64,000 bases of DNA, from NCBI GenBank assembly GCA_950295325.1, contig OX485804.1, positions 9,362,001 to 9,426,000 on the forward strand, read 5' to 3'. Made by a program: the position numbers and the translations under genes. Within the stretch, counting starts at the first letter, position 1. Each line of letters starts with the position of its first letter. The stretch comes from Polytrichum commune. Taxonomy: Eukaryota > Streptophyta > Polytrichopsida > Polytrichales > Polytrichaceae. Shown piece after piece: positions 1-64,000 of this stretch. Below the pieces are notes generated by a model. It ran no database searches. It had not been told where the DNA came from and saw only the letters and a program-made list of their open reading frames with translations.

Positions 1-1
1 G

Positions 2-259
2 TTATTGTAGAAGATCAAAATCTTGGAGAACCCTTAAAGAAGCTAATGCCGTCTTAGTAGCTTGGGCATAACTGGAGAGTGGGAAGATCATGCTTGATGT
101 ACTTGCGGATGCAGAAGTAAGAACTTTCTCTTTAGGTTCACCAGAGAAGGTCCCTTCTAAATCCACTACAAAGACGCCCTCCGCTTTGTCCGTCTTCACC
201 ACATGAACGGCTAATGAATTGGAAATTGCGCAATCCTTGTATGCGGAAACCAATTCCAC
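2..259 (-). CDS. Partial open frame running off the window edge, unknown
   Basis: The minus-strand frame is open from an ATG at 259 to the left edge (85 codons, no stop), so it may continue outside the window. The product begins MELVSAYKDCAISNSL and has a serine/threonine-rich middle (SASASTSS); I recognise no domain. Two other minus frames follow upstream (269-463 and 318-503) in different phases. Together they could be a decayed coding stretch, or exons whose joints I cannot place. No promoter or splice site decides the start. It could equally be a chance frame. Confidence 0.2.
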   Translation of the reverse strand: MELVSAYKDCAISNSLAVHVVKTDKAEGVFVVDLEGTFSGEPKEKVLTSASASTSSMIFPLSSYAQATKTALASLRVLQDFDLLQ

Positions 260-503
260 TCGAGTCTCCTAGTATTGCTCCACATGACGCAACTCCATCT
301 CTCCAATGCTCATAAGTCTAGAGCACTTCGTACTCCAAATATTGGAGCAGAAGCTCAAACGCATACCAGCTATTAAAATTGATATTGCATTGACGTTTCT
401 CTTGCATCCACGTCCTAAATCGAATATTCCAGTCTTGCAGGGGAATGGTCCATAGTCGACCATAATACTGATATCGGATTTTTTCTCGTGTTTTCTTCCC
501 CAT

Positions 504-1612
504 ATCGTTTAAGGCTCTTATCCAAAGAACGTAAGACCGAATGATAGTTCCTCACGCCGATGTAGGCTAGAAAACCTCGTAGGGTGCTACCACTAGTTCA
601 ATGTCTGAGAAGGCAAATGATCGACCTTTCGATGTCCTTAGAGATGAAAAACAAGGGTTTCGTTGGTCATTATTTTGATCTTACCCCTACGATACCCTAT
701 CACAAACTAATACAAAATAAAATGGGCAATGCTGGCAATGTCTAGCAATATAGCCCGCCACGAAGAAATGTACCACAACAAAATACGGAAAACAATGTAA
801 TGCCAATATTGGATCCTCTTCCCCAAACAATAATTAAGGAAAAATCCAAGTTGACCACACACAACCGGTATTCACTTGCGGCTGGTGGTCAAACATGAGA
901 TACACCTATTGTTGTGGAAAAGAAATGGCATATATGCACATCTCTTATCTCCCACTACAACAAAAAAATTCCCACCTCACATGATGATCTGGAATTTATG
1001 TTTCTAAATACAATTTGACCTTAATAATTATATTATTAAATCGAATGGTAATTCCATGTGCCAACGATGACAATTCCTCGGCAATCCCATACACATACCC
1101 CTAGGTGAATGTCAATGCTCGCCAACTTGACTCTAAAAAATTCAAGTATATGGTTGTTTAAATGCCTTCTCCTTATTTTTCTCTTATGCAAACAAAAATG
1201 AAAACCCCCTTGTATGTCAAGTACCTTTCCCAAGTCGATGTAGAGGAAAAATAAGCCAATCGCAAATTCGCCGCAATTCCACGCCCTCCACATGTTCCTA
1301 GATGATTCCACAAATTATCTTTGTGGTGGCCCACGTCTTCCGGACCCCAAAACCTTAATATCTCATAAGTTGTTTGTGAAGGCCGGTATCGGATCGTGTT
1401 CAAGCCCTTATTTTATTTTTGATTAATGAAAACAACCTTGGCAAAAATGCTCTTGCAAAAATGTATCTTTCATTAACCAAGAATGTGACCTCCAGCCCGT
1501 GAGATTTTTGAATGCCTCCCCCTAATATATGAGTTTATTTTATTTCATTTTCAATCATTTTTTTGTAATCATGAAACTCACATATTTGTTTTTTTTAAAT
1601 AAAAAATAAAAA
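504..1612. other. Intergenic, no supported gene
   Basis: AT-rich sequence. Two overlapping minus-strand frames (1036-1311 and 1173-1403) give products with no recognisable motif and no gene-like composition. No repeat shared with the rest of the window was noticed. Confidence 0.4.
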
Positions 1613-1633
1613 ATGTTGGTGTTTCCCACAGCT

Positions 1634-1760
1634 GCTGCCTGCTAGGCAGCCATGGGGGGGGGGTAAGGCTGGGACCTAGGCCTAGGGGGCTGGGGGTAGG
1701 TTAAGGGCCTAGGGGGTAGCTAGGCCTAAGGGGGGTAGGAGGGAGGAAAGGGTGCCCGGG
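1634..1760. repeat. Small hairpin plus G-rich tract
   Basis: A perfect 7-bp inverted repeat (GCTGCCT / AGGCAGC, 3-base loop) at 1634-1650 runs straight into about 110 bases of G-runs: nine or more G at 1654-1662, then repeated GGCCTAGGGG-like blocks. Four or more closely spaced runs of three or more G fit the general G-quadruplex pattern. The surroundings are AT-rich, so the tract stands out. Function unknown. Confidence 0.6.
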
Positions 1761-1828
1761 CATCCTGCTTGCCGCCGGCCGCCGCAACCCAGAGTTACAG
1801 AACAATTGCTCCCGGAGGGCTCCTCCGT

Positions 1829-1857
1829 ATTTTTTTATTTTATTTTATTTTATTTAA
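1829..1857. repeat. (TTTTA)n low-complexity tract
   Basis: Several consecutive TTTTA-type units follow a short T run. This is a simple sequence repeat. Confidence 0.8.
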
Positions 1858-2475
1858 AATTTCTAATGAATATCTTTCTAAATTGGAATAAAAAAATTTC
1901 TTCACAAGCTCAATGATATAAATTTAAGCTTGCAAGTGAACAAATGCCAAGAAATTCGGTGAACAGTTCAATAATTAATCATCACAATTCACCTTGATGT
2001 GTCGTTCACAAGCAAGAATTCTTCTTCTTCTTGCTCCGCAAATCCGTGGTGTTCTTCACTCTGACACTCCACAACTTCATCACTGTCAGCCATAAACCCC
2101 CACCCTTGTGCGTCGTAGTCCGGGAGGGGGCCCATGACTCACATGTACTTGCTTGATGTCACTCAGCCCTTAGGATTGAGCTTCCGTTACTCCAATGACA
2201 TGAACATTAAGCACACAACTCTTATTCAAGAAAAATGAAGTGTCAAGCATTTCAAAATACTTCACTTCATTTAGTAGTTGCCACACCAATCCATAAGCCT
2301 CTATCCCACAAGAATGAGATTACTAACTAATCAAAACCCTGTCCTAATGGTAGCAAGGCGACACCCTAACATGCAGTTGGTGGCCTCTGCTTGTTCCTTC
2401 AATTCACTAATCTCCTAATCTTCACCCTACCAAATCCCTAATTAGCACTACACACTTAACCCAATACTCCATAGA

Positions 2476-3720
2476 CTAATAGGGCTCGACTTCAATTTTG
2501 CATTGATCTGACTCGCCCTCCGCTGACCAAGCTCCCTCCCCTGCCTTCAACAATAACCATAGCTGCACATCTTTGGCAGCTAACGACTCGACTTCAATTT
2601 CCTCCAGTACCAATGTGGGTTTGTAGTTGCCTACACTCAATGAGGAAGCTTCTGTGCCACCCCAGATTCCCACTTCGGAGCTGCAGCCAAGGCCAATGTT
2701 AAAACCTCGCTGCATTAGTCCTTGTGGTTCCGATTCTGAGAAGTCTCTCAGCTGCTTCGAAATCCTAGGAACCGACACCTTGTCAGCATTGACCTCAGGC
2801 CTTGTGAGCCCCAATCAATCTCATAACTCAAGCCAGTTGTTTCCACTTTGACCCTGTTGATGCCAGCTCCAAGGTTGTTGTCTCCCTGTGAGCTGAACCT
2901 CCACCCCCTCTCCTCAATTGTGAATTAGCCATGTCTGACACCTCACCTGAACTCAAACTGCCACTCTTCCAACACTTCGCAGGGGAAAGCTTAAGGATCT
3001 GTTCAATCAACACAACACCAAAATTCTCGCACAGCCGTTCAATTCGATTATGGCTCCCAGTCAATTGCTCACACCGGCAGGCTTTCCAATTCGAGCAGGG
3101 AAATCTACTTGCAAGTGCCCAAGTGACGAAGTTGCCTCACCGACTTTTACTGATGACAACATTGCCTAGCTACATTAAGTGATATCACTCTGATGCAATT
3201 AGCGCTTCTCTGTGCGGTCACAACCATAGCTGCAGCCTCCTCTGCAATTCACACCCTAGTCGCATTCTGCAACCAACTGGCAGTCGACTCTGTGACCGCC
3301 CCTTGTGTGTAGATAGAGTTATGTGCAATTCCCTCGCCGCACACCAAAATTCCTGCTCCTCTGCAATCTGGAGCAAATGCTCCGCCTTCCGAACCCCTCC
3401 AGAGGTTGCTTGTTTGAGTAGCTTCTCCGGTTCCTCCGACTGTTACCCCTCGCAGGACTTTGAACTTTTATGAATCATGTGCATTCAAAGCTGCAAACTT
3501 GCAGCTGCAACGACTTAACTCCCACCATTCCCACTCGCACCAACGCAACCTTTCACCTCACCTCCCTGTGACATCGCCAGTCACCCTCTATCCAGCACAC
3601 ACATCCCAGCGCTCTCCCAACATAAAAAACATCAAATAGGAGCCCATCTTCTCCACCGCAACAAGGCTCTGCCCCTGTTTTTTCCTCCGCGCTCTCAAGG
3701 TGAGAGAGAGTTTGTTTTTT
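2476..3720 (-). other. Decayed coding-like segment, minus strand
   Basis: This stretch has higher GC than its flanks and two minus-strand frames in succession: 2828-3064 (78 codons) and 2476-2814 (112 codons, starting MGLTRPEVNADKVS). The second is rich in E, S, L and G. I see no zinc knuckle, protease, RT or integrase motif. By position and style it could be the gag-like part of a worn retroelement or a broken host gene; nothing in the sequence decides. I found no matching LTR pair. Confidence 0.2.
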
Positions 3721-4039
3721 TGAAGACAGTTACCTCAACCGCCCCCGTCCGAGTCCCTGGATCCAAAATTAATGCAATGGTCCCTTGCCTAATTCGAACA
3801 ATCTCCAAGCCCATTCTAGTTGAATAAAAACCCAGATTCAGAAGGCCTAAGCTCTAAGGCCTAAGGACCCCCCTAACTAACTCCTAAGAAAATCCCTTAC
3901 TCATCCTTCTACCCTACAAACACTAAAGCACTAACATCCTATCTTTAATTCTAATTCTAATACAACTCAAAGCCTCCACACTTTTTATGTTTTGAATAAT
4001 TGATGAAAAATCAAAGCCTAAGTTTTAATGGACTTTTTA

Positions 4040-4385
4040 GCTTAAGAACACATGTGGGCACAGAATTTGGGCTCACAATCACTCTTTGTCCTCATGCCCC
4101 TCCTTACGTGTCATATATCAAGAATGAAGAAGAAAAAAAATAAAAATGAAGGATTCTTGCCAAGTGAGAAGGAAGAGAATCAAACCCATGTAAGAGTTAT
4201 AATTCTCTCTTCAAATGCACACAATAAGTCAAGTTATCTCTCATTCCACCACGGGAGAATCCAAGAGTGTAAGTAGGGGAAAAAAAAAGCTCAAAATTTA
4301 TTGCAAAAACATATAATCTTCACCTCATACAAACTCTCTCCACACACTGTGAGCCCAAAAGCATGTGCCCACAGGTGTTTTAAGT
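4040..4385. mobile_element. MITE-like element with about 38-bp terminal inverted repeats
   Basis: The left arm at 4040-4077 (starting GCTTAAGAACACATGTGGGC) is the imperfect reverse complement of 4349-4385, which contains TGTGAGCCCAAAAGCATGTG. The inside is about 270 bp of A-rich DNA with no convincing gene. Length and structure fit a non-autonomous DNA transposon. I could not read a clear TSD, so the superfamily is open. Confidence 0.65.
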
Positions 4386-4549
4386 TAGAATTGATTAAGG
4401 TTTGAGTTAGGATTTATTATTACTTTATCAAAACATTAAAAAAATGAAAATTTGGATTGGATTAGATTAAGGTTGAACAAAAGGGCTAGGCTTTGATAAT
4501 GGTAGGAGTTGTGTAATCAATGGGGAAGTTAATAAAGAGGGGGAGGGCT

Positions 4550-5660
4550 AAGGTGTTGAGGTCCCCACCCGCACTCCGGGTTGTATTTGGCTTAAGTAGG
4601 ATGGGTAGGTGACCATTCAAGGACGGGGGCACTGTCGGCCCTAGAAAAATCCAGTTCCAGGGACCTTGAGACGGTTAGGAGGGTGCGGCCAGAAAAATGC
4701 TCTCTCTCTCGGAAAAACAAGGTTGTTGAGCTCCAGGGGTGAAGCCTCTGCCGAAACGGGGAAAACGATTGCTGGTCAAGGCCAAGGGAGGCGCGGCCAA
4801 ATTGACTGACCTCGGAGCTGGGTAAGGAGGGAGATCAGGCTCCCTCTCGGGAAGAAAGCAGGCCGCACAACATTCGGCCAGGGCAGAGTCCTGGTGTATT
4901 TTCGCACCTTGTGACCTGAAGCTCCGAAGGCCCTGAAGATACAAGGAAAAATCCAGCCAGGAGCGGGTACTGGGGTTAGAGTGGTAAGGAGGCAGCCACA
5001 TTGCGGTGGCAGGGGAGGAATCGGATTAAGTCTGCAGCCGCAGCACCAATATTACACATGAGAAGCGACATTGATCAAGAATCTAGAGGAGGGAACGGAT
5101 GCACTCCCTGGGAAAGATTTAAGGCAGTGTATCTAGACTGAAAAATTGGTTTGGAGGGATGAGGGTGGCAGTCAATCCAACTAGTTCGAAGGTTTCGGGA
5201 CCAGGGGGGAATGTTCAGGCAAGCCAGAGAAGGTGATGGTCGGGATGCAAAGTGTGGGAGTCCACCAGAGTGCCAAGTGCAACAGGCTTGATGAGGGAAG
5301 GTCACGAGGACAGGCAGGTGGAGTTCTTGGTGCGGAGGACTTACTGTGACGGGCATTGATGGGCGTGCCTTGAGGAGAACAACGCAAATTACCGGGACCG
5401 GGGCAGCTACTGAGAGCCTGGAAGGGAGGTCTATCAGAAGAACCATTGATTATGTAACCGGGGGTGGAAGGAGTTTGGGTAGAAAGAAAGGTATTAGGGG
5501 GTTGGGGATAGAAATTAGGTTAGTAAGTCTTAGTTAGTGTAGGTGTGGTGTGGTGATCCGAGGGTGGGGATATCCACATTACATGTCTTAGGGAAACATT
5601 GTGCTGAGGAGGTGCAAGGTGCAATGTATTACATCAATACTATTGGCCTTGTACTACTTG
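4550..5660. other. GC-rich anonymous segment with a 5S-rRNA-like stretch
   Basis: About 1.1 kb of markedly higher GC than its flanks, with short frames on both strands that show no recognised domain. At 4571-4614 the order CACTCCG, then GGCTTAAGTAGGATGGGT, then GGTGACC resembles the internal-promoter half of plant 5S rRNA in compressed form. A 5S-containing short LTR element (as in Cassandra TRIMs) would explain this, but I did not find a second LTR. Gene content is not supported. Confidence 0.3.
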
Positions 5661-5960
5661 AATAAAGATTGTGTATTGGATTTCACACGCATTGGAGTTT
5701 CATAGGCTGAGCCATTGGCCAAATGGGATGGGAAGTACATGTGAGCTACAGGCCTCCCCCCAGGACTATGACGCAAAGGGGTGGGGGTTAGAGTCTCACA
5801 CACACTCACTCAAAAGGCTTGACTTGGCAAGAATGCCAAGCCAAGAAGGAGGCTCCTCACTTAAAAGCATCTCTCCAACTTCTAAGATTCATTCATCCAA
5901 ATCTAAGTGGATGAAACCTCACGGATAAGGTGTGGCCGCCAACGCCACATACCGTGACAG

Positions 5961-6127
5961 GAGGCATTTATCACATTAAATTGAAAAACTTAGTATAAAT
6001 ACCTAAGTTCATTTTCTAGGATGTCATTAATACGTATGCATTTGTTTTTCTTTACAAACCTCTTGTATATAGGAGGTTTAATTCATAGTGACCCATGCAA
6101 GTCATTTAGGTTTCCAATAAAAAGTCC
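5961..6127 (+). repeat. Dispersed repeat, copy 1 of a pair
   Basis: It begins GAGGCATTTATCACATTAAA and ends in ATGTCATTTAGG-type sequence. It matches 63391-63540 in the same orientation along its whole length with scattered changes and small indels. No coding frame; it is probably a fragment of an abundant element. Confidence 0.75.
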
Positions 6128-6776
6128 ACCACATGAGCTGCTAGAATAACAACTACGTAAGATTTATGGACAACATAGGGTTATATGAGTTGAGATTGAT
6201 GGTGGCACATATTGACAAAATGGCCAAACCAAAGCAAAACCTATTGAGTTAAAATCAGCCTTAAGGTCCTTCCACACCTGCGGTGGTAGGCCATGTTAGC
6301 ATGCCAAAATTTATAGTAAATTTATTCTGTATTCACATTACAAGTGGTATGAAACACTATGCAGACATGGAATCCGAGTTGGACAAGCGATGGTTGCAAT
6401 ATAAAATGTGTAACTCCGCAGTTAACGCAATTTCAGAGATTTTTATTAAATCTTCAAAATTCCTAGATTTAAGAGAAATCAGCGAGGTGTTACGTAAAGC
6501 ACCTCCTTCCCCCCCCCGTTACATCATTTGGGCGCAAAAGTGACCTCGCACTTGCTTCTGTTTTTGGACTGCTCTATTGTTTCTTGTTCTTGCTTAAAAA
6601 AAAGTAGCTCCAGTGTTCTTGAACCTTTGCAAATTGAATCTTTCTACTCACTAGTATGTGATTTTTCTGTTGCTACTCCTGTGAATCTTTGTTTCTTGCG
6701 GCTTTATTGCTACAACAAAAAAATCATTACAACAAATTTTCTATCCTAAAAGAGAGTTTGCTTTGCACAAATCTCA

Positions 6777-6953
6777 ATGGACTATGATAGTGATTCATTG
6801 ACGGATTCCAACGCTCGCCGATACGATGACAATCCTTCCGTTGCTGAATCTCTTGCTCGTGAAGCCAGTGCCGCACTTTTTGGAGCATATGCTGCAAACA
6901 CCAATGACGGTACGATTGCAAGTCCATTTCCATTGTTGTTTCAAGTTTCATGA
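6777..6953 (+). CDS. Short frame, possible first exon of an unknown gene
   Basis: An ATG at 6777 opens a 58-codon frame starting MDYDSDSLTDSNARRYDDNP, followed by an alanine-rich helix-like stretch (REASAALFGAYAA). Its composition is more protein-like than other short frames nearby. A possible GT donor lies at 6910, which would end exon 1 inside TNDG; otherwise the frame stops at 6951-6953. The pyrimidine-rich leader 6540-6660 would suit a plant 5' UTR. No matching second exon was found before the minus-strand SR45-like locus begins at about 7,290, so this may be an orphan or truncated first exon. Function unknown. Confidence 0.35.
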   Translation: MDYDSDSLTDSNARRYDDNPSVAESLAREASAALFGAYAANTNDGTIASPFPLLFQVS

Positions 6954-7290
6954 CGAATATAAATAAATTGATCAAAGAAATTAAACAAGTTCTTGAATTA
7001 ATACTTTTTGGTTTAAGTAATATCTCTTGTTGTCAATTCTTTGCTTCAGTTTTGGAAGACTCTTCTCTAAAGAAATAGTTCTTGAAATCTTGACACTATG
7101 CAGACCTTGCTAGACAATCCATCACAACACACCAAAGAGTAAGACCTGAAAAAGTTTGCCTGGAAACAAGAATACATGTTCCATAAAGCAGGAAAAGAAT
7201 GAATAGAGCTAGCATGAATAGGATGAATAATAACTGATCATACAGCAGCTACAGTACACAATCTCCAGCCACATGTATTTTAAGTGAGCC

Positions 7291-8496
7291 TATGAAGTTA
7301 GGAGAGGCACCCCCAAACTCGAAGGTAACCTCAAGAGACTGCAATAAGCAAAATAGCTCAGCCTTTCCACTCAGTTTAAGGATTTACCCCATCCATATGC
7401 TGCAAGGCCTTCTCAGCATCTGTCCTTGTCTTGAACTCCACATAGCCGAATCCCTTGGGCAGATTAACCTGTAAGGTGAAGCATTGAGTTCATTCCCGTT
7501 CCATATATATTTTATGATGCCATAAAGTAACAAACAAAATTACAGACAGCAGGACTCCATGGAAGAAGGTTAAATACATACAGTGCGATCCATAGCTAGC
7601 TCCACATTTACAAACTTCACCATAGTTGCCTGAATCATAGCAAACAGACAAAGTTCAGTACATTCACATAAAAGATTAATATCATGAACCTAAGCTATTT
7701 TCAAATTGTAATTACATAGAAGTTCTGCACTATGAAAACACTAAAAACCATGAACTACTCAGTATTATTTGGTGCAGTCAATGAGAAAATTCCAAAGTGC
7801 AAGCATACCAAAGATCTCTTTCAGGTGTGCCTCGTTTACATTGCGAGTGAGGCACCCAACATGCAACACAGTGGATTCTGGGGTTGGAGTTCGCAATTTT
7901 TTGTAGTTGAATAATGATAAAGCACAAAACAAAGAGTCAGAATATCCTGATTGATCCTATTTAAGCAATTCTGTAGAAAATGTTTTGCTAATACTGGTAG
8001 TGCATCTAACTAGGCTCCTATTTCTCATCCTAAATTTCAAAAAGAGCACATGTAAGCATATTCACATTTATCAACACACAACAATGCTTTCAGACAGTGG
8101 CTGGCCAAACACTTACTTGACAGGTGAAAATTTCTTAGGTGGGGGTGATGAAGATATGGGTTTCTTTGCACCTGACGCATCACTGCACGCCACAACAAGG
8201 AGAGGTGAACGATTTTCCCAATAATACACTGAGTTCAAATTGTGTATCCTCTAAAGAAAACCAATCTAATATATCCTGAGTACCAATCTTTCTCTCTTCA
8301 ATTCAACAGCAATCATGCTCGAGCTGAAATAAAAAAACAACATTTCAGGGATATGTAAAACAAAATACCTTATTTTGGCAGGAGGACTGCAACTTCTAGA
8401 AGTCTCACTCCCAGAAGATGAGGATGATCGTGACCTTGATCTTGAGCGTGATGCTGAAGATGAGCCTGTTTACGAAGATGAGCCAGTAGTGAAACC
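7291..8496 (-). pseudogene. SR45/RNPS1-like splicing-factor pseudogene (RS domain plus RRM)
   Basis: Minus-strand exons can be followed by phase. 8496-8369 is an Arg/Ser-rich segment (ASRSRSRSRSSSSSGSE). 8182-8117 encodes SDASGAKKPISSSPPPKK. 7891-7809 encodes RRM beta1/alpha1 (VLHVGCLTRNVNEAHLKEIF). 7629-7582 encodes the next RRM strand (NVELAMDRT). 7468-7388 encodes RNP1 and helix 2 (GFGYVEFKTRTDAEKALQHM). A possible last piece is 7338-7291. RNPS1/SR45 proteins bind RNA in the exon-junction complex and promote splicing in the nucleus; this RRM is typical. Three lesions argue against function: an in-frame TAA in the RS exon (8470-8472), a one-base excess in an A run at 7612-7614 (frameshift in the RRM), and CG instead of AG before the RRM exon (7892-7893). 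The other introns have good GT-AG ends. Assembly error is possible but would have to occur three times. Confidence 0.8.
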
Positions 8497-8618
8497 CTTA
8501 TTGAAACGCCAGAGAAGGACAATAACACCAGGTAACATCATTCATCAACGATAATAATGCAAGAAACCCAAATGCAAGTCTCTTAATCTTCTTGTACTGT
8601 CCGTCACAAACTGCTCAC

Positions 8619-9036
8619 ATCATTTTGGTCGATGAACACCTTCATACCGGAAAGGCTGGGCGCCATTCTCGCAAGGTCCTCTGCAACTACCTTACATTTA
8701 GGTCACAAGACAGGAATTGACAGAAAAGGAAAAGGAAACACACACACTCAACATTGTGCATGACGTATGGGTAGAAGTGGAGACGATGGCATCAAATCGT
8801 CATCACATTTGACACATTCAAACCCAGGATGCAAACCCGATAAAATCTATCCCTAGAGAACTTGCACTCTGAAGGCAAGAACGGGAGAAGTTCATAATTT
8901 TTTCAACCGAAGGGTGCGTAAATCTTCCCTACACAAGTCAACACCTTGGGTGGGTTGTCTGCTGAAAGTTTCACAAGTGCACCAATTGCTGCACGCTGCT
9001 CCTTCTCCACTCCAGCCCTGATTGCTCCCTTTTTCC
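8619..9036 (-). pseudogene. Two further exon-like segments upstream of the SR45-like locus
   Basis: 8945-9036 is bounded by a pyrimidine-rich AG acceptor and a GTGTTG donor-like site. It reads GKKGAIRAGVEKEQRAAIGA then LVKLSADNPPK, which has the feel of an armadillo/HEAT helix pair. 8619-8680 lies between TTGCAG and GTGAGC and reads DLARMAPSLSGMKVFIDQND. Their phases do not join directly (0 out, 2 in), so either an exon is missing or they come from different genes. SR45 itself has no such segment, so this is not simply its N-terminus. Homology is unproven. Confidence 0.35.
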
Positions 9037-9116
9037 CTGAAATAGAAGAACCATAGATCTGGTTATAGATCGTATTGCACGCGAAAGAGACAAAAGACGA
9101 CGGGAACATGGCAGAT

Positions 9117-9320
9117 CTACTTGCAGCACAGCACCTTCGGATCTTTCCGGGGAACGCAGCTTCCTCCTCGATTCATCCTTGAATTGGAGCGCAACTTCCT
9201 CTTCGATTCATCCTTGGAGCGACGTGCAGTGTTGCGGCGGTGAATGAAATCAATGTGGGCTTCTGTAACGTGAAGTGGATGAGTGTTTAGGGTTTGGAGA
9301 GATCTGTGTTTCCTTCTCAT
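9117..9320 (-). other. Leader-like GC-rich segment with a short direct duplication
   Basis: A minus frame of 67 codons (MRRKHRSLQTLNTHP...) is basic and without a domain. A sequence close to CTTCCTCYTCGATTCATCCT occurs twice, about 36 bases apart (near 9160 and 9196), so part of the frame is a local duplication. The position, upstream of exon-like segments, suits a 5' UTR or promoter of the decayed locus. It is unlikely to be a real protein. Confidence 0.3.
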
Positions 9321-9822
9321 AAACTCATCAGAGAGGAAAAGAAACCTTAAAGGACCGCGAAGGCACGATATTCAAACATCGGTGTGGTGCAAGACATCGC
9401 TTTTCTGATGTGAAAGGCCGTTACGCGATCATGAGGTGTTACACAGATATAGGGCAGATACGGCCATAGGTGTGTACAGACAATATATATCATCGGTGTT
9501 TCGTATCATACAAAATCCGTAATATCTCGTATTCTTGTCCACCGTGTGAACGAATATGGTTTTTTAGTCAACAGCAAATGTTTGAAGATAACATTTGTCT
9601 GCTACCTTCGTTAGGTGTGGAAGGACCTTTATGGATAGAATTAATGTTAGATCCCAGAAGAACATCACATTAGAGCATGCTACAATCTTCCATACATCAA
9701 CATTGTTGCATGGTCAAATCTTCTGATGCATTGAAGTGAAAGTCTAGGCCCATTGTTCATCACTGAAAAGCATCTGAATACAAAATTACAGTTGCCATTA
9801 AGCAATTATAGCCTATGTACTC

Positions 9823-10296
9823 GTCCACTTCACACACGAGCCAAGAGCCATGACCATGAAATTGTGAGAGCCCAAAAGAAAGTGCCCCAAGGCCGTCCCA
9901 ACACACCTCCAAAATCATGTAGTGTGAAGTCATATGTGAGCAAGCCCTCAACCGAATGCTCTTTCAATGAGTTTTTATTCATGCAGACCCTCACACATGA
10001 TAAGAGTAGAATAAATCAATGGTTATGAATGTTCGGAATGCCATGGCCTCCCGGTTTTGTGTTAGGCTTACCTTCAAGAGGTGGTTTTTGAAAATAGTCC
10101 AAGTGACCATGAAGCACGATCCATTCGATGCCATGTAGGAATCCATGTAGACTTTACATCCATCTTGCATTCACATACTTCGTTGGTCCCTCAAGCGTAG
10201 TGTGAAGCGAACTTGGACCGGCTCCGCCTTTTCCACCAATGAGAGTGCTTGAAGTGTAATAGTCACGGGCTCTCAGTCTAGTGTGTGAAGTGGCCC
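9823..10296 (+). mobile_element. Family A TIR element, copy 1 (split by a hAT insertion at its right edge)
   Basis: The left terminus CCACTTCACACACGAG (9825-9840) mirrors the right terminus GTGTGTGAAGTGGCCC (10281-10296). The body matches 24597-25083 in reverse orientation, including CGGAATGCCATGG and ACTTGGACCGGCTCCG blocks. A frame at 9753-10028 is not conserved as protein. It is a non-autonomous DNA element of about 475 bp. Confidence 0.75.
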
Positions 10297-11410
10297 TAAG
10301 CAGGGCTGATTTTTCACAAAGTTTTTGCCCGTCCACATCCAAAAACCTTGAATTGAAAGGCAAAATAAATTGCAATCCGTCCCAAAACCGGTAGTTTCTA
10401 AACCAACCCGTTCATGGAAAGGTTAAAGAAAAAACAACCCATCCCAAAACCGGTTTGGAAATGAACATACCCATCCCGCAATACGTATAAATAAGTCTCT
10501 TACAATGTTGGTAAAAATATTTAAAAACAAAAAAACAAAAAGATATTGACATGTGACTGTTTGCACTTGGAAACAATAGGATCTTCACAAATTATGCCTT
10601 CAATGCCCGTCAGTTATCTGTCTTTTGCTGTCGATTCTCATCTTTCTAGTACACCCCATTCTAATTTCCTCTGCCACCATCATTTCTTTTTATTTCTTGT
10701 CCTTCAATCTCCCATTTCTTTCCCCACACTCTATCCTCGAGGTGTTTCCATCACCCGTTACCGCCCGTCCGTCACCACCCGCATTCCCTCCACAAGAGAG
10801 GTTATTCTAGACAAAACCTAATCAAAAGTCATCTACATGCTAGTTTGAAGTTAGAGACTTTAGATGCTTTGATGCGCATTTCATGTGCAAATATTCTAGT
10901 TGAAAACATCAATTGGAATGCAGTGATGCTTGTTTGGAGAAACATAAAGGATAGGAGAATTCATCCACTTCTTTGAAGGGTGAGTAGCTTTTTATTTTTA
11001 AACTTTTGAACATGTTTATATATATTAATTCTTATTCAATTGCTAAGTTTACCTTCAATTATAATCTTTGACATTATGTTAAAAAGGTTTTAAATTTTGT
11101 GGTTGATGAATTAATGTATGCAGGTGAATTAAGCACTTCAAGATGGATATTTTGATTGGGTATTAGTGGTTTGATTGCATTATGCTTATATTCACATGTC
11201 ATATATGACATAATGTAACTGATATTTGTACCATTTATTTTTTGGAAAAAAAATCAAAAAATTGTTATTTTTAAAACCCGTCCAAAGTGAATTTGACACG
11301 TCCAAAAACCGGTTCATTTTCTAAGAACCTGTCCACTGGAAAGGTTTTTTTTTTAAAACATGTCCTTGGACATGTTAGGGACCTTGTGAAAAATCACCAC
11401 TGGCCCTAAG
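10293..11410. mobile_element. hAT-like non-autonomous element with perfect 8-bp TSD
   Basis: The element proper is 10301-11402 (1,102 bp). It starts CAGGGCTGATTTTTCACAA and ends TTGTGAAAAATCACCACTG, an imperfect TIR pair beginning CAG. The 8 bases GCCCTAAG flank it on both sides (10293-10300 and 11403-11410). An 8-bp TSD with CA...TG ends is the hallmark of the hAT superfamily. No transposase is visible; the longest inner frame (10546-10821) is pyrimidine-rich and motif-free. AACCGG-containing subterminal motifs recur near both ends and could be transposase-binding sites. It inserted at the right TIR of the family A element. Confidence 0.9.
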
Positions 11411-11519
11411 CAACCTTCTTACATGTCCATGCAACATTTATGTATGTGCTGCAATTTGCAAAAGATCAATGCCTCTACCATGCCTCGCTACTCTTGGCAA
11501 TTCTCAGCACATCAATTGC

Positions 11520-12280
11520 TCTACCCTGCTTTAACCTGGTCTATAATGTAAAATGCATCGTTTCGGTTGAATCGTCGCCTTGAAATCTTTGCAGGTTGGA
11601 TGTTGAGGTAGCTCGCGAATTGCTCCTCCTTGTCATACAACCATCTGCTCCCTTGCCCCGTCCCAACATACCCACTGGGAATTGTTGATGTCGAAGATAA
11701 ATTGGTGTTGGCATTGTCAACGAGACCTTCCATGTTCATCTTCCAGACCCTTGCCATCTCCGACCTGTATGGGGATGGATTTGTGAACTGGGTTGGGCTT
11801 GTGTAGCCTCCCTCAGCTCAAGTAAAGTCTCCTGACTCAAATTTGGATGGAATTTTGTTGGGAGCAAGTTGGGTTCAAGTTCAGTCATTCCTCTTCTGGA
11901 GCCTCACAAGCATTTCCCTCTTGCCGCAAAGTTTAGTATTCCTGGCTTGTGGATCAGCCAAGGATACGAAGTGGATCCTAAAAGTGGCATTGCAGCTCAG
12001 TCATGGAGGACTTGGGCCTTCAATCTTGTGGCCTTCACCATCTCCATGGACGCCACAACGTGTGCCCTGACTGCTTTCTCTCTCGTCTTCTGCTTAAGGA
12101 AATCTTCCCTGGCACGCTTGCCTCATGCAGGCCTCCTACCGTGACCCTGTGACGTCGGTGCACTACTCGCAAGATCGCACTAGCTATGGCGGAATTGGTT
12201 GCTAGTGTCAGGGCCCATGGCGGAATTTGCCCCCGAAGGTGATCGAGTTGATAAAGCTCATGCCTCCTGCGAATCAAGTC
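11520..12280 (-). pseudogene. Decayed minus-strand coding relic, unknown
   Basis: A GC-richer stretch. Around 12105-11995 the minus strand reads DFLKQKTREKAVRAHVVASM then EMVKATRLKAQVLHD, a charged helical segment broken by stops and frame changes. A second open piece at 11757-11521 contains GYVGTGQGSRWLYDKEEQFA. These look coding but are not joined in one frame. A plant transposase-associated or trihelix-like protein is one guess; I cannot confirm it. The plus-strand frames over the same bases are probably shadows. Confidence 0.3.
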
Positions 12281-12604
12281 CTCATCACTTGAGTCCCCGT
12301 CTCTTTCAACTCCTTCTCACTTGAATGCATATATCCTCGAATTTGCTCACATCATGTTTGCTCCCCCTCAATTTCGTTCCGAGACTTGTCGTTGTCTTCT
12401 CAGCAAGGCCTCTTGGCTGCTTCGCATTGGAATGACCCCTCACCCAAAACTTGTCCTTTCGGTGTGTTGTTGTGATAGGATCCTGAGAGATGATGAGGTA
12501 AGAGTGGTAGAGACACAATTCCTTACATGCCACAGATTTTTTTTCTTTTTCTCTTGGTTGAACGGCTTGTTGCTTGAGCTTCAGAGGCGATGGAGTATGA
12601 GGGA

Positions 12605-12752
12605 CTGATCACACGGACTAGTTCAAACACCATCCGTCCGCATCTCCGGCTGCAATAATGTGAAAACTGGTGGGCTAGCATATGTTTTCACAACATAATT
12701 TCAACAATTTCACGGCTGGAATCGGATGAAAATTTTGGCATGATCGGGCCAT
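12605..12752 (-). mobile_element. Family B small foldback element, single reversed copy
   Basis: Runs from TGATCACAC to TGATCGGGCC. It is the reverse complement of the 154-bp unit arrayed at 34244-35167, sharing the CCGGCTGCAATAATGTGAAA and ACAATTTCACGGCTGG blocks. The ends are complementary (GATCACAC...), so the unit behaves like a tiny MITE. Confidence 0.75.
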
Positions 12753-12897
12753 GAGAGGTAGTAAACCAAATAGCTGCTTGCCATAGGAGAGGACTCCGGG
12801 AAGACTTTCTTGGGTTCTAGAGTGGGAGAGCTTGATGCACCGTTTTTCCTCCCAAGCCAAGATAGTTCCATTGCATGCATGTGTGAGCATGCCCTTA

Positions 12898-14350
12898 GCG
12901 GTCGGCGTACAACATGTGGTCATGCCCTTGCTCTCAACATACAAATCTAGTTCTCATGGGGATGCTTTTAGCAAAGCACTTTGTGGCCTTTCAAAATTGT
13001 GAGATTCTAAGAATTTATTTTCTTATAAAGAAGACAAATGTCCCCCTCTGTAAGTTCCATATTCAAAGGACTGGAATAATTAAGAATGGGAGAGAGCACT
13101 TCTACATTGGTGACAATGAGAACCACTTGAGCTGCTTACTTTATTGCAATTCACCTCCAAAATTGGCGGTATGAGTTAAGATGTGTCCATAATGGGTCTT
13201 GTCCATAATGGGTCTTGTCCATAATAGTGCTTGGCGTACATCAACTGGTCATACCCTTTACCCTCAGAGCATGTTTACACGTTGTCCATCAAACACAAAA
13301 ACAAAGGGGTGAAAAATCGGATATAGCATTATTTTAGAGTGGAGTAGTCTTGTTATGTGTCCCACACGCTCACTCTATACGAGCTTTATAAATTGAGGGT
13401 TCCATTGTCGAAACTAATATCTTACAACACATAAGGCTTTACATAGAAATAGGTGAAGCTAAGATTCTATTTGGTCAAAGATTTTGAAGTACTAATAGTT
13501 GATTCCCATGTAGAGGAATTGAAACGTTCACTGTCTAAAAGGTGAATATTTGAAGGGACAGAAGGCTTTAGAGGGGAGAGAGCACTCTAAACTAGTGAGG
13601 TTGAGAATGTGTGGAATCCTTCTTTTTATTTTATTTTTTAGTTTTCTTTAAATCCCTCTAATTTGGCAGAAAGTGTTTAGAGGGGTATGTATTGATAACA
13701 TGTGAACATGCTCTCAACATGCAAATGTGGTTCTAGTGGGGGATGCTTTTGACGGAGCACTTTGAAACCTTTAAAAAAATCTAAAAATTAAAAATTAAAA
13801 ATCTAACAGTTGATTCCCTTATAAAAACCTAAAATCTTGCCTCTATAAGTACCATATTCAAAGGAGCAGAATAATGTAGAATGGAGGAAACACCTCTATA
13901 TTGGCGACAATAAGAATGCATGCATTGCTTACTTTATAATATTCACCACCAAAATTGGCAGTACGGATTCACATGTGTTTGTAATGTGCCTTGCACATAG
14001 TGCTCGGCGTACAACGTGCGGTCATACCCTTACCCTTAATATGCAGGTTTGGTGCTTGTGGATATGCTTTTCGTGGAGCACTTTGTCACCTTTCAAAAAT
14101 CGTGAGATTTTCACAATTGTTTTCTTTGTAACGACCTCAAAAAACTTCCCCTTTATAAGTTACAAAGCCTCCATATTGACAACAAGGAAAACACGTGCGG
14201 TGCCTACTCTTCATTAAAATTGACCACCATAATCAACAGTATGGGTTTAGAGGTGTCTGTAATGGGGTCTTGCTCTTAGTACGTGGCGTACAACATGTGG
14301 TCATATCCTTTACCCTCAACATGCAAAATTTGGTTCTCGTGGGGATGTTT
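12898..14350 (+). repeat. Diverged large tandem repeat, units about 280-460 bp
   Basis: A motif close to GGCGTACAACATGTGGTCAT, followed by ACCCTCAACATGCAAA-like sequence, recurs near 12903, 13235, 14006 and 14285; part of it is at 13710. Between motifs the copies share TTTATAAGT, CACCAAAATTGGC and AATGGGTCTTG blocks. Spacing differs between units, and 13340-13690 carries inserted family H sequence. The trinucleotide-poor, stop-rich content argues against coding. Confidence 0.7.
13340..13520 (+). repeat. Family H dispersed repeat, copy 1
   Basis: Shares ACTAATATCTTACAA, AGGCTTTACATAGAAATA and TAGTTGATTC blocks in order with 30560-30745, and more weakly with 23196-23430. All copies are in the same orientation. 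No frame is conserved. It seems to have inserted into the tandem repeat around it. Confidence 0.6.
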
Positions 14351-14812
14351 TTTATATATAGAGAACCTTGTGGCATTTGACTTGTATACGGCAAATGAAG
14401 GGCCCGGGCGGGCACGCATGCATGAGGTACTTACCAACCCACTACCGCCATTCTAACACACTCGAATTACTTCGTTTGATTTCGGGCTCTTCAGAAAAAA
14501 ATCGAAGGGGCGTGAAAGTAGTACAAATCATGAATCGATCGTAATCAACGTGGGCCTCAAGTAGTAGTAGTCCCATGGCCACATCAATTGACTCGGTCAG
14601 AGCAAGGCTTAGTTATAGGACCACCACGGCGACGTAGGAAGGGGCTAGTTCACTTACTGAGTCACGGGTCCTGCAAGGCTCTTTCTTAGTTTCCTTTTCT
14701 ATCAACTTCTCATTAGTCTTGTGTACTCTTGTTAGAATCCCGGGGCCTATGAGTCTTCTGCTGCAACTTCACCCACATTAGATAGATCAGTCAGAAGGAA
14801 AACGATTTTCAG

Positions 14813-15360
14813 GTGTTCCGTGAAACATGGCAAGCAGACAGCCCTGGAGAAGTTGAAAGACCCAACATGACCAAGTTCTTTGGTCAACCTTTCGTAGGTA
14901 TTGTTGAATTACTAAACGTTGTATTTAATGTCACTTGCTATTTGGAATTGCGGATTGGTAAAACTATACACTGTGTATCTCTATTTTATTTTTTTTGCCA
15001 ACAAAGGTCAAATCAGTTGTGGAATTGGTTGTTTATTCCCCAGGGGTCTTGTCAAATCAAACAATGGTCAAGGACGAAGTTGAATGTCCAGTCCACTGGG
15101 ACAACCTTGAGGTTGGGAAGGATTCGATGCTTATTGATCTAATGAAATCTCGATACACTCTAGTAATGAAGGATTATGTCAAGTCAAATAGAAGTCCGTT
15201 GTCTGTAAGAAGAGTATTAAAACTTTTTGCGTGCTACACCTAAGGATGTTCATGGTCGAACAAGGTCTATAAACAAGCACTTGGAGGTTCTAGCATGGAC
15301 CTTTGGACAAACAAGCTCTAATTCACGTCATGGTGGGAAATTTTTATTTGGTGTGGAAGC
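14813..15360 (+). pseudogene. Multi-exon gene fragment, broken, unknown product
   Basis: Exon A, 14813-14893, follows GATTTTCAG and precedes GTAGGT; it reads FRETWQADSPGEVERPNMTK then FFGQPF. Exon B, 15007-15204, follows a T-rich AG acceptor and can end at GTAAGA. It reads VKSVVELVVYSPGVLSNQTM, then VECPVHWDNLEVGKDSMLID. Both exons are whole multiples of three and join in phase 0, which supports real splicing. Downstream, 15233-15330 reads ATPKDVHGRTRSINKHLEVL then AWTFGQTSS in another frame, and the gap after exon B is only about 40 bases. A frameshift or lost intron is therefore likely. I do not recognise the family. Confidence 0.45.
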
Positions 15361-15524
15361 ATTTTTTTTATTTGTTGTTTTGGTTTGCTTGTTTGTTGAC
15401 TTTATTTCTATGTTTGATGTTTTATGTTGTTTTCAACTTTTCTTCTTGCATAATATTACCAAGGAGCTTCAAGCCACTCCTTCCATAGGATCTCATTAGC
15501 CTAAACAAGTGACCGAGTACATTC

Positions 15525-15960
15525 TTATTCGTCTCCAAAGAAAAAGAGACCTCGCTCACCACTCAATGTGATGTAGTAAGAAAATGGATCATTTAGAATA
15601 ATAATTAGTGGGCATTCTACGGGCTTTTCCCCCACCTTAGATACGTCCCGACATCGACACCATACTTGACACTCAAACTTCACTTGAGAATAAGAAACAT
15701 GTAAGGAAGTTTTGCAAGGCGTCAGGGGGGTTTTAGATTGTAGGGTCCTTAGACCTAAAAGTAGATTATTGACTCTCCAAACACATGGGCCCAAAATAAT
15801 GTGTTTGGTGGGAGGAAAGCGTACGTGGGCTCCATAAGAAAGGAAATAAAGTATTTCCTCCAACCATGAGTATGTATGTCATCCATTTGTGCAATTCAAC
15901 ATAATGGCTTGTATTATGAACTAGCACCAACCCCGAGCAACTCACCTTGCTAAGCTCCAT
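15525..15960 (-). other. Anonymous minus-strand frames
   Basis: Minus frames at 15525-15863 (112 codons, starting MEEILYFLSYGAHVRFPPTK) and 15766-15960 overlap in different phases. No domain, no splice structure and no repeat partner was noticed. They may be chance frames in the flank of the hAT element that starts at 16041. Confidence 0.2.
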
Positions 15961-16544
15961 ATAACTTACTCAATACTCATAGCAAAGGTAAGGAGAGAGC
16001 CCACCTTGAGAATCCTTAATATCCTCTTATGTCCGTGGAGCAATGAACGGGGAGTACCGAACTTTAGTTACGAGCTAGCCGAAATTTTTTGGAGATTTCC
16101 GAATGAGTTCACAATGATTCGGACGAGGTACCGACTTAAAATTGTTAAAGTCGGAAATTGACCGGTTCAAATGAGAAAAGATCGACAATATAGCCGGTTG
16201 AGGCATCATATTTTAGGATATTTACCGAGCCAATTTTTAAATTTTAGGCAAGTAGCCCAAGGAACTAGGGATAGGGCGGAAATTTCTACTAGGGTAATAC
16301 TAGAGTCATGACTCATAAGGTCAAGAACCATGGAGGCTAATTAATTTAGGATTGGTTCCGTTCACTGGGCTGATTAGGATTTTGAGGCTCTAAGCACCCA
16401 AGGACCCTCTCTCACGAGTATAAGGAGTTTGAGTCCCTTGTGCAAAGTATCTCACTCCTCTCACTCCTCTATTGGGATTTCTCTTTGTGCTCTTTCGCTA
16501 CTGCTCTTCCGCTTCTGTTTGTTTCTGCATCCACCTGCGGCGAT

Positions 16545-16740
16545 CCACCTGCAATCTAGTTGGAGACATCTGTTTCGAAGGTCCAGTTCGGTAAGGTGAT
16601 CCACCTGCGATCCAGTTGGTGACATTTGTTTCGGAGGTCCAGGGTGAAGGTCCACTTCGGAGGTCCAGTTCGGTGCGGCGATCCACTGCGATCCAGTTGG
16701 AGACATTTGTTTCGGAGGTCCAGGGTGAATTTCTAGCGTG
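16545..16740. repeat. Minisatellite, about 60-bp units, inside the hAT element
   Basis: Units built from GATCCACCTGCGATCCAGTT, GGAGACATTTGTTTCGGAGG and TCCAGGGTGAA repeat about three times with partial copies between. The array ends in two 13-bp copies of GTGAATTTCTAGC. It directly precedes the transposase remnant. Confidence 0.85.
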
Positions 16741-17174
16741 AATTTCTAGCTTTCAAACTACAAGCCACCACTGAATGGGGAGATAAGACTTGTGGAGATT
16801 TATGGGGCATGATCACATGGAATCATTCTTTGCAAACCCGATATCCTAATTTGCTTGTCCTTGCTGATTTGGCTAGAGTACAATGTGTATCAACATCCAC
16901 TTGTGAAAGGGCGTTTAGTGTTCAAAATTTGATAAAAACACGAGTGAGAAACAGACTTGGAAGTAAAAATTTGGAAGCTATGCTTAGAATTGCTTTAGAG
17001 GGACCAGATGAAAACTTTGATAATATTATTGAAGAGGCAATTCCTTTGTGGAAAACTGGAACCAAATACCGGTTTTTATATGCTAATCCTTCACGTTATG
17101 TGTCTTCTGCAAGTGATGCATCTTGTTCAGTAAGTTCAACTATGTTTTCTAATTCTGAGGATACGGATGTTTAA
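16737..17174 (+). pseudogene. hAT transposase C-terminal fragment (dimerisation region)
   Basis: The frame is open from 16737; the first ATG is at 16809 and the stop is the TAA at 17172-17174. About 25 residues before the ATG (FKLQATTEWGDKTCGDLWG) still look like protein. The core VSTSTCERAFS...IKTRVRNRL is the hAT C-terminal dimerisation signature, whose family pattern is S..ER.FS.....K...RN.L. The part after NLEAMLRIALEGPDENFDNI is acidic and then low-complexity (SSASDASCSVSSTMFSNS). The RNase-H-like catalytic core and N-terminal zinc finger are missing; a minisatellite sits where they should be. The best relatives are likely the ZNF862/TTF-type hAT proteins common in plants and animals (inference). 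The fragment cannot catalyse transposition. Confidence 0.85.
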
Positions 17175-17599
17175 AAGTTGCATGTAGCGTTGTACTAACT
17201 AGCCTCTAAATAATGTATGAACCCTTTTTGGATTTTTTTTTTTTAAAGGCTAAATCCTTGGCCCCAAGTTGGTGGGGGCTTGGCAAGGTTCAAATCATTC
17301 CAAGGATACTTGGATTTTCTATCAACACAAATTCACCCCTTTAAAAACATAACACCAATTTTTTTTTACAATATTTAAAAGAAATCCGACATACAATACA
17401 AATCTTCGGAAACATACCGAAATGAAATTCAGAAAGTCGGAAAATTACCGAATGGTAAAGTTAAATATCGGTTTTTTACCGAGAATAAAAATTGGATTTA
17501 GGTAGCTTCCGAGCAAAAAAATAAAAATCCGAATGTCTTTATAAAAGATCGGAAATGTACCGATTTTTGTATAAAACTCCCCGGACTGTGCCATGGAGA

Positions 17600-18790
17600 C
17601 TACATCGATTTTCCCAATTAGCGAGGGAGGGCTACTAGAGTGCGTGTGGGAAATTAGTGAAAGGTGATATTAAATTACTATACACTATGTAATTAGTGCC
17701 AACCAAATGTCTAAGAAGCATTGTTCATCTCGACATTATTCACCAAGAATACTATTCATTGACAAGCAATGTGTTGGCATATAATTATTTGTATCACTCT
17801 ACAAGCACCTTAGAGCACATACTAATTTTCTTGAGTAGTATGTACTATGAAATAAGTATCACTCAATAGAAAAAAAATCAGCCCTCATTGATTTTGAGAT
17901 TTTGGAACAGTCGTGCATGGTTCGGAATTTAGTACCATATGCATTAATTGGGATAATCAATAAACCATTGTTGGTTTAACCCCTAAAGGTTTGCAAACAC
18001 CAATCTAGGTGTAACTTTTTGTATATTGAGACATAACATAGCTAGATGATGTCCTCTTTCCAAAGAAAGATGTTGTGTTTAAAAAAAGTGATAAGATAGA
18101 GTTTCTTGTTGAAACTCTACAGTACATAGCTTGAGTGCTCTCCATAAAGAGGGAAACATGTAATGAAAAGGGAATTATGCTCATCATATGCATGGTTTCA
18201 CAAAACACAGCCAAGGAGATGAATATTGTTATGAATTGTTCAACAATGGCATTTGTGATTGGAGTAACTCAAAATTATGAATATATAAGTACAAATGTCA
18301 TACGTTCCCATCTTGTTTAAGATTTTTTTTTGAGAATAACCATTTTTTCAATGTCTAATCCTTGGGCTTTTGAGTTCACGTATTGAATGTGTGAAATAAT
18401 TAGCCTAGTTCAATTTTTATTACATGGTATGGACATATGGTTGAATCTTGCATATGTTCATTGCATGTAGAACAACTAGCCACTCTAGTCATATTGTGGT
18501 TATGTGACATATACCAGTCTTCTTTCCTAGGGGACACACTTACAAAATATTAGTACGGGACTATGTGGAATGAAAGATAGGGTGGATATACATGGCACCG
18601 TTGTAGAATCAACACACGTGATAAAACGTAACAATATGTGTATTCTTAATTATTATCTTAAGTTACAAATGTGTTGAAGATTTGTATACATTCAAATGTC
18701 GATAAATTAGTGTGGGGCAACAGATTTGCACATATCAGTGTAGAAGTGAAGTAGGGTGAAATCAAAGACCCAATGTTTTAAAGATAACAT
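17600..18790. other. Intergenic, nothing recognised
   Basis: AT-rich, with short frames only (for example 18005-18214 minus). No repeat partner noticed. Confidence 0.4.
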
Positions 18791-18793
18791 GAT

Positions 18794-20286
18794 ATACCGT
18801 ACGTTAAGGGCAGCTTCGGCGCTCTCTTGCCGAATAATTATTAAAAGTTAAAAAACAGTGTCCGGCGGCAAAAAAAAAATTACTAAAAATTTCGGCATTC
18901 TAAATAGTTTAATAATGCAATTTCGGCATACATCCAAGAAGTTATTATCTAACAGTAAACAAGGATGTTCATTCACGATTTCACAATTTGTGTGAAGAGT
19001 TTTACAAAAGATATAAATCTTTCACAATTTTGTGAAGAGTTGAGAATGCTCTGTGCTTTATACAAGTAGAGTGGAGTTGTGTTCAACAATGCATATGGGA
19101 TATGTAAAGTTTGAGGTGAAGAGTCTTCAAATGACATAAAATTTGTTGGAGGTGAAAGATTACTTGATTTCTAAACTTTTCTTAGAGCAACAAAATTCCA
19201 AAAAGTTGATCTTCTATGCACAAATGAGCTCCGAAAAACTGTTATGAACGCATTTTAATTTTTTGATCTTTACACAGCTGCAATGTTTTGTCCATATCTT
19301 TTGCATAAAGACTTATTTTGACACAAAACTTGTTGGAGGTGGAAGATTACTTGATTTCTAAACTTTTCTTAGAGCAACAAAATTCCAAAAATGTTGATCT
19401 TCTATGCACAAATGAGCTCCGAAAAACTGTTATGAACGCATTTTAATTTTTTGATCTTTACACGGCTGCAATGTTTTCTCCATATCTTTTGCATAAAGAC
19501 TTATTTTGACACAAAACTTGTTGGGGGTGGAAGATTACTTGATTTCTCAACTTTTGTTAGTTGGACAAAATTCTATAAAACTTCATCTTCTATGCACAAA
19601 TGAGCTCCGAAAAACTGTTATGAACGCATTTTAATTTTTTGATCTTTACACGGCTGCAATGTTTTCTCCATATCTTTCGCATAAAGACTTATTTTGACAC
19701 AAAACTTGTTGGAGGTGGAAGATTACTTGATTTCTAAACTTTTCTTAGAGCAATAAATTTCCAAAAAAGTTGATCTTCTATGCACAAATGAGCTCCGAAA
19801 AACTGTTATGAACGCATTTTAATTTTTTGATCTTTACACAGCTGCAATGTTTTGTCCATATCTTTTGCATAAAGACTTATTTTGACACAAAACTTGTTGG
19901 GGGTGGAAGATTACTTGATTTCTCAACTTTTGTTAGTTGGACAAAATTCTATAAAACTTCATCTTCTATGCTCAATTGGACTCCAAAAAATTGTGTACAA
20001 CACATTTGAAAAGCCTCACTTAGAGTCTTGCTACTTCTTAACCCATATTCTTTGTGGACTAATGTAAGTGAGCTTGATTACAAAAGGAGCACCTTCTCTC
20101 CTTCAGAGTTCATATATGCTTCCAGTGTAAGTAAAATTCTAGTGAGAAGTAAAAATTTCTTACTTTTCGGCAATTTTGAAAATTAATTAATTTTATATTC
20201 GGCAAAAAATGTCAATAATTTTCTAAAATTTTCGGCGTCTATTTTTAGAATTATTTTGTGCCGAAGCTGCCCTTAACGTACGGTAT
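18794..20286. mobile_element. 1.5-kb element with perfect 27-bp TIRs
   Basis: 18794-18820 and 20260-20286 are perfect reverse complements; the arm begins ATACCGTACGTTAAGGGCAG and ends CTTCGGC. TTCGGCA-type motifs recur within about 130 bases of each end (at least four on the left, three on the right), as expected of transposase-binding sites. The centre is a 188-bp tandem array with no transposase. The outer 10 bases plus TTAA are self-complementary across the element, so the exact boundary and TSD are ambiguous. TTAA (piggyBac style) with a 13-bp GGGCAGCTTCGGC TIR is one reading; a 27-bp TIR with TA or no clear TSD is another. Confidence 0.85.
19140..19990. repeat. 188-bp tandem repeat inside the TIR element, about five units
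   Basis: The block GCTGCAATGTTTT starts at 19277, 19465, 19653 and 19841, an exact 188-base period. Units share TTGACACAAAACTTGTTGG and ATGAGCTCCGAAAAACTGTT. A variable block comes in two types: AGAGCAACAAAATTCC (A) and GTTGGACAAAATTC (B). The order of units is A-A-B-A-B. Unit spacing shows no length drift. Confidence 0.9.
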
Positions 20287-20675
20287 GCAACACATAATAT
20301 CCTGTTCAGAGCTCATGTCTGGAAGTTGCATGTTGTTCTTCAACGCAACCCTGCATGATTGGAAATTAATGTGTGTGTGTGTGTTCTTCAAACCGAAGGT
20401 AAGTACTATGTCTTTGGGTCCATATATCAATCACTCGGGCACTTTAGCTACAATTGTTCACAAATCTCCTAACATGCAGGAGAGGGGGAATTGTCGCATA
20501 CGAGTGTACGTCTCCTTCATCCAATGTATAAACCTTAAAATAGAATGTAGCCCAGATGTTACTATTGTTGGTTGATTTGACACCGGAATTAGTCTCAAAG
20601 ACCTCAAAGTAGTCTAGTTCAAGTCATTTGAGATGAATTGGTCACAAACCTATCATTACAAGGATTATGGGGGTC

Positions 20676-21165
20676 CTGAACACACAACCCGTTTGACACG
20701 GGCGGTCATCAATACCTTGTCCACAGTAGGCGCAACCACTAGCGCACACCGGTGGGAAATTTTCCATCTTGATAAGAGTTTTTGTCTTGTATGCATTGGT
20801 GAAACTGCAGTATGTTACATTTAGTGAGATTACTGTGAGTAAGACAAATAACTCTTAGCGGTGGCAGTAGATTACAAGAAGAAGAAAAAATGCACTTTCC
20901 CTATGAAGAGGACTCCTCCTACTGCCCAAGTTCAGTGACCGGCCCTAGTGTGGGCATGGTAGAAGAGATGATACCATTGCACAAGTGTCGAGTCCAATCT
21001 ACGACAAAATTAACAAGGGGTCATTAATTACAACATGACCCCGTTTACAAGTCTGTAAGCCCAATCTATGGCGATCATAGATTGAACTCGCACACTTGTA
21101 ATTGAGGTCTTGTCTTAATGACCCAATGTCAAATGAGAAGTGTGTTCTAGGCCCATGTTTCCAGG
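20676..21165. mobile_element. Family E foldback element interrupted by a family D element
   Basis: The left side TTGACACGGGCGGTCAT and right side ATGACCCAATGTCAAATGAG are complementary, as in copies at 50402-50549 and 50592-50750. The inner part 20718-20958 matches 30027-30264 in reverse and has its own CCCACACTAGGG-type ends, so it looks nested. Confidence 0.55.
20718..20958 (-). mobile_element. Family D TIR element, reversed copy
   Basis: Reverse complement of 30027-30264 over the whole length: TTCCATCTTGATAAGAG, CAGTATGTTACATTTAGTGA and the terminal CCCTAGTGTGGGCATG. Non-coding, about 240 bp. Confidence 0.65.
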
Positions 21166-21552
21166 TAGCATATAAGGGATCACGTGTCGATGTCGGATGG
21201 ATACGAGAGGTACGCTTTGTATGCGATTGTTAATTCCCTCTCTTCCAAAATGCTGAGGTGTGTCTTTTTGCCAGTGCGTCACGAAGCAGGTGTGTTAAAC
21301 ATTAACATATATGCTTGGCCTGTGGCTAGCTAGGGCGGCCCGGTTTGGTGAAGAGGGGGACCACAGAAACCGACCAGAAGGCCAAGGGTCCTTAATTTAA
21401 TACCCACAAACACTTGGGGAGCATTGAGGTTCAGGCATTGTCTGCCTGCTTCTTGCATAGCCCCAACAGACCAGCGAGCGAGGCCTCACAGAATCCGCTT
21501 GCTGGGAGTGGCGATGTGTCTGTCGGAGGTCGTGTGTGTGTGGCAAAATCAT

Positions 21553-21706
21553 GCCCCGATCACACCAACCTCTCCATGCGCTTCCCACCGTGTAATTGCG
21601 GGGGATTATGTTGAGAAGTAGATGTTGTTGGCCCACCATTTTTCGCACTACTACAGCCGTAGATGCCGAAGGGTGGTGTCTGGACTAGCCGGTGTGATCA
21701 GCCCCC
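21553..21706 (+). mobile_element. Family B foldback element, single forward copy
   Basis: Starts GCCCCGATCACACC and ends GGTGTGATCAGCCCC. It shares the GGGGATTATGTTGAGAAGTA and TTGGCCCACCA blocks with the 34-kb array. Terminal GATCACACC / GGTGTGATC are inverted. Confidence 0.8.
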
Positions 21707-21785
21707 TCAACTGTAGGCGGACGCAGGGTGAGGAAAAACTCCTCCGATAGATTGTAAGATGAGCATGTTTGATTTGGGTTCTTGG

Positions 21786-21807
21786 GGGGGGGGGGGGGGG
21801 AGGGGGG
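21786..21807. repeat. Long G homopolymer run
   Basis: Sixteen or more consecutive G, one A, then seven G. It may be the degenerate end of an element, since other long G runs in the window lie at or near repeat edges (53303, 51747). Confidence 0.8.
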
Positions 21808-21825
21808 TGCCTCAAGCACCACATA

Positions 21826-22240
21826 CACCGTTTATGGTATTGGTGTCACGTGAGTAGTAGCGTCACTTGCCCTCATTGGAGGTGTGTGTTAGGTTACACT
21901 GATGATCGACAACTTCATCATTAGTGTCACTGCATGATATTGGCGTTCAAGTGCACTTATTGATATCTTGGCACGAGTATGTTCAACAGTGTTATGAGGT
22001 GAAACTGTGTATGCATATGTTACACAATGGTCTACAAGTTGACTAAAGTGTACACACATGACACTTGGCATTAGTAAAGTCGAGAATGTCTTCCCCTTGC
22101 ATACTAAAACGCAAAACTATCATCTCAAATAGCCTAGTGTGTTACACTAAATATCATCGTGCTAATAATGTTTCGCTTAAAACAATTACTTATGTTGACG
22201 AATAGTCCCATGTTGACGATTAGAGGACGTGACACGCTAG
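21826..22240 (+). mobile_element. Family F TIR element, truncated forward copy
   Basis: Begins ACACCGTTTATGGTATT...GTGTCAC and shares TTCATCATTAGTGTCACT, GAGTATGTTCAACAGTGTTA and ACACAATGGTCTACAAGTTG with 33009-33754 and 48420-48967. The right TIR is unclear, so the copy is likely truncated. Confidence 0.7.
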
Positions 22241-22249
22241 ATTGTCATG

Positions 22250-23190
22250 TCATGAAACTACCACATTTATGTTAGTGAAGTTGGCAACAAAAGGGAATTA
22301 TCACTTACGAGCATATCTCTCACTCATCCAAGCAAACAAAAAAAATCATGAAGGAGAATGCAATCCAAGGGTTATTATTTGGGGGTTAATTTGACACCGG
22401 ACATAACATTATAAAGTCTACATGCTCAACTCCCTTTGTAAAGGAGGAAGGACCGTGAAGTGTTGTAGCAATAGCTCTATTTCTTGGCGTAGATTCTAAC
22501 CTACATTACATTATGTTAAATACAACCAACAAAGTAAGTTTGGAAGACAAGAAGGCAAACATGTTTAGAGGTAAACCCTTGGATAATCATCTTGTAATAG
22601 TTGACTGTTGAATGTCATAGGAGAAGTGGTCTAGTGGGAAAAATAACCATGTCATACATGTCTACCTTATATATTTAGTATGTAAGAGCTGGAAGATTTG
22701 TGAACGACATAAGCCTCACTAACACTCACTACTATGTTCATAAATATGACAATATGTTGTAAATGGCAAGCACTAACATCAAGGGTTGTAAAATTGGGTA
22801 ACTTTTATTGCCATTACGGACACCTTGTACCTTATGCCTCAACTTCAAAGTTGAAGTTCAATGTAATAGTCGCCCATGAGTTTTCTTTATCATGCAATTA
22901 GAGGTGCTCTCTCCCATGTACCATTTCCGCCCCATCAAACATGCAATGTCTAGACAAAGAGACTTTCAAACCTTCAATCAAGATCAAACTCTAAATATCT
23001 ACCAATATTTGGTTGAAGATACTCTTACATTCAACATTTTCTATGTAGAATATCATGTATTTCAAGAAACTAGAACCTACTATAGTACACACACCTCGTA
23101 GTGCTCCTGTAGAGTGATCATGTCAAAGTATACGCCAAATATATTAGAACCATTGTCCTCTTCACCAAACTTACCTAATTCAACATCCCT
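22250..23190. other. Intergenic, nothing recognised
   Basis: AT-rich, with short frames only. No clear repeat boundaries. Confidence 0.35.
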
Positions 23191-23195
23191 TTATG

Positions 23196-23430
23196 TTAGT
23201 ATTATATGGTCTTGCCCTTAAAGAAATTTTCCCCTCTATATGCTTCATATGTTCACTCCATATGAGTTTTCCAAGTTGTGGGCCTCATGATCTAAACTTA
23301 TTTATTACAATACACATGATTGGAACACAATTCTACATACAAGTACAACAAGTGAAAATCAACAATCTATTTAGTGAAAAATAATCATGTATTGATAATT
23401 GATTCCCTTATGAAGAAGTTGTATCTTTCT
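23196..23430 (+). repeat. Family H dispersed repeat, diverged copy
   Basis: Weak but ordered similarity to 30560-30745: CACTCCATATGAGTTTTCCA, GTGGGCCTCATGATCTAAACT and TTGATTCCCTTATGAAGAAG. Confidence 0.45.
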
Positions 23431-24596
23431 CATATATGTGTTTGATATGTAAAGGTGAAAGAGTTGGAAGGGTAGAGTATAACCCTAATTAGTGATTATT
23501 GAGATTTTATGGGCAAATACTTTGATGAACTCACCCTTAAATTGGTAGATGAGTTTAGAGGTTTTCATAATGATAACATGCAGGGCTACTCTTTTAGAGC
23601 ACATATCACCTAAGTTAGTTGGTGCTAAAATTAATGGTCCACCCAAAATCAACAACCTAAAATATTGCACAATTAATACATATTGATTATGATAATGTGC
23701 ACCACCTTAATATTAGGATACCGTATTGATTTTGGATCATCTACCCATAAAACTTTGAAACCCAATAAATTTTGCATATGGAAGTCACATAAAACATACC
23801 TCGGTGCATTGGAATCCCTTGTCAATTTTTCATTGTAATCATTTAACGAATTGCAATATAATAGTATTCAATATACTTGCTCAACAATCAAAGTGGTTGC
23901 TTATCTCCAAAAAGAAAAGAAAAAATAACGCCCGTATTTTCACACGAGCATGACTGCGAGCCCGTTGGCCTCATACTAATCACGGGGTTCCACTTGCTTA
24001 TCTCCACATATCTTCGTTGCAAAGGCTACACATTATTTTGATACTTTGGTGACATTTGATGCACTCCAATACCGTAGAAGCCCTCTACTTCATCTTTACT
24101 AGTGCCACATTGTAATTTTCACATAGGGTTTAAGAGGTTTGTTCACATAATTGAGAGCCCTTCAAAACACTCTTTTTCATTGTTGACACGCAAAGAGGTG
24201 GGTATTAATTTGTGCTCCACACTTGAAACATTCTAGTTACTACATCTACCATAACATCACTCAGTCGATGACTTGTGTTTGTAGGCCTGGTATGTAGTAG
24301 ACTCAAGAAAAGAAAATATGGATGCCGAAATCTCACTACAACCAGACTGAATATGAAGCAAGGGCAACTGAATACAAATTATCAATGGAGTAATGTTATG
24401 ACACTTGTTAGTGCCTTCTTCATCATGTTATAAAAAACTTACTTCTAATTAGTGTCGGGTCATTATTGTAAAACCATGGTCTATAAGATCTACAAATCTT
24501 ACATTTACAATGTAAGTTCTTTCTACCACCATGAGATTGGATTCCACTAAATGCCTCGTCTACCAAAATTGCATGGAATGATGCACCCAGCACTAA
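23431..24596. other. Intergenic, nothing recognised
   Basis: Short frames only, such as 23485-23670 and 24423-24644 on the minus strand, without motifs. Confidence 0.35.
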
Positions 24597-25083
24597 GGGC
24601 CACTTCACACACGAGGCTGAGCGCCCGTGACCATTGCACTTCAAAGCACTCTACAAGGTGGAAAAGGTGGAGCCGGTCCAAGTTTGCTTCACACCACGCT
24701 TGAGGGACCAATGAAGTATGTGAATGCAAGATGAATGTAAAGTCCACAAGGATTCCTACATGGCATCCAGTGGATCATGTTACATGGTCACTTGCGTCAA
24801 AAATCATCTCTTGAAGGAAAGCCTAACACAAAACCAGGAGAACATGGCATTCCGAATGCTCACAACCGTTGGTTTATTCTAGTTTATCATGCACGAGGAC
24901 CCGCGTGAATATAAAATCATTGAAATAGCATTTGGTTGAGGGCCCGGTCACAAATGACTTCACACTACACTCGAGAGTCCGTGACCACACTATATGATTT
25001 TGAAGGTGTGTTGGGACGGCCTTTGGACGCTTACTTTTGGGCGCTCACAAGTAGTTGGCCTTTGGACGTGTGTGAAGTGGCCC
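24597..25083 (-). mobile_element. Family A TIR element, copy 2 (complete)
   Basis: The TIRs are GGGCCACTTCACACAC (from 24597) and GTGTGTGAAGTGGCCC (to 25083), a perfect 16-bp pair. The body is the reverse of 9823-10296, including CAAGTTTGCTTCACACC and GGCATTCCGAATG. Length 487 bp. No TSD could be read with confidence. Confidence 0.85.
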
Positions 25084-25600
25084 CAAGATCACTTTTAAGC
25101 ACTTGTCACTCCCTATCTCTATGGACAGAACAGTTGGAAGGATAGAGTTTAACACTTGGCGCACGCTAATAGGAATAAAGTGCTAGTCATTGCTTTAATG
25201 CTTGAGCAAACTTGATGATGCAGTAGAGGATATATATATTCAAAACATCTACTTGATTCACATTGACTTGTTTTTCTTGAGCTATGAGCAAAGGAATATG
25301 TGTTAGACTAAGTGACTCCAATTCCCCATTGTGTTGATTATTGACCTTAATATGGTTGTAACCATATTAAGCCTTAATGTATATATGACTCACATATAGG
25401 TGTTTGATAAGAAGAGTGAAAAAAAGAGTCTCAAGTACATTAACACAATGATATGTGGAATATAGATATATAATACTTGCATCGATATCTGCATGATTTG
25501 CAAATCACTATCTAGACAAAATCAAGTCTCAATTTGATCCATGACACAAAAATGTTTGTGGAGTTGGAAGTTTCAAGTGCGCACAATAGGACCACATAAC

Positions 25601-26300
25601 TTAAGGTATGCATGTGTTATTTGATTACCTTTATTTATTGAACACATGTATGGTGTATGGTGTATGGTGGGTGTGGATCTTAGGACAACCACCATAAGCT
25701 GAAAGGTGCATGTTTTTAAGAGATGAACAACATTTTCATCACTTATTAAGTACACTACGCTCAATAGTCACTGCAATTAGATGCTAAGGGGGAGAGGGGT
25801 ATGTATTCATCAAGGAATTTATAAAACAAGCACTTCCAACAACCATAGCTAAATAAGGGGGTGGGTCCAATTTTTATTCCAATTTTCGGAGATGTTTCAT
25901 AATAAATTTTCGAACGCAACTTAGTTCTCCACTTGTAAATTTGATCATGACAAGATGGAGAACAAGAAGCCACCCGCATAAGGTATGCATGTGTATTTAA
26001 TTATGTTCCTTGATCGGACACATATATTTGATTGGTGTGTAGTTTAGTGAGGATCAAAGAGCGAACACCATAAAGACACGTGTTTAAAAGAGACTGGACT
26101 ACATTTTCAAGTTTTAGTACACATTCTGCAATCAATAGTGAACACGGTTGGGAGGACCCATGTACTTTATTCAAGCATCAACAAACACCCCCTTCCGATA
26201 ACCATAACTAATGCATGGGAGATCATGTTTCCAATACGATTTTTGTTGATTTCTCTCATCTTAGATTTGCTGATAGAGTTATGCAAATAGTCCCGGGATT
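25601..26300 (+). mobile_element. Family G elements, two diverged copies in tandem
   Basis: Both halves start AAGGTATGCATGTGT (25604 and 25981), then share a GTGAGGATCAAAGAGCGAACA-type block, ACATTTTCA, CAAT(A)GT and AACAACCAT(A)-like sequence, as in 39712-40090 and 47966-48375. Diverged, non-coding. Confidence 0.55.
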
Positions 26301-26323
26301 ACGCTCCCGTTCAATACTCCACA

Positions 26324-26797
26324 ATGGATTCTTCACAGTACAAAAGCTTGTGTAGAGTGAGAACTTACCACATTCTTGCAAAAACATGTGAAACGAATCA
26401 AAAATTATTGCAGCAAATTGTGTCTATCATTTGCGAAACAATCTCACATTTCTTTTTTACAATTATTTTGTGCCGGACCGGCTATCAAGCTACGGTATAC
26501 CTTATGTTACCACCCGAGCGTGAGACCAAGTGGCCATTTGATGCCTCCAATGGTCTGCAAGTTGGTGGTGATTTGAGAGGGAGGGGCCCTTGTCTCATGG
26601 GCGGCCGTGTCAGTGCTCCACCTGCCGCTTTGTCATTGGATGTGACCCCGACATCACGAGCTTTGCCGTGGACATTGAAATTATTAGGCTTGGGACTGTG
26701 TGGTACTACACTGTTGTTCCCATCTTGGCAGGAGCAAATTGTGACACTTGCAAGGAAAGCCTTACATATGTTTAGGAAACTAAGAAGTTGTTTATAA
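26324..26797 (+). CDS. Longest open frame in the window (157 codons), unknown
   Basis: Opens at ATG 26324 and ends at the TAA at 26795-26797. The 3' two-thirds (26460-26760) is clearly more GC-rich than its surroundings and encodes proline- and leucine-rich sequence (SAPPAALSLDVTPTSRALPW). An alternative frame over the same bases reads TSFAVDIEIIRLGTVWYYTV, which also looks protein-like, so the true frame is unclear. No signal peptide or known motif. It may be a captured or decayed gene fragment rather than a working gene. Confidence 0.3.
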   Translation: MDSSQYKSLCRVRTYHILAKTCETNQKLLQQIVSIICETISHFFFTIILCRTGYQATVYLMLPPERETKWPFDASNGLQVGGDLRGRGPCLMGGRVSAPPAALSLDVTPTSRALPWTLKLLGLGLCGTTLLFPSWQEQIVTLARKALHMFRKLRSCL

Positions 26798-27339
26798 AGT
26801 TACCTTACTTTAGAGCACCGCCCATGGTAAGTTAATGGCAAATTCCACACTGCACCGCCCCGCCCCGCCCTCCTCCGTGACTTGAGGGTCTCCAATCACA
26901 TGTGACGGCCGCCGGTACACTAAACATCTTATTTAGTGTGGCCCACATTATTGATTAACAATCCACATTAATCGTCTTGGAACAAGAGAGGGTGTCGTAT
27001 GACACTTGTTGCTACGTGACAAATCCCAAACAAAATTCTATTCTCGACAGGGAACACCAATGTCAATGCCACACTGACTAAGATGTTTCGTGTAGACCGC
27101 TTACGCGTTGCTACAAACGTTCACGTGTTTGTTTGAGGCACTGAAATGAACACCGATTGTAAAGTTGTGGTGATGTTTTAAAAACTGTAGCATGTCTCTT
27201 CATTCCGCAACTAAAAGTAATAATAGAATTGTACACTAGTAGCCAATTTTGTTAATTGTCCGTTTGAGGCTCACATATCTTATGTATAGTGAAGCTAAAG
27301 ATTGGTTTTTTTTGGATTGCGCGTGCCTTTCATCCACTC

Positions 27340-28037
27340 ACTCACCTTTTCATCACCTCTTACATACCCAACCCTGCCCAATAACCTTACAACTTATCAC
27401 ACTCAAGAGATATCGTCTTTGGATCCCAAGGAAAGCCCCCATCAACAATATGGAACGATGCAAGATATGCACACCTCCGCTGACCACCAAACCGTAACCA
27501 AATTCATACGAGGCCATATTGGCAACCAAGGAAGACCCTCGTAGCACCACCACAATGCCTTAAAGCACAAAATAAATTGGACACCTTAAAAACTAGAAAC
27601 AATAACACAACATGACATACACATCTCAGCAACCATCCCAACATATGCCATTAGATACCCACCCGCACCATCATGGCCCTCATACTACAACTGACTAGAA
27701 ACCTCACCCGCAACATATCTATAGTCAAGAAATCATGCCCACACAAAAGATAAGAAAAACAAAATTAACTTTGATGTTAATATTGATGTGACTTTCATGC
27801 CATTGGCCCTATTATGTTTGAGAGGAAGCTCATAGTATATTCATGCCAACATGAACCCCAATAAACATCATAAAACCTTTTCAATGAGAACCTCAAATAA
27901 ATGGATAAACTTTCCAAGAATATCATACCCCCTCCACATGTTGCGCTTCAATAACCCCTCACCCCCACTACCAGAAAAATTCTACACCCTAAACCCTCCC
28001 AGATATTACCCATTCAAGATTATGTATATACATATAG

Positions 28038-28085
<48 letters not shown>

Positions 28086-28340
28086 CTATTTCATCCCCCA
28101 AATGGAGAAGGAAACGAAATTTTTCTTGGATCTAGAGTATACACCCAAATCAACAAGACGCAAATAACCACAACATTCCTTGGGTTTCAAAACATTCTAA
28201 GTGCAAAACTCTACGCCATATGATCAACACTTCCCATGACGTCCACATATTTACCGATAGCTTAAATATCACCTACCTAATAAACAACCATATAAGACGC
28301 CTATCCTCTTAGCATAACCACCCCAATTAACTCACCATGA
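27340..28340. other. Strand-asymmetric, G-poor segment
   Basis: For about 1 kb the plus strand is rich in A and C and poor in G (for example 27560-28010), apart from the TG microsatellite. No gene or repeat was recognised. Short frames such as 27249-27497 have no motif. Confidence 0.5.
28039..28084. repeat. (TG)n microsatellite, about 23 units
   Basis: Uninterrupted TG dinucleotides over about 46 bases. Likely polymorphic. Confidence 0.95.
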
Positions 28341-28668
28341 CATCCATTGTCCACTATGAAAACTTGGTTTTGACACAAAATCACAATCCCAAAAGTTGGA
28401 GCTCACACGTATATCTAAGGAAATGACCTCGTAGACAAACTTGTAAATGGAGTCAACATACAAGTGATAATTATCTATAAGGTTGTAGAAATTTGAGCAT
28501 GTTAAAAAGTAGGCAATTACATGGTTTAAATAATTCAGAACATAAAGTCATACACTTAAGTACCTCAGGTTTAAAAAGTTCATAAAGTTAAGGTATGTGG
28601 GTGACATTCGGTTAGTGTCTTGTTCTCCACCTTCTATTGACAAGTCTCCATAAATCAGAGGGCCTAAG

Positions 28669-28900
28669 GTATGTGGCTGTTATTCGGTTCGTTTTTCTGT
28701 GCTCTCCAATTCTACCGATTAGATTTACGCAACAATACTTGTTTTATAATAGCAAATCTACAATGAAGCATCAACAAAAATTGGATTGAAACCCAGTCCT
28801 CTCCTGATTTGGTTGTAAATAATGAAAGTACATGTTTGTTGATTTTTTGATTGATTACATAGGTCCTTCCAATTGATTATGCTCACTATTGAATGTGGAA
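28669..28900 (-). mobile_element. Family G element, reversed partial copy
   Basis: Starts AAGGTATGTGGCTGTTATTC. It is the reverse complement of the 3' part of 47966-48375, sharing TAGCAAATCTACAATGAA, CATGTTTGTTGATTTTTTGA and TACATAGGTCCT. A second AAGGTATGTGGGTGACATTC terminus at about 28590 suggests another end close by. Confidence 0.65.
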
Positions 28901-29099
28901 GCATTTATCATAATCGAAGACATAGTTGAACATGTGTCTTTCATGGTGTTTGTTTCTTGATCCTCACTTAACTCCCAAATCTCTGAGAGACCCAAAATGT
29001 CCAATTTTTTTGTGGTTTTTGTTTCAAATGAGACCTTTGACTTTTTTTGATGGAGATGAAACTTTTTGTCTAAATTAATGAATTTCATTTTGCATCCAA

Positions 29100-30020
29100 T
29101 GAAATGTGTTAGATGAGAAATCGATACTCATATGTACTTGGAAAGCTATAAAAATTTGCAAGGATTTAGTTTATTTTATGTTTCAGATATCCATTGTTGG
29201 GATTGGTAATTGGAGTTCTTGTAGTTACTTTCAAAAAGAATGTAAGATTGGATGTAAAACGAAGTGCTACACATTACAAGGGCTCTCAAAAAAATCGCAT
29301 AAGTTGCAAACATAAAAAGGCTCATAATGTATTCAAAAATCTTATGCAAAAAATTTCATCCCAATTGGGTCTCATTCTGTAATCCAGGTGATGATGTTAG
29401 TAGGGTTAAAGTTTGTTTTCAATCATCTACCCCACCCATTATACCTTCACAGGTGTACAAGTTTCTCATTCACATTGCCACAAGAACGGTTGATATTTTT
29501 TTGGATAGCTCATAGAAAGGCTGATATCACATCCGTATAATTGGATGCTCAAAAGCACCTACAAATTGAAACCTAAATTATCTCTCTTAGAAATAATGAG
29601 ACTGACTTTGAGAAGAGTGGTGCTTAGGGATAAAGGGGTTAACTACACACCAATCAACTGTAGGTGTCCGTTTAAAAAAAATTAAAAAAATGAACAACAC
29701 CCACATACCTTAGAGGAGATTGAGTCCAAAAGGTTGTGCCCAATAACCATACTTGGCCCTCCCGGACCGTGGGAGTTACCTTGTCCATAACGGACACTTC
29801 AAATCTCAAAGTAAGAATTACTCACTCAATGAGACTAACCCTCAACGTAAGATTTTAAATGAAATATCAAGTAGCCATGGTAATTAAGGTAGAAGTAGCT
29901 CCTTGTTGATCTTTGTATGTTAAATGATTTTCCTTGTTAGATATGATCTCCATTCAACTTAACATAGAAGCCTACCCAAAGAAGAACCCAAAATAGGTGT
30001 TCAAATTAGCCTTCTCTACT
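29100..30020. other. Intergenic, with one family G terminus
   Basis: Mostly anonymous AT-rich DNA with short frames. ACAACACCCACATACCTTA at about 29694-29712 is a family G-type end. Confidence 0.35.
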
Positions 30021-30026
30021 TATGCC

Positions 30027-30264
30027 ATGCCCACACTAGGGCCAGTCGTTGGTCATGGGCAAAAGAAGGAATCCCTCTTGATAAAGAAAGTGCATCTCAT
30101 TCCCTAATCTATTGCTATCAGTAAATAACTTTCATCATACTCACAATTAACCTCATTGAATGTAACATGTTGCAGGTTTGCCAATACATACAAGACAAGA
30201 ACTTCTTTCAAGATGGGAACCCTCCCACTAGTGCATGCCAATTGTTAGTCCTAGTGTGGACATG
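30027..30264 (+). mobile_element. Family D TIR element, forward copy
   Basis: Ends ATGCCCACACTAGGGCC and GTCCTAGTGTGGACATG are inverted. The body matches 20718-20958 in reverse. About 238 bp, non-coding. Confidence 0.75.
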
Positions 30265-30559
30265 ATATTACTCTAAAATATCACAAACTTTCAAGAATCC
30301 ATGACACACACACAAGATGAGTTTATGTTCAAATCCTCTGTGAAGATAATGCCACTCTAGGTTGATAAGAACAAAATGCCATTATATGTCTTTTTGGTAC
30401 ATGTTTGGTACATAAATGATAAACAATGTCTCGAAGCTGCAGAGAAACCAACCGTAACATGTGGGAGGCAGCCTTCATTGCAGTGTATCAATGCTGCTAA
30501 AACTTTATGCCTCACCGCCTTGGAGGAATTTAGGGCATTTCACACGTTGTAAAGGGATG

Positions 30560-30745
30560 CTAAATTATTATTTAGAGGGAGTAGTCTCAATATATGCCCC
30601 ACTCTATATGAGTTTCATCAAATGTGGGTCAAGTGATCAAAACTAATATCTTACAATACACAAGGCTTTACATAGAAATAATTGAAGCTAAGATTTTGAT
30701 AGTTGGTCAAAGATATTGATAGTTGATTCTCTTATGAAGGAGTTG
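30560..30745 (+). repeat. Family H dispersed repeat, copy 3
   Basis: Matches 13340-13520: CTAATATCTTACAATACACA, AGGCTTTACATAGAAATA and TTGATAGTTGATTCTCTTAT. Non-coding. Confidence 0.65.
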
Positions 30746-31984
30746 AAAGTTGGGCCGCAATAGAGGCAAGATATTCCAGTCTAGGACAACGTTTTGGGTC
30801 CCGCCATCATTACAACAGCAATTGGGCCTAGTGCATGGTCTAACTCCCAGACTAAACTTGGCAGTGTCCCGTTGTTGGGCCATGTATCGATAACAAGTGA
30901 ACATGCAATGAACATAAGGTAATGTGACCTTAAAGTAACACCTTCGTTTTGGTGACATCTATTTTTAATCCTTAAGCCCTCAACAAGTGAGTGCAATGGT
31001 GTCATCGAGGAAGTCATTGTTAAAGCAGTTAATCATAAGTTTGCATTAAGTATAAAATAGCACCGTTTCAACCATTCATAATAGCGGTGTATGAAGGATG
31101 CAAGAACATTTTTAGAAGAACACCAACTTTGAGCAATCACAATGGTTGATTAGGGATCTATCCACTCAACGAGGCAATGTAAGAAGTGATTCACAAAAGG
31201 GGGACAACATCTTAAATTTAATAGAAGATCCTAATCTGCAATAAGGTTGATTTTGTGATTATTGTCAGTTAGCAGATCCCCTAGTAGAGAGTGTAGGGCT
31301 CTTTCCTTTAGATGATTTTGCAAATTTATGTAGGTTGCATACGAATTTGTTAATATTTGATTCCCCCCCTCTATAGACTATGTATAGATTCACTAATCTA
31401 TGGATTTTTTCTTGAAAATTTTCAGAGCTACTTAACCTTCTTGAAATAGCAATTTTTCTTCTCAAAGTATCGTTTTAAAACCTCAATACCTTAACACAAT
31501 GAGTCTCAAGAGGTACTCAGTGGCCAATACAGGACTAAAGGTGAGCATGCCTAATTCAGTTACATATCTCAATTGGACACTTATATTTAAGTGATGTGTG
31601 ATTAGGTGTGCATTTAAGAACACACACCAAAAATACATGTGCGTGAATGATTGAACTACATAGATTGTGGTACACCCTTACCTCCGTAATGTCACTCCCT
31701 CTCTTATATCTCAAAACCTTAGGGATGTGCTCATTTTAAATCACCTTCCTTGTTGTCACATTTCCCTTCCATATATCACAATTTTTTACATTAAAATAAT
31801 CCACCAAAGAAAACAGATCATGTGCTTGCACACATCACATTGTCATCATTGTCATTATTGCAATGTTGACTTTGTATTGTTCCATATTGTCACACAATAC
31901 ACTAATTCTTTATTAACACGCATCCATGTTAACACAACAACCCTCCTATAATAACACGTGCACTTTTGGTTGCCACATGCATGA
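30746..31984. other. Intergenic, no supported gene
   Basis: AT-rich. ORF-like stretches at 30707-31017 (minus) have no motif. A weak relative of the TCTCAATTGGACACTTATAT block also seen at 32610 and 58665 lies near 31567. Confidence 0.35.
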
Positions 31985-32032
31985 TATTAGGGAGGTTAGA
32001 GTGTATTTAGTGTCACTTACTATGTTGTACCA

Positions 32033-32060
32033 TGTTGTACCATGTTGTACCTTTGTACTT
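32033..32060. repeat. 11-bp triplication TACCATGTTG
   Basis: TTGTACCATG-type units occur about three times in a row. Confidence 0.8.
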
Positions 32061-32092
32061 ATAATGAACTTTTATATCAAGTGAAGATGCTT

Positions 32093-32258
32093 GTCATAGC
32101 ATTATGAAGCAATGTGCATTCATTCATATGGGCCCCGAGATTATAATTATGGGATGCTGCAACTAATGTAGATTTAGTCTAAATCTGCACTAGCTATGGC
32201 ATCCCATATTCTCGGGGCCCACATGAACGAATGCACAGTGGCTAATGATGCTATAGTG
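32093..32258. mobile_element. Family I foldback (166 bp), copy 1
   Basis: An almost complete palindrome. The left arm contains GCATTCATTCATATGGGCCC and GATTATAATTATGGGATGC; the right arm contains GCATCCCATATTCTCGGGGC and CACATGAACGAATGC. The tip is TAGATTTAGTCTAAATCT. A transcript would fold into one long hairpin with few mismatches. The order of motifs matches 62788-62953, which has the same length, so this is a repeat family rather than a lone hairpin. Confidence 0.8.
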
Positions 32259-33008
32259 TTTTACAATGTCTAAACAATTTATTCGACCTTTGTTGGTAAC
32301 ACATGATATCCATACTAAAAAAAAGCTATAGCATTGTGAAATACCAAATAGTAGGTGACACTATATACCACAAATGGTGTACCTCATTTCGATAAGAATT
32401 CAAAAATCAATAGTTCATATAGCCTTGGAGACCTATATGATTGTTTCAGAAGAAAAATAGTCCTCACTTTGATTATGAATAAGTCATTCATATGAGCTTC
32501 GATATTATGAGGAAAATTGCTACACCCTCGTCTTCACTACAACAATTACGTGGACAAAAGCATGGGTCCCCAACCACTAGATGGTAATGTAGATGTGTCC
32601 AATTCATGTACTAATCTTAATTGGACACCTACATTTGAGTGGTATGTGGTTTGATGTGGCTCTAAGAACAGACACCCAAAAGTTGTGTGTTCAAAAGTTG
32701 TTGGATTAAGTGCTCAAATATGACAAGCATTCTCGGAAAAATAATTAGTATATTGGTGGGGGGGGACCTACATGACCATTTAATGAGAAAGAGAATGTTC
32801 ACCTTAATAATGATTAAAATGTTCATATGAGCTCCAAATATTATGAGGAGAGTGACTATGGCCTTGATTTGGATTTGCTAATCATCTTATACTAATTGCA
32901 AGTTTTATTAAATCTTAGGAGAAGTGGAAAAGATAACTATTAAAAACCTATCTTAGTCTTAGTTGGAAAATACAACTATCTAAAACCTATATGCCTTATC
33001 TAAATCTA

Positions 33009-33754
33009 CTACACCGTTTGTGATATTTAGCATCACATGCATAATAAATTCACTTACCCTATTTTGAGGTGTATGCTAGGTCACACTAATGATCAACAAC
33101 TTCACCATTAGTGTCAACTCATGACACTTGGCGATCATGAATATCTTGACATGAGTATGTTCAATAATGTTATGATTAAAGTTTTATCTCACAATGGTCT
33201 ACAAAGTTGACTAAAGTAAGCACAAATGGCACATGGCATCAATGTGCTCAAAAGTATCTTCCTCTTGCATACTAAATGTAAGCACATGCACACTTGCCAT
33301 TAGTATGCTCAATAACATTTGCCCATTGCATACTACAACGCAAATCTAACATCTCAAGTATCCCAATGTGCTACTCTAAATTGGAGGGAATTATTGTATA
33401 TGAATGTACCTCTCATCCATCAACATAAAAACTTGACCCTAAAGGTTTGTTGCCAATTCTTCTTAATGACCTCAAGAAGAGTATCTCGGGGTCTTTATAG
33501 CCAATTCCGCTGTAAAATCAACCTAAAAAATAAGCTCTACACAACATACTTGTTTTACAACTTTTATATTAGATGATTGAGAGGTACACTCATATACAAT
33601 AATTCCCTCTCTCCATCTAAGTGTCATAATGTAAGTACATTTTCACTTGAAAAAGTTACTTGTGTTGACAATTAGTAGCATTGAAACCTCTAGGCATCTA
33701 GTTTAGGCTAATTGCAAATAGTATATGTGACATCAAATACCATGAACGTTGTAG
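33009..33754 (+). mobile_element. Family F TIR element, 746 bp
   Basis: The left end CTACACCGTTTGTGATATTT and reversed right end CTACAACGTTCATGGTATTT form an imperfect TIR of about 28 bp ending TCAC. TA lies outside both ends, possibly a TA duplication, but other copies do not confirm it. The inside has no transposase. Confidence 0.75.
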
Positions 33755-34013
33755 TATGGTAAATTAAGCACCATTTAGTGGCCATGGATCTGTGTTTCAC
33801 CTACGTGATCCTTCTAGTGTTTGGATTTGCTAATCATCATCTTGCATTAATCACGTGTTTCATATACTAAGAGAACTGGACTAATCAGAAAGAGGATAAA
33901 ACACAATGTGAGACCCATGTACGTTATTGTGAGTCATGTGTAGTGGACGCCCGGGGACTCGGCATTACTTATTTACTTATCCACTTTGATCTCACAGACA
34001 AGGAGCCAACCAA

Positions 34014-34168
34014 GGGGTTGATCACACCAGCCACTTCTAGCCCCATTTGTAAGCATCTCCGACTGTAATAGTGTGAAAAGTGGTGGGCAAACACCTATTT
34101 CTCAACATAATCCTCCAACAATTTCATAATTAAAATTGGATGGAAAGTTTGGTGTGATTGGGGCATGA
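34014..34168 (-). mobile_element. Family B unit in inverted orientation beside the array
   Basis: Reverse complement of the 154-bp unit, from TTGATCACACCAGCC to TTTGGTGTGATTGGGGC, about 75 bp before the forward array starts. Together with the array it forms an inverted arrangement. Confidence 0.8.
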
Positions 34169-34243
34169 AGGCTTTGATGTGTATGTAATAAGTTATGTGG
34201 AGATGCCCTTCCCCCAGCCAACTTGAGTCTCGCAGAGGTTCAT

Positions 34244-35167
34244 GCCCCAATCACACCAAACTTTCTATCCAGATCTAGCCGTGAAATTGTTGGGGATCAT
34301 GTTGAGAAATTGATGTTGACGCACCACTTTTCACATTATTACAACCGGAGATGTTGACAGATGATGCCATAAGTGGCCGATGTGATCAACCCCTCAGGCC
34401 CCAATCACACCAAACTTTATGTCTGGATCTGGCCATGAAATTGTTGGGGATTATGTTGAGGAATAGATGTTGGCCCACCACTTTTCACACTAATATAGTC
34501 GGAGATGTTGTCGGATGGTGCCATAAGTGGCCAGTGTGATCAGCCCCTCATGCCCTGATCACACCAAACTTTCCGTTTGGTTCCAATTGTGAAATTGTTG
34601 GGGATTGTGTTGAGGAAAGGATGTTGGCCCACCACTTTTCACACTATTACAGTCGGAGATGTTGTCGGATGGTGCCACAAGTGGCTACTGTGATCAACCC
34701 CTCAGGCCCCGATCACACCAAACTTTCCGTCTGGTGTTGACCGTGAAATGGTTGGGGATTATGTTGAGGAATAGATGTTGGCCCACCGTTTTTCACATTA
34801 TTACAACCGGAGATGCTGACAGACGGTGCCACAAGTGACCGGTGTGATCAACCCCTCAGGCCCCAATCACACCAAACTTTCCGTCTGGATCTTACCGTGA
34901 AATTGTTGGGGATTATGTTGAGGAATAGATGTTGGCCCACCGTTTTTCACATTATTACAACCGGAGATGCTGATAGACGGTGCCACAAGTGACCGGTGTG
35001 ATCAACCCCTCAGGCCCCGATCACACCAAACTTTCCATCTGGTGTTGACCGTGAAATGGTTGAGGATTATGTTGAGGAATAGATGTTGGCCCACCAGTTC
35101 CCACCCTACTGCAGCCGAAAATGTTGTCGGATGGTGCCATAAGTGGCCAGTGTGATCAGCCCCTCAG
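34244..35167 (+). repeat. Tandem array of six 154-bp family B foldback units
   Basis: The unit start GCCCC(A/G)ATCACACC occurs at 34244, 34398, 34552 (as GCCCTGATC), 34706, 34860 and 35014: spacing is exactly 154 every time. Units share TTGGGGATTATGTTGAGGAA, TAGATGTTGGCCCACC and GGTGTGATCAACCCCTCAGG. They differ by substitutions only. Two short frames (34351-34539 and 34967-35155) are shadows of the repeat. Confidence 0.93.
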
Positions 35168-35544
35168 CCAGACGTACCAAATCAAACCTGGCCTTGCTTT
35201 GCGATGTCACCTTGGTGGGTGGCAGATGGAACGCATGTAACTTTAATATTTTCCTCGACTTGCAAGGCTATTAGACTCGGTTATTATTGCATGGATCCGA
35301 CTGTCAGGCATGCAGCCTCAGCTAGTCTAATTGCTGCCCCTTTTCTGACTGAACTCTCTGTCATACTCATTCACAGCTACAAGGGATCACGGGTTCTTTG
35401 CCATGGCACGGTAGATTTTAGAAACTGAGATCTACGGCACTGGAGGATTTTGGGTATCCGTAATCTACCTCATACTGAGTGGCAAAAGAATCAACGACAA
35501 CGACCTGCGATTCTTGTAGAGATTGTCTCCCGATCTTGCACAAC

Positions 35545-35990
35545 ATGTTTCGGCCAGGGATTCGTGGCAATCAAGTAAAGTCATCCAGTAACAAAAACCA
35601 TGTGAGTCCATGAACATGCCTGGATGGAGCTCGGTCTCGGTAAGCACCTTCGAGTTGGTATGTAAGACGCCTTTGTCCCCTCTTAGTTGGTGTTATGCAT
35701 TTGCTATTTTGTGAATAGCAAGTAAATGGGAAGGGGACATGATGGCTGGGGTGAACCAACCCGCACACTGGTTCCTTGGAGGCAAGGGTTTAGGCACCCA
35801 ACAAGGAACGAGTATATGGGTTGGTTCGCCCAAATCGGGCCATGATGTGGATGTGGATGTGGATACTTTACGTATATATTCTAACCTTCCACGAGTTGTC
35901 GCCAAGGCCAAATGTGGCATTGGATTTCACGTGGCTATTTTGATCAATAATGTAGTTGTCCATCTGTGTAACATGTCACTATGACATATC
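35545..35990 (+). mobile_element. Family J end fragment
   Basis: GGGATTCGTGGCAATCAAGT, ATGGAGCTCGGTCTC, CTAACCTTCCACGAGTTG and TGGCTATTTTGAT run in the same order as the left part of 43385-44841. The right terminus was not found. Confidence 0.65.
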
Positions 35991-35999
35991 ATCACATCA

Positions 36000-37240
36000 T
36001 CTGTGTAACATGTTTGATTATTCAATTATTTAATTTGCATGGAATTTTTAAAATATTATGATATATCTAATAAAACATTAGAATGTGATCAACATAAACT
36101 ATTATACACATACCATAATGTATTTTTATGTTTACACTATCAAAGCATGTTGATATCGGATAAAATATAAATGATTCTATATATAGATATATCATATCTC
36201 TTGACATGTATCACAATCATTCAATCAAATATTTGTATTATGTCAACACAACAGATCATGTCCACAGAGAGGATATCTTTCAAATTTGATTTTTTGACAA
36301 TACCTTATCCTTATGAATATCTTAAGGATATGGATACTAGTATGCTCATAATAGGCTATAGGCTAAAAAATTCCATCTTGGTTGAATACATTAATTTAAT
36401 TAACTTGAAGTAATTCATGATTATTTCAAAACATTATTGCATAGATAAAGATGTCAATGTGATCATGATAGGTCATAGTCATAGAATGATTAAAAAAAAC
36501 CATCTTTGCTACTCGTGAGAGGAGCAAAAACGATTGATTAGGTTGAATGAATTTAAATGAAAGAAATATCATGATTATTTTCAATGATAAAATGTGATTG
36601 TTAAGAAGAAGGGAAATCAATCGTTGAATTATTTATATTGTTATATCAAGAAGGAACATAAATAAATGATTTTAAGAAATAAGAAAACATTAAATATTTA
36701 GGAATAAGATGATAAATGTGACCTTAACAATAAATACACTACCAAAATAATTGAAGAAAGCTTATCTCTAAATCCAAGAGGACAAAAAAATCAAATCAAA
36801 TAAAAAATCATCTTAATTACAAAATCATCGTTGAGATGCAAAAGTCAAAAATACCATATTTAAGATTACTTTCCTCTTCATACCATGACTCACATGAGAA
36901 CTTTCAATTATGTTACGGTATCTATATTTTGCACACATACTGTAAGGTGCTTTGTATTTCGCATAATTTTTAATGTTGAAAAATAGCAATACATGAGATG
37001 TGGATGGGTTCACAAGCACTACAAGACTCCATTTCACAACATCTCATGTGCGATTATTTATTCAAAGTCTGAGTAGGAATCACCCTACGGTAGTCTAATC
37101 TCATCATAAGGTGTATCTTTTTGATGTCCATTCTTAATCGCAAGCTTTATCATATACCACTCAAACATAGACGTTTGATTAAGAAGTTTGACCACATAAG
37201 GTCCACATAGGTGCCTCAGGGTGGCTCCCAAGTGTGTCTA
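36000..37240. other. Very AT-rich intergenic stretch
   Basis: Short AT-driven frames only (for example 36171-36413). No repeat or gene recognised. Confidence 0.4.
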
Positions 37241-37261
37241 CATTAGGGTTTAAATCCAAGA

Positions 37262-37332
37262 AAATCTTCCAGCTTGGGTCTCAAGATTGGTGTAACTCTT
37301 GGACTCAAGATTGGACCCAAGCTGGAAGATTT
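37262..37332. repeat. Perfect 19-bp inverted repeat, 33-base loop
   Basis: AAATCTTCCAGCTTGGGTC (37262-37280) is exactly reversed at 37314-37332. The loop has two TCAAGATTGG copies. It lies at the start of a 121-codon plus frame (37274-37639) with no recognised domain. Confidence 0.85.
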
Positions 37333-37639
37333 GTTTCTCAAAGTAGGAGGAGCGGGGACCAAACACTTCCTTGAGTTGAGTGGGGGGCTGACAAATTTAA
37401 CAGGACAACGATGCCACATTAACACCATGACTTCAATGTTTCATACTTTGGACCCGGTCCATAGTGTGCACATGCCTTGGATCCAAAATCCCATCTCTAT
37501 TGGCACCAACTATGGCAATTTGACCGGTGCTTTGCATAGGTTTATGGACTCGTGTGATTGTTCCACGATTGACATCACAAAAGTGTATGCGGAGGAGGCA
37601 CCAAAGCACAACGTGAACTTGAAAAGTTGTGAAAGCTGA
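37274..37639 (+). CDS. 121-codon open frame, unknown, doubtful
   Basis: Begins MGLKIGVTLGLKIGPKLEDL inside the inverted repeat above, so its N-terminus is a repeat product. The later part (HTLDPVHSVHMPWIQNPISI) looks moderately protein-like. No motif, and no intron evidence. A run of about 16 A at 37959-37974 could be a retroposed tail, but the gap is long. Probably not a working gene. Confidence 0.2.
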   Translation: MGLKIGVTLGLKIGPKLEDLFLKVGGAGTKHFLELSGGLTNLTGQRCHINTMTSMFHTLDPVHSVHMPWIQNPISIGTNYGNLTGALHRFMDSCDCSTIDITKVYAEEAPKHNVNLKSCES

Positions 37640-38009
37640 CATCTAGAAGATCTCATGACAAAGCCGAGCAAGTGAAGGGAGCCCCATTCGGAATCGGGGC
37701 TGCTTAGGGCCAAGGTATGCAAGACTAATAAGTGAAGTTCAAACTCTCACGAAATCGTCTCAAAGTCGGCGGAAAAAGTATACCAAACTTAGTCTTGGTG
37801 CCTCACCCCATCCAATCTGACTTCACACATGAAGTCCTCACGATTCACTTCAGACAACTAAAGCTTGTCCCCAGCGATCTCGCTTTGCAAGTGTTCTTCC
37901 TTGCGTGGGTCTATTTTCTTAAGCAACTTAATCTTTCAATTTGTTATTCAGTTTATTAAAAAAAAAAAAAAAACATTGGGTTTCGTGCACCATTGTGAAT
38001 ACCATCATG

Positions 38010-38349
38010 GGCTAGATCACATCTTCATTTGGCTAGGTCCTTCCCATGTCTTTTTCACTGCCCGGTCTTCCTGCCTGCACTTGCGTGGGAACTCTTCTCT
38101 GTTGGGAATCAATGTGACAAAACCCGGTCAAAAGTACAAATGTTCAAGTTTAACATCACTTTCATTATTCCCAAGTTAATTGGTGGAGTTCCTTCACATG
38201 CCAGAGGAGCTTAATGGCTTAAGTGACTAGGTATTGTCACATTGCTTTTCGACAAGGAGAAATTCCCACTCAGGTGCGAATAGGAAGACCGGGCAGTGAA
38301 GGAGGCGTGGGAGGGGCAAGGCCCAGCTGAATGAAATTGTGATCTAGCC
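38010..38349. mobile_element. Foldback element with arms of about 85 bp
   Basis: The left arm 38010-38091 (GGCTAGATCACA, CACTGCCCGGTCTTCCT, TGGGAA) is reversed in 38263-38349 (TTCCCACTCAGGTGCGAATA, AGGAAGACCGGGCAGTG, TGTGATCTAGCC). The core 17 bases are perfect. The loop is about 170 bp. Frames on it are repeat-derived. Confidence 0.8.
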
Positions 38350-38479
38350 TGGGGTGTGAATACCAATCCGTTCTCCTTATATCGATCATGATTGTAGATC
38401 TAGTGCATGGTGTAGTGCCTTCCTTTCAAAAGATGGGCTCTGTACAAAATTCACATGTATAACAAAAAAAGAAGTTTTG

Positions 38480-38880
38480 AATGGAGATTTAGTGTCTTTA
38501 TTGTTGGGCTTTTATAATATAGTTTGTGACAATCTAAGGCACTTTGAAATTAAACCTCTGAGCTTCCGCTAAGCTGCTACATGGAGGTGGCTTAGGAATA
38601 TCTAAGATGGAGGTCAGTCTTGGAAAATGAGCCTAAATTCATCTCATAGTATGATAGTTGGTGGAAGTATTAGTCGAGGCCACCCCATCTAATCAAACTT
38701 TCTACATGAACCCACAATCCAAACACTAAATTTTCATGTGGGGATTTGGTGCGTTAGTGGCTCCTATAAGACATTTTGATGACAATCCAAGGGTAGCTCA
38801 AAGCTTGAACCTCTTATAAGCTTCTTCACAGAGGTTACTTAGGGTAACCTTATGATGGGCACAAAGCATACATGAGCCAA
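38480..38880 (+). repeat. Diverged direct duplication, about 255-bp offset
   Basis: 38480-38640 and 38735-38880 share GGGGATTTGGTG/GGAGATTTAGTG, GACAATCCAAGG/GACAATCTAAGG, CTTATAAGCTTCTTCA-like and GGTTACTTAGG/GGTGGCTTAGG blocks in order. Non-coding. A similar offset pair, ATTATAGTGATGACAATGAT, occurs near 39320 and 39585. Confidence 0.5.
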
Positions 38881-39711
38881 TTTGTGTAAGTGAATCATTT
38901 GATATGTCCATCCAAGCTGAACTTACTTTGGTTTGAAAATCTATAGTATCTATATCTAGATTTGTATATACAACCTCTTATATGATTATTTCACTTGCAT
39001 ATAAGGAGTTAATTCAAAATCCACATTTTTAGGATGCAATTAAAGTCCTTGGTCAGAACCACACATGCAAGTTTCCTTGCATGTGGCTCATTCGTGATAA
39101 CTTCTTCAGGTTTGCATCCTATTCAATTTGTGGGAATGTGAGTACAAAAATCCCTGCCATAGTTTGTCAAGTCCATGATACCCCTCGGGATAGGAGCCCA
39201 ACAATCAAATTGGGTATATTAACCTGGTAACCACCCACATTCAATGTTTGAGGTTTCGATGATCTAGTGTTCTAGATTTGAGCACAAACCTTTGTGAAGA
39301 AGTCTGTAAGAGAATTTTATATTATAGTGATGACAATGATTGGAAGAATTTGACCAAACCATCTCTTACCAAGAAAAATGACAAAACCCTTCATTATGAA
39401 TTTCGATAATAAAAGCAAGGTGGGAGCCCAGTAAGAGTGGAATTTGATGTCCACCACCAAATAACATTTATGGTCATTTGACAATGATTTTGATCTACAT
39501 GATCTATGAATAACAAAGCTCACATTAGCATGTTCATGCACATTCAATTTTAGGAACCAAATTTCTTAAGAAAAGAATGATGCATTATAGTGATGACAAT
39601 GATGGGAGGAATTTGACAAATAGAATGTATGTTGGGGAATACATTGTGGATCAGTTTTAAGCACCAAAGGTACCTTAAAAAACCCATGAAATTTTCACAT
39701 GCATTGCCTTG

Positions 39712-40090
39712 TGGTAAGGTAGATGGGTCTTAACATGCTCAATTTCTTTAATCAAAGCCCTAAATTTGATTGGTATACGGTTCAGTGAGGATCAAATAGT
39801 AAATATCATATAGACACATGTTTAAAAGAGATTGGCCTATGTCTTCAAATGTTAATAACTACTCTACACTCAATAATGAACACAAGTGGGAGGACCTATG
39901 TATCCAATTAAGAAATCGACAATCATACACTTCCAACAACCATGACTAAATCAAGGGAAGTCCGAATTTCAATCTAATCTTTGCATATGTTTCATTGTAG
40001 ATTTGCTGATGCGATACGAGGTTATGCAAATCTAATTGGTAGAAGTTAGAGGACATGAAAAACGAACCAAATGACACCCACATACGCTAC
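39712..40090 (+). mobile_element. Family G element
   Basis: From GTAAGGTAGATGGGTCTTAA to ATGACACCCACATACGC. The body carries GATTGGTATACGGTTCAGTG, ACACATGTTTAAAAGAGATT and TGTAGATTTGCTGATG, as in 47966-48375. Non-coding. Confidence 0.75.
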
Positions 40091-40634
40091 ATGAGACCCA
40101 TTATAGGTGGCGTTGAGCCGACTGGTGCTGATATATTCTTATCAAAGGGGAAGGAATTCGTTGAATACACTACCAACATTGGATACATCAACTGGACAAA
40201 GAAAGGAAGTTTAACATTGGGTGGGGGGAGATTGGATCAATCTTCTTTGGCACAAGGCCAATACCAAGAGATTTCACATTTTATCTTCACAAAATAATTG
40301 GAGGGCTCCCAAATGATATTTGAAGCAAGTGCATGAGCCATGTTGTGAAATGCTTGCATTGTGACCATCTACAAGAAAAAGATAAATGCCTTAAAAAATA
40401 CTTCATAAAATGCACCCATATTGTAATTTCCCAAGGAATCATTGGAGGACTTTCAAAGGAACAAGGAGGAGTTTTGGCAAGTTTCATGTTATCCCTTCAA
40501 AGGTAGATGCTACATTAGGGATTATCATAGGCAAGTGACATGCCAATAGGCAAAGACTTAAGGTATAGGTATAGGGGACTAGCAACCTGGCTTTGCTTAG
40601 GATATGCTTAGTGCCTCCTCAGTGGATATAGTAT

Positions 40635-41135
40635 CTACACCGTTCATGGTATTTAGTGTCAGATACACTATTTGCAAAGGGCCTAAATTAGATGCCTAAA
40701 GGTTTCAAAGTGTCGCATCCGCTAGTTTTTGATGTGATACTATTCGTCAACATAAGTAGCTTTTTTAAGTCAAACATTATTTACATTATGACATATAGTT
40801 GATATTAGCACATTGGGTACTTGAGATGATGGTTCTTCTTTTGATATCCAAGGGAAAGATATTATCGAGCATATGAATGGCAAGTCTCAAGGTACTTATA
40901 TTTTAACAAGTAAGAGGAAGATGTTGTTGAACACACTAATGACAAGTGGTCATTTGTGTACACTTGAGTAAACGTGTGAACCCGTTCTGTAACATAGACA
41001 CACACCTCATCACATTATTGAACATACTCATGCCAAGATATTAGTAAGTGCACTTGAATGCCAAGTGTCATGAGGTGACACTGATAACGAAGTTGTTGAT
41101 CATTAGTGTAACCTTGGATACACCTCAATTCATTA
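40635..41135 (-). mobile_element. Family F TIR element, reversed copy
   Basis: CTACACCGTTCATGGTATTT at 40635, then reversed family blocks (GTACACTTGAGTAAACGTGT, GAACATACTCATGCCAAGAT). The far TIR is worn. Confidence 0.7.
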
Positions 41136-41849
41136 GGTTACGGGTCACGGGGAAATCATCAAGTTGTGTGTGGATGACCTTTCTTACCTTCAATGGAAGT
41201 TCATCCTACCTCTTGTCACCACTTATGGTTGTTCTCACCCCCGGAAACTAAATTCTTGTGGTTGGCTCACTTTTGGGTGCATGGTTGCGATTCAATAATT
41301 TTTGAAGAATAAAAGAACGGGTGTGAAGCCATCCAAAGTGGAACGAGACATTGAGGCCTATGCATCCATCCCAAAATTGTTCCTCCATGTCCTGACTGAT
41401 TGGTCTATTATTGGATTAACACTACACTGACTATCCCATTTAGTGCGTGTGGTACTAATTCCCGAAACACACTCTTTTGCCCAAATTTCATAATTACTGA
41501 GGGCTGAATTTTTATTGAGTGATACTAAATTCATGAATACATGCTCATTTATCATACATTTCAAGAAAATTGGTGAGTGTTTTAAGGTGTTCGTAGAGTG
41601 CATAATTTGATTTGGTGAGTTCGAAGAGTTTTTTTTTGTTTCTATTTTTGTAGGTCAACATCATTCACTCATGAGGTATCTCCTAACACTAGAAATCAAA
41701 GAGAGCTTGCATTGGGAGCTTCAAACACTTTGACATGTAAGGCTTCCGAAACCCTGAATCCTCTTGTGGCACTAACTTCATAGCGTAAAGAAAATTTGAT
41801 ATCACCTTCACTAATTCCCCACACACACTATTAGGGTGAGTTTCCATAT

Positions 41850-43330
41850 GAGCCATTTGTCCACTAGATTATAGTGTGAATAAGGACACACCCACCCAAA
41901 TGTAGAGGGAATCTGGTGGGGGAGGGTTCACATGTGCTAACTAACTCCTCCCATCCTCTCAAATATGGACCCACCTACTAACCTCCTCCTCCATGCTAAA
42001 ACCCCCTCTTCCTTTTCAACCCCGTCTTTCAAAACTTTCGGTGACCAACACTCATAGGTTAAAAATTCTTTAACGGACCATGCCCATGTCCCTCCACATT
42101 CTCACCCACTAGATGACGGCTTGCGCCGAAGTACATGCGAACACCTCCCACCCACTATTTTCTAGCATCTAGCAGGCGAGCGACGCGAGTACATGGGGAA
42201 CTCGCCCCTCGCCCACTGCACGCTCACTGAATGAGACGATCGATCGGTGTACCTAGCTACCCTACATAAAACCCACCCCGAGGTCCCAAAGTTAATACCA
42301 ATGTCAAATCCAACCCCAAAAAGGTGAGTTATGGGCTCATCTCATGTCACTCCTGCTTTTGAACACGTGTGTAAGAAGTACTTATTAAACATTCTTACCA
42401 CCACCTCCTCCTCCTCCTCCTCCTCCTTGATCTCCTCGGGCGAAGAAGAAGAAGCACGCGCACACACAGTGGGCCTCAGAATAAGTTAATAGTATATAAG
42501 TTAAGCCAACCCCCCACCCCAAATCGCATGTCTAGAGAGAGAGAGAGCCACTTCAGACGATTTGTAGGAATGGGGAGGAACATGTTGTTGACGGTGTCAG
42601 AGTGTGGCTGCGGCGCAGGGCTAGTTTCTGAATGCATTGTCTGGGGGTTGTCTAAATTTGGCTAAGTTACGAAGCCTCATCTCCCTCCCTCCCTCCTACC
42701 TAGCTTCCACCTGCTCCAGTTGCTCATCTCTAGCTCCTCCTTCTTCTTCTTCTTCTTCTTATTAATCTAATACCATCACAGCTCACATGTTTGTTTACTA
42801 TATAGGCCAACTTCATCGATCGACAAGCCTATATAGCAGCAGCCTAGCTACTCCACCTGCAGTGCGTTCCCATAAAATTAGATTAGATGACAACAATCGG
42901 ATTACGTCTGGTGCCATGATCTCATGATCCGAGAGATCGATTGAGCAGCTCTTCTAGCTATATAGTTCTGGCCCTTTGCATTCTACTAATAATATAACTT
43001 AAAGGTTTTATAATCCACACTACGGACACCTCCAAGTTCCGTCTCCCATGTACTCATTCGTTTGACCATTGAATGGGGAAGTGAATTGTCTCGTCTGATT
43101 CGCAATCGTGAAGGATGGGTGGGTGGGGAGCTAGCTAGGCCACACACATTCGAAAACGCCGGTTTCGAAATGGCGTTGGTTCAACCAAGGTGAAAGGAAT
43201 TTCAGCCTTGACATGTGCCTAACTTCGAGGAGTTTGGTTTGAAGGTTGTTGCTCCCTTTTTTTTAATATATAATATAAGTCATTGTAGCCATGTTTTCTG
43301 TATGACCTTTCCGGCGTATACACGTGATCG
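41850..43330. promoter_or_regulatory. Unique-looking, leader/promoter-like segment
   Basis: Unlike its repeat-rich flanks, this segment has pyrimidine tracts typical of plant leaders: (CCT)n at 42408-42427, (GA)n at 42536-42546 and (CTT)n at 42741-42760. It also has CTAGCTA/GATCGATC motifs and a perfect 10-bp inverted CTATATAGGC with a 20-base loop near 42800. A 31-codon frame (42570-42665, starting MGRNMLLTVSECGCGAGLVS) could be a small ORF in a leader. No downstream coding exon was found on either strand, so a promoter or non-coding RNA role is only a guess. Confidence 0.25.
43137..43257 (+). repeat. Family K repeat, copy 1
   Basis: CCACACACATTCGAAAACG through AACTTCGAGGAGTTTGG to GTTGCTCCC. 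Matches 59711-59850 (same strand) and 60296-60432 (reversed). Confidence 0.7.
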
Positions 43331-43384
43331 GAGTTTATATGATTTGTTTATTTCTCACTGGTGTATGTAGTTGAGGGAGTTTTT

Positions 43385-44841
43385 TGGCGGGGGATTCGTG
43401 GCACTCAAGTAAAGTCATCTGGTAACAAAAATCGGATGAGTCCATCAAGAAGCTCGGATGGAGCTTACTTTAGTGAAACATCTCCGAGTTGGCATGTAAG
43501 ACCTATTTTCTCCCTCATAGCTATTGTGAACTACTAGCTATTTTGTAAATATCAATTTGTTGGCAAGGGGCAATGATGCGCCTTGGATGCTCTAAGCCTA
43601 TTTTCTAACCTTCCATGAGTTGTTTCCAAGGCCATGATGTGGCTTTGACTTCCACATGGTCATTTTGATAAATATCACAAGATATCAACGTGTGCAACAT
43701 ATAATTATGATGTGTTGTCATAGACATTTTTTTGTTCATAATTCATTTATTTTGCACAGGTGTGATTGCTCAAACATTTATGATATGTCAAAATAATATA
43801 TAACAACTTATGGTAAATTAGTGAATTAAAAAATAGATTAAAAAATAATATTATTAACATATAATATAATTTACTTGAAAATAATTAATATACACTATGT
43901 GATTTTAAAAATAATACAATATGTGATGAGGATAAAATATTACAATATTTCAGATAGGCTATAGTCAAAAACTTATGATTTTCTGAGTATACTCCATCCA
44001 TAATGTTGTCCCACAAGTCTAATTCCAAATAACATACTATTTATTTATAATTCATATTATATTACCTAAAAATAAATTTAATTTTTATTTAATTTTTGTT
44101 GTATGTTTTATATTCTATGTTCATTGTTTCCTTTTGGGCATCTTATGAACATTTGCATTTATCTATCATTAGGATGACAAAGATAATTTTAAATGGTAAG
44201 TCACAAAACTATAACCTCAATATTAATGAGGATTTTGTAATGTTTTTGACCTCCAAGTTAATTACGTGCTTCATTGATGGTTTCACTTCCGGAATGAAAT
44301 CCCAATCAATTGCTTATTCACTAATTGGAAGTGCACATATATTTTGGATTTTAGACCTTGAAGGTGAAGTGCACTCAATATGGGATTTGTAGTCAAGTGG
44401 CCTTCAAGAATGCAAGGGCAATGTTTTTTTTCGAAGTTGGGCGGGATGGGCAACAATTTTCGATCGGGTTCAGAAATTTCTTTAGAGGGTTGCCCTAGCC
44501 CAAATTTTAGACCCTCAAAAGTTCGTGAGGGGGTATTCAATGTCCGCCCATATTAATTTCTTAATAATAACCTGACTAGTAATTATAGGTTGGCAATGCA
44601 TGATGCACCCACTTGTTTCTATATAAGGCATTTTTATTTTATCTAACCCCCTTTGTATTATTGCCTTAAGTATTAGATTAGACTAGAATTATTTAGAACT
44701 ACTAAAACTTGGTATTTTTTAAACCCTTGAGACAAGGAGCCGACGACTTGAGGTAGTGTCTAAAGTGGTTCATCTCATCCGCAAAGATGAATGAACTCTC
44801 ACTAATGAAAATACATGAGTGCCACGAATCCCCGGCCAAGT
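43385..44841 (+). mobile_element. Family J TIR element, about 1.46 kb
   Basis: The left end GGGGGATTCGTGGCACTCA and right end TGAGTGCCACGAATCCCCGG are inverted over about 20 bp. The interior is extremely AT-rich (43700-44100) with one 98-codon frame (44096-44392) of no known type. The left part recurs at 35545-35990. Confidence 0.75.
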
Positions 44842-44999
44842 TTTCTAGCTACGTATTATACATATAGCATTTTAAGAGGGAGGAGATCTTGTATACTATG
44901 GTTATTAGTTTCAGGGTCATGCATGTAGGTGGTTCCTGGTTGCAACAATGGGTGCACCCCCCATGGGTCTTTTATGAGCTTCAAAAAAACGTTGGAACA

Positions 45000-46880
45000 T
45001 TGTTCTCGTTCAAATTAAAAAATAATAGGAGAATCGAATGAGACTCGCACCTATCTAAGTCTTAAAACATTAAAGAATCTCCTTGGCAAGTGAGGAATCT
45101 GGAGGAAGACATGAAGTGACTCCACAATGACTTCTCTTTTAGAGAGCATGTGGGGTTTCTCTCTAGAATGAAAGGCTTAGGCGATCACATAGGCCCACAT
45201 AGGCCTTCCCGATTGTATTTGACTATTCAGAGCCTATTTTGAATACATAGTTGAAACTCATCATAACATGTGTATTTATGGTGCTTGTTCTTAAACACAA
45301 GCTTTGCCATAGACCCCTCATACATAGATGTCCGCATAAGAGTGGTGTTGGGTTAGGGCATGTGTGCCTTAATAGCATAATTTCCTTCTACACTAGAGTT
45401 TTAAGTCAAAAGCTTGAACTTGCAATTTCCAAGGTTATGATATTTGGAACCAACAAGCTTTTAACCTAGCCTCAAAGTATTGAGTTTGATCAACCCTCAA
45501 AACTCTTATTAGTTTCAACAAGTGTAAACATGAAACTTGGACCCTTATGAATATTGAATATGGAATTCAAATAAGCCAATCCATAATGGGTTAACAAAAA
45601 ATTATCAGATTAAACAAATAACAATACCCATGTTCTGTGCTAAAGTTAAAAGTGATGGTCTTAGGTCCATCTACCATAGGGTTGCTTTACACATGAATAA
45701 AGAGTTGTCACAGTGAATTTCTAAGGGCCCTTGAAACTCATCAAATTCTATACCGTGTGCAATTGATGGACCCTCAAGCTGAGTGTAAATTGGAATTGGA
45801 CATGTTTAATGGACATCAACATATTGTATGCACACTTCAATATGGTAGACCCTATTATTATCTATGTAACTTACATTTTACTCATCATTTAAACATTTTT
45901 GTATTTTTACCTCTTTTATGGCTTCTATTTACCTTTGCATTCTTCACCAAGCCTTTCCACATAGTTACACACATTCTTCAATTCAAATAGAAAGAAGGTT
46001 TTAGAGCTAGAAGGTACCAATTTTCTAAAAAGAAAACTTGTTGATATCAAATTTTGTCTTCAAGGTATTTGTCCCGGGGTGGAAACTCTCCGATTTAGAA
46101 CAACCAATCCTAAATCACCTCTAATACTTCTAATGAATTTGATGATTTGTTGTTTGAGAAAGAGGAGTTGAACATGCTTGGAAAGAGGGCATTGAGAGGA
46201 ATCCATTGAACAATTTGTGTCTAATTTGGAAAGGACCTTGCATTTTAAAATGTTAATTTTAATAAATGTATCTATTTAAAGGAGAAATTACTATAAACAT
46301 GGGTCACTATCCAGACCCCCTAGATATTGAAATTCACTTCTAAGAGAATCTATAAAATTTCCTAGAATTTAAAGTTAATTCACTTTTAAAGTTTAAAGTG
46401 CTTAAGATGCAGAAAAAATTCAAAAATAATAGAGTTATCTTAAAGTCTTCAAAGAATGATGAAGCCGTGGTTTTGATCTTCATTGAGGAAAATTTCTATT
46501 AAGAGCTCTATAGGTTGTGATATATCAAAGCTTGTTTTGAAAGTTGGGTGAAACTTTGGGACCTCCTTTGTCCACCTCTCTAACTTTGAGAGCATTTTAG
46601 GATCTAAAATATGGTATGTGCATGGGACTTGCTATCCTAAATCCCATATTAGCTCATGCAAGGCTAGCTTGACCCACCCATCCCAGTAGGATAAGCCAAA
46701 AAACTAGTTTTTTATAGGATGGCACCACTCTTTATGTATGCCAGTTCAAGCATCAAGAAAACTTAGGTGACTTTGTGTTAATTCTCATAGACCCTGGGTT
46801 TGGTATTAAAACTAGTTTTGCCAGCTTTTCTATACAAATTACTCTAATGCTTCTTAGAAATGAATTAAGAGCTCCAAACC
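45000..46880. other. Intergenic, no supported gene
   Basis: Short frames only (45251-45469, 45757-45990). Nothing recognised. Confidence 0.35.
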
Positions 46881-46884
46881 AAAT

Positions 46885-47319
46885 GCTACAAACACGGGGA
46901 GGTCACTCCATTGTAAAGTTGAACAACCACGTGTGAACACTTTACATGTAAAAAAATCCTACTTTTTAACATAAAGCATCACCAAAGTGAGTCAAACTTT
47001 TATCAATTTTTTTCATGAGTAGATATACGCGGTACCTATTACATAGTAAAAAATGGTAACTAAATTTGATGATTTGTTTTTTTTTCAATAAAACATACCG
47101 TTTCTAACTATAATGATGCAGAATTGAACTAAAACAATTACTACAAAAATGAGGATGATTATTTAAAAAAAATTCAAAATATACTATCAATGGTTATGTA
47201 CATGTAGAGAAAATATCATAAATTTTAAAATTATATATAGCATGTAATATAGGGGTAGCAAACCTTGTTCACACGTGGTGTTCAACTTGACAATGGAGTG
47301 ACCTCCCCGTGGCTACAAA
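46885..47319. mobile_element. hAT-type MITE with long TIRs and perfect 8-bp TSD
   Basis: The element is 46893-47311 (419 bp). The ends are inverted over nearly 50 bp; the first 20 bases, CACGGGGAGGTCACTCCATT, are identical in both arms and the rest differs by single-base indels. GCTACAAA flanks it at 46885-46892 and 47312-47319. The 8-bp TSD and CA...TG ends fit hAT. The AT-rich centre is non-coding. High arm identity suggests a fairly recent insertion. Confidence 0.93.
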
Positions 47320-47389
47320 CATGACCCTTGTAAGTGCTACAAATAGTTCCCACCTGAGACTTATGTGATTCCTTGCATTTTTGTTGCAT

Positions 47390-47760
47390 TTATATTTTAC
47401 CACATATATATAAACCTAAGGCTTGACAAATTATCTTAAGGCTTGGAAAACGTACACTTTTGACCCAAAGAAACCCCAGAAAGGTTAAAATATGCATTGA
47501 AAGTAAGAGGGACAACAAAGTGGACATGATGAAATTGGCTAACTTTGGGTTACGTACAACTTCGGCAAGTTCCTTTTCAACATGTGAGAAAGTGACGTGG
47601 TGGTCTATCCTAAGCTCCCTCTTTAGAGTGTTTGGTAAGACGGTTATCAAGTTCCATAACATTACTTACTTTAGCCATGGCATTGTGTGGGTCATGGCTA
47701 AGATTCTCGAATATTTGGTGGCTTGAGTCTAAACTCACCAAATAATCAAGAATCTCGGCC
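47390..47760. other. Open frames on both strands, unknown
   Basis: Overlapping frames 47390-47662 (minus, 90 codons) and 47460-47726 (plus, 88 codons). The minus product has a hydrophobic stretch (STLLSLLLSMHILTFLGFLW) that could be membrane-spanning. No family recognised; at most one can be real. Confidence 0.2.
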
Positions 47761-47965
47761 ATGGCCCACATAACGATATGTTATGTTATGTCGGGACCTC
47801 ATCAAGGCAATGAAATATATATAGTTGCCTATGATACTTACTTAATTGTTTGCCAAGGTCTAACGAATATTGTGTTAGACTCACCTCTTTTATGTGGCCA
47901 GGCACAAATTCTTTTAAAAGTAGACCATAAAACATTATCATGTTGTTGTCATGTAGGACTCCATA

Positions 47966-48102
47966 TAAGGTAGATGGATCTCAAGTGGCTTGTATTCTTA
48001 ATCGGGATTTGGACCCCTAGATTTGATTGGTATGTGGTTCGGTGAGGATCGAAGAGCAAACATCATGAAGACACATGTTTAAAAGAGATTGGACTATGTC
48101 TT

Positions 48103-48136
<34 letters not shown>

Positions 48137-48375
48137 CACTACATTACACTCAATAATGAACACAAGTGGGAGGACCTATGTATCAAGTTAAAAAATCAAC
48201 AAACTTGCACTTTTGATAATCATAACTAAATTAAATGAGGTTGATTTTCAATCCGATTTTTGCAAATGGTTCATCGTAGATTTGCTAATGCAACACAAGC
48301 TTTGTTGTACAAATTGATTTAGTAGAAGTTGGAGAACATGAAAAATGAACCAAATAACACCCGCATACCTTAGAT
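47966..48375 (+). mobile_element. Family G element, best copy
   Basis: From ATAAGGTAGATGGATCTCAA to AACACCCGCATACCTTAG, whose ends are partly inverted (TAAGGTA / TACCTTA). An (AT)n microsatellite (48107-48131) sits inside and is absent from the other copies. Non-coding. Confidence 0.75.
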
Positions 48376-48419
48376 ATTTCATCCATTCAAATTTCCTCAA
48401 TCCCTTAGGCTCTCAAGGT

Positions 48420-48967
48420 CTACATCGTTCATGGTATCTGGTGTCACATGTGTAATAGTCATTGTCACGTACTCTACATTGAGGCAATGTATGCTAGCAC
48501 ATGATCAACAACTTCACCATTAGTGTCACTTCATGACACTTGGTGTTCAAGTCTGCAACATAAAATCTTGGCATGAGTATGTTCAATATTGCTATGAGGT
48601 ATATGCCAATGTTACACAATGGTTCACAAGTTGACTACAAGTAAATACAAATGGCAAAATTTAACATTAGCATGCTCAAGAATTTCTTCTTCTTGCATAC
48701 TATTATGTAAACACATGACACTTGCCATTAGTGTGCTCAATAATACCTTCCCTTACATGCTAAAATGTCAAACTATCATTTCAAGTATCCCAATGTGTTA
48801 TGCTAAATGTCACAATATAAGAAAATTCACTCCAAATTTTCACTTATTTTAACAAATAATGTCATGTTTATAATTAGCAAACATGGCAATTTGAGACCTC
48901 TAGACATGATCTTGTTTAGGTGCTTCGCCAATAGCATGCGTGACACTAAATACCACACACAATGTAG
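48420..48967 (+). mobile_element. Family F TIR element, 548 bp
   Basis: CTACATCGTTCATGGTATCT...GTGTCAC on the left, reversed on the right (GTGACACTAAATACCACACA...TGTAG). It shares the family interior. A family A fragment (48966-49064) abuts the right end. Confidence 0.8.
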
Positions 48968-49064
48968 TGTAAAGCGAACTTAGACCATCTCCAACTTCCC
49001 CACTAGTGAGAGAAATTGTATATTATGGGTCAAGAGCCCTCATGCTCTAGTGCATAGTGGCCCT
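48966..49064 (+). mobile_element. Family A element, right-end fragment
   Basis: GTGTAAAGCGAACTTAGACC to AGTGGCCCTTAG resembles the last 100 bases of 9823-10296. Confidence 0.6.
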
Positions 49065-49745
49065 TAGTGTAGAAGGGCCTAAGATTTGCCCCTTGTGAAC
49101 TACACTAATTATCCCATTTAGTGCGTGTTACTATTGAGAGTTACGTAGTGCTCTGACTACTGAACGAGAGTGTAATATTATTGTACCAAGCAAAGTCATT
49201 CAAGTTCTATGATGTCCGCAAATCCTGTCGAACTCTTGTTAGTAAAAAGTAGAACTCCTGAGTTTAAAGACATTATTGCATTGTGTAATTCCAAATAGTA
49301 ACATGGGATAATCAGTGTACTTGTGTCAACTTCTAGCCTTAGAGAACACATGAAACTTGTTGCTACGGTCCACTCACTCTAACTTAAAAAATTTCCACCT
49401 CGATTTGTTTTATTTAATTCTGAGACAACCGACAGAAAGTTTCTCACCTCATTGAAACCCTACTAGACTGTGAGAAGGTGTGGCCATGTTACAGGTAGGC
49501 TGCCAACACACTTGACATTCTTCTTGATGGTGTGAAGATACTACTTGTATGTGACCAGGATTGCAGCATGCTTCGAATTCAAGTTGTGTATTGAGTCGGT
49601 TTACCTGCCTATTTGCACAATCCATAGTAGTAAATAACTGCACTGGTTGTTAGAGAGGATGGGCACGAGTTCCGAGGCCGCCTCGATCCGCTTGCAACAC
49701 ACCACGCATTGTTATGATGGCTTTCTCATCAATCTGGACAAAAGC

Positions 49746-50290
49746 TTCCACCAAATTTCGAATGATTTCTTCCACCATGGAAGGGAGGGAGGGACTTTTG
49801 CTGCCAATTCGACGACTACAGGATCATTATCGAGCGCTCACAATTCGAGCCGTGAGAACCACTGTAACGTAGCCAGTCGAAGGCAATCTTCTCCAATCTG
49901 CGAGTTTGGTAGACATTCAAAATACGTATCTTACACCACAGGAAATCTGGTTAAGGAGCTGATGTGTGGAGAAAAACTAGTATCATCATGTCAAGGTCGC
50001 ACCGAATTTGCCGAATGATCTGTTCCACCATGGGAGTAACTTGGTTTTGCTGCTGTGGTGACTCTAGGACCATTATTGAGGGCTCGCAGTTTCAGCTGTG
50101 AGATCACCGACTGTAACCCGCAAAAGATAATCTTCTCCAACCCTTGTAGACATTCAAAATACATATCTTACCCAACAGGATTCCCAGTTAAGCAAGTGTG
50201 CAAAGAAACTAGTATCAGGTCCAGAGTACACCAAAATTGCAAATGATTTCGTCCAACATGGAAGTGACCTACTTCTGCTGCTTCAGCCAC
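49746..50290 (-). repeat. Tandem, gene-like duplication (three diverged units)
   Basis: Units start near 49746, 50000 and 50226 and share AATGATTTCTTCCACCATGG-like, AGACATTCAAAATACRTATC and AATCTTCTCCAA blocks. The minus strand of the middle unit reads YFECLQGLEKIIFCGLQSVI then SQLKLRAL, leucine-rich-repeat-like in spacing. The first unit has the same reading with a stop and frame changes. A decayed LRR gene is possible. The plus frame 49647-50018 (123 codons) lacks such a pattern and is probably a shadow. Confidence 0.4.
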
Positions 50291-50401
50291 TCTACAAGTC
50301 TAGTAGCAAAGGCTCACTCTTGTCAAAGACGTGTCAAATGTGTCTCGGGATGCACATTTTCAATCTTCTCCAATCTTCAAGCACTAGTAGGAAGCATTGG
50401 C

Positions 50402-50750
50402 CCTAGAATACTCTTTCCATTTGACACATGCGGTCATATGAACACGATCCAATTGACAAGTGTTCATCAAATGTCATAGAATTCACTTGATTGTTGTAGA
50501 TTGGTTGTGTGCTAATGTCCTCATGTGTCAAATGGGAAGTGCATTCTAGGAGAACATTTTCCTACTCCTACTAGCACTAAGTAGGAGAAGTGGTTCTAAC
50601 ACATACTTCCCATTTGATTTGACACGGGCGATCATTAACGCACGATCTAGTCAAGTGAAATCTATAACTATTCTAGATTGGACTCGACTCTCATCAACCG
50701 GGTCATGGTCGAATGACCACATGTGTCGAATGGGAAGTGTGTTCTAGGAA
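50402..50750. mobile_element. Two family E foldback elements in tandem
   Basis: 50402-50549 and 50592-50750 each have inverted ends built from TTCCCATTTGACACATG / CATGTGTCAAATGGGAA-type arms near CTAGAACACT, with short loops. They share the ACACGATCYARTTGACAAGT region. Each would fold into a hairpin. Confidence 0.7.
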
Positions 50751-50900
50751 CATGTATCCTACTAGTTTAGTGAAGTTTGACGGAAATTCAAAAAACGTGT
50801 TATGGAATACAATGGAAGCGGAATTCTAGTTGAGTGTGAAAGAAGTCTAATATAAATCAGGATGTTTTAAACTTACATCAACATGTCATTCATGATTCAA

Positions 50901-51449
50901 CGACACCGTTTATGGTATTTAGTGTCACATACACTATTTGTAAAGGGCCTAAACTAGATGCTTAGAGGTCTCAAAGTGTCACGCCCACTAATTACCAATA
51001 CGATTCCATTCGTCAACATAAGTAACTTCTTCAATTGAAATAAAATAAATTAAAATAAATCTACATTATGACATTTAGAGTAACACATTTGGATACATTA
51101 GATGATAATCTGGAGCTCTAATATGCAAGGGGAAGATATTTTCGAGAGTGCTAAATGACAAGTGTCATGTGTTAACCTTAGTGCTTACATTTTAGTATGC
51201 CAGAGGAAGATATACTTTGAGCATACTAACAACAAGTGTCATTTGTCTACACTTCAGTTAACTTGTAAACCATTGTGTAACATACACATACACCTCATAA
51301 CCCTACTAAACCTACAAATGATTAGTCAGCGCACTTGAACGCCAAGTGTCATGAAATGACACTTACGTTGAAGTTGTTAAAACGCCTCGGAGTAGGGTGA
51401 GTGCGTGACACTATTACAGACGTGACACTGAACACCATGACCGGTGTAG
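50901..51449 (-). mobile_element. Family F TIR element, reversed copy, about 549 bp
   Basis: ACACCGTTTATGGTATTTAG...GTCAC at the left, and GTGACACTGAACACCATGAC...GGTGTAG at the right, are inverted. The interior is the reverse of 48420-48967. Confidence 0.8.
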
Positions 51450-51596
51450 CCCTCCCCAAGTAACTTAACTTACTTCGTGGGAAGCAGTGACAATGATAAG
51501 TTAGTGTAGTGACTAGTCTAGTCCTGGCAGGCAGCAGCAGCTGACACATGGCTCAACATAATTTAATGTGGTACCCAAAAGTATGAAAGGAGCACA

Positions 51597-51680
51597 ATGG
51601 CCTCGAAGCCCGAGATCATCATCCTTGGCACCAGTTCCTCGATCCGCGAGCAGACTGATCAAGGCCGGCGATCGAGCTAG
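51597..51680 (+). CDS. Tiny frame with coding-like start, possible first-exon remnant
   Basis: AGCACAATGGCC is a good plant start context. The frame reads MASKPEIIILGTSSSIREQT and stops after 27 codons in GATCGAGCTAG-rich DNA. The amphipathic start and GC content differ from the surroundings. No continuing exon was found before the satellite array. Confidence 0.25.
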   Translation: MASKPEIIILGTSSSIREQTDQGRRSS

Positions 51681-51746
51681 CTAGCTAGGCGAGCGCGATC
51701 GAGCTCTGAATGAGCATATGTGTTAATTTACAGTCATGAGTGGGGT

Positions 51747-51764
51747 GGGGGGGGGGGGGGGGGG
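51747..51764. repeat. G homopolymer run
   Basis: About 18 consecutive G, next to the start of the large tandem array. Confidence 0.85.
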
Positions 51765-51879
51765 CATGCGGTGCGTTTGTTTGTCTGGTTTAACTTATTT
51801 AGTTCTCAGACACTTCTACTGACCAACCTCCGCACTGATGCAGACCCAGTCCTTCCCTTGACATCATCCATCTGGCCGC

Positions 51880-54595
51880 CTCTCATTCCTCGCGCATGGG
51901 CCCATATGAATGTCCCATCACGAAATTTTCTCCTCGTGTCTGGGCATAAGGTAGATGGGTCGTCGCTCGAAGCGCTGAGCATAGGTACTATTATACGATT
52001 ACGAAGTCCTTGTTGGGATTTGAGAAGGGATTCCAACGCACCCAAACATGCTTTCTTTGAATTCCGTATGCAAAAGTTATAAGGGTTTAGATTATTATCG
52101 GTACATGAACCAAAACCAACACATGAGTTGGTGTTAAGGTGGTGGACATTCTTATCATTCCTCATGCGCGACAACCATCCCAATTTCAACCATATGAATG
52201 TCCCATCACGGAATTTTCTGCTCATGTCTGGGCACATTCTGTAAGGTAGATGGCGTGTCACTTGAAGCGCTGAACATAGGTACTATTATACGATTAGAAA
52301 GTCCTTGTTGGGATTTGACAAGGGATTCCAACGCACCCAAACATGCTTTCTTTGAATTCCGTATGCAAAAGTTATAAGGGTTTAGATTATTATCGGTACA
52401 TGAACCAAAACCAACACATTAGTTGGTGTTAAGGTGGTGGGCATTCTTATCATTCCTCATGCGCGACCACCATCCCAGTTTCAACCATATGAATGTCCCA
52501 TCACGGAATTTTCTGCTCATGTCTGGGCACACTCTGTAAGGTAGATGGCGTGTCACTTGAAGCGCTGAGCATAGGTACTATTATACGATTAGAAAGTCCT
52601 TGTTGGGATTTGACAAGGGATTTCAACGCACCCAAACATGCTTTCTTTGAATTTCGTATGCAAAAGTTATAAGGGTTTAGATTATTATCGATACATGAAC
52701 CAAAACCAACACATGAGTTGGTGTTAAGGTGGTGGGCATTTTTGTCATTCCTCATGCGCAATCACCATCCCAGTTTCAACCATATGAATGTCCCATCACG
52801 GAATTTTCTGCTCACGTCTGGGCACACTCTGTAAGGTAGATGGTGTGTCACTTGAAGCGGTGAGCATAGGTACTATTATACGATTAGAAAGTCCTTGTTG
52901 GGATTTGACAAGGGATTTCAACGCACCCATACATGCTTTTTTTGAATTCCGTATGCAAAAGTTATAAGGGTTTAGATTATTATCGATACATGAACCAAAA
53001 CCAACACATGAGTTGGTGTTAAGGTGGTGGACATTCTTATCATTCCTCATGCGTGACAACCATCCCAGTTTCAACCATATGAATGTCCCGTCACAAAATT
53101 TTCTGCTCGGGTCTGGGCACACTCTATAAGGTAGATGGTGTGTCACTTGAAGCGGTGAGCATAGGTACTATTATACAATTACAAAGTCCTTGTTGGGATT
53201 TGACAAGAGGTTTCAACGCACCCAAACATGCTTTCTTTGAATTCCATATGCAAAAGTTATAGGGGTTTAGATTATTATTGGTACATGAACCAAAACCAAC
53301 ACCTCGGGGGGGGGGGGGGGCAGTGTGTTAAAAAGTTAAGGATATAGGTGCGAACAACCACTATTTTATAGGGGGGTATTACTTTCAATTCTTTTTTTTT
53401 TTTCACATGCTATCATTATGTAAATTTCTACTTTGGGTTAATAGAAAAATGGCTTGCATTACTTATAATTCCAAATTACCTATTATTCCATACCCTATAG
53501 TACTTTAAAGATGTCCAGTGCCATTTTTGATACCCTATATTACTCTTAAGTCCATTTATAATTTTTAGCCCCCATGTTTTTAAAATACCCTATCATTTGT
53601 TCGCACGTATATTGCTACTCCAACCAATGACTACCCCCCCCCCCGAGACCAACACATGAGTTGGTGTTAAGGTGGTGGGCATTCTTATCATTCCTCATGC
53701 GCGACCACCATCCCAGTTACAACCATATGAATGTCCCATCACGGAATTTTCTGCTCATGTCTGGGCACACTCTGTAAGGTAGATGGTGTGTCACTTGAAG
53801 CGCTGAGCATAGGTACTATTATATGATTACAAAGTCCTTGTTGGGATTTGACAAGGGATTTCAACGCACCCAAACATGCTTTCTTTTAATTATTATATGC
53901 AAAAGTTATAGGGGTTTAGATTATTATCGGTACATGAACCAAAACCAACACATGAGTTGGTGTTAAGGTGGTGGACATTCTTATCAGTCCTCATGCGCAA
54001 CAACCATCCCAGTTACAACCATATGAATGTCCCATCACGGAATTCTTTGCTCATGTTTGGGCACACTCTGTAAGGTAGATGGTGTGTCACTTGAAGCGCT
54101 GAGCATAGGTACTATTATATGATTACAAAGTCCTTGTTGGGATTTGACAAGGGATTTCAACGCACCCAAACATGCTTTCTTTTAATTATTATATGCAAAA
54201 GTTATAGGGGTTTAGATTATTATCGGTACATGAACCAAAACCAACATAGGAATTGGTGTTAAGGTGGTAGACATTCTTAGCATTGCTCATGCGCGACCAC
54301 CATCCCAGTTACAACTTGATGCATGGGCCCATATGAATGTCCCATCACAAATTTTTTTGCTCATGTTTGGGCACACTCCATAAGGTAGATGGTGCGTCAC
54401 TTGAAATGCTAAGCACATGTACTTTTCTTACGATTAGAAAGTTCTTGTTAGGATTTGACAAGGTATTCCAACACGCCAAAATATGTCTTCTTTGATTTCC
54501 GTATGCAAAAGCTATGAGGGTTTAAATTTTCATTGGTACGTGAACCAAAACGAACACGTGAGTTGGTGTTAAGGTGGCGGACATTCTTAGTATCA
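51880..54595. repeat. Satellite-like array, eight units of about 295 bp
   Basis: The block CATATGAATGTCCCATCAC starts at 51903, 52191, 52486, 52781, 53076, 53724, 54020 and 54330 (the last as CCATATG). Spacing is 288, 295, 295, 295, 648 (unit with insertion), 296 and 310. Shared blocks include AGTCCTTGTTGGGATTTGA and AACGCACCCAAACATGCTTT. The first and last units are the most diverged and both carry GCATGGGCCC before the start block. 295 is not a multiple of three, so the minus frames of 86-151 codons are repeat shadows. Confidence 0.95.
53295..53655. mobile_element. 345-bp element inserted in a satellite unit, 8-bp TSD
   Basis: The element is 53303-53647. It begins CTC followed by a long G run and ends in a long C run followed by GAG, so the TIR is CTCGGGGGGGGG. 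ACCAACAC is duplicated at both sides (53295-53302 and 53648-53655); the uninterrupted units carry this octamer once. Subterminal TGCGAACAA occurs in both arms. The interior is AT-rich and non-coding. The TSD length suggests hAT-like or a related superfamily. Confidence 0.92.
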
Positions 54596-54599
54596 ATGT

Positions 54600-57500
54600 G
54601 TACTTATTATGTAAGATTTTAGGGTGGTGGAGTAGTGCCCTCGACCATAGATTTTTGTACGTCCTACATGTGTAGGCAAAAAATAATAATTCTTAGGCAT
54701 ATATGTGGTCTTATTGTAGGCACTTCCAACTCCATAGACAGTTTTGGCAGTTGGATTGGATCATGAGTTGTTTCGTCCAATCAGCAGTTGCGAGTCCCAA
54801 CAATTGTTGTTTCAAGTTTTAGAATTAGAGTTGTGATACAAAAATTGTAAGAGGTCAAAATGAAGACTTTGTTTTTCTCTTCTTCTAAAAATGTTGAAAT
54901 GGTCCAATATGCCCTACTGCTTATGCCCTACTGCTTTTGTTAATAATTGAACCTATAGTGGTTAATGTGTTTTGAATCTTGAGCACATAGGCCTACCTCA
55001 AGGCAACGCATGAGAATGAACCCCATCGTGAACCGTTTGCGAACCTTCACAAACCATTGTTGCCATGAACAGTCGTGACCCATCTCAAACGCTACTTTGA
55101 ACGGTTGATACATCCTACCAAAAAGTAGTATCGTGACAACAAAAAGAGATCTTGATGAGGAACGAAAGGAGATGATACTTGCAAATGAAACTACAAATCT
55201 TGGTTAATTGAAATGTTCTGAACTAGGTTTTGAGTAGATCTAGAATTTTGCATAACTCGTGGACATAACTAGTTGTGTGTGCACACTTTCGTTGGTCAAC
55301 CTTATTATAGATATGGCAAAAAATTAAGTTAGTCTTAGATGTGGATGCCATATCTTGTCGTAGACACGTTTTAGTTGCATACACATTGTGTTTTCTCTCT
55401 CCAAAAGGCACATCTAGAGTGATTATTTGATCAATTTACTTCTCTTGTTGTACAAGTCTTTTGTCCATATATACTAAAATTCTAGTTCTTGAAACTACTG
55501 AGCATCATTGTAGAATCTAACAACATAGAAAAAACCGATCTTGCATTTTAATTCAAACTCCTTTCAAGGACCTCAATTTTGTCAACCCTAGAAAGGATTA
55601 CCAATTGCTTATGATATAGAGCCATAGGACTCTTCTCAACAAACGGAGTGCACTCAAAGTGAGATAGAGGTAGACCATGAAATATAAAATGATGAAAACA
55701 TGGTCCCATCCATCATATATTTTTAACAAGACTTAGAAGCCCTACAAACATGTAATATGGTTGGTGAGCATGTGTCAGCATAATTGAGTATATTTCTTTT
55801 GATGCTATTGGACCACAATTGGATGTGTTTAAGGCTAAATAAGGGGGCAACAATTAGACAAACATTTTGAAATTATTGGAGAATGTGTTATCATGGTAGC
55901 TTGGGGGGTGGACTCTTCATTATGTACCAATGACATGCTAGAAAATGGACTCATGTAATTATACTAGGCTTTTCAATTTAGTGTGACAAATGCCTCCACT
56001 ACATATACAAACTATACATCATGAATTACATAGGCCTTTATTACACATGAAATTCATTATCACTTACAAATGAGAAAGTCATTGAATGTATTCTCATCCA
56101 TAGCATGCAACTCAACGCTTGTATCAAACAAAGACAAGAGCACATGAACTTAGCCACACTCCGGAGAGCAAATCTCAAGGACACCCATGAGTGTTCCAAG
56201 GGCCTTGAGTTTGTAAGAACCTAAAATCCAAATCCAAATCCAAAACAAAAACATACATGGTAGTCATTAAGGACTATGACCATATGACAACAATGGATGA
56301 AAACATGAACTGGATGAGACTAACACATGTATTGTCAATTTCTCTCTAAGCTTGAGGGCCCCCTTTTGTACATCCACCTATACTTCAAAGAAATTGATAG
56401 CCTTTTCAAATGTACACACTAAAGTAACATAATACCTCTCCCTGATGTATACTATGTACGCTAATGCCTCAAATAGTACCCTTTCTTACACTCACGTTAG
56501 TTCGTGCGTGGTATGAAGAATCCACCCCCGGGCATGGTAGTGGCACAATAGTGGTCTTCTAGACAATGGAAAATTGATCCAATTTTTACAATAAAAACGG
56601 TGCTTCCAAAGTGGAGCATGTACAATAAGATCTTCATAGCACACCCTAATTTATATTCATTCACCATAAATGTGGATGCTTAGAAATAGTGTGCTTAACA
56701 TTCTTTGAAACGAGTGGTGTATTAGAATGAAATCAAAAGATCAATGAATTATTCTTTGTTACAAAACACAAATACCAACATTATAAACGTAAAATTCTAC
56801 ATAAGATGAAATTTCACATGATAAATTTTCATATGTTATAAAGACATGTCTTTTCAAATGTGAGAATTGCATATGGATGCATTAGTTTAAATTTAAAATA
56901 TCTATCATCAAGAAACAATCATCACTAGTTTGTGGTAGGAACGTGAAACACCTTCCAAACCATGAAGAAACATATTGCCCGATTTTCCACTAAAAGTATA
57001 AAATAAATAGTTCAAATATTATACACTTGCAAAGTTGCAAGTGGAAATAGGTGAGATATGAGGGGACAAAGAGAGATCATGTCTACTTTGTATTCATATA
57101 GCATCTACTTCTTTATTTGAACCCCCCGTTTTTCTAGGTATCCATGTGTCACACGAAGTGCTCGAGGTAGTGATGGACTCCCCATATTGAACCATCAACT
57201 TTGGTGCCATATATGACAGTTGGTCTTTAAGATTCTCTTCAGATTTAAGATCAATAAGACTTGAAAGGACTAATAAATACTTATAGAATCTACATGCCCT
57301 CATACGGTATATGGTTACAACGATACTCAAAATTTAGTCCTCTCGAGTCTAATTAACATTGGCCAAAATACTAAATAGCATACTTGATTATGAGATAAGC
57401 TTGAGTAGGATTGAAGTAAATCTAGACTTACACATGAATTTTGGACAAAATTGCATTGTATGCGTGTATATCTACAAACGGATTTTATAATAGAAATAAC

Positions 57501-58840
57501 ATGTAGTAATATATGTATCGATCTTATGTAATAATTTACTACATAATTTGGTATAATTGAAACTTACGATGTAACTTCAACATTCAATTGTTTTGACATA
57601 ATAAATTAGCCTATGAAAGTTTGTGATGTATGCAACGATAGCTCACCTCTTGGGTCACCTTGGACGATTAGACTGGTTAAAGTAAAGCTATGCTTTACAA
57701 ATTGATGGGCTTTGATTGATATGTAGCTTGGTTCCATGAGAGCCTGACTAAGGGTCCAACCGCACCACTTAGTTAAGAGAATTAGCTAACTCACAAGTTA
57801 GCCAACCAAGATTCTAGCAAATTAAAATCATGGTTGCACCAACACATGGAGGTGTGCAATTAAATTGGTTCACAATCCTAAATTGAACATGATTTAGAGG
57901 TGGTTTGCACCAAGACCATAAGAACACGGGGACACTTGAATTCTTAAAGTTGCGATGTCCATAACATTTGTTGTTGTTCAAGTCATATTTACACTTAGTT
58001 TTTTAAGCCAATTTTAGGCCCATGTAATTCTTCGAAGGTGGGAAGTCCACTTCGTATCTCCATGATGAAGCGAATTTCAATTTGAGGTGAACATTTCTTG
58101 AACGCCTCTTTGAGTAGGCGTAACCAAAATTCGGGAGACCAATGACGCCTTAAGTTTCAAAATTATAGCTTTTTAGCCCATAACATTGTTTGTGTGATTC
58201 ACTATATTGGATTTGTTGTTTTAAAATTGAATAGTCATACCCCCTCGTGTTATCAAGTGAACAAGCACACCCCTTCATATTTTTCAGTCGAACAATCATA
58301 CCCTTTCATAATATGTTAAATAGGTCTAGGTTGGGCATCTCAATATAACAAAGCCATATTAAGATATATATATTTGGAACCATGTTGTTTGAGACAATAA
58401 TTTCTATTAGGGTTTCCCTTGTCACAACGAATAAGGTGGGCTACCATTGAATTTTAACACTACTAGAAGGTGGTAGTCAAATACCTTCATTATTAAACTA
58501 GACTGACAAATCTACGGGGGATCAAGATTCATTGTGCCAATTTAACAAACCAGTTGTTTGGAATGGCAAACATATTGTTTGATTGCCACTTTTCTACTCG
58601 TGTATAGTGGAGACCACCTTTATATCATTTGTAATGTAAGGTACGCAAGCTTGATTTGGTCACTTATCTTAATCGGACACCTATATTTGAGTGGTGCCAA
58701 GTGATTATTTTCAAGTGGTGGGTGATTAGGTGCAAATGTAAGGAGTCCAAGAACATATACCATGTAGGTATGTGTTTAAATTTAGATTCATAGGAGATTG
58801 GACTACGTGCTCAAAATTATGATTCATTATCAAGAGGAGG
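54600..58840. other. Long intergenic stretch, no supported gene
   Basis: About 4.2 kb of AT-rich DNA with only short frames (55223-55411 and 57094-57330, minus). Three imperfect GAACAATCATACCCYTTCAT-type units of about 32 bp occur at 58227-58310. The block AATCGGACACCTATATTTGA at 58675 is shared with 31567 and 32610. Confidence 0.45.
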
Positions 58841-58898
58841 CCACACATGCCCAAAACTAGAGATTTTCACAAAAGCCATCTCGGACGAGAGAGGTGAA

Positions 58899-60247
58899 AC
58901 CGGATGTTTTGAAACTTTGGGCCACACTACATGTGCAAATGAGCCATCATTTTTTGTTAGTTCTGTGACACCCCACCTCAAAGATGACTACTTCACGGAA
59001 AGATCAAAATATAAAATATAAAAACTAAGACTCGATGTTGTGTTCTTATTGGCTTCCAACACGATGGGCCATATTTTTCCCACCATTTTGCAAGAGCTGA
59101 CAATCTTGTGGGAAAGCAAACCCTTATTCCTAGTTGCCAATTTAATGAAGAATCAACTTTCTATTTAGCTCTTGGAATTTTAGAAAGGTGGCATTAGTTG
59201 GGGGGAGAACCGATAGTTTCACAGTTTTGTGAACTTCCCTTTAGTGGACTTTGATAATTCATAACACCTCAAAATCAACTCCAAAACTTTGAGAAATTGG
59301 TGTTGGCTTCTCAAAATATATTTGTAGACACGCATAATTTTCAACCTCGTTAATCTGAGTAGTGGAAGATAGCAAAACGGCAAGAAGTAGCCAAATAAGG
59401 CCCATCTACCTCATTGGAGAATTTAGTCATGTGTTGTAGGCAAACTGCAAAAGGCTTAATGCTGGTCCAAGAATTTGGCGAGGGGATCATAAGCTGTGGA
59501 TCCCAAGACTGATCCAAAAGTGTTACTGGGGATCTAATATGACGCACTAAACAAGGGAACATATTAAAAGGATTCTTTCATGCTTTTATAGCTTTGGCGA
59601 ATCTCTACATTCATGTAACTTATCCAAGTTGCAATTTAACTTTACTTGATGATTTGGGGGTTCGCAGAATCTACTATACTTATTTTGTAATCTCTAGTTC
59701 CAATCTCCATCAAGCCACACATGTTTGACAACGTTGGTTTTAAAAAGGAGTTTGGTAAACTAAGGTTAAAATTTTTTGGCCTTCACACGTATCTAACTTC
59801 GGGGAGCTGGGTTTTGAGGTTGGCCCTTTTTAGTTTGGTTAAAACCGTCTGTTTTCAACACCGTTCCAAGACAACGTTTTTGTAAAGTTTGAAACATTCA
59901 TTTATGAAGGGAGGCCACACAAGATATGAAACTATCGGTTTCTCCCACTAACGGCACCTTACTAGCATTATGGGAGCTAAATAAAAAAGTTAATTCTTCA
60001 TTGAATTGGTAGCTAGGAACACGGGTTTGCCTTCCCACTAGACTGCCAACTCTTGACAGATGGTGGGGGAAAACACAACTCATCATTTTGGGAGCCAACA
60101 GGAACGCAACATCAGGTCTTAGATGTTTAGAATTAATATTTTGATATTTTTTTAAAGTAGTCATCTTTGAGGTGGGGTGTCACTAAACTAACAAAAATGG
60201 TGGCTCATTTGCACATGTTGCGTGGTCCCAAGTTTCAAACCATCCAA
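58899..60247. mobile_element. Large inverted repeat, arms about 340 bp
   Basis: The left arm 58899-59240 and right arm 59908-60247 are reversed copies: GTGCAAATGAGCCA, GTGACACCCCACCTCAAAGA, AAGATGACTACTT and ACCGATAGTTTCA occur in mirrored order. The spacer is 670 bp and contains family K sequence. Frames on the arms (59898-60164, minus) have no motif. It may be two copies of one element in opposite orientation or one large foldback. Confidence 0.85.
59711..59850 (+). repeat. Family K repeat, copy 2
   Basis: GCCACACATGTTTGACAACG to GGTTGGCCC, in the spacer of the large inverted repeat. Similar to 43137-43257. Confidence 0.65.
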
Positions 60248-60295
60248 TTTCGGGTGTGTGTGGCTTCCACTTGATAAGAGTTGCAAAAGGATGGT

Positions 60296-60432
60296 TTTAA
60301 CCAAAAAGAAAGAGGGACTAACCTTGAAATCCAGCTCCTCGAAGTTAGGCACATGTCAAGGCCAAAATTCGCTTACCTTGGCTTAGCAAATGCCGTTTTG
60401 AAACCGACGTTTTTGAACGTATGTGGCCTCCC
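60296..60432 (-). repeat. Family K repeat, copy 3, reversed
   Basis: The reverse strand reads GGGAGGCCACATACGTTCAA...TGACATGTGCCTAACTTCGA...GGTTAAAACC. It lies just outside the right arm of the large inverted repeat. Confidence 0.7.
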
Positions 60433-60439
60433 CTTTAAT

Positions 60440-61730
60440 GTGTATGTTTGACAAATTTCATTTGGCGTCCAACTTCAAACCCAAAGTCTCATGTGATGTT
60501 TTCGAAAACAAAAATGAATCTTAATCGACATCTACATTTCCTTCTAAAACATCACTTCAATGTCAGATGCCTAGTAGTACATGCCATTTCAATTTCCAAC
60601 ATGTCAATCGACGTGTGGTTTTTCTCTTACAAGTCACACTACACGTCCGATTCCATTCCAAATCGTGTGTGTCAATTGACGTGCATTTTGTGTGTGTGCG
60701 CTCGCAACTTTTGCATGTCAAATGTCGAAAAGTTGCAAAAACTTTGTCAAGAAAACACACTGCTTCCGCTTTTTCTTCAACTTACGACGATGTGATCACC
60801 CAGCAGGCATCATTAATCCTACTTATTTGCGTACATGGACGCCTGCATAATTATGACCGTGGTACTGAATGAAGAAATCCTAACCTTCAAATCATCAATA
60901 TTCTGATCATCCTGACACCACTGAGGCATTGAAGAATAACCATCTTCACCTGCTCAAACTTGATTATTTATAATGGAGGGAAGTTATAGCTTCAGAAGAA
61001 AGTCGGATATACAACAACTTAGTAAGCACATGCACCAGCCGCATGCAGCTACCGTATAGATAAGCACATTTACTTTGGAGACTCGAGGCTGTGCCTAGCT
61101 AGCTACAGCACACTCACTTACTTCTAGCTAGGATGCCTTGCTTTTACCCCACTTTACCCCAGATTTGTGGCGGCGTAGTTATAGTCTGTACAGATTCGAT
61201 TCCTCAATTAGCGATCTTACTTAACTTACATGCGGCAAAATTTGCACCCTAATCGCAGTTATGTATCTTGTAGACTTACTGCAGCCTAATTAAGCGCATC
61301 TCCACATGCATGCAGTACGGTGAGGTTTTGTGTGAGTGTGCGAGAGTGGACATGTCAAGATCTCCTGATCATTCCTGAATTGCCATCCTTGGGATCTTCA
61401 CTCTCGACACCAGCAATGCCACGGCTCGATCTCGTTTGCTCAGTGCCTCCAGAGACTGTGAGTTTCATCTTTCGGAAACGACACATTGGAGACGCAGATT
61501 TGTACAGGTAGCTAGATGGGCTTTATTTGGTTGCTGTGAAAAGAAAAGAAAAGAAAAGAAAAGAAAAGAACAACGTTTGCTTCTGCTCGTATCAGGAGGA
61601 TAAAATTTCTGTGTGCCTGCAAATGTATCTGAAGAAATCAAGATTACCACCTGGATCGATTTGGAGACTGAGTTGTTACGAATTACCGACTCAGTCCATC
61701 GATGATGAGTCATAAGAAGGTCACATAAAA
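60440..61730. promoter_or_regulatory. Unique-looking segment with short frames, possible gene flank
   Basis: Higher GC and few shared repeats. It has frames of 115 codons (60448-60795), 101 codons (60567-60872) and 63 codons (61320-61511), none with a domain. CTAGCTAGCTA-type motifs, a palindromic CATGCATGCAG stretch near 61310 and an (AAAAG)n tract (61538-61570) resemble plant upstream regions. No exon chain could be built. Confidence 0.2.
61538..61570. repeat. (AAAAG)n microsatellite
   Basis: About six AAAAG units. Confidence 0.95.
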
Positions 61731-61759
61731 GTTTGCTTGATTCTGTTGACTGTTGAGTC

Positions 61760-61910
61760 GAGAATGGTTAACCAATTTTGAGCACGTAGTCCGGTCTCTT
61801 TCAAACACCTGTCGTTTTGGTGTTTGTCCTTGGGTTTGCACTTAATTACCCACCACTCAAATATCCGGTGAAATGAAGTAACCAAATTAGGCATGCTTAC
61901 CTTTTAGAAA
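61760..61910 (-). repeat. Dispersed repeat related to 58655-58835 and 32590-32720
   Basis: The reverse strand shares ATTTGAGTGGTGGGTAATTA, GACCGGACTACGTGCTCAAA and a GTGTTTGAAAGAGAC-like block with the forward copy at 58655-58835. Confidence 0.6.
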
Positions 61911-62787
61911 GAGGGCATGAAATTGGTTTTTTTTTTAAAAGGTTTGCACCTACTTCTCCGAGGCGATAAACACATGACTAGTAAGATAGACGTGTCTTAA
62001 ACAACATGTTTTTGAGATTGGCGTTGTCTTGTGGAAGATCTTCGATACTCAGATTTTTAAGTACTTGCAAATTTGTGTGTGAGCACTTCAAAGACTGTTA
62101 TAAGTTGTTCCACTTGCAAAGACCTCTCGTAAATGTGTTCTTTGTGAATTTATTTAGGAGTTGAAGTTATAATTATATAGAGGCCATGTGTTTGGAATAA
62201 AAAGAAAAGACTTGCATTCTACTTCGTCATTCATCACAAACTTCCAAACAATGGTGTATAATGTAGTGTTTTATATTGTTATCTCTATATACACTTAATC
62301 ATCAAGCAATATATGTGTTGATTATTGTATAAACTTCTTTGTAACGTTTTAGATCAATGACCTTCATAAGGTATGTGTGCCTTATGTGGTCACTTGTCTT
62401 ATGTGGCTACCTAGAATGGGGTGTTAATAAGTACAATTAAGTTGGTCAAATTTGCTTTTGCGCATACTGTATGTGATGTGAACGTGGCCATTCTAGGCAC
62501 ATAACCTACAAAAGCCTCTCCACATATAATCACTTACATTTGCGAAGTTTGAATGAGGCAGTTGAAAAATCATGGGTCTTTATGACTGAAATCACACTGC
62601 TCTGATTTTGTACCAACTTCATGCATATTAAAAGTGTTTTAGAGGTGAACCTTCAAAGGGCCTTCAAATACAATGCCTACTTGTTTGAGTGTGGCAAGGT
62701 TTTTCTCAGTAAAGAAAACTTTACCACGTGACACTTGACTAGGCACACATAAATGCCGTTTCAAGCACAAGTAAAGAAACTTTCATC

Positions 62788-62953
62788 GTGTGGCATAACA
62801 TTACTAAAGCGTTAAGCTCTTGTTCCGTGGGCCCTCATGATATAACAATGAGATGCTTGAAAAGCTACACAAGGAGACTTATATTCATACTAAATTCCCA
62901 GCATCTCACTGTTATATTTTGAGGGTTCATATATGAGTAATGTTATGGGACAC
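62788..62953. mobile_element. Family I foldback (166 bp), copy 2
   Basis: The arms are GGCATAACATTACT / AGTAATGTTATGGG outside and CCCTCATGATATAACAATGA / GTTATATTTTGAGGG inside, with GAGATGCT / AGCATCTC close to the loop. Same length and motif order as 32093-32258. Confidence 0.75.
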
Positions 62954-62959
62954 TCTATG

Positions 62960-63390
62960 TAGCCCATAAAATATAATGTGTGTGTACAAAAGGGTATTAG
63001 TTGAAAATTTGGCTTACAAAGCATACATATGGGATGGGTATTATTCCACCTAATTTTGTGGACATAAATCAGGGGGGGTTGGACTCTTCATACCACATAA
63101 GAACTAATGTGAGTGTGGAAAGGGAGAGGTATTGTTTTCTCTAGTGTGTACGTTGAAAAGGCTATTAGGAATTTTGAAGTAAAGGTATATGTAGAAAAGG
63201 GGGCCTAAGGTTTTGAAAAATGTGCTAGTTTCATCCAATTTACGTTTTCATATACTGTTATTTATTGCCTTAGCTTCAATGATGTGTGTTTCAGGGCTAC
63301 ATTATTACGAGTTAAATCCTATAGATGAAAGTATATTGTATATGTAACAAATGCCTATTTATTTCATGATTTATATATTATATATGTAGT
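62960..63390. other. Intergenic, nothing recognised
   Basis: AT-rich, no gene-like frame. Confidence 0.4.
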
Positions 63391-63540
63391 AGAGGCAATT
63401 ATCACATTAAATTGAAAAGCTTAGTATGAATACACAAGTCCATTTTCTAGCATATCCGTAGTACGTATACATTTGTTGTTATTTATAAATTTCTTCATAG
63501 TCACCCACACATGTCATTTAGGTTTCCAATTAAGAGTCCT
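63391..63540 (+). repeat. Dispersed repeat, copy 2 of the 5961-6127 pair
   Basis: AATTATCACATTAAATTGAA through ATGTCATTTAGGTTTCCAAT matches 5961-6127 in order. Separated from copy 1 by 57 kb, same strand. Confidence 0.75.
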
Positions 63541-64000
63541 TCCTTGAGATATAAATAACTTGGTAGTATAGATGTACAACACCCTAAAACCTTGCATAAT
63601 AAGTACATATTGATTGTAAGAATCGTGTCCATCACCTTAACATGTGGTTCATGTGTTGGTTTTTAGGCTATCCACCAATAGAGCTTTAAACCCCTATAAC
63701 TTTTGCCAATGGAGATCAAATAAGGGACGTTTTACACCTAGAGGCCATGCCAATTCCCCTTGAGGCCGGTTGCATGAAATTTCAGCCCCTTTTGGGTTGC
63801 AGACTGGCCTTAACTACACATTATAATAAGACTATAATGGGGGCCAATTTTCCCATATGTAAAGGCCTTAGGGCCAAGAATCTAGGCTGTATCAATAAAT
63901 CTAGCATAATCCAACGGATCTAGCATAATCTAGCATAGAGCCGTTTAGATTTCCACATAATCCAATGGATATGGTTCGCTAAAAAATCATATTTTATTAA
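63541..64000. other. Intergenic, with short local repeats
   Basis: TCTAGCATAATCCAACGGAT-type units occur about three times near 63898-63970. No gene. Confidence 0.5.

Follow-up and report, generated by a model that had tools for sequence, protein, structure and literature searches.

MITEs in tandem, and the passage from MITE to satellite, have both been described before. In the coral Acropora, full-sized CMITEs, which are related to piggyBac-like transposons, form tandem arrays, for which the authors favour replication slippage over independent transposition (PMC2872659; this and the other published systems are described here as they appear in the available excerpts of the papers). A review lists MITE-to-satellite transitions for rye, Xenopus and others, including D1100 (rye) and miDNA4 (Xenopus), tandem repeats that have a MITE source and show homogenisation (PMC9659126). 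Tandem repetition also occurs inside larger elements. In Tetris of Drosophila virilis, tandem units of ~220 bp (TIR-220) make up inverted arms within the TIRs of a larger element with 8–9 bp target-site duplications (TSDs), and array size has changed by unit duplication (PMC4079207); in MtPH-A6-4 of Medicago, 60-bp tandem repeats lie within a PIF/Harbinger element on one or both sides, opposed in orientation when on both (PMC2213677). Tourist-like MITEs (PIF/Harbinger) are short and non-coding, with a duplication 3 bp in length (PMC2213677, PMC2836001, PMC11560428), and their usual target is TTA/TAA (PMC2213677, PMC11560428).

Here we describe a locus in a 64-kb stretch of Polytrichum commune DNA (hereafter the window), which is probably a small multimer in which full-length copies of a non-autonomous MITE-like element stand in tandem, accompanied by a separate inverted copy, in repeat-dense DNA. 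The array is ordinary in kind: it looks like an early-satellite-type MITE multimer such as has already been described. Like the Acropora arrays it consists of full-sized MITEs in tandem, although the element here has a 3-bp TCA site and imperfect TIRs. Like D1100 and miDNA4 it combines a MITE source with homogenisation, but those are satellites and there are only six units here. No enclosing element of the Tetris sort was found, and whereas the repeats of MtPH-A6-4 are parts of an element, the unit here is the element itself.

Organization of the array

A sequence-only reading of the window had placed six head-to-tail units with a 154-bp period at 34014–35167, with a reversed unit about 75 bp upstream and single units at 12605 and 21553. 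The tandem array and the reversed copy are confirmed. TRF reports the array at 34240–35167 (period 154, 6.0 copies, 86% matches, 0% indels, score 1240) and, in register from 34243, pairwise identity ranges from 0.786 to 0.955 across all 15 pairs of units. The motif that spans the head-to-tail junction (up to two mismatches) gives five matches against none in 100 shuffles, which excludes chance as the source of the arrangement. A search of the window with a nine-copy profile (nhmmer) recovers nine copies at four sites, six of these copies in the array, and no tenth family copy above the inclusion threshold. The range first given is right at its end; its start belongs to the reversed copy, the array proper beginning at 34240. 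That copy lies on the minus strand and ends 77 bp before unit 1, while position 12605 falls inside one single copy and 21553 is correct for the other to within one base (Table 1). Head-to-tail units with exchange between them make the array satellite-like; with only six units it is at most an incipient satellite-like array.

Table 1. Positions of the array, its units and the remaining copies of the element within the window
Feature	Position	Strand	Remarks
TCA, left array edge, target-site-like	34240–34242	+	The same triplet borders S1 and S2 and closes each unit
Array unit 1	34243–34396	+	151-bp element + TCA
Array unit 2	34397–34550	+	
Array unit 3	34551–34704	+	
Array unit 4	34705–34858	+	95.5% identical to unit 5; 5' part like unit 6
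Array unit 5	34859–35012	+	
Array unit 6	35013–35166	+	Mosaic; 5' part like unit 4
Reversed copy	34014–34165	-	152 bp; TCA on array-facing side, TTG on far side
Spacer, reversed copy to unit 1	34166–34242	.	77 bp, with TGA and TCA at its two ends
Single copy S1	12601–12751	-	151 bp; TCA on both sides
Single copy S2	21552–21706	+	155 bp; TCA on both sides

The unit is a complete element

Between the TCA triplets every array unit measures 151 bp, as does S1; the corresponding lengths are 155 bp for S2 and 152 bp for the reversed copy. S1, S2 and the array each have the triplet on either side; the reversed copy has it at just one edge. Each of the five internal junctions of the array carries one TCA, not two, and by eye S1, S2 and the array share no sequence beyond the TCA on either side. 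Two of 42 flank comparisons gave P<0.03 (a 14-bp block in the right flanks of the array and S2, P = 0.0025; a 9-bp block in the right flanks of S1 and S2, P = 0.02), but such matches are expected when 42 tests are made. Since the edges of the element are also the junctions of the array, with a single TCA at each, every repeat unit comprises the entire MITE-like element (~151 bp) together with one target-site-like TCA. The proposal that a MITE-like element, found also as single copies, became a head-to-tail array is supported. The single TCA at each junction resembles a shared 3-bp target-site duplication; its occurrence at every intact site would fit either a strict TCA target or a fixed terminal triplet.

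At 151–155 bp the element lies within the size range of MITEs (50–800 bp), and no stop-to-stop ORF in the array reaches 120 aa. MITEs have TIRs of 10 bp or more; here the TIRs are imperfect, 8–11 of 16 positions matching between the ends across the six units, and both ends share an inner ATCACA block. The 3-bp length of the triplet points to a Tourist-like element, which is likewise short and non-coding, but TCA stands where TTA/TAA would be usual, and for this reason we compare the element with that group and do not file it there. The imperfect TIRs set it apart as well, as does the lack of a cognate transposase among the ORFs searched (Pfam, 17 of the 68 stop-to-stop window ORFs of at least 85 aa); the one transposase match among these is a hAT C-terminal fragment ~17 kb away. 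A 20-base family pattern had no match in viral contigs and none in genome contigs; an exact pattern misses diverged copies, and in those collections no match was expected because the DNA is eukaryotic. Among the literature matches listed for end strings from the window, no title points to the element, and to judge by their titles the matches look like chance primer matches. That the element was not met in the literature searched is a weak negative, the element being nameless and most subscription papers lying outside the coverage.

Exchange between units

In-register unequal crossing-over or gene conversion leaves a mosaic pattern among units together with close likeness between some of them, as here between units 4 and 5, which differ at just 7 of 154 sites. 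Over all six units, 52 of the 154 sites are variable and 23 are informative, with a minimum of 57 substitutions; transitions make up 268 of the 355 pairwise differences inside the array, and C>T and G>A changes account for 45 of the 98 differences between units and the nine-copy majority. A PHI-like test (21 biallelic informative sites, 5000 permutations) gave an incompatibility of 0.205 among site pairs within 30 bp compared with 0.49 under permutation, a value as low being reached in none of the 5000. A rerun on the six units reached it in 1, 0 and 0 of 5000 permutations at distances of 15, 30 and 50 bp. The signal is weaker when the reversed copy is added (P = 0.089, P = 0.0034 and 0 of 5000 at the same distances), fades when all nine copies are included (P = 0.08, 0.057 and 0.021) and is absent from a set made up of units 1–4 and the three copies outside the array (P = 0.33–0.58). 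Tests for runs within single pairs are modest, the lowest of 15 uncorrected values being P = 0.0035 (units 1 and 4), 0.0085 (units 4 and 6) and 0.013 (units 2 and 6); a global run test without the pair of units 4 and 5 gave P = 0.034.

In a sliding comparison the 5' end of unit 6 shows one or two differences from unit 4 per 45-column window, and its 3' end none in 45 from unit 2 (last window checked, from column 109), while windows in the middle show 8–10 differences from the nearest copy. The units are therefore mosaics, best read as the product of in-register unequal crossing-over or gene conversion. Homogenisation, one of two ideas put forward in the sequence-only reading to account for the constant unit length, gains support from this exchange. 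In the unit-by-unit phylogeny that the same reading had called for, IQ-TREE supports inside the array are low (39–66). The array stands apart from the reversed copy with a support of 60, and array and reversed copy together stand apart from the two single copies with a support of 89.

An alternative is that six elements were inserted successively, each taking as its target the TCA that borders an earlier copy, with no recombination between them. One shared TCA per junction is in keeping with this, MITE clustering by insertion into or beside other MITEs is reported for rice (Jiang and Wessler 2001, cited in the available part of PMC5907723), and a similar element did land nearby in the other orientation, as the reversed copy shows. 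Yet in the rice clusters insertion into an element is commoner than insertion adjacent to one (PMC5907723); all six units share one orientation, although insertion could presumably go either way; identity inside the array (79–95%) is above that of the array to the two single copies (73–76%); and the mosaic signal between units is left without a source. Serial insertion is for these reasons an unlikely account of the array.

We favour a tandem multimer reshaped by recombination. The first dimer may have formed when a second copy went into the TCA bordering one already in place, or else by aberrant transposition or slippage between flanking TCAs. Growth and reshuffling by in-register unequal crossing-over or gene conversion, for which the exchange between units argues, would have followed; its traces would be the mosaic units and the recent duplication of one unit that gave units 4 and 5. 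Later substitutions, mostly transitions, would then have accumulated while in-register exchange tended to purge length variants. For the reversed copy, the simplest view is that it arose within the same subfamily, either by a separate insertion or by local duplication in inverted orientation. The array can be explained without any function, and there is no sign of a new one.

Absence of indels

As had been observed, the units differ by substitutions only: there is no indel among the six, with at least 57 substitutions. How unusual this is depends on the rate with which it is compared. Dispersed repeats of the same window served as one control (2132 mismatches and 223 gap openings in 53 alignments, which overlap and are not independent); at their rate 5.96 indels are predicted per 57 substitutions, and the probability of none is 0.0026. 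The family's own rate, from the three copies outside the array (four or five indel events with ~86 substitutions), predicts 2.7–3.3, and the probability of none is 0.04–0.07, or 0.08–0.13 conditional on the events seen. Lengths and alignment give a count of five such events, the scripted list containing two end artefacts and missing the extra C of S2. The lack of indels is accordingly suggestive, not strong; in addition, differences that are mostly transitions, with many C>T and G>A, raise the number of substitutions relative to indels.

The other long-period arrays of the window provide a further comparison, made on gapped counts (without gaps, phase shifts inflate the substitution counts of the 188- and 295-bp arrays, and those counts were left aside). 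In the 188-bp array the first unit shows 2 gap letters against each of the other three units, and in the 295-bp array 16, with none in the remaining three pairs of either array; in the 296-bp array there are 30 gap letters in two of three pairs.

Constant length despite divergence had been taken to suggest, as the other of the two ideas, a length constraint. Such a constraint at 154 bp might reflect nucleosome phasing or a centromere-like monomer, and the grass centromere satellites CentO and CentC are ~155 bp. Zero indels at the dispersed-repeat rate, and some indels between units of the 188- and 295/296-bp arrays, lend the idea a little weight. Set against it are the values of just 0.04–0.13 at the family's own rate and the lengths of the outside copies (151, 155 and 152 bp), which indicate that the element itself is not length-locked; and because in-register exchange already explains the uniform length, no constraint is needed. 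We regard it as extremely improbable.

The reversed copy and the predicted hairpin

The reversed copy is 76–82% identical to the six units (28–37 differences in 154). It differs from unit 1 at 28 positions, whereas units 1 and 6 differ at 33: being nearer to unit 1 than unit 6 is, it belongs to the same local group. That it is as close to some units as they are to others is also why the array is only weakly supported as a clade apart from it. The spacer shows no similarity to units 2 and 3 beyond that of shuffles, nor do the flanks of the array to units 2–3 or the left flank to the spacer; a resemblance between left flank and spacer that had seemed visible by eye was discarded on this ground.

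The unit had been called a foldback. The term fits poorly, since the ends are imperfect as inverted repeats and single units do not fold strongly: RNA folds of the six units on both strands gave z from +1.33 to -2.08 relative to dinucleotide shuffles. Of the three outside copies, S2 alone falls clearly lower (z = -2.75 and -2.36). The segment comprising reversed copy, spacer and unit 1 (34013–34397), on the other hand, has a predicted fold of -216.3 kcal/mol, compared with -99.2±4.8 kcal/mol for 40 shuffles, and a perfect 27-bp match between the arms. This stability is a direct consequence of the two copies forming an inverted pair. The hairpin that transcription through the junction had been expected to yield thus stands as a predicted structure, and it is possible that a transcript over 34014–34396 could feed siRNA production by way of it.

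Is the inverted pair then a selected locus, kept for siRNA or as a young miRNA? The very stable predicted fold and the perfect match between its arms are features that such a locus would have, and MITE-related miRNA genes are common in rice, yet of 39 such genes just one is tied to an inverted MITE pair more than 80% similar (available part of PMC3237417). Nor does any Rfam family reach its gathering score in the region; permissive settings give three matches, of which one is a miRNA family (MIR5020, 18.5 against a cut-off of 73, E = 1.6). Selection for a small RNA is therefore highly improbable.

The reversed copy and the array could instead be the two arms of one foldback transposon like Tetris, or of a PIF/Harbinger element like MtPH-A6-4. 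One inverted unit facing six direct units across 77 bp has the expected outline, and elements of such design have been published (available parts of PMC4079207 and PMC2213677). No enclosing 14-bp TIR (up to three mismatches) with a TSD of 3, 5, 8 or 9 bp was found within 600 bp on each side, however, and the layout is for that reason not established as a foldback element. Near the outer edges there are only three 5-bp direct matches: the first adjoins the reversed copy, with its partner 9 bp outside the array; the second starts in the last base of the array, its partner ending 5 bp before the reversed copy is reached; the third is in contact with neither. The common TSD outside both arms that marks a Tetris-type foldback is accordingly lacking, and the unit also occurs alone with its own TCA flanks. 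We hold a single foldback element to be very unlikely, and retain the tandem multimer with a separate inverted copy.

Implications

By itself the locus adds one case. It is nevertheless a clean small example of a transposon turning into a tandem repeat, since the edges of the element are the edges of the repeat, and six copies suffice to measure exchange between units. Should the host have many such arrays of varied size, a single genome could allow the stages between a lone MITE and a satellite to be put in order. A bolder scheme, to which we give a slim chance, is that of a MITE family whose strict TCA target is re-created by its own ends: copies would chain head-to-tail and then homogenise, a satellite at birth, and an inverted copy would supply a hairpin able to silence the whole family.

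Other repeats and features of the window

The sequence-only reading had ranked the arrangement as the most unusual in the window, which is arguable: 188-bp and 295/296-bp tandem arrays are also present. The 188-bp array lies at 19132–19994 (4.6 copies, 91% matches). Two neighbouring arrays with periods of 295/296 bp occupy 51902–53302 and 53648–54589, ~345 bp apart; indels set the left array's first unit and the right array's third apart from the units beside them, and diverged single copies of a part of the 295-bp unit lie at 23650–23825 and 63577–63732. Close to the locus, a dispersed repeat (33009–33755) contains an element with 52-bp inverted ends that are 83% complementary (33384–33609), and recurs near 21.8–22.2, 40.6–41.1, 48.4–49.0 and 50.9–51.4 kb.

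Three further matches concern known families. The hAT fragment is a 145-aa ORF at 16737–17174 (plus strand) matching the hAT transposase C-terminal dimerisation domain (Pfam PF05699, E = 1.5e-07), and an 81-bp tandem duplication (16574–16729) adjoins it. An ORF at 6730–7032 (minus strand) has a borderline match to the DcpS C-terminal family (Pfam PF11969; 23.7 bits, cut-off 24). A segment at 38999–39091 (minus strand) matches the Rfam group II intron (47.5 bits, cut-off 40) and is possibly a fragment of organelle origin in nuclear DNA.
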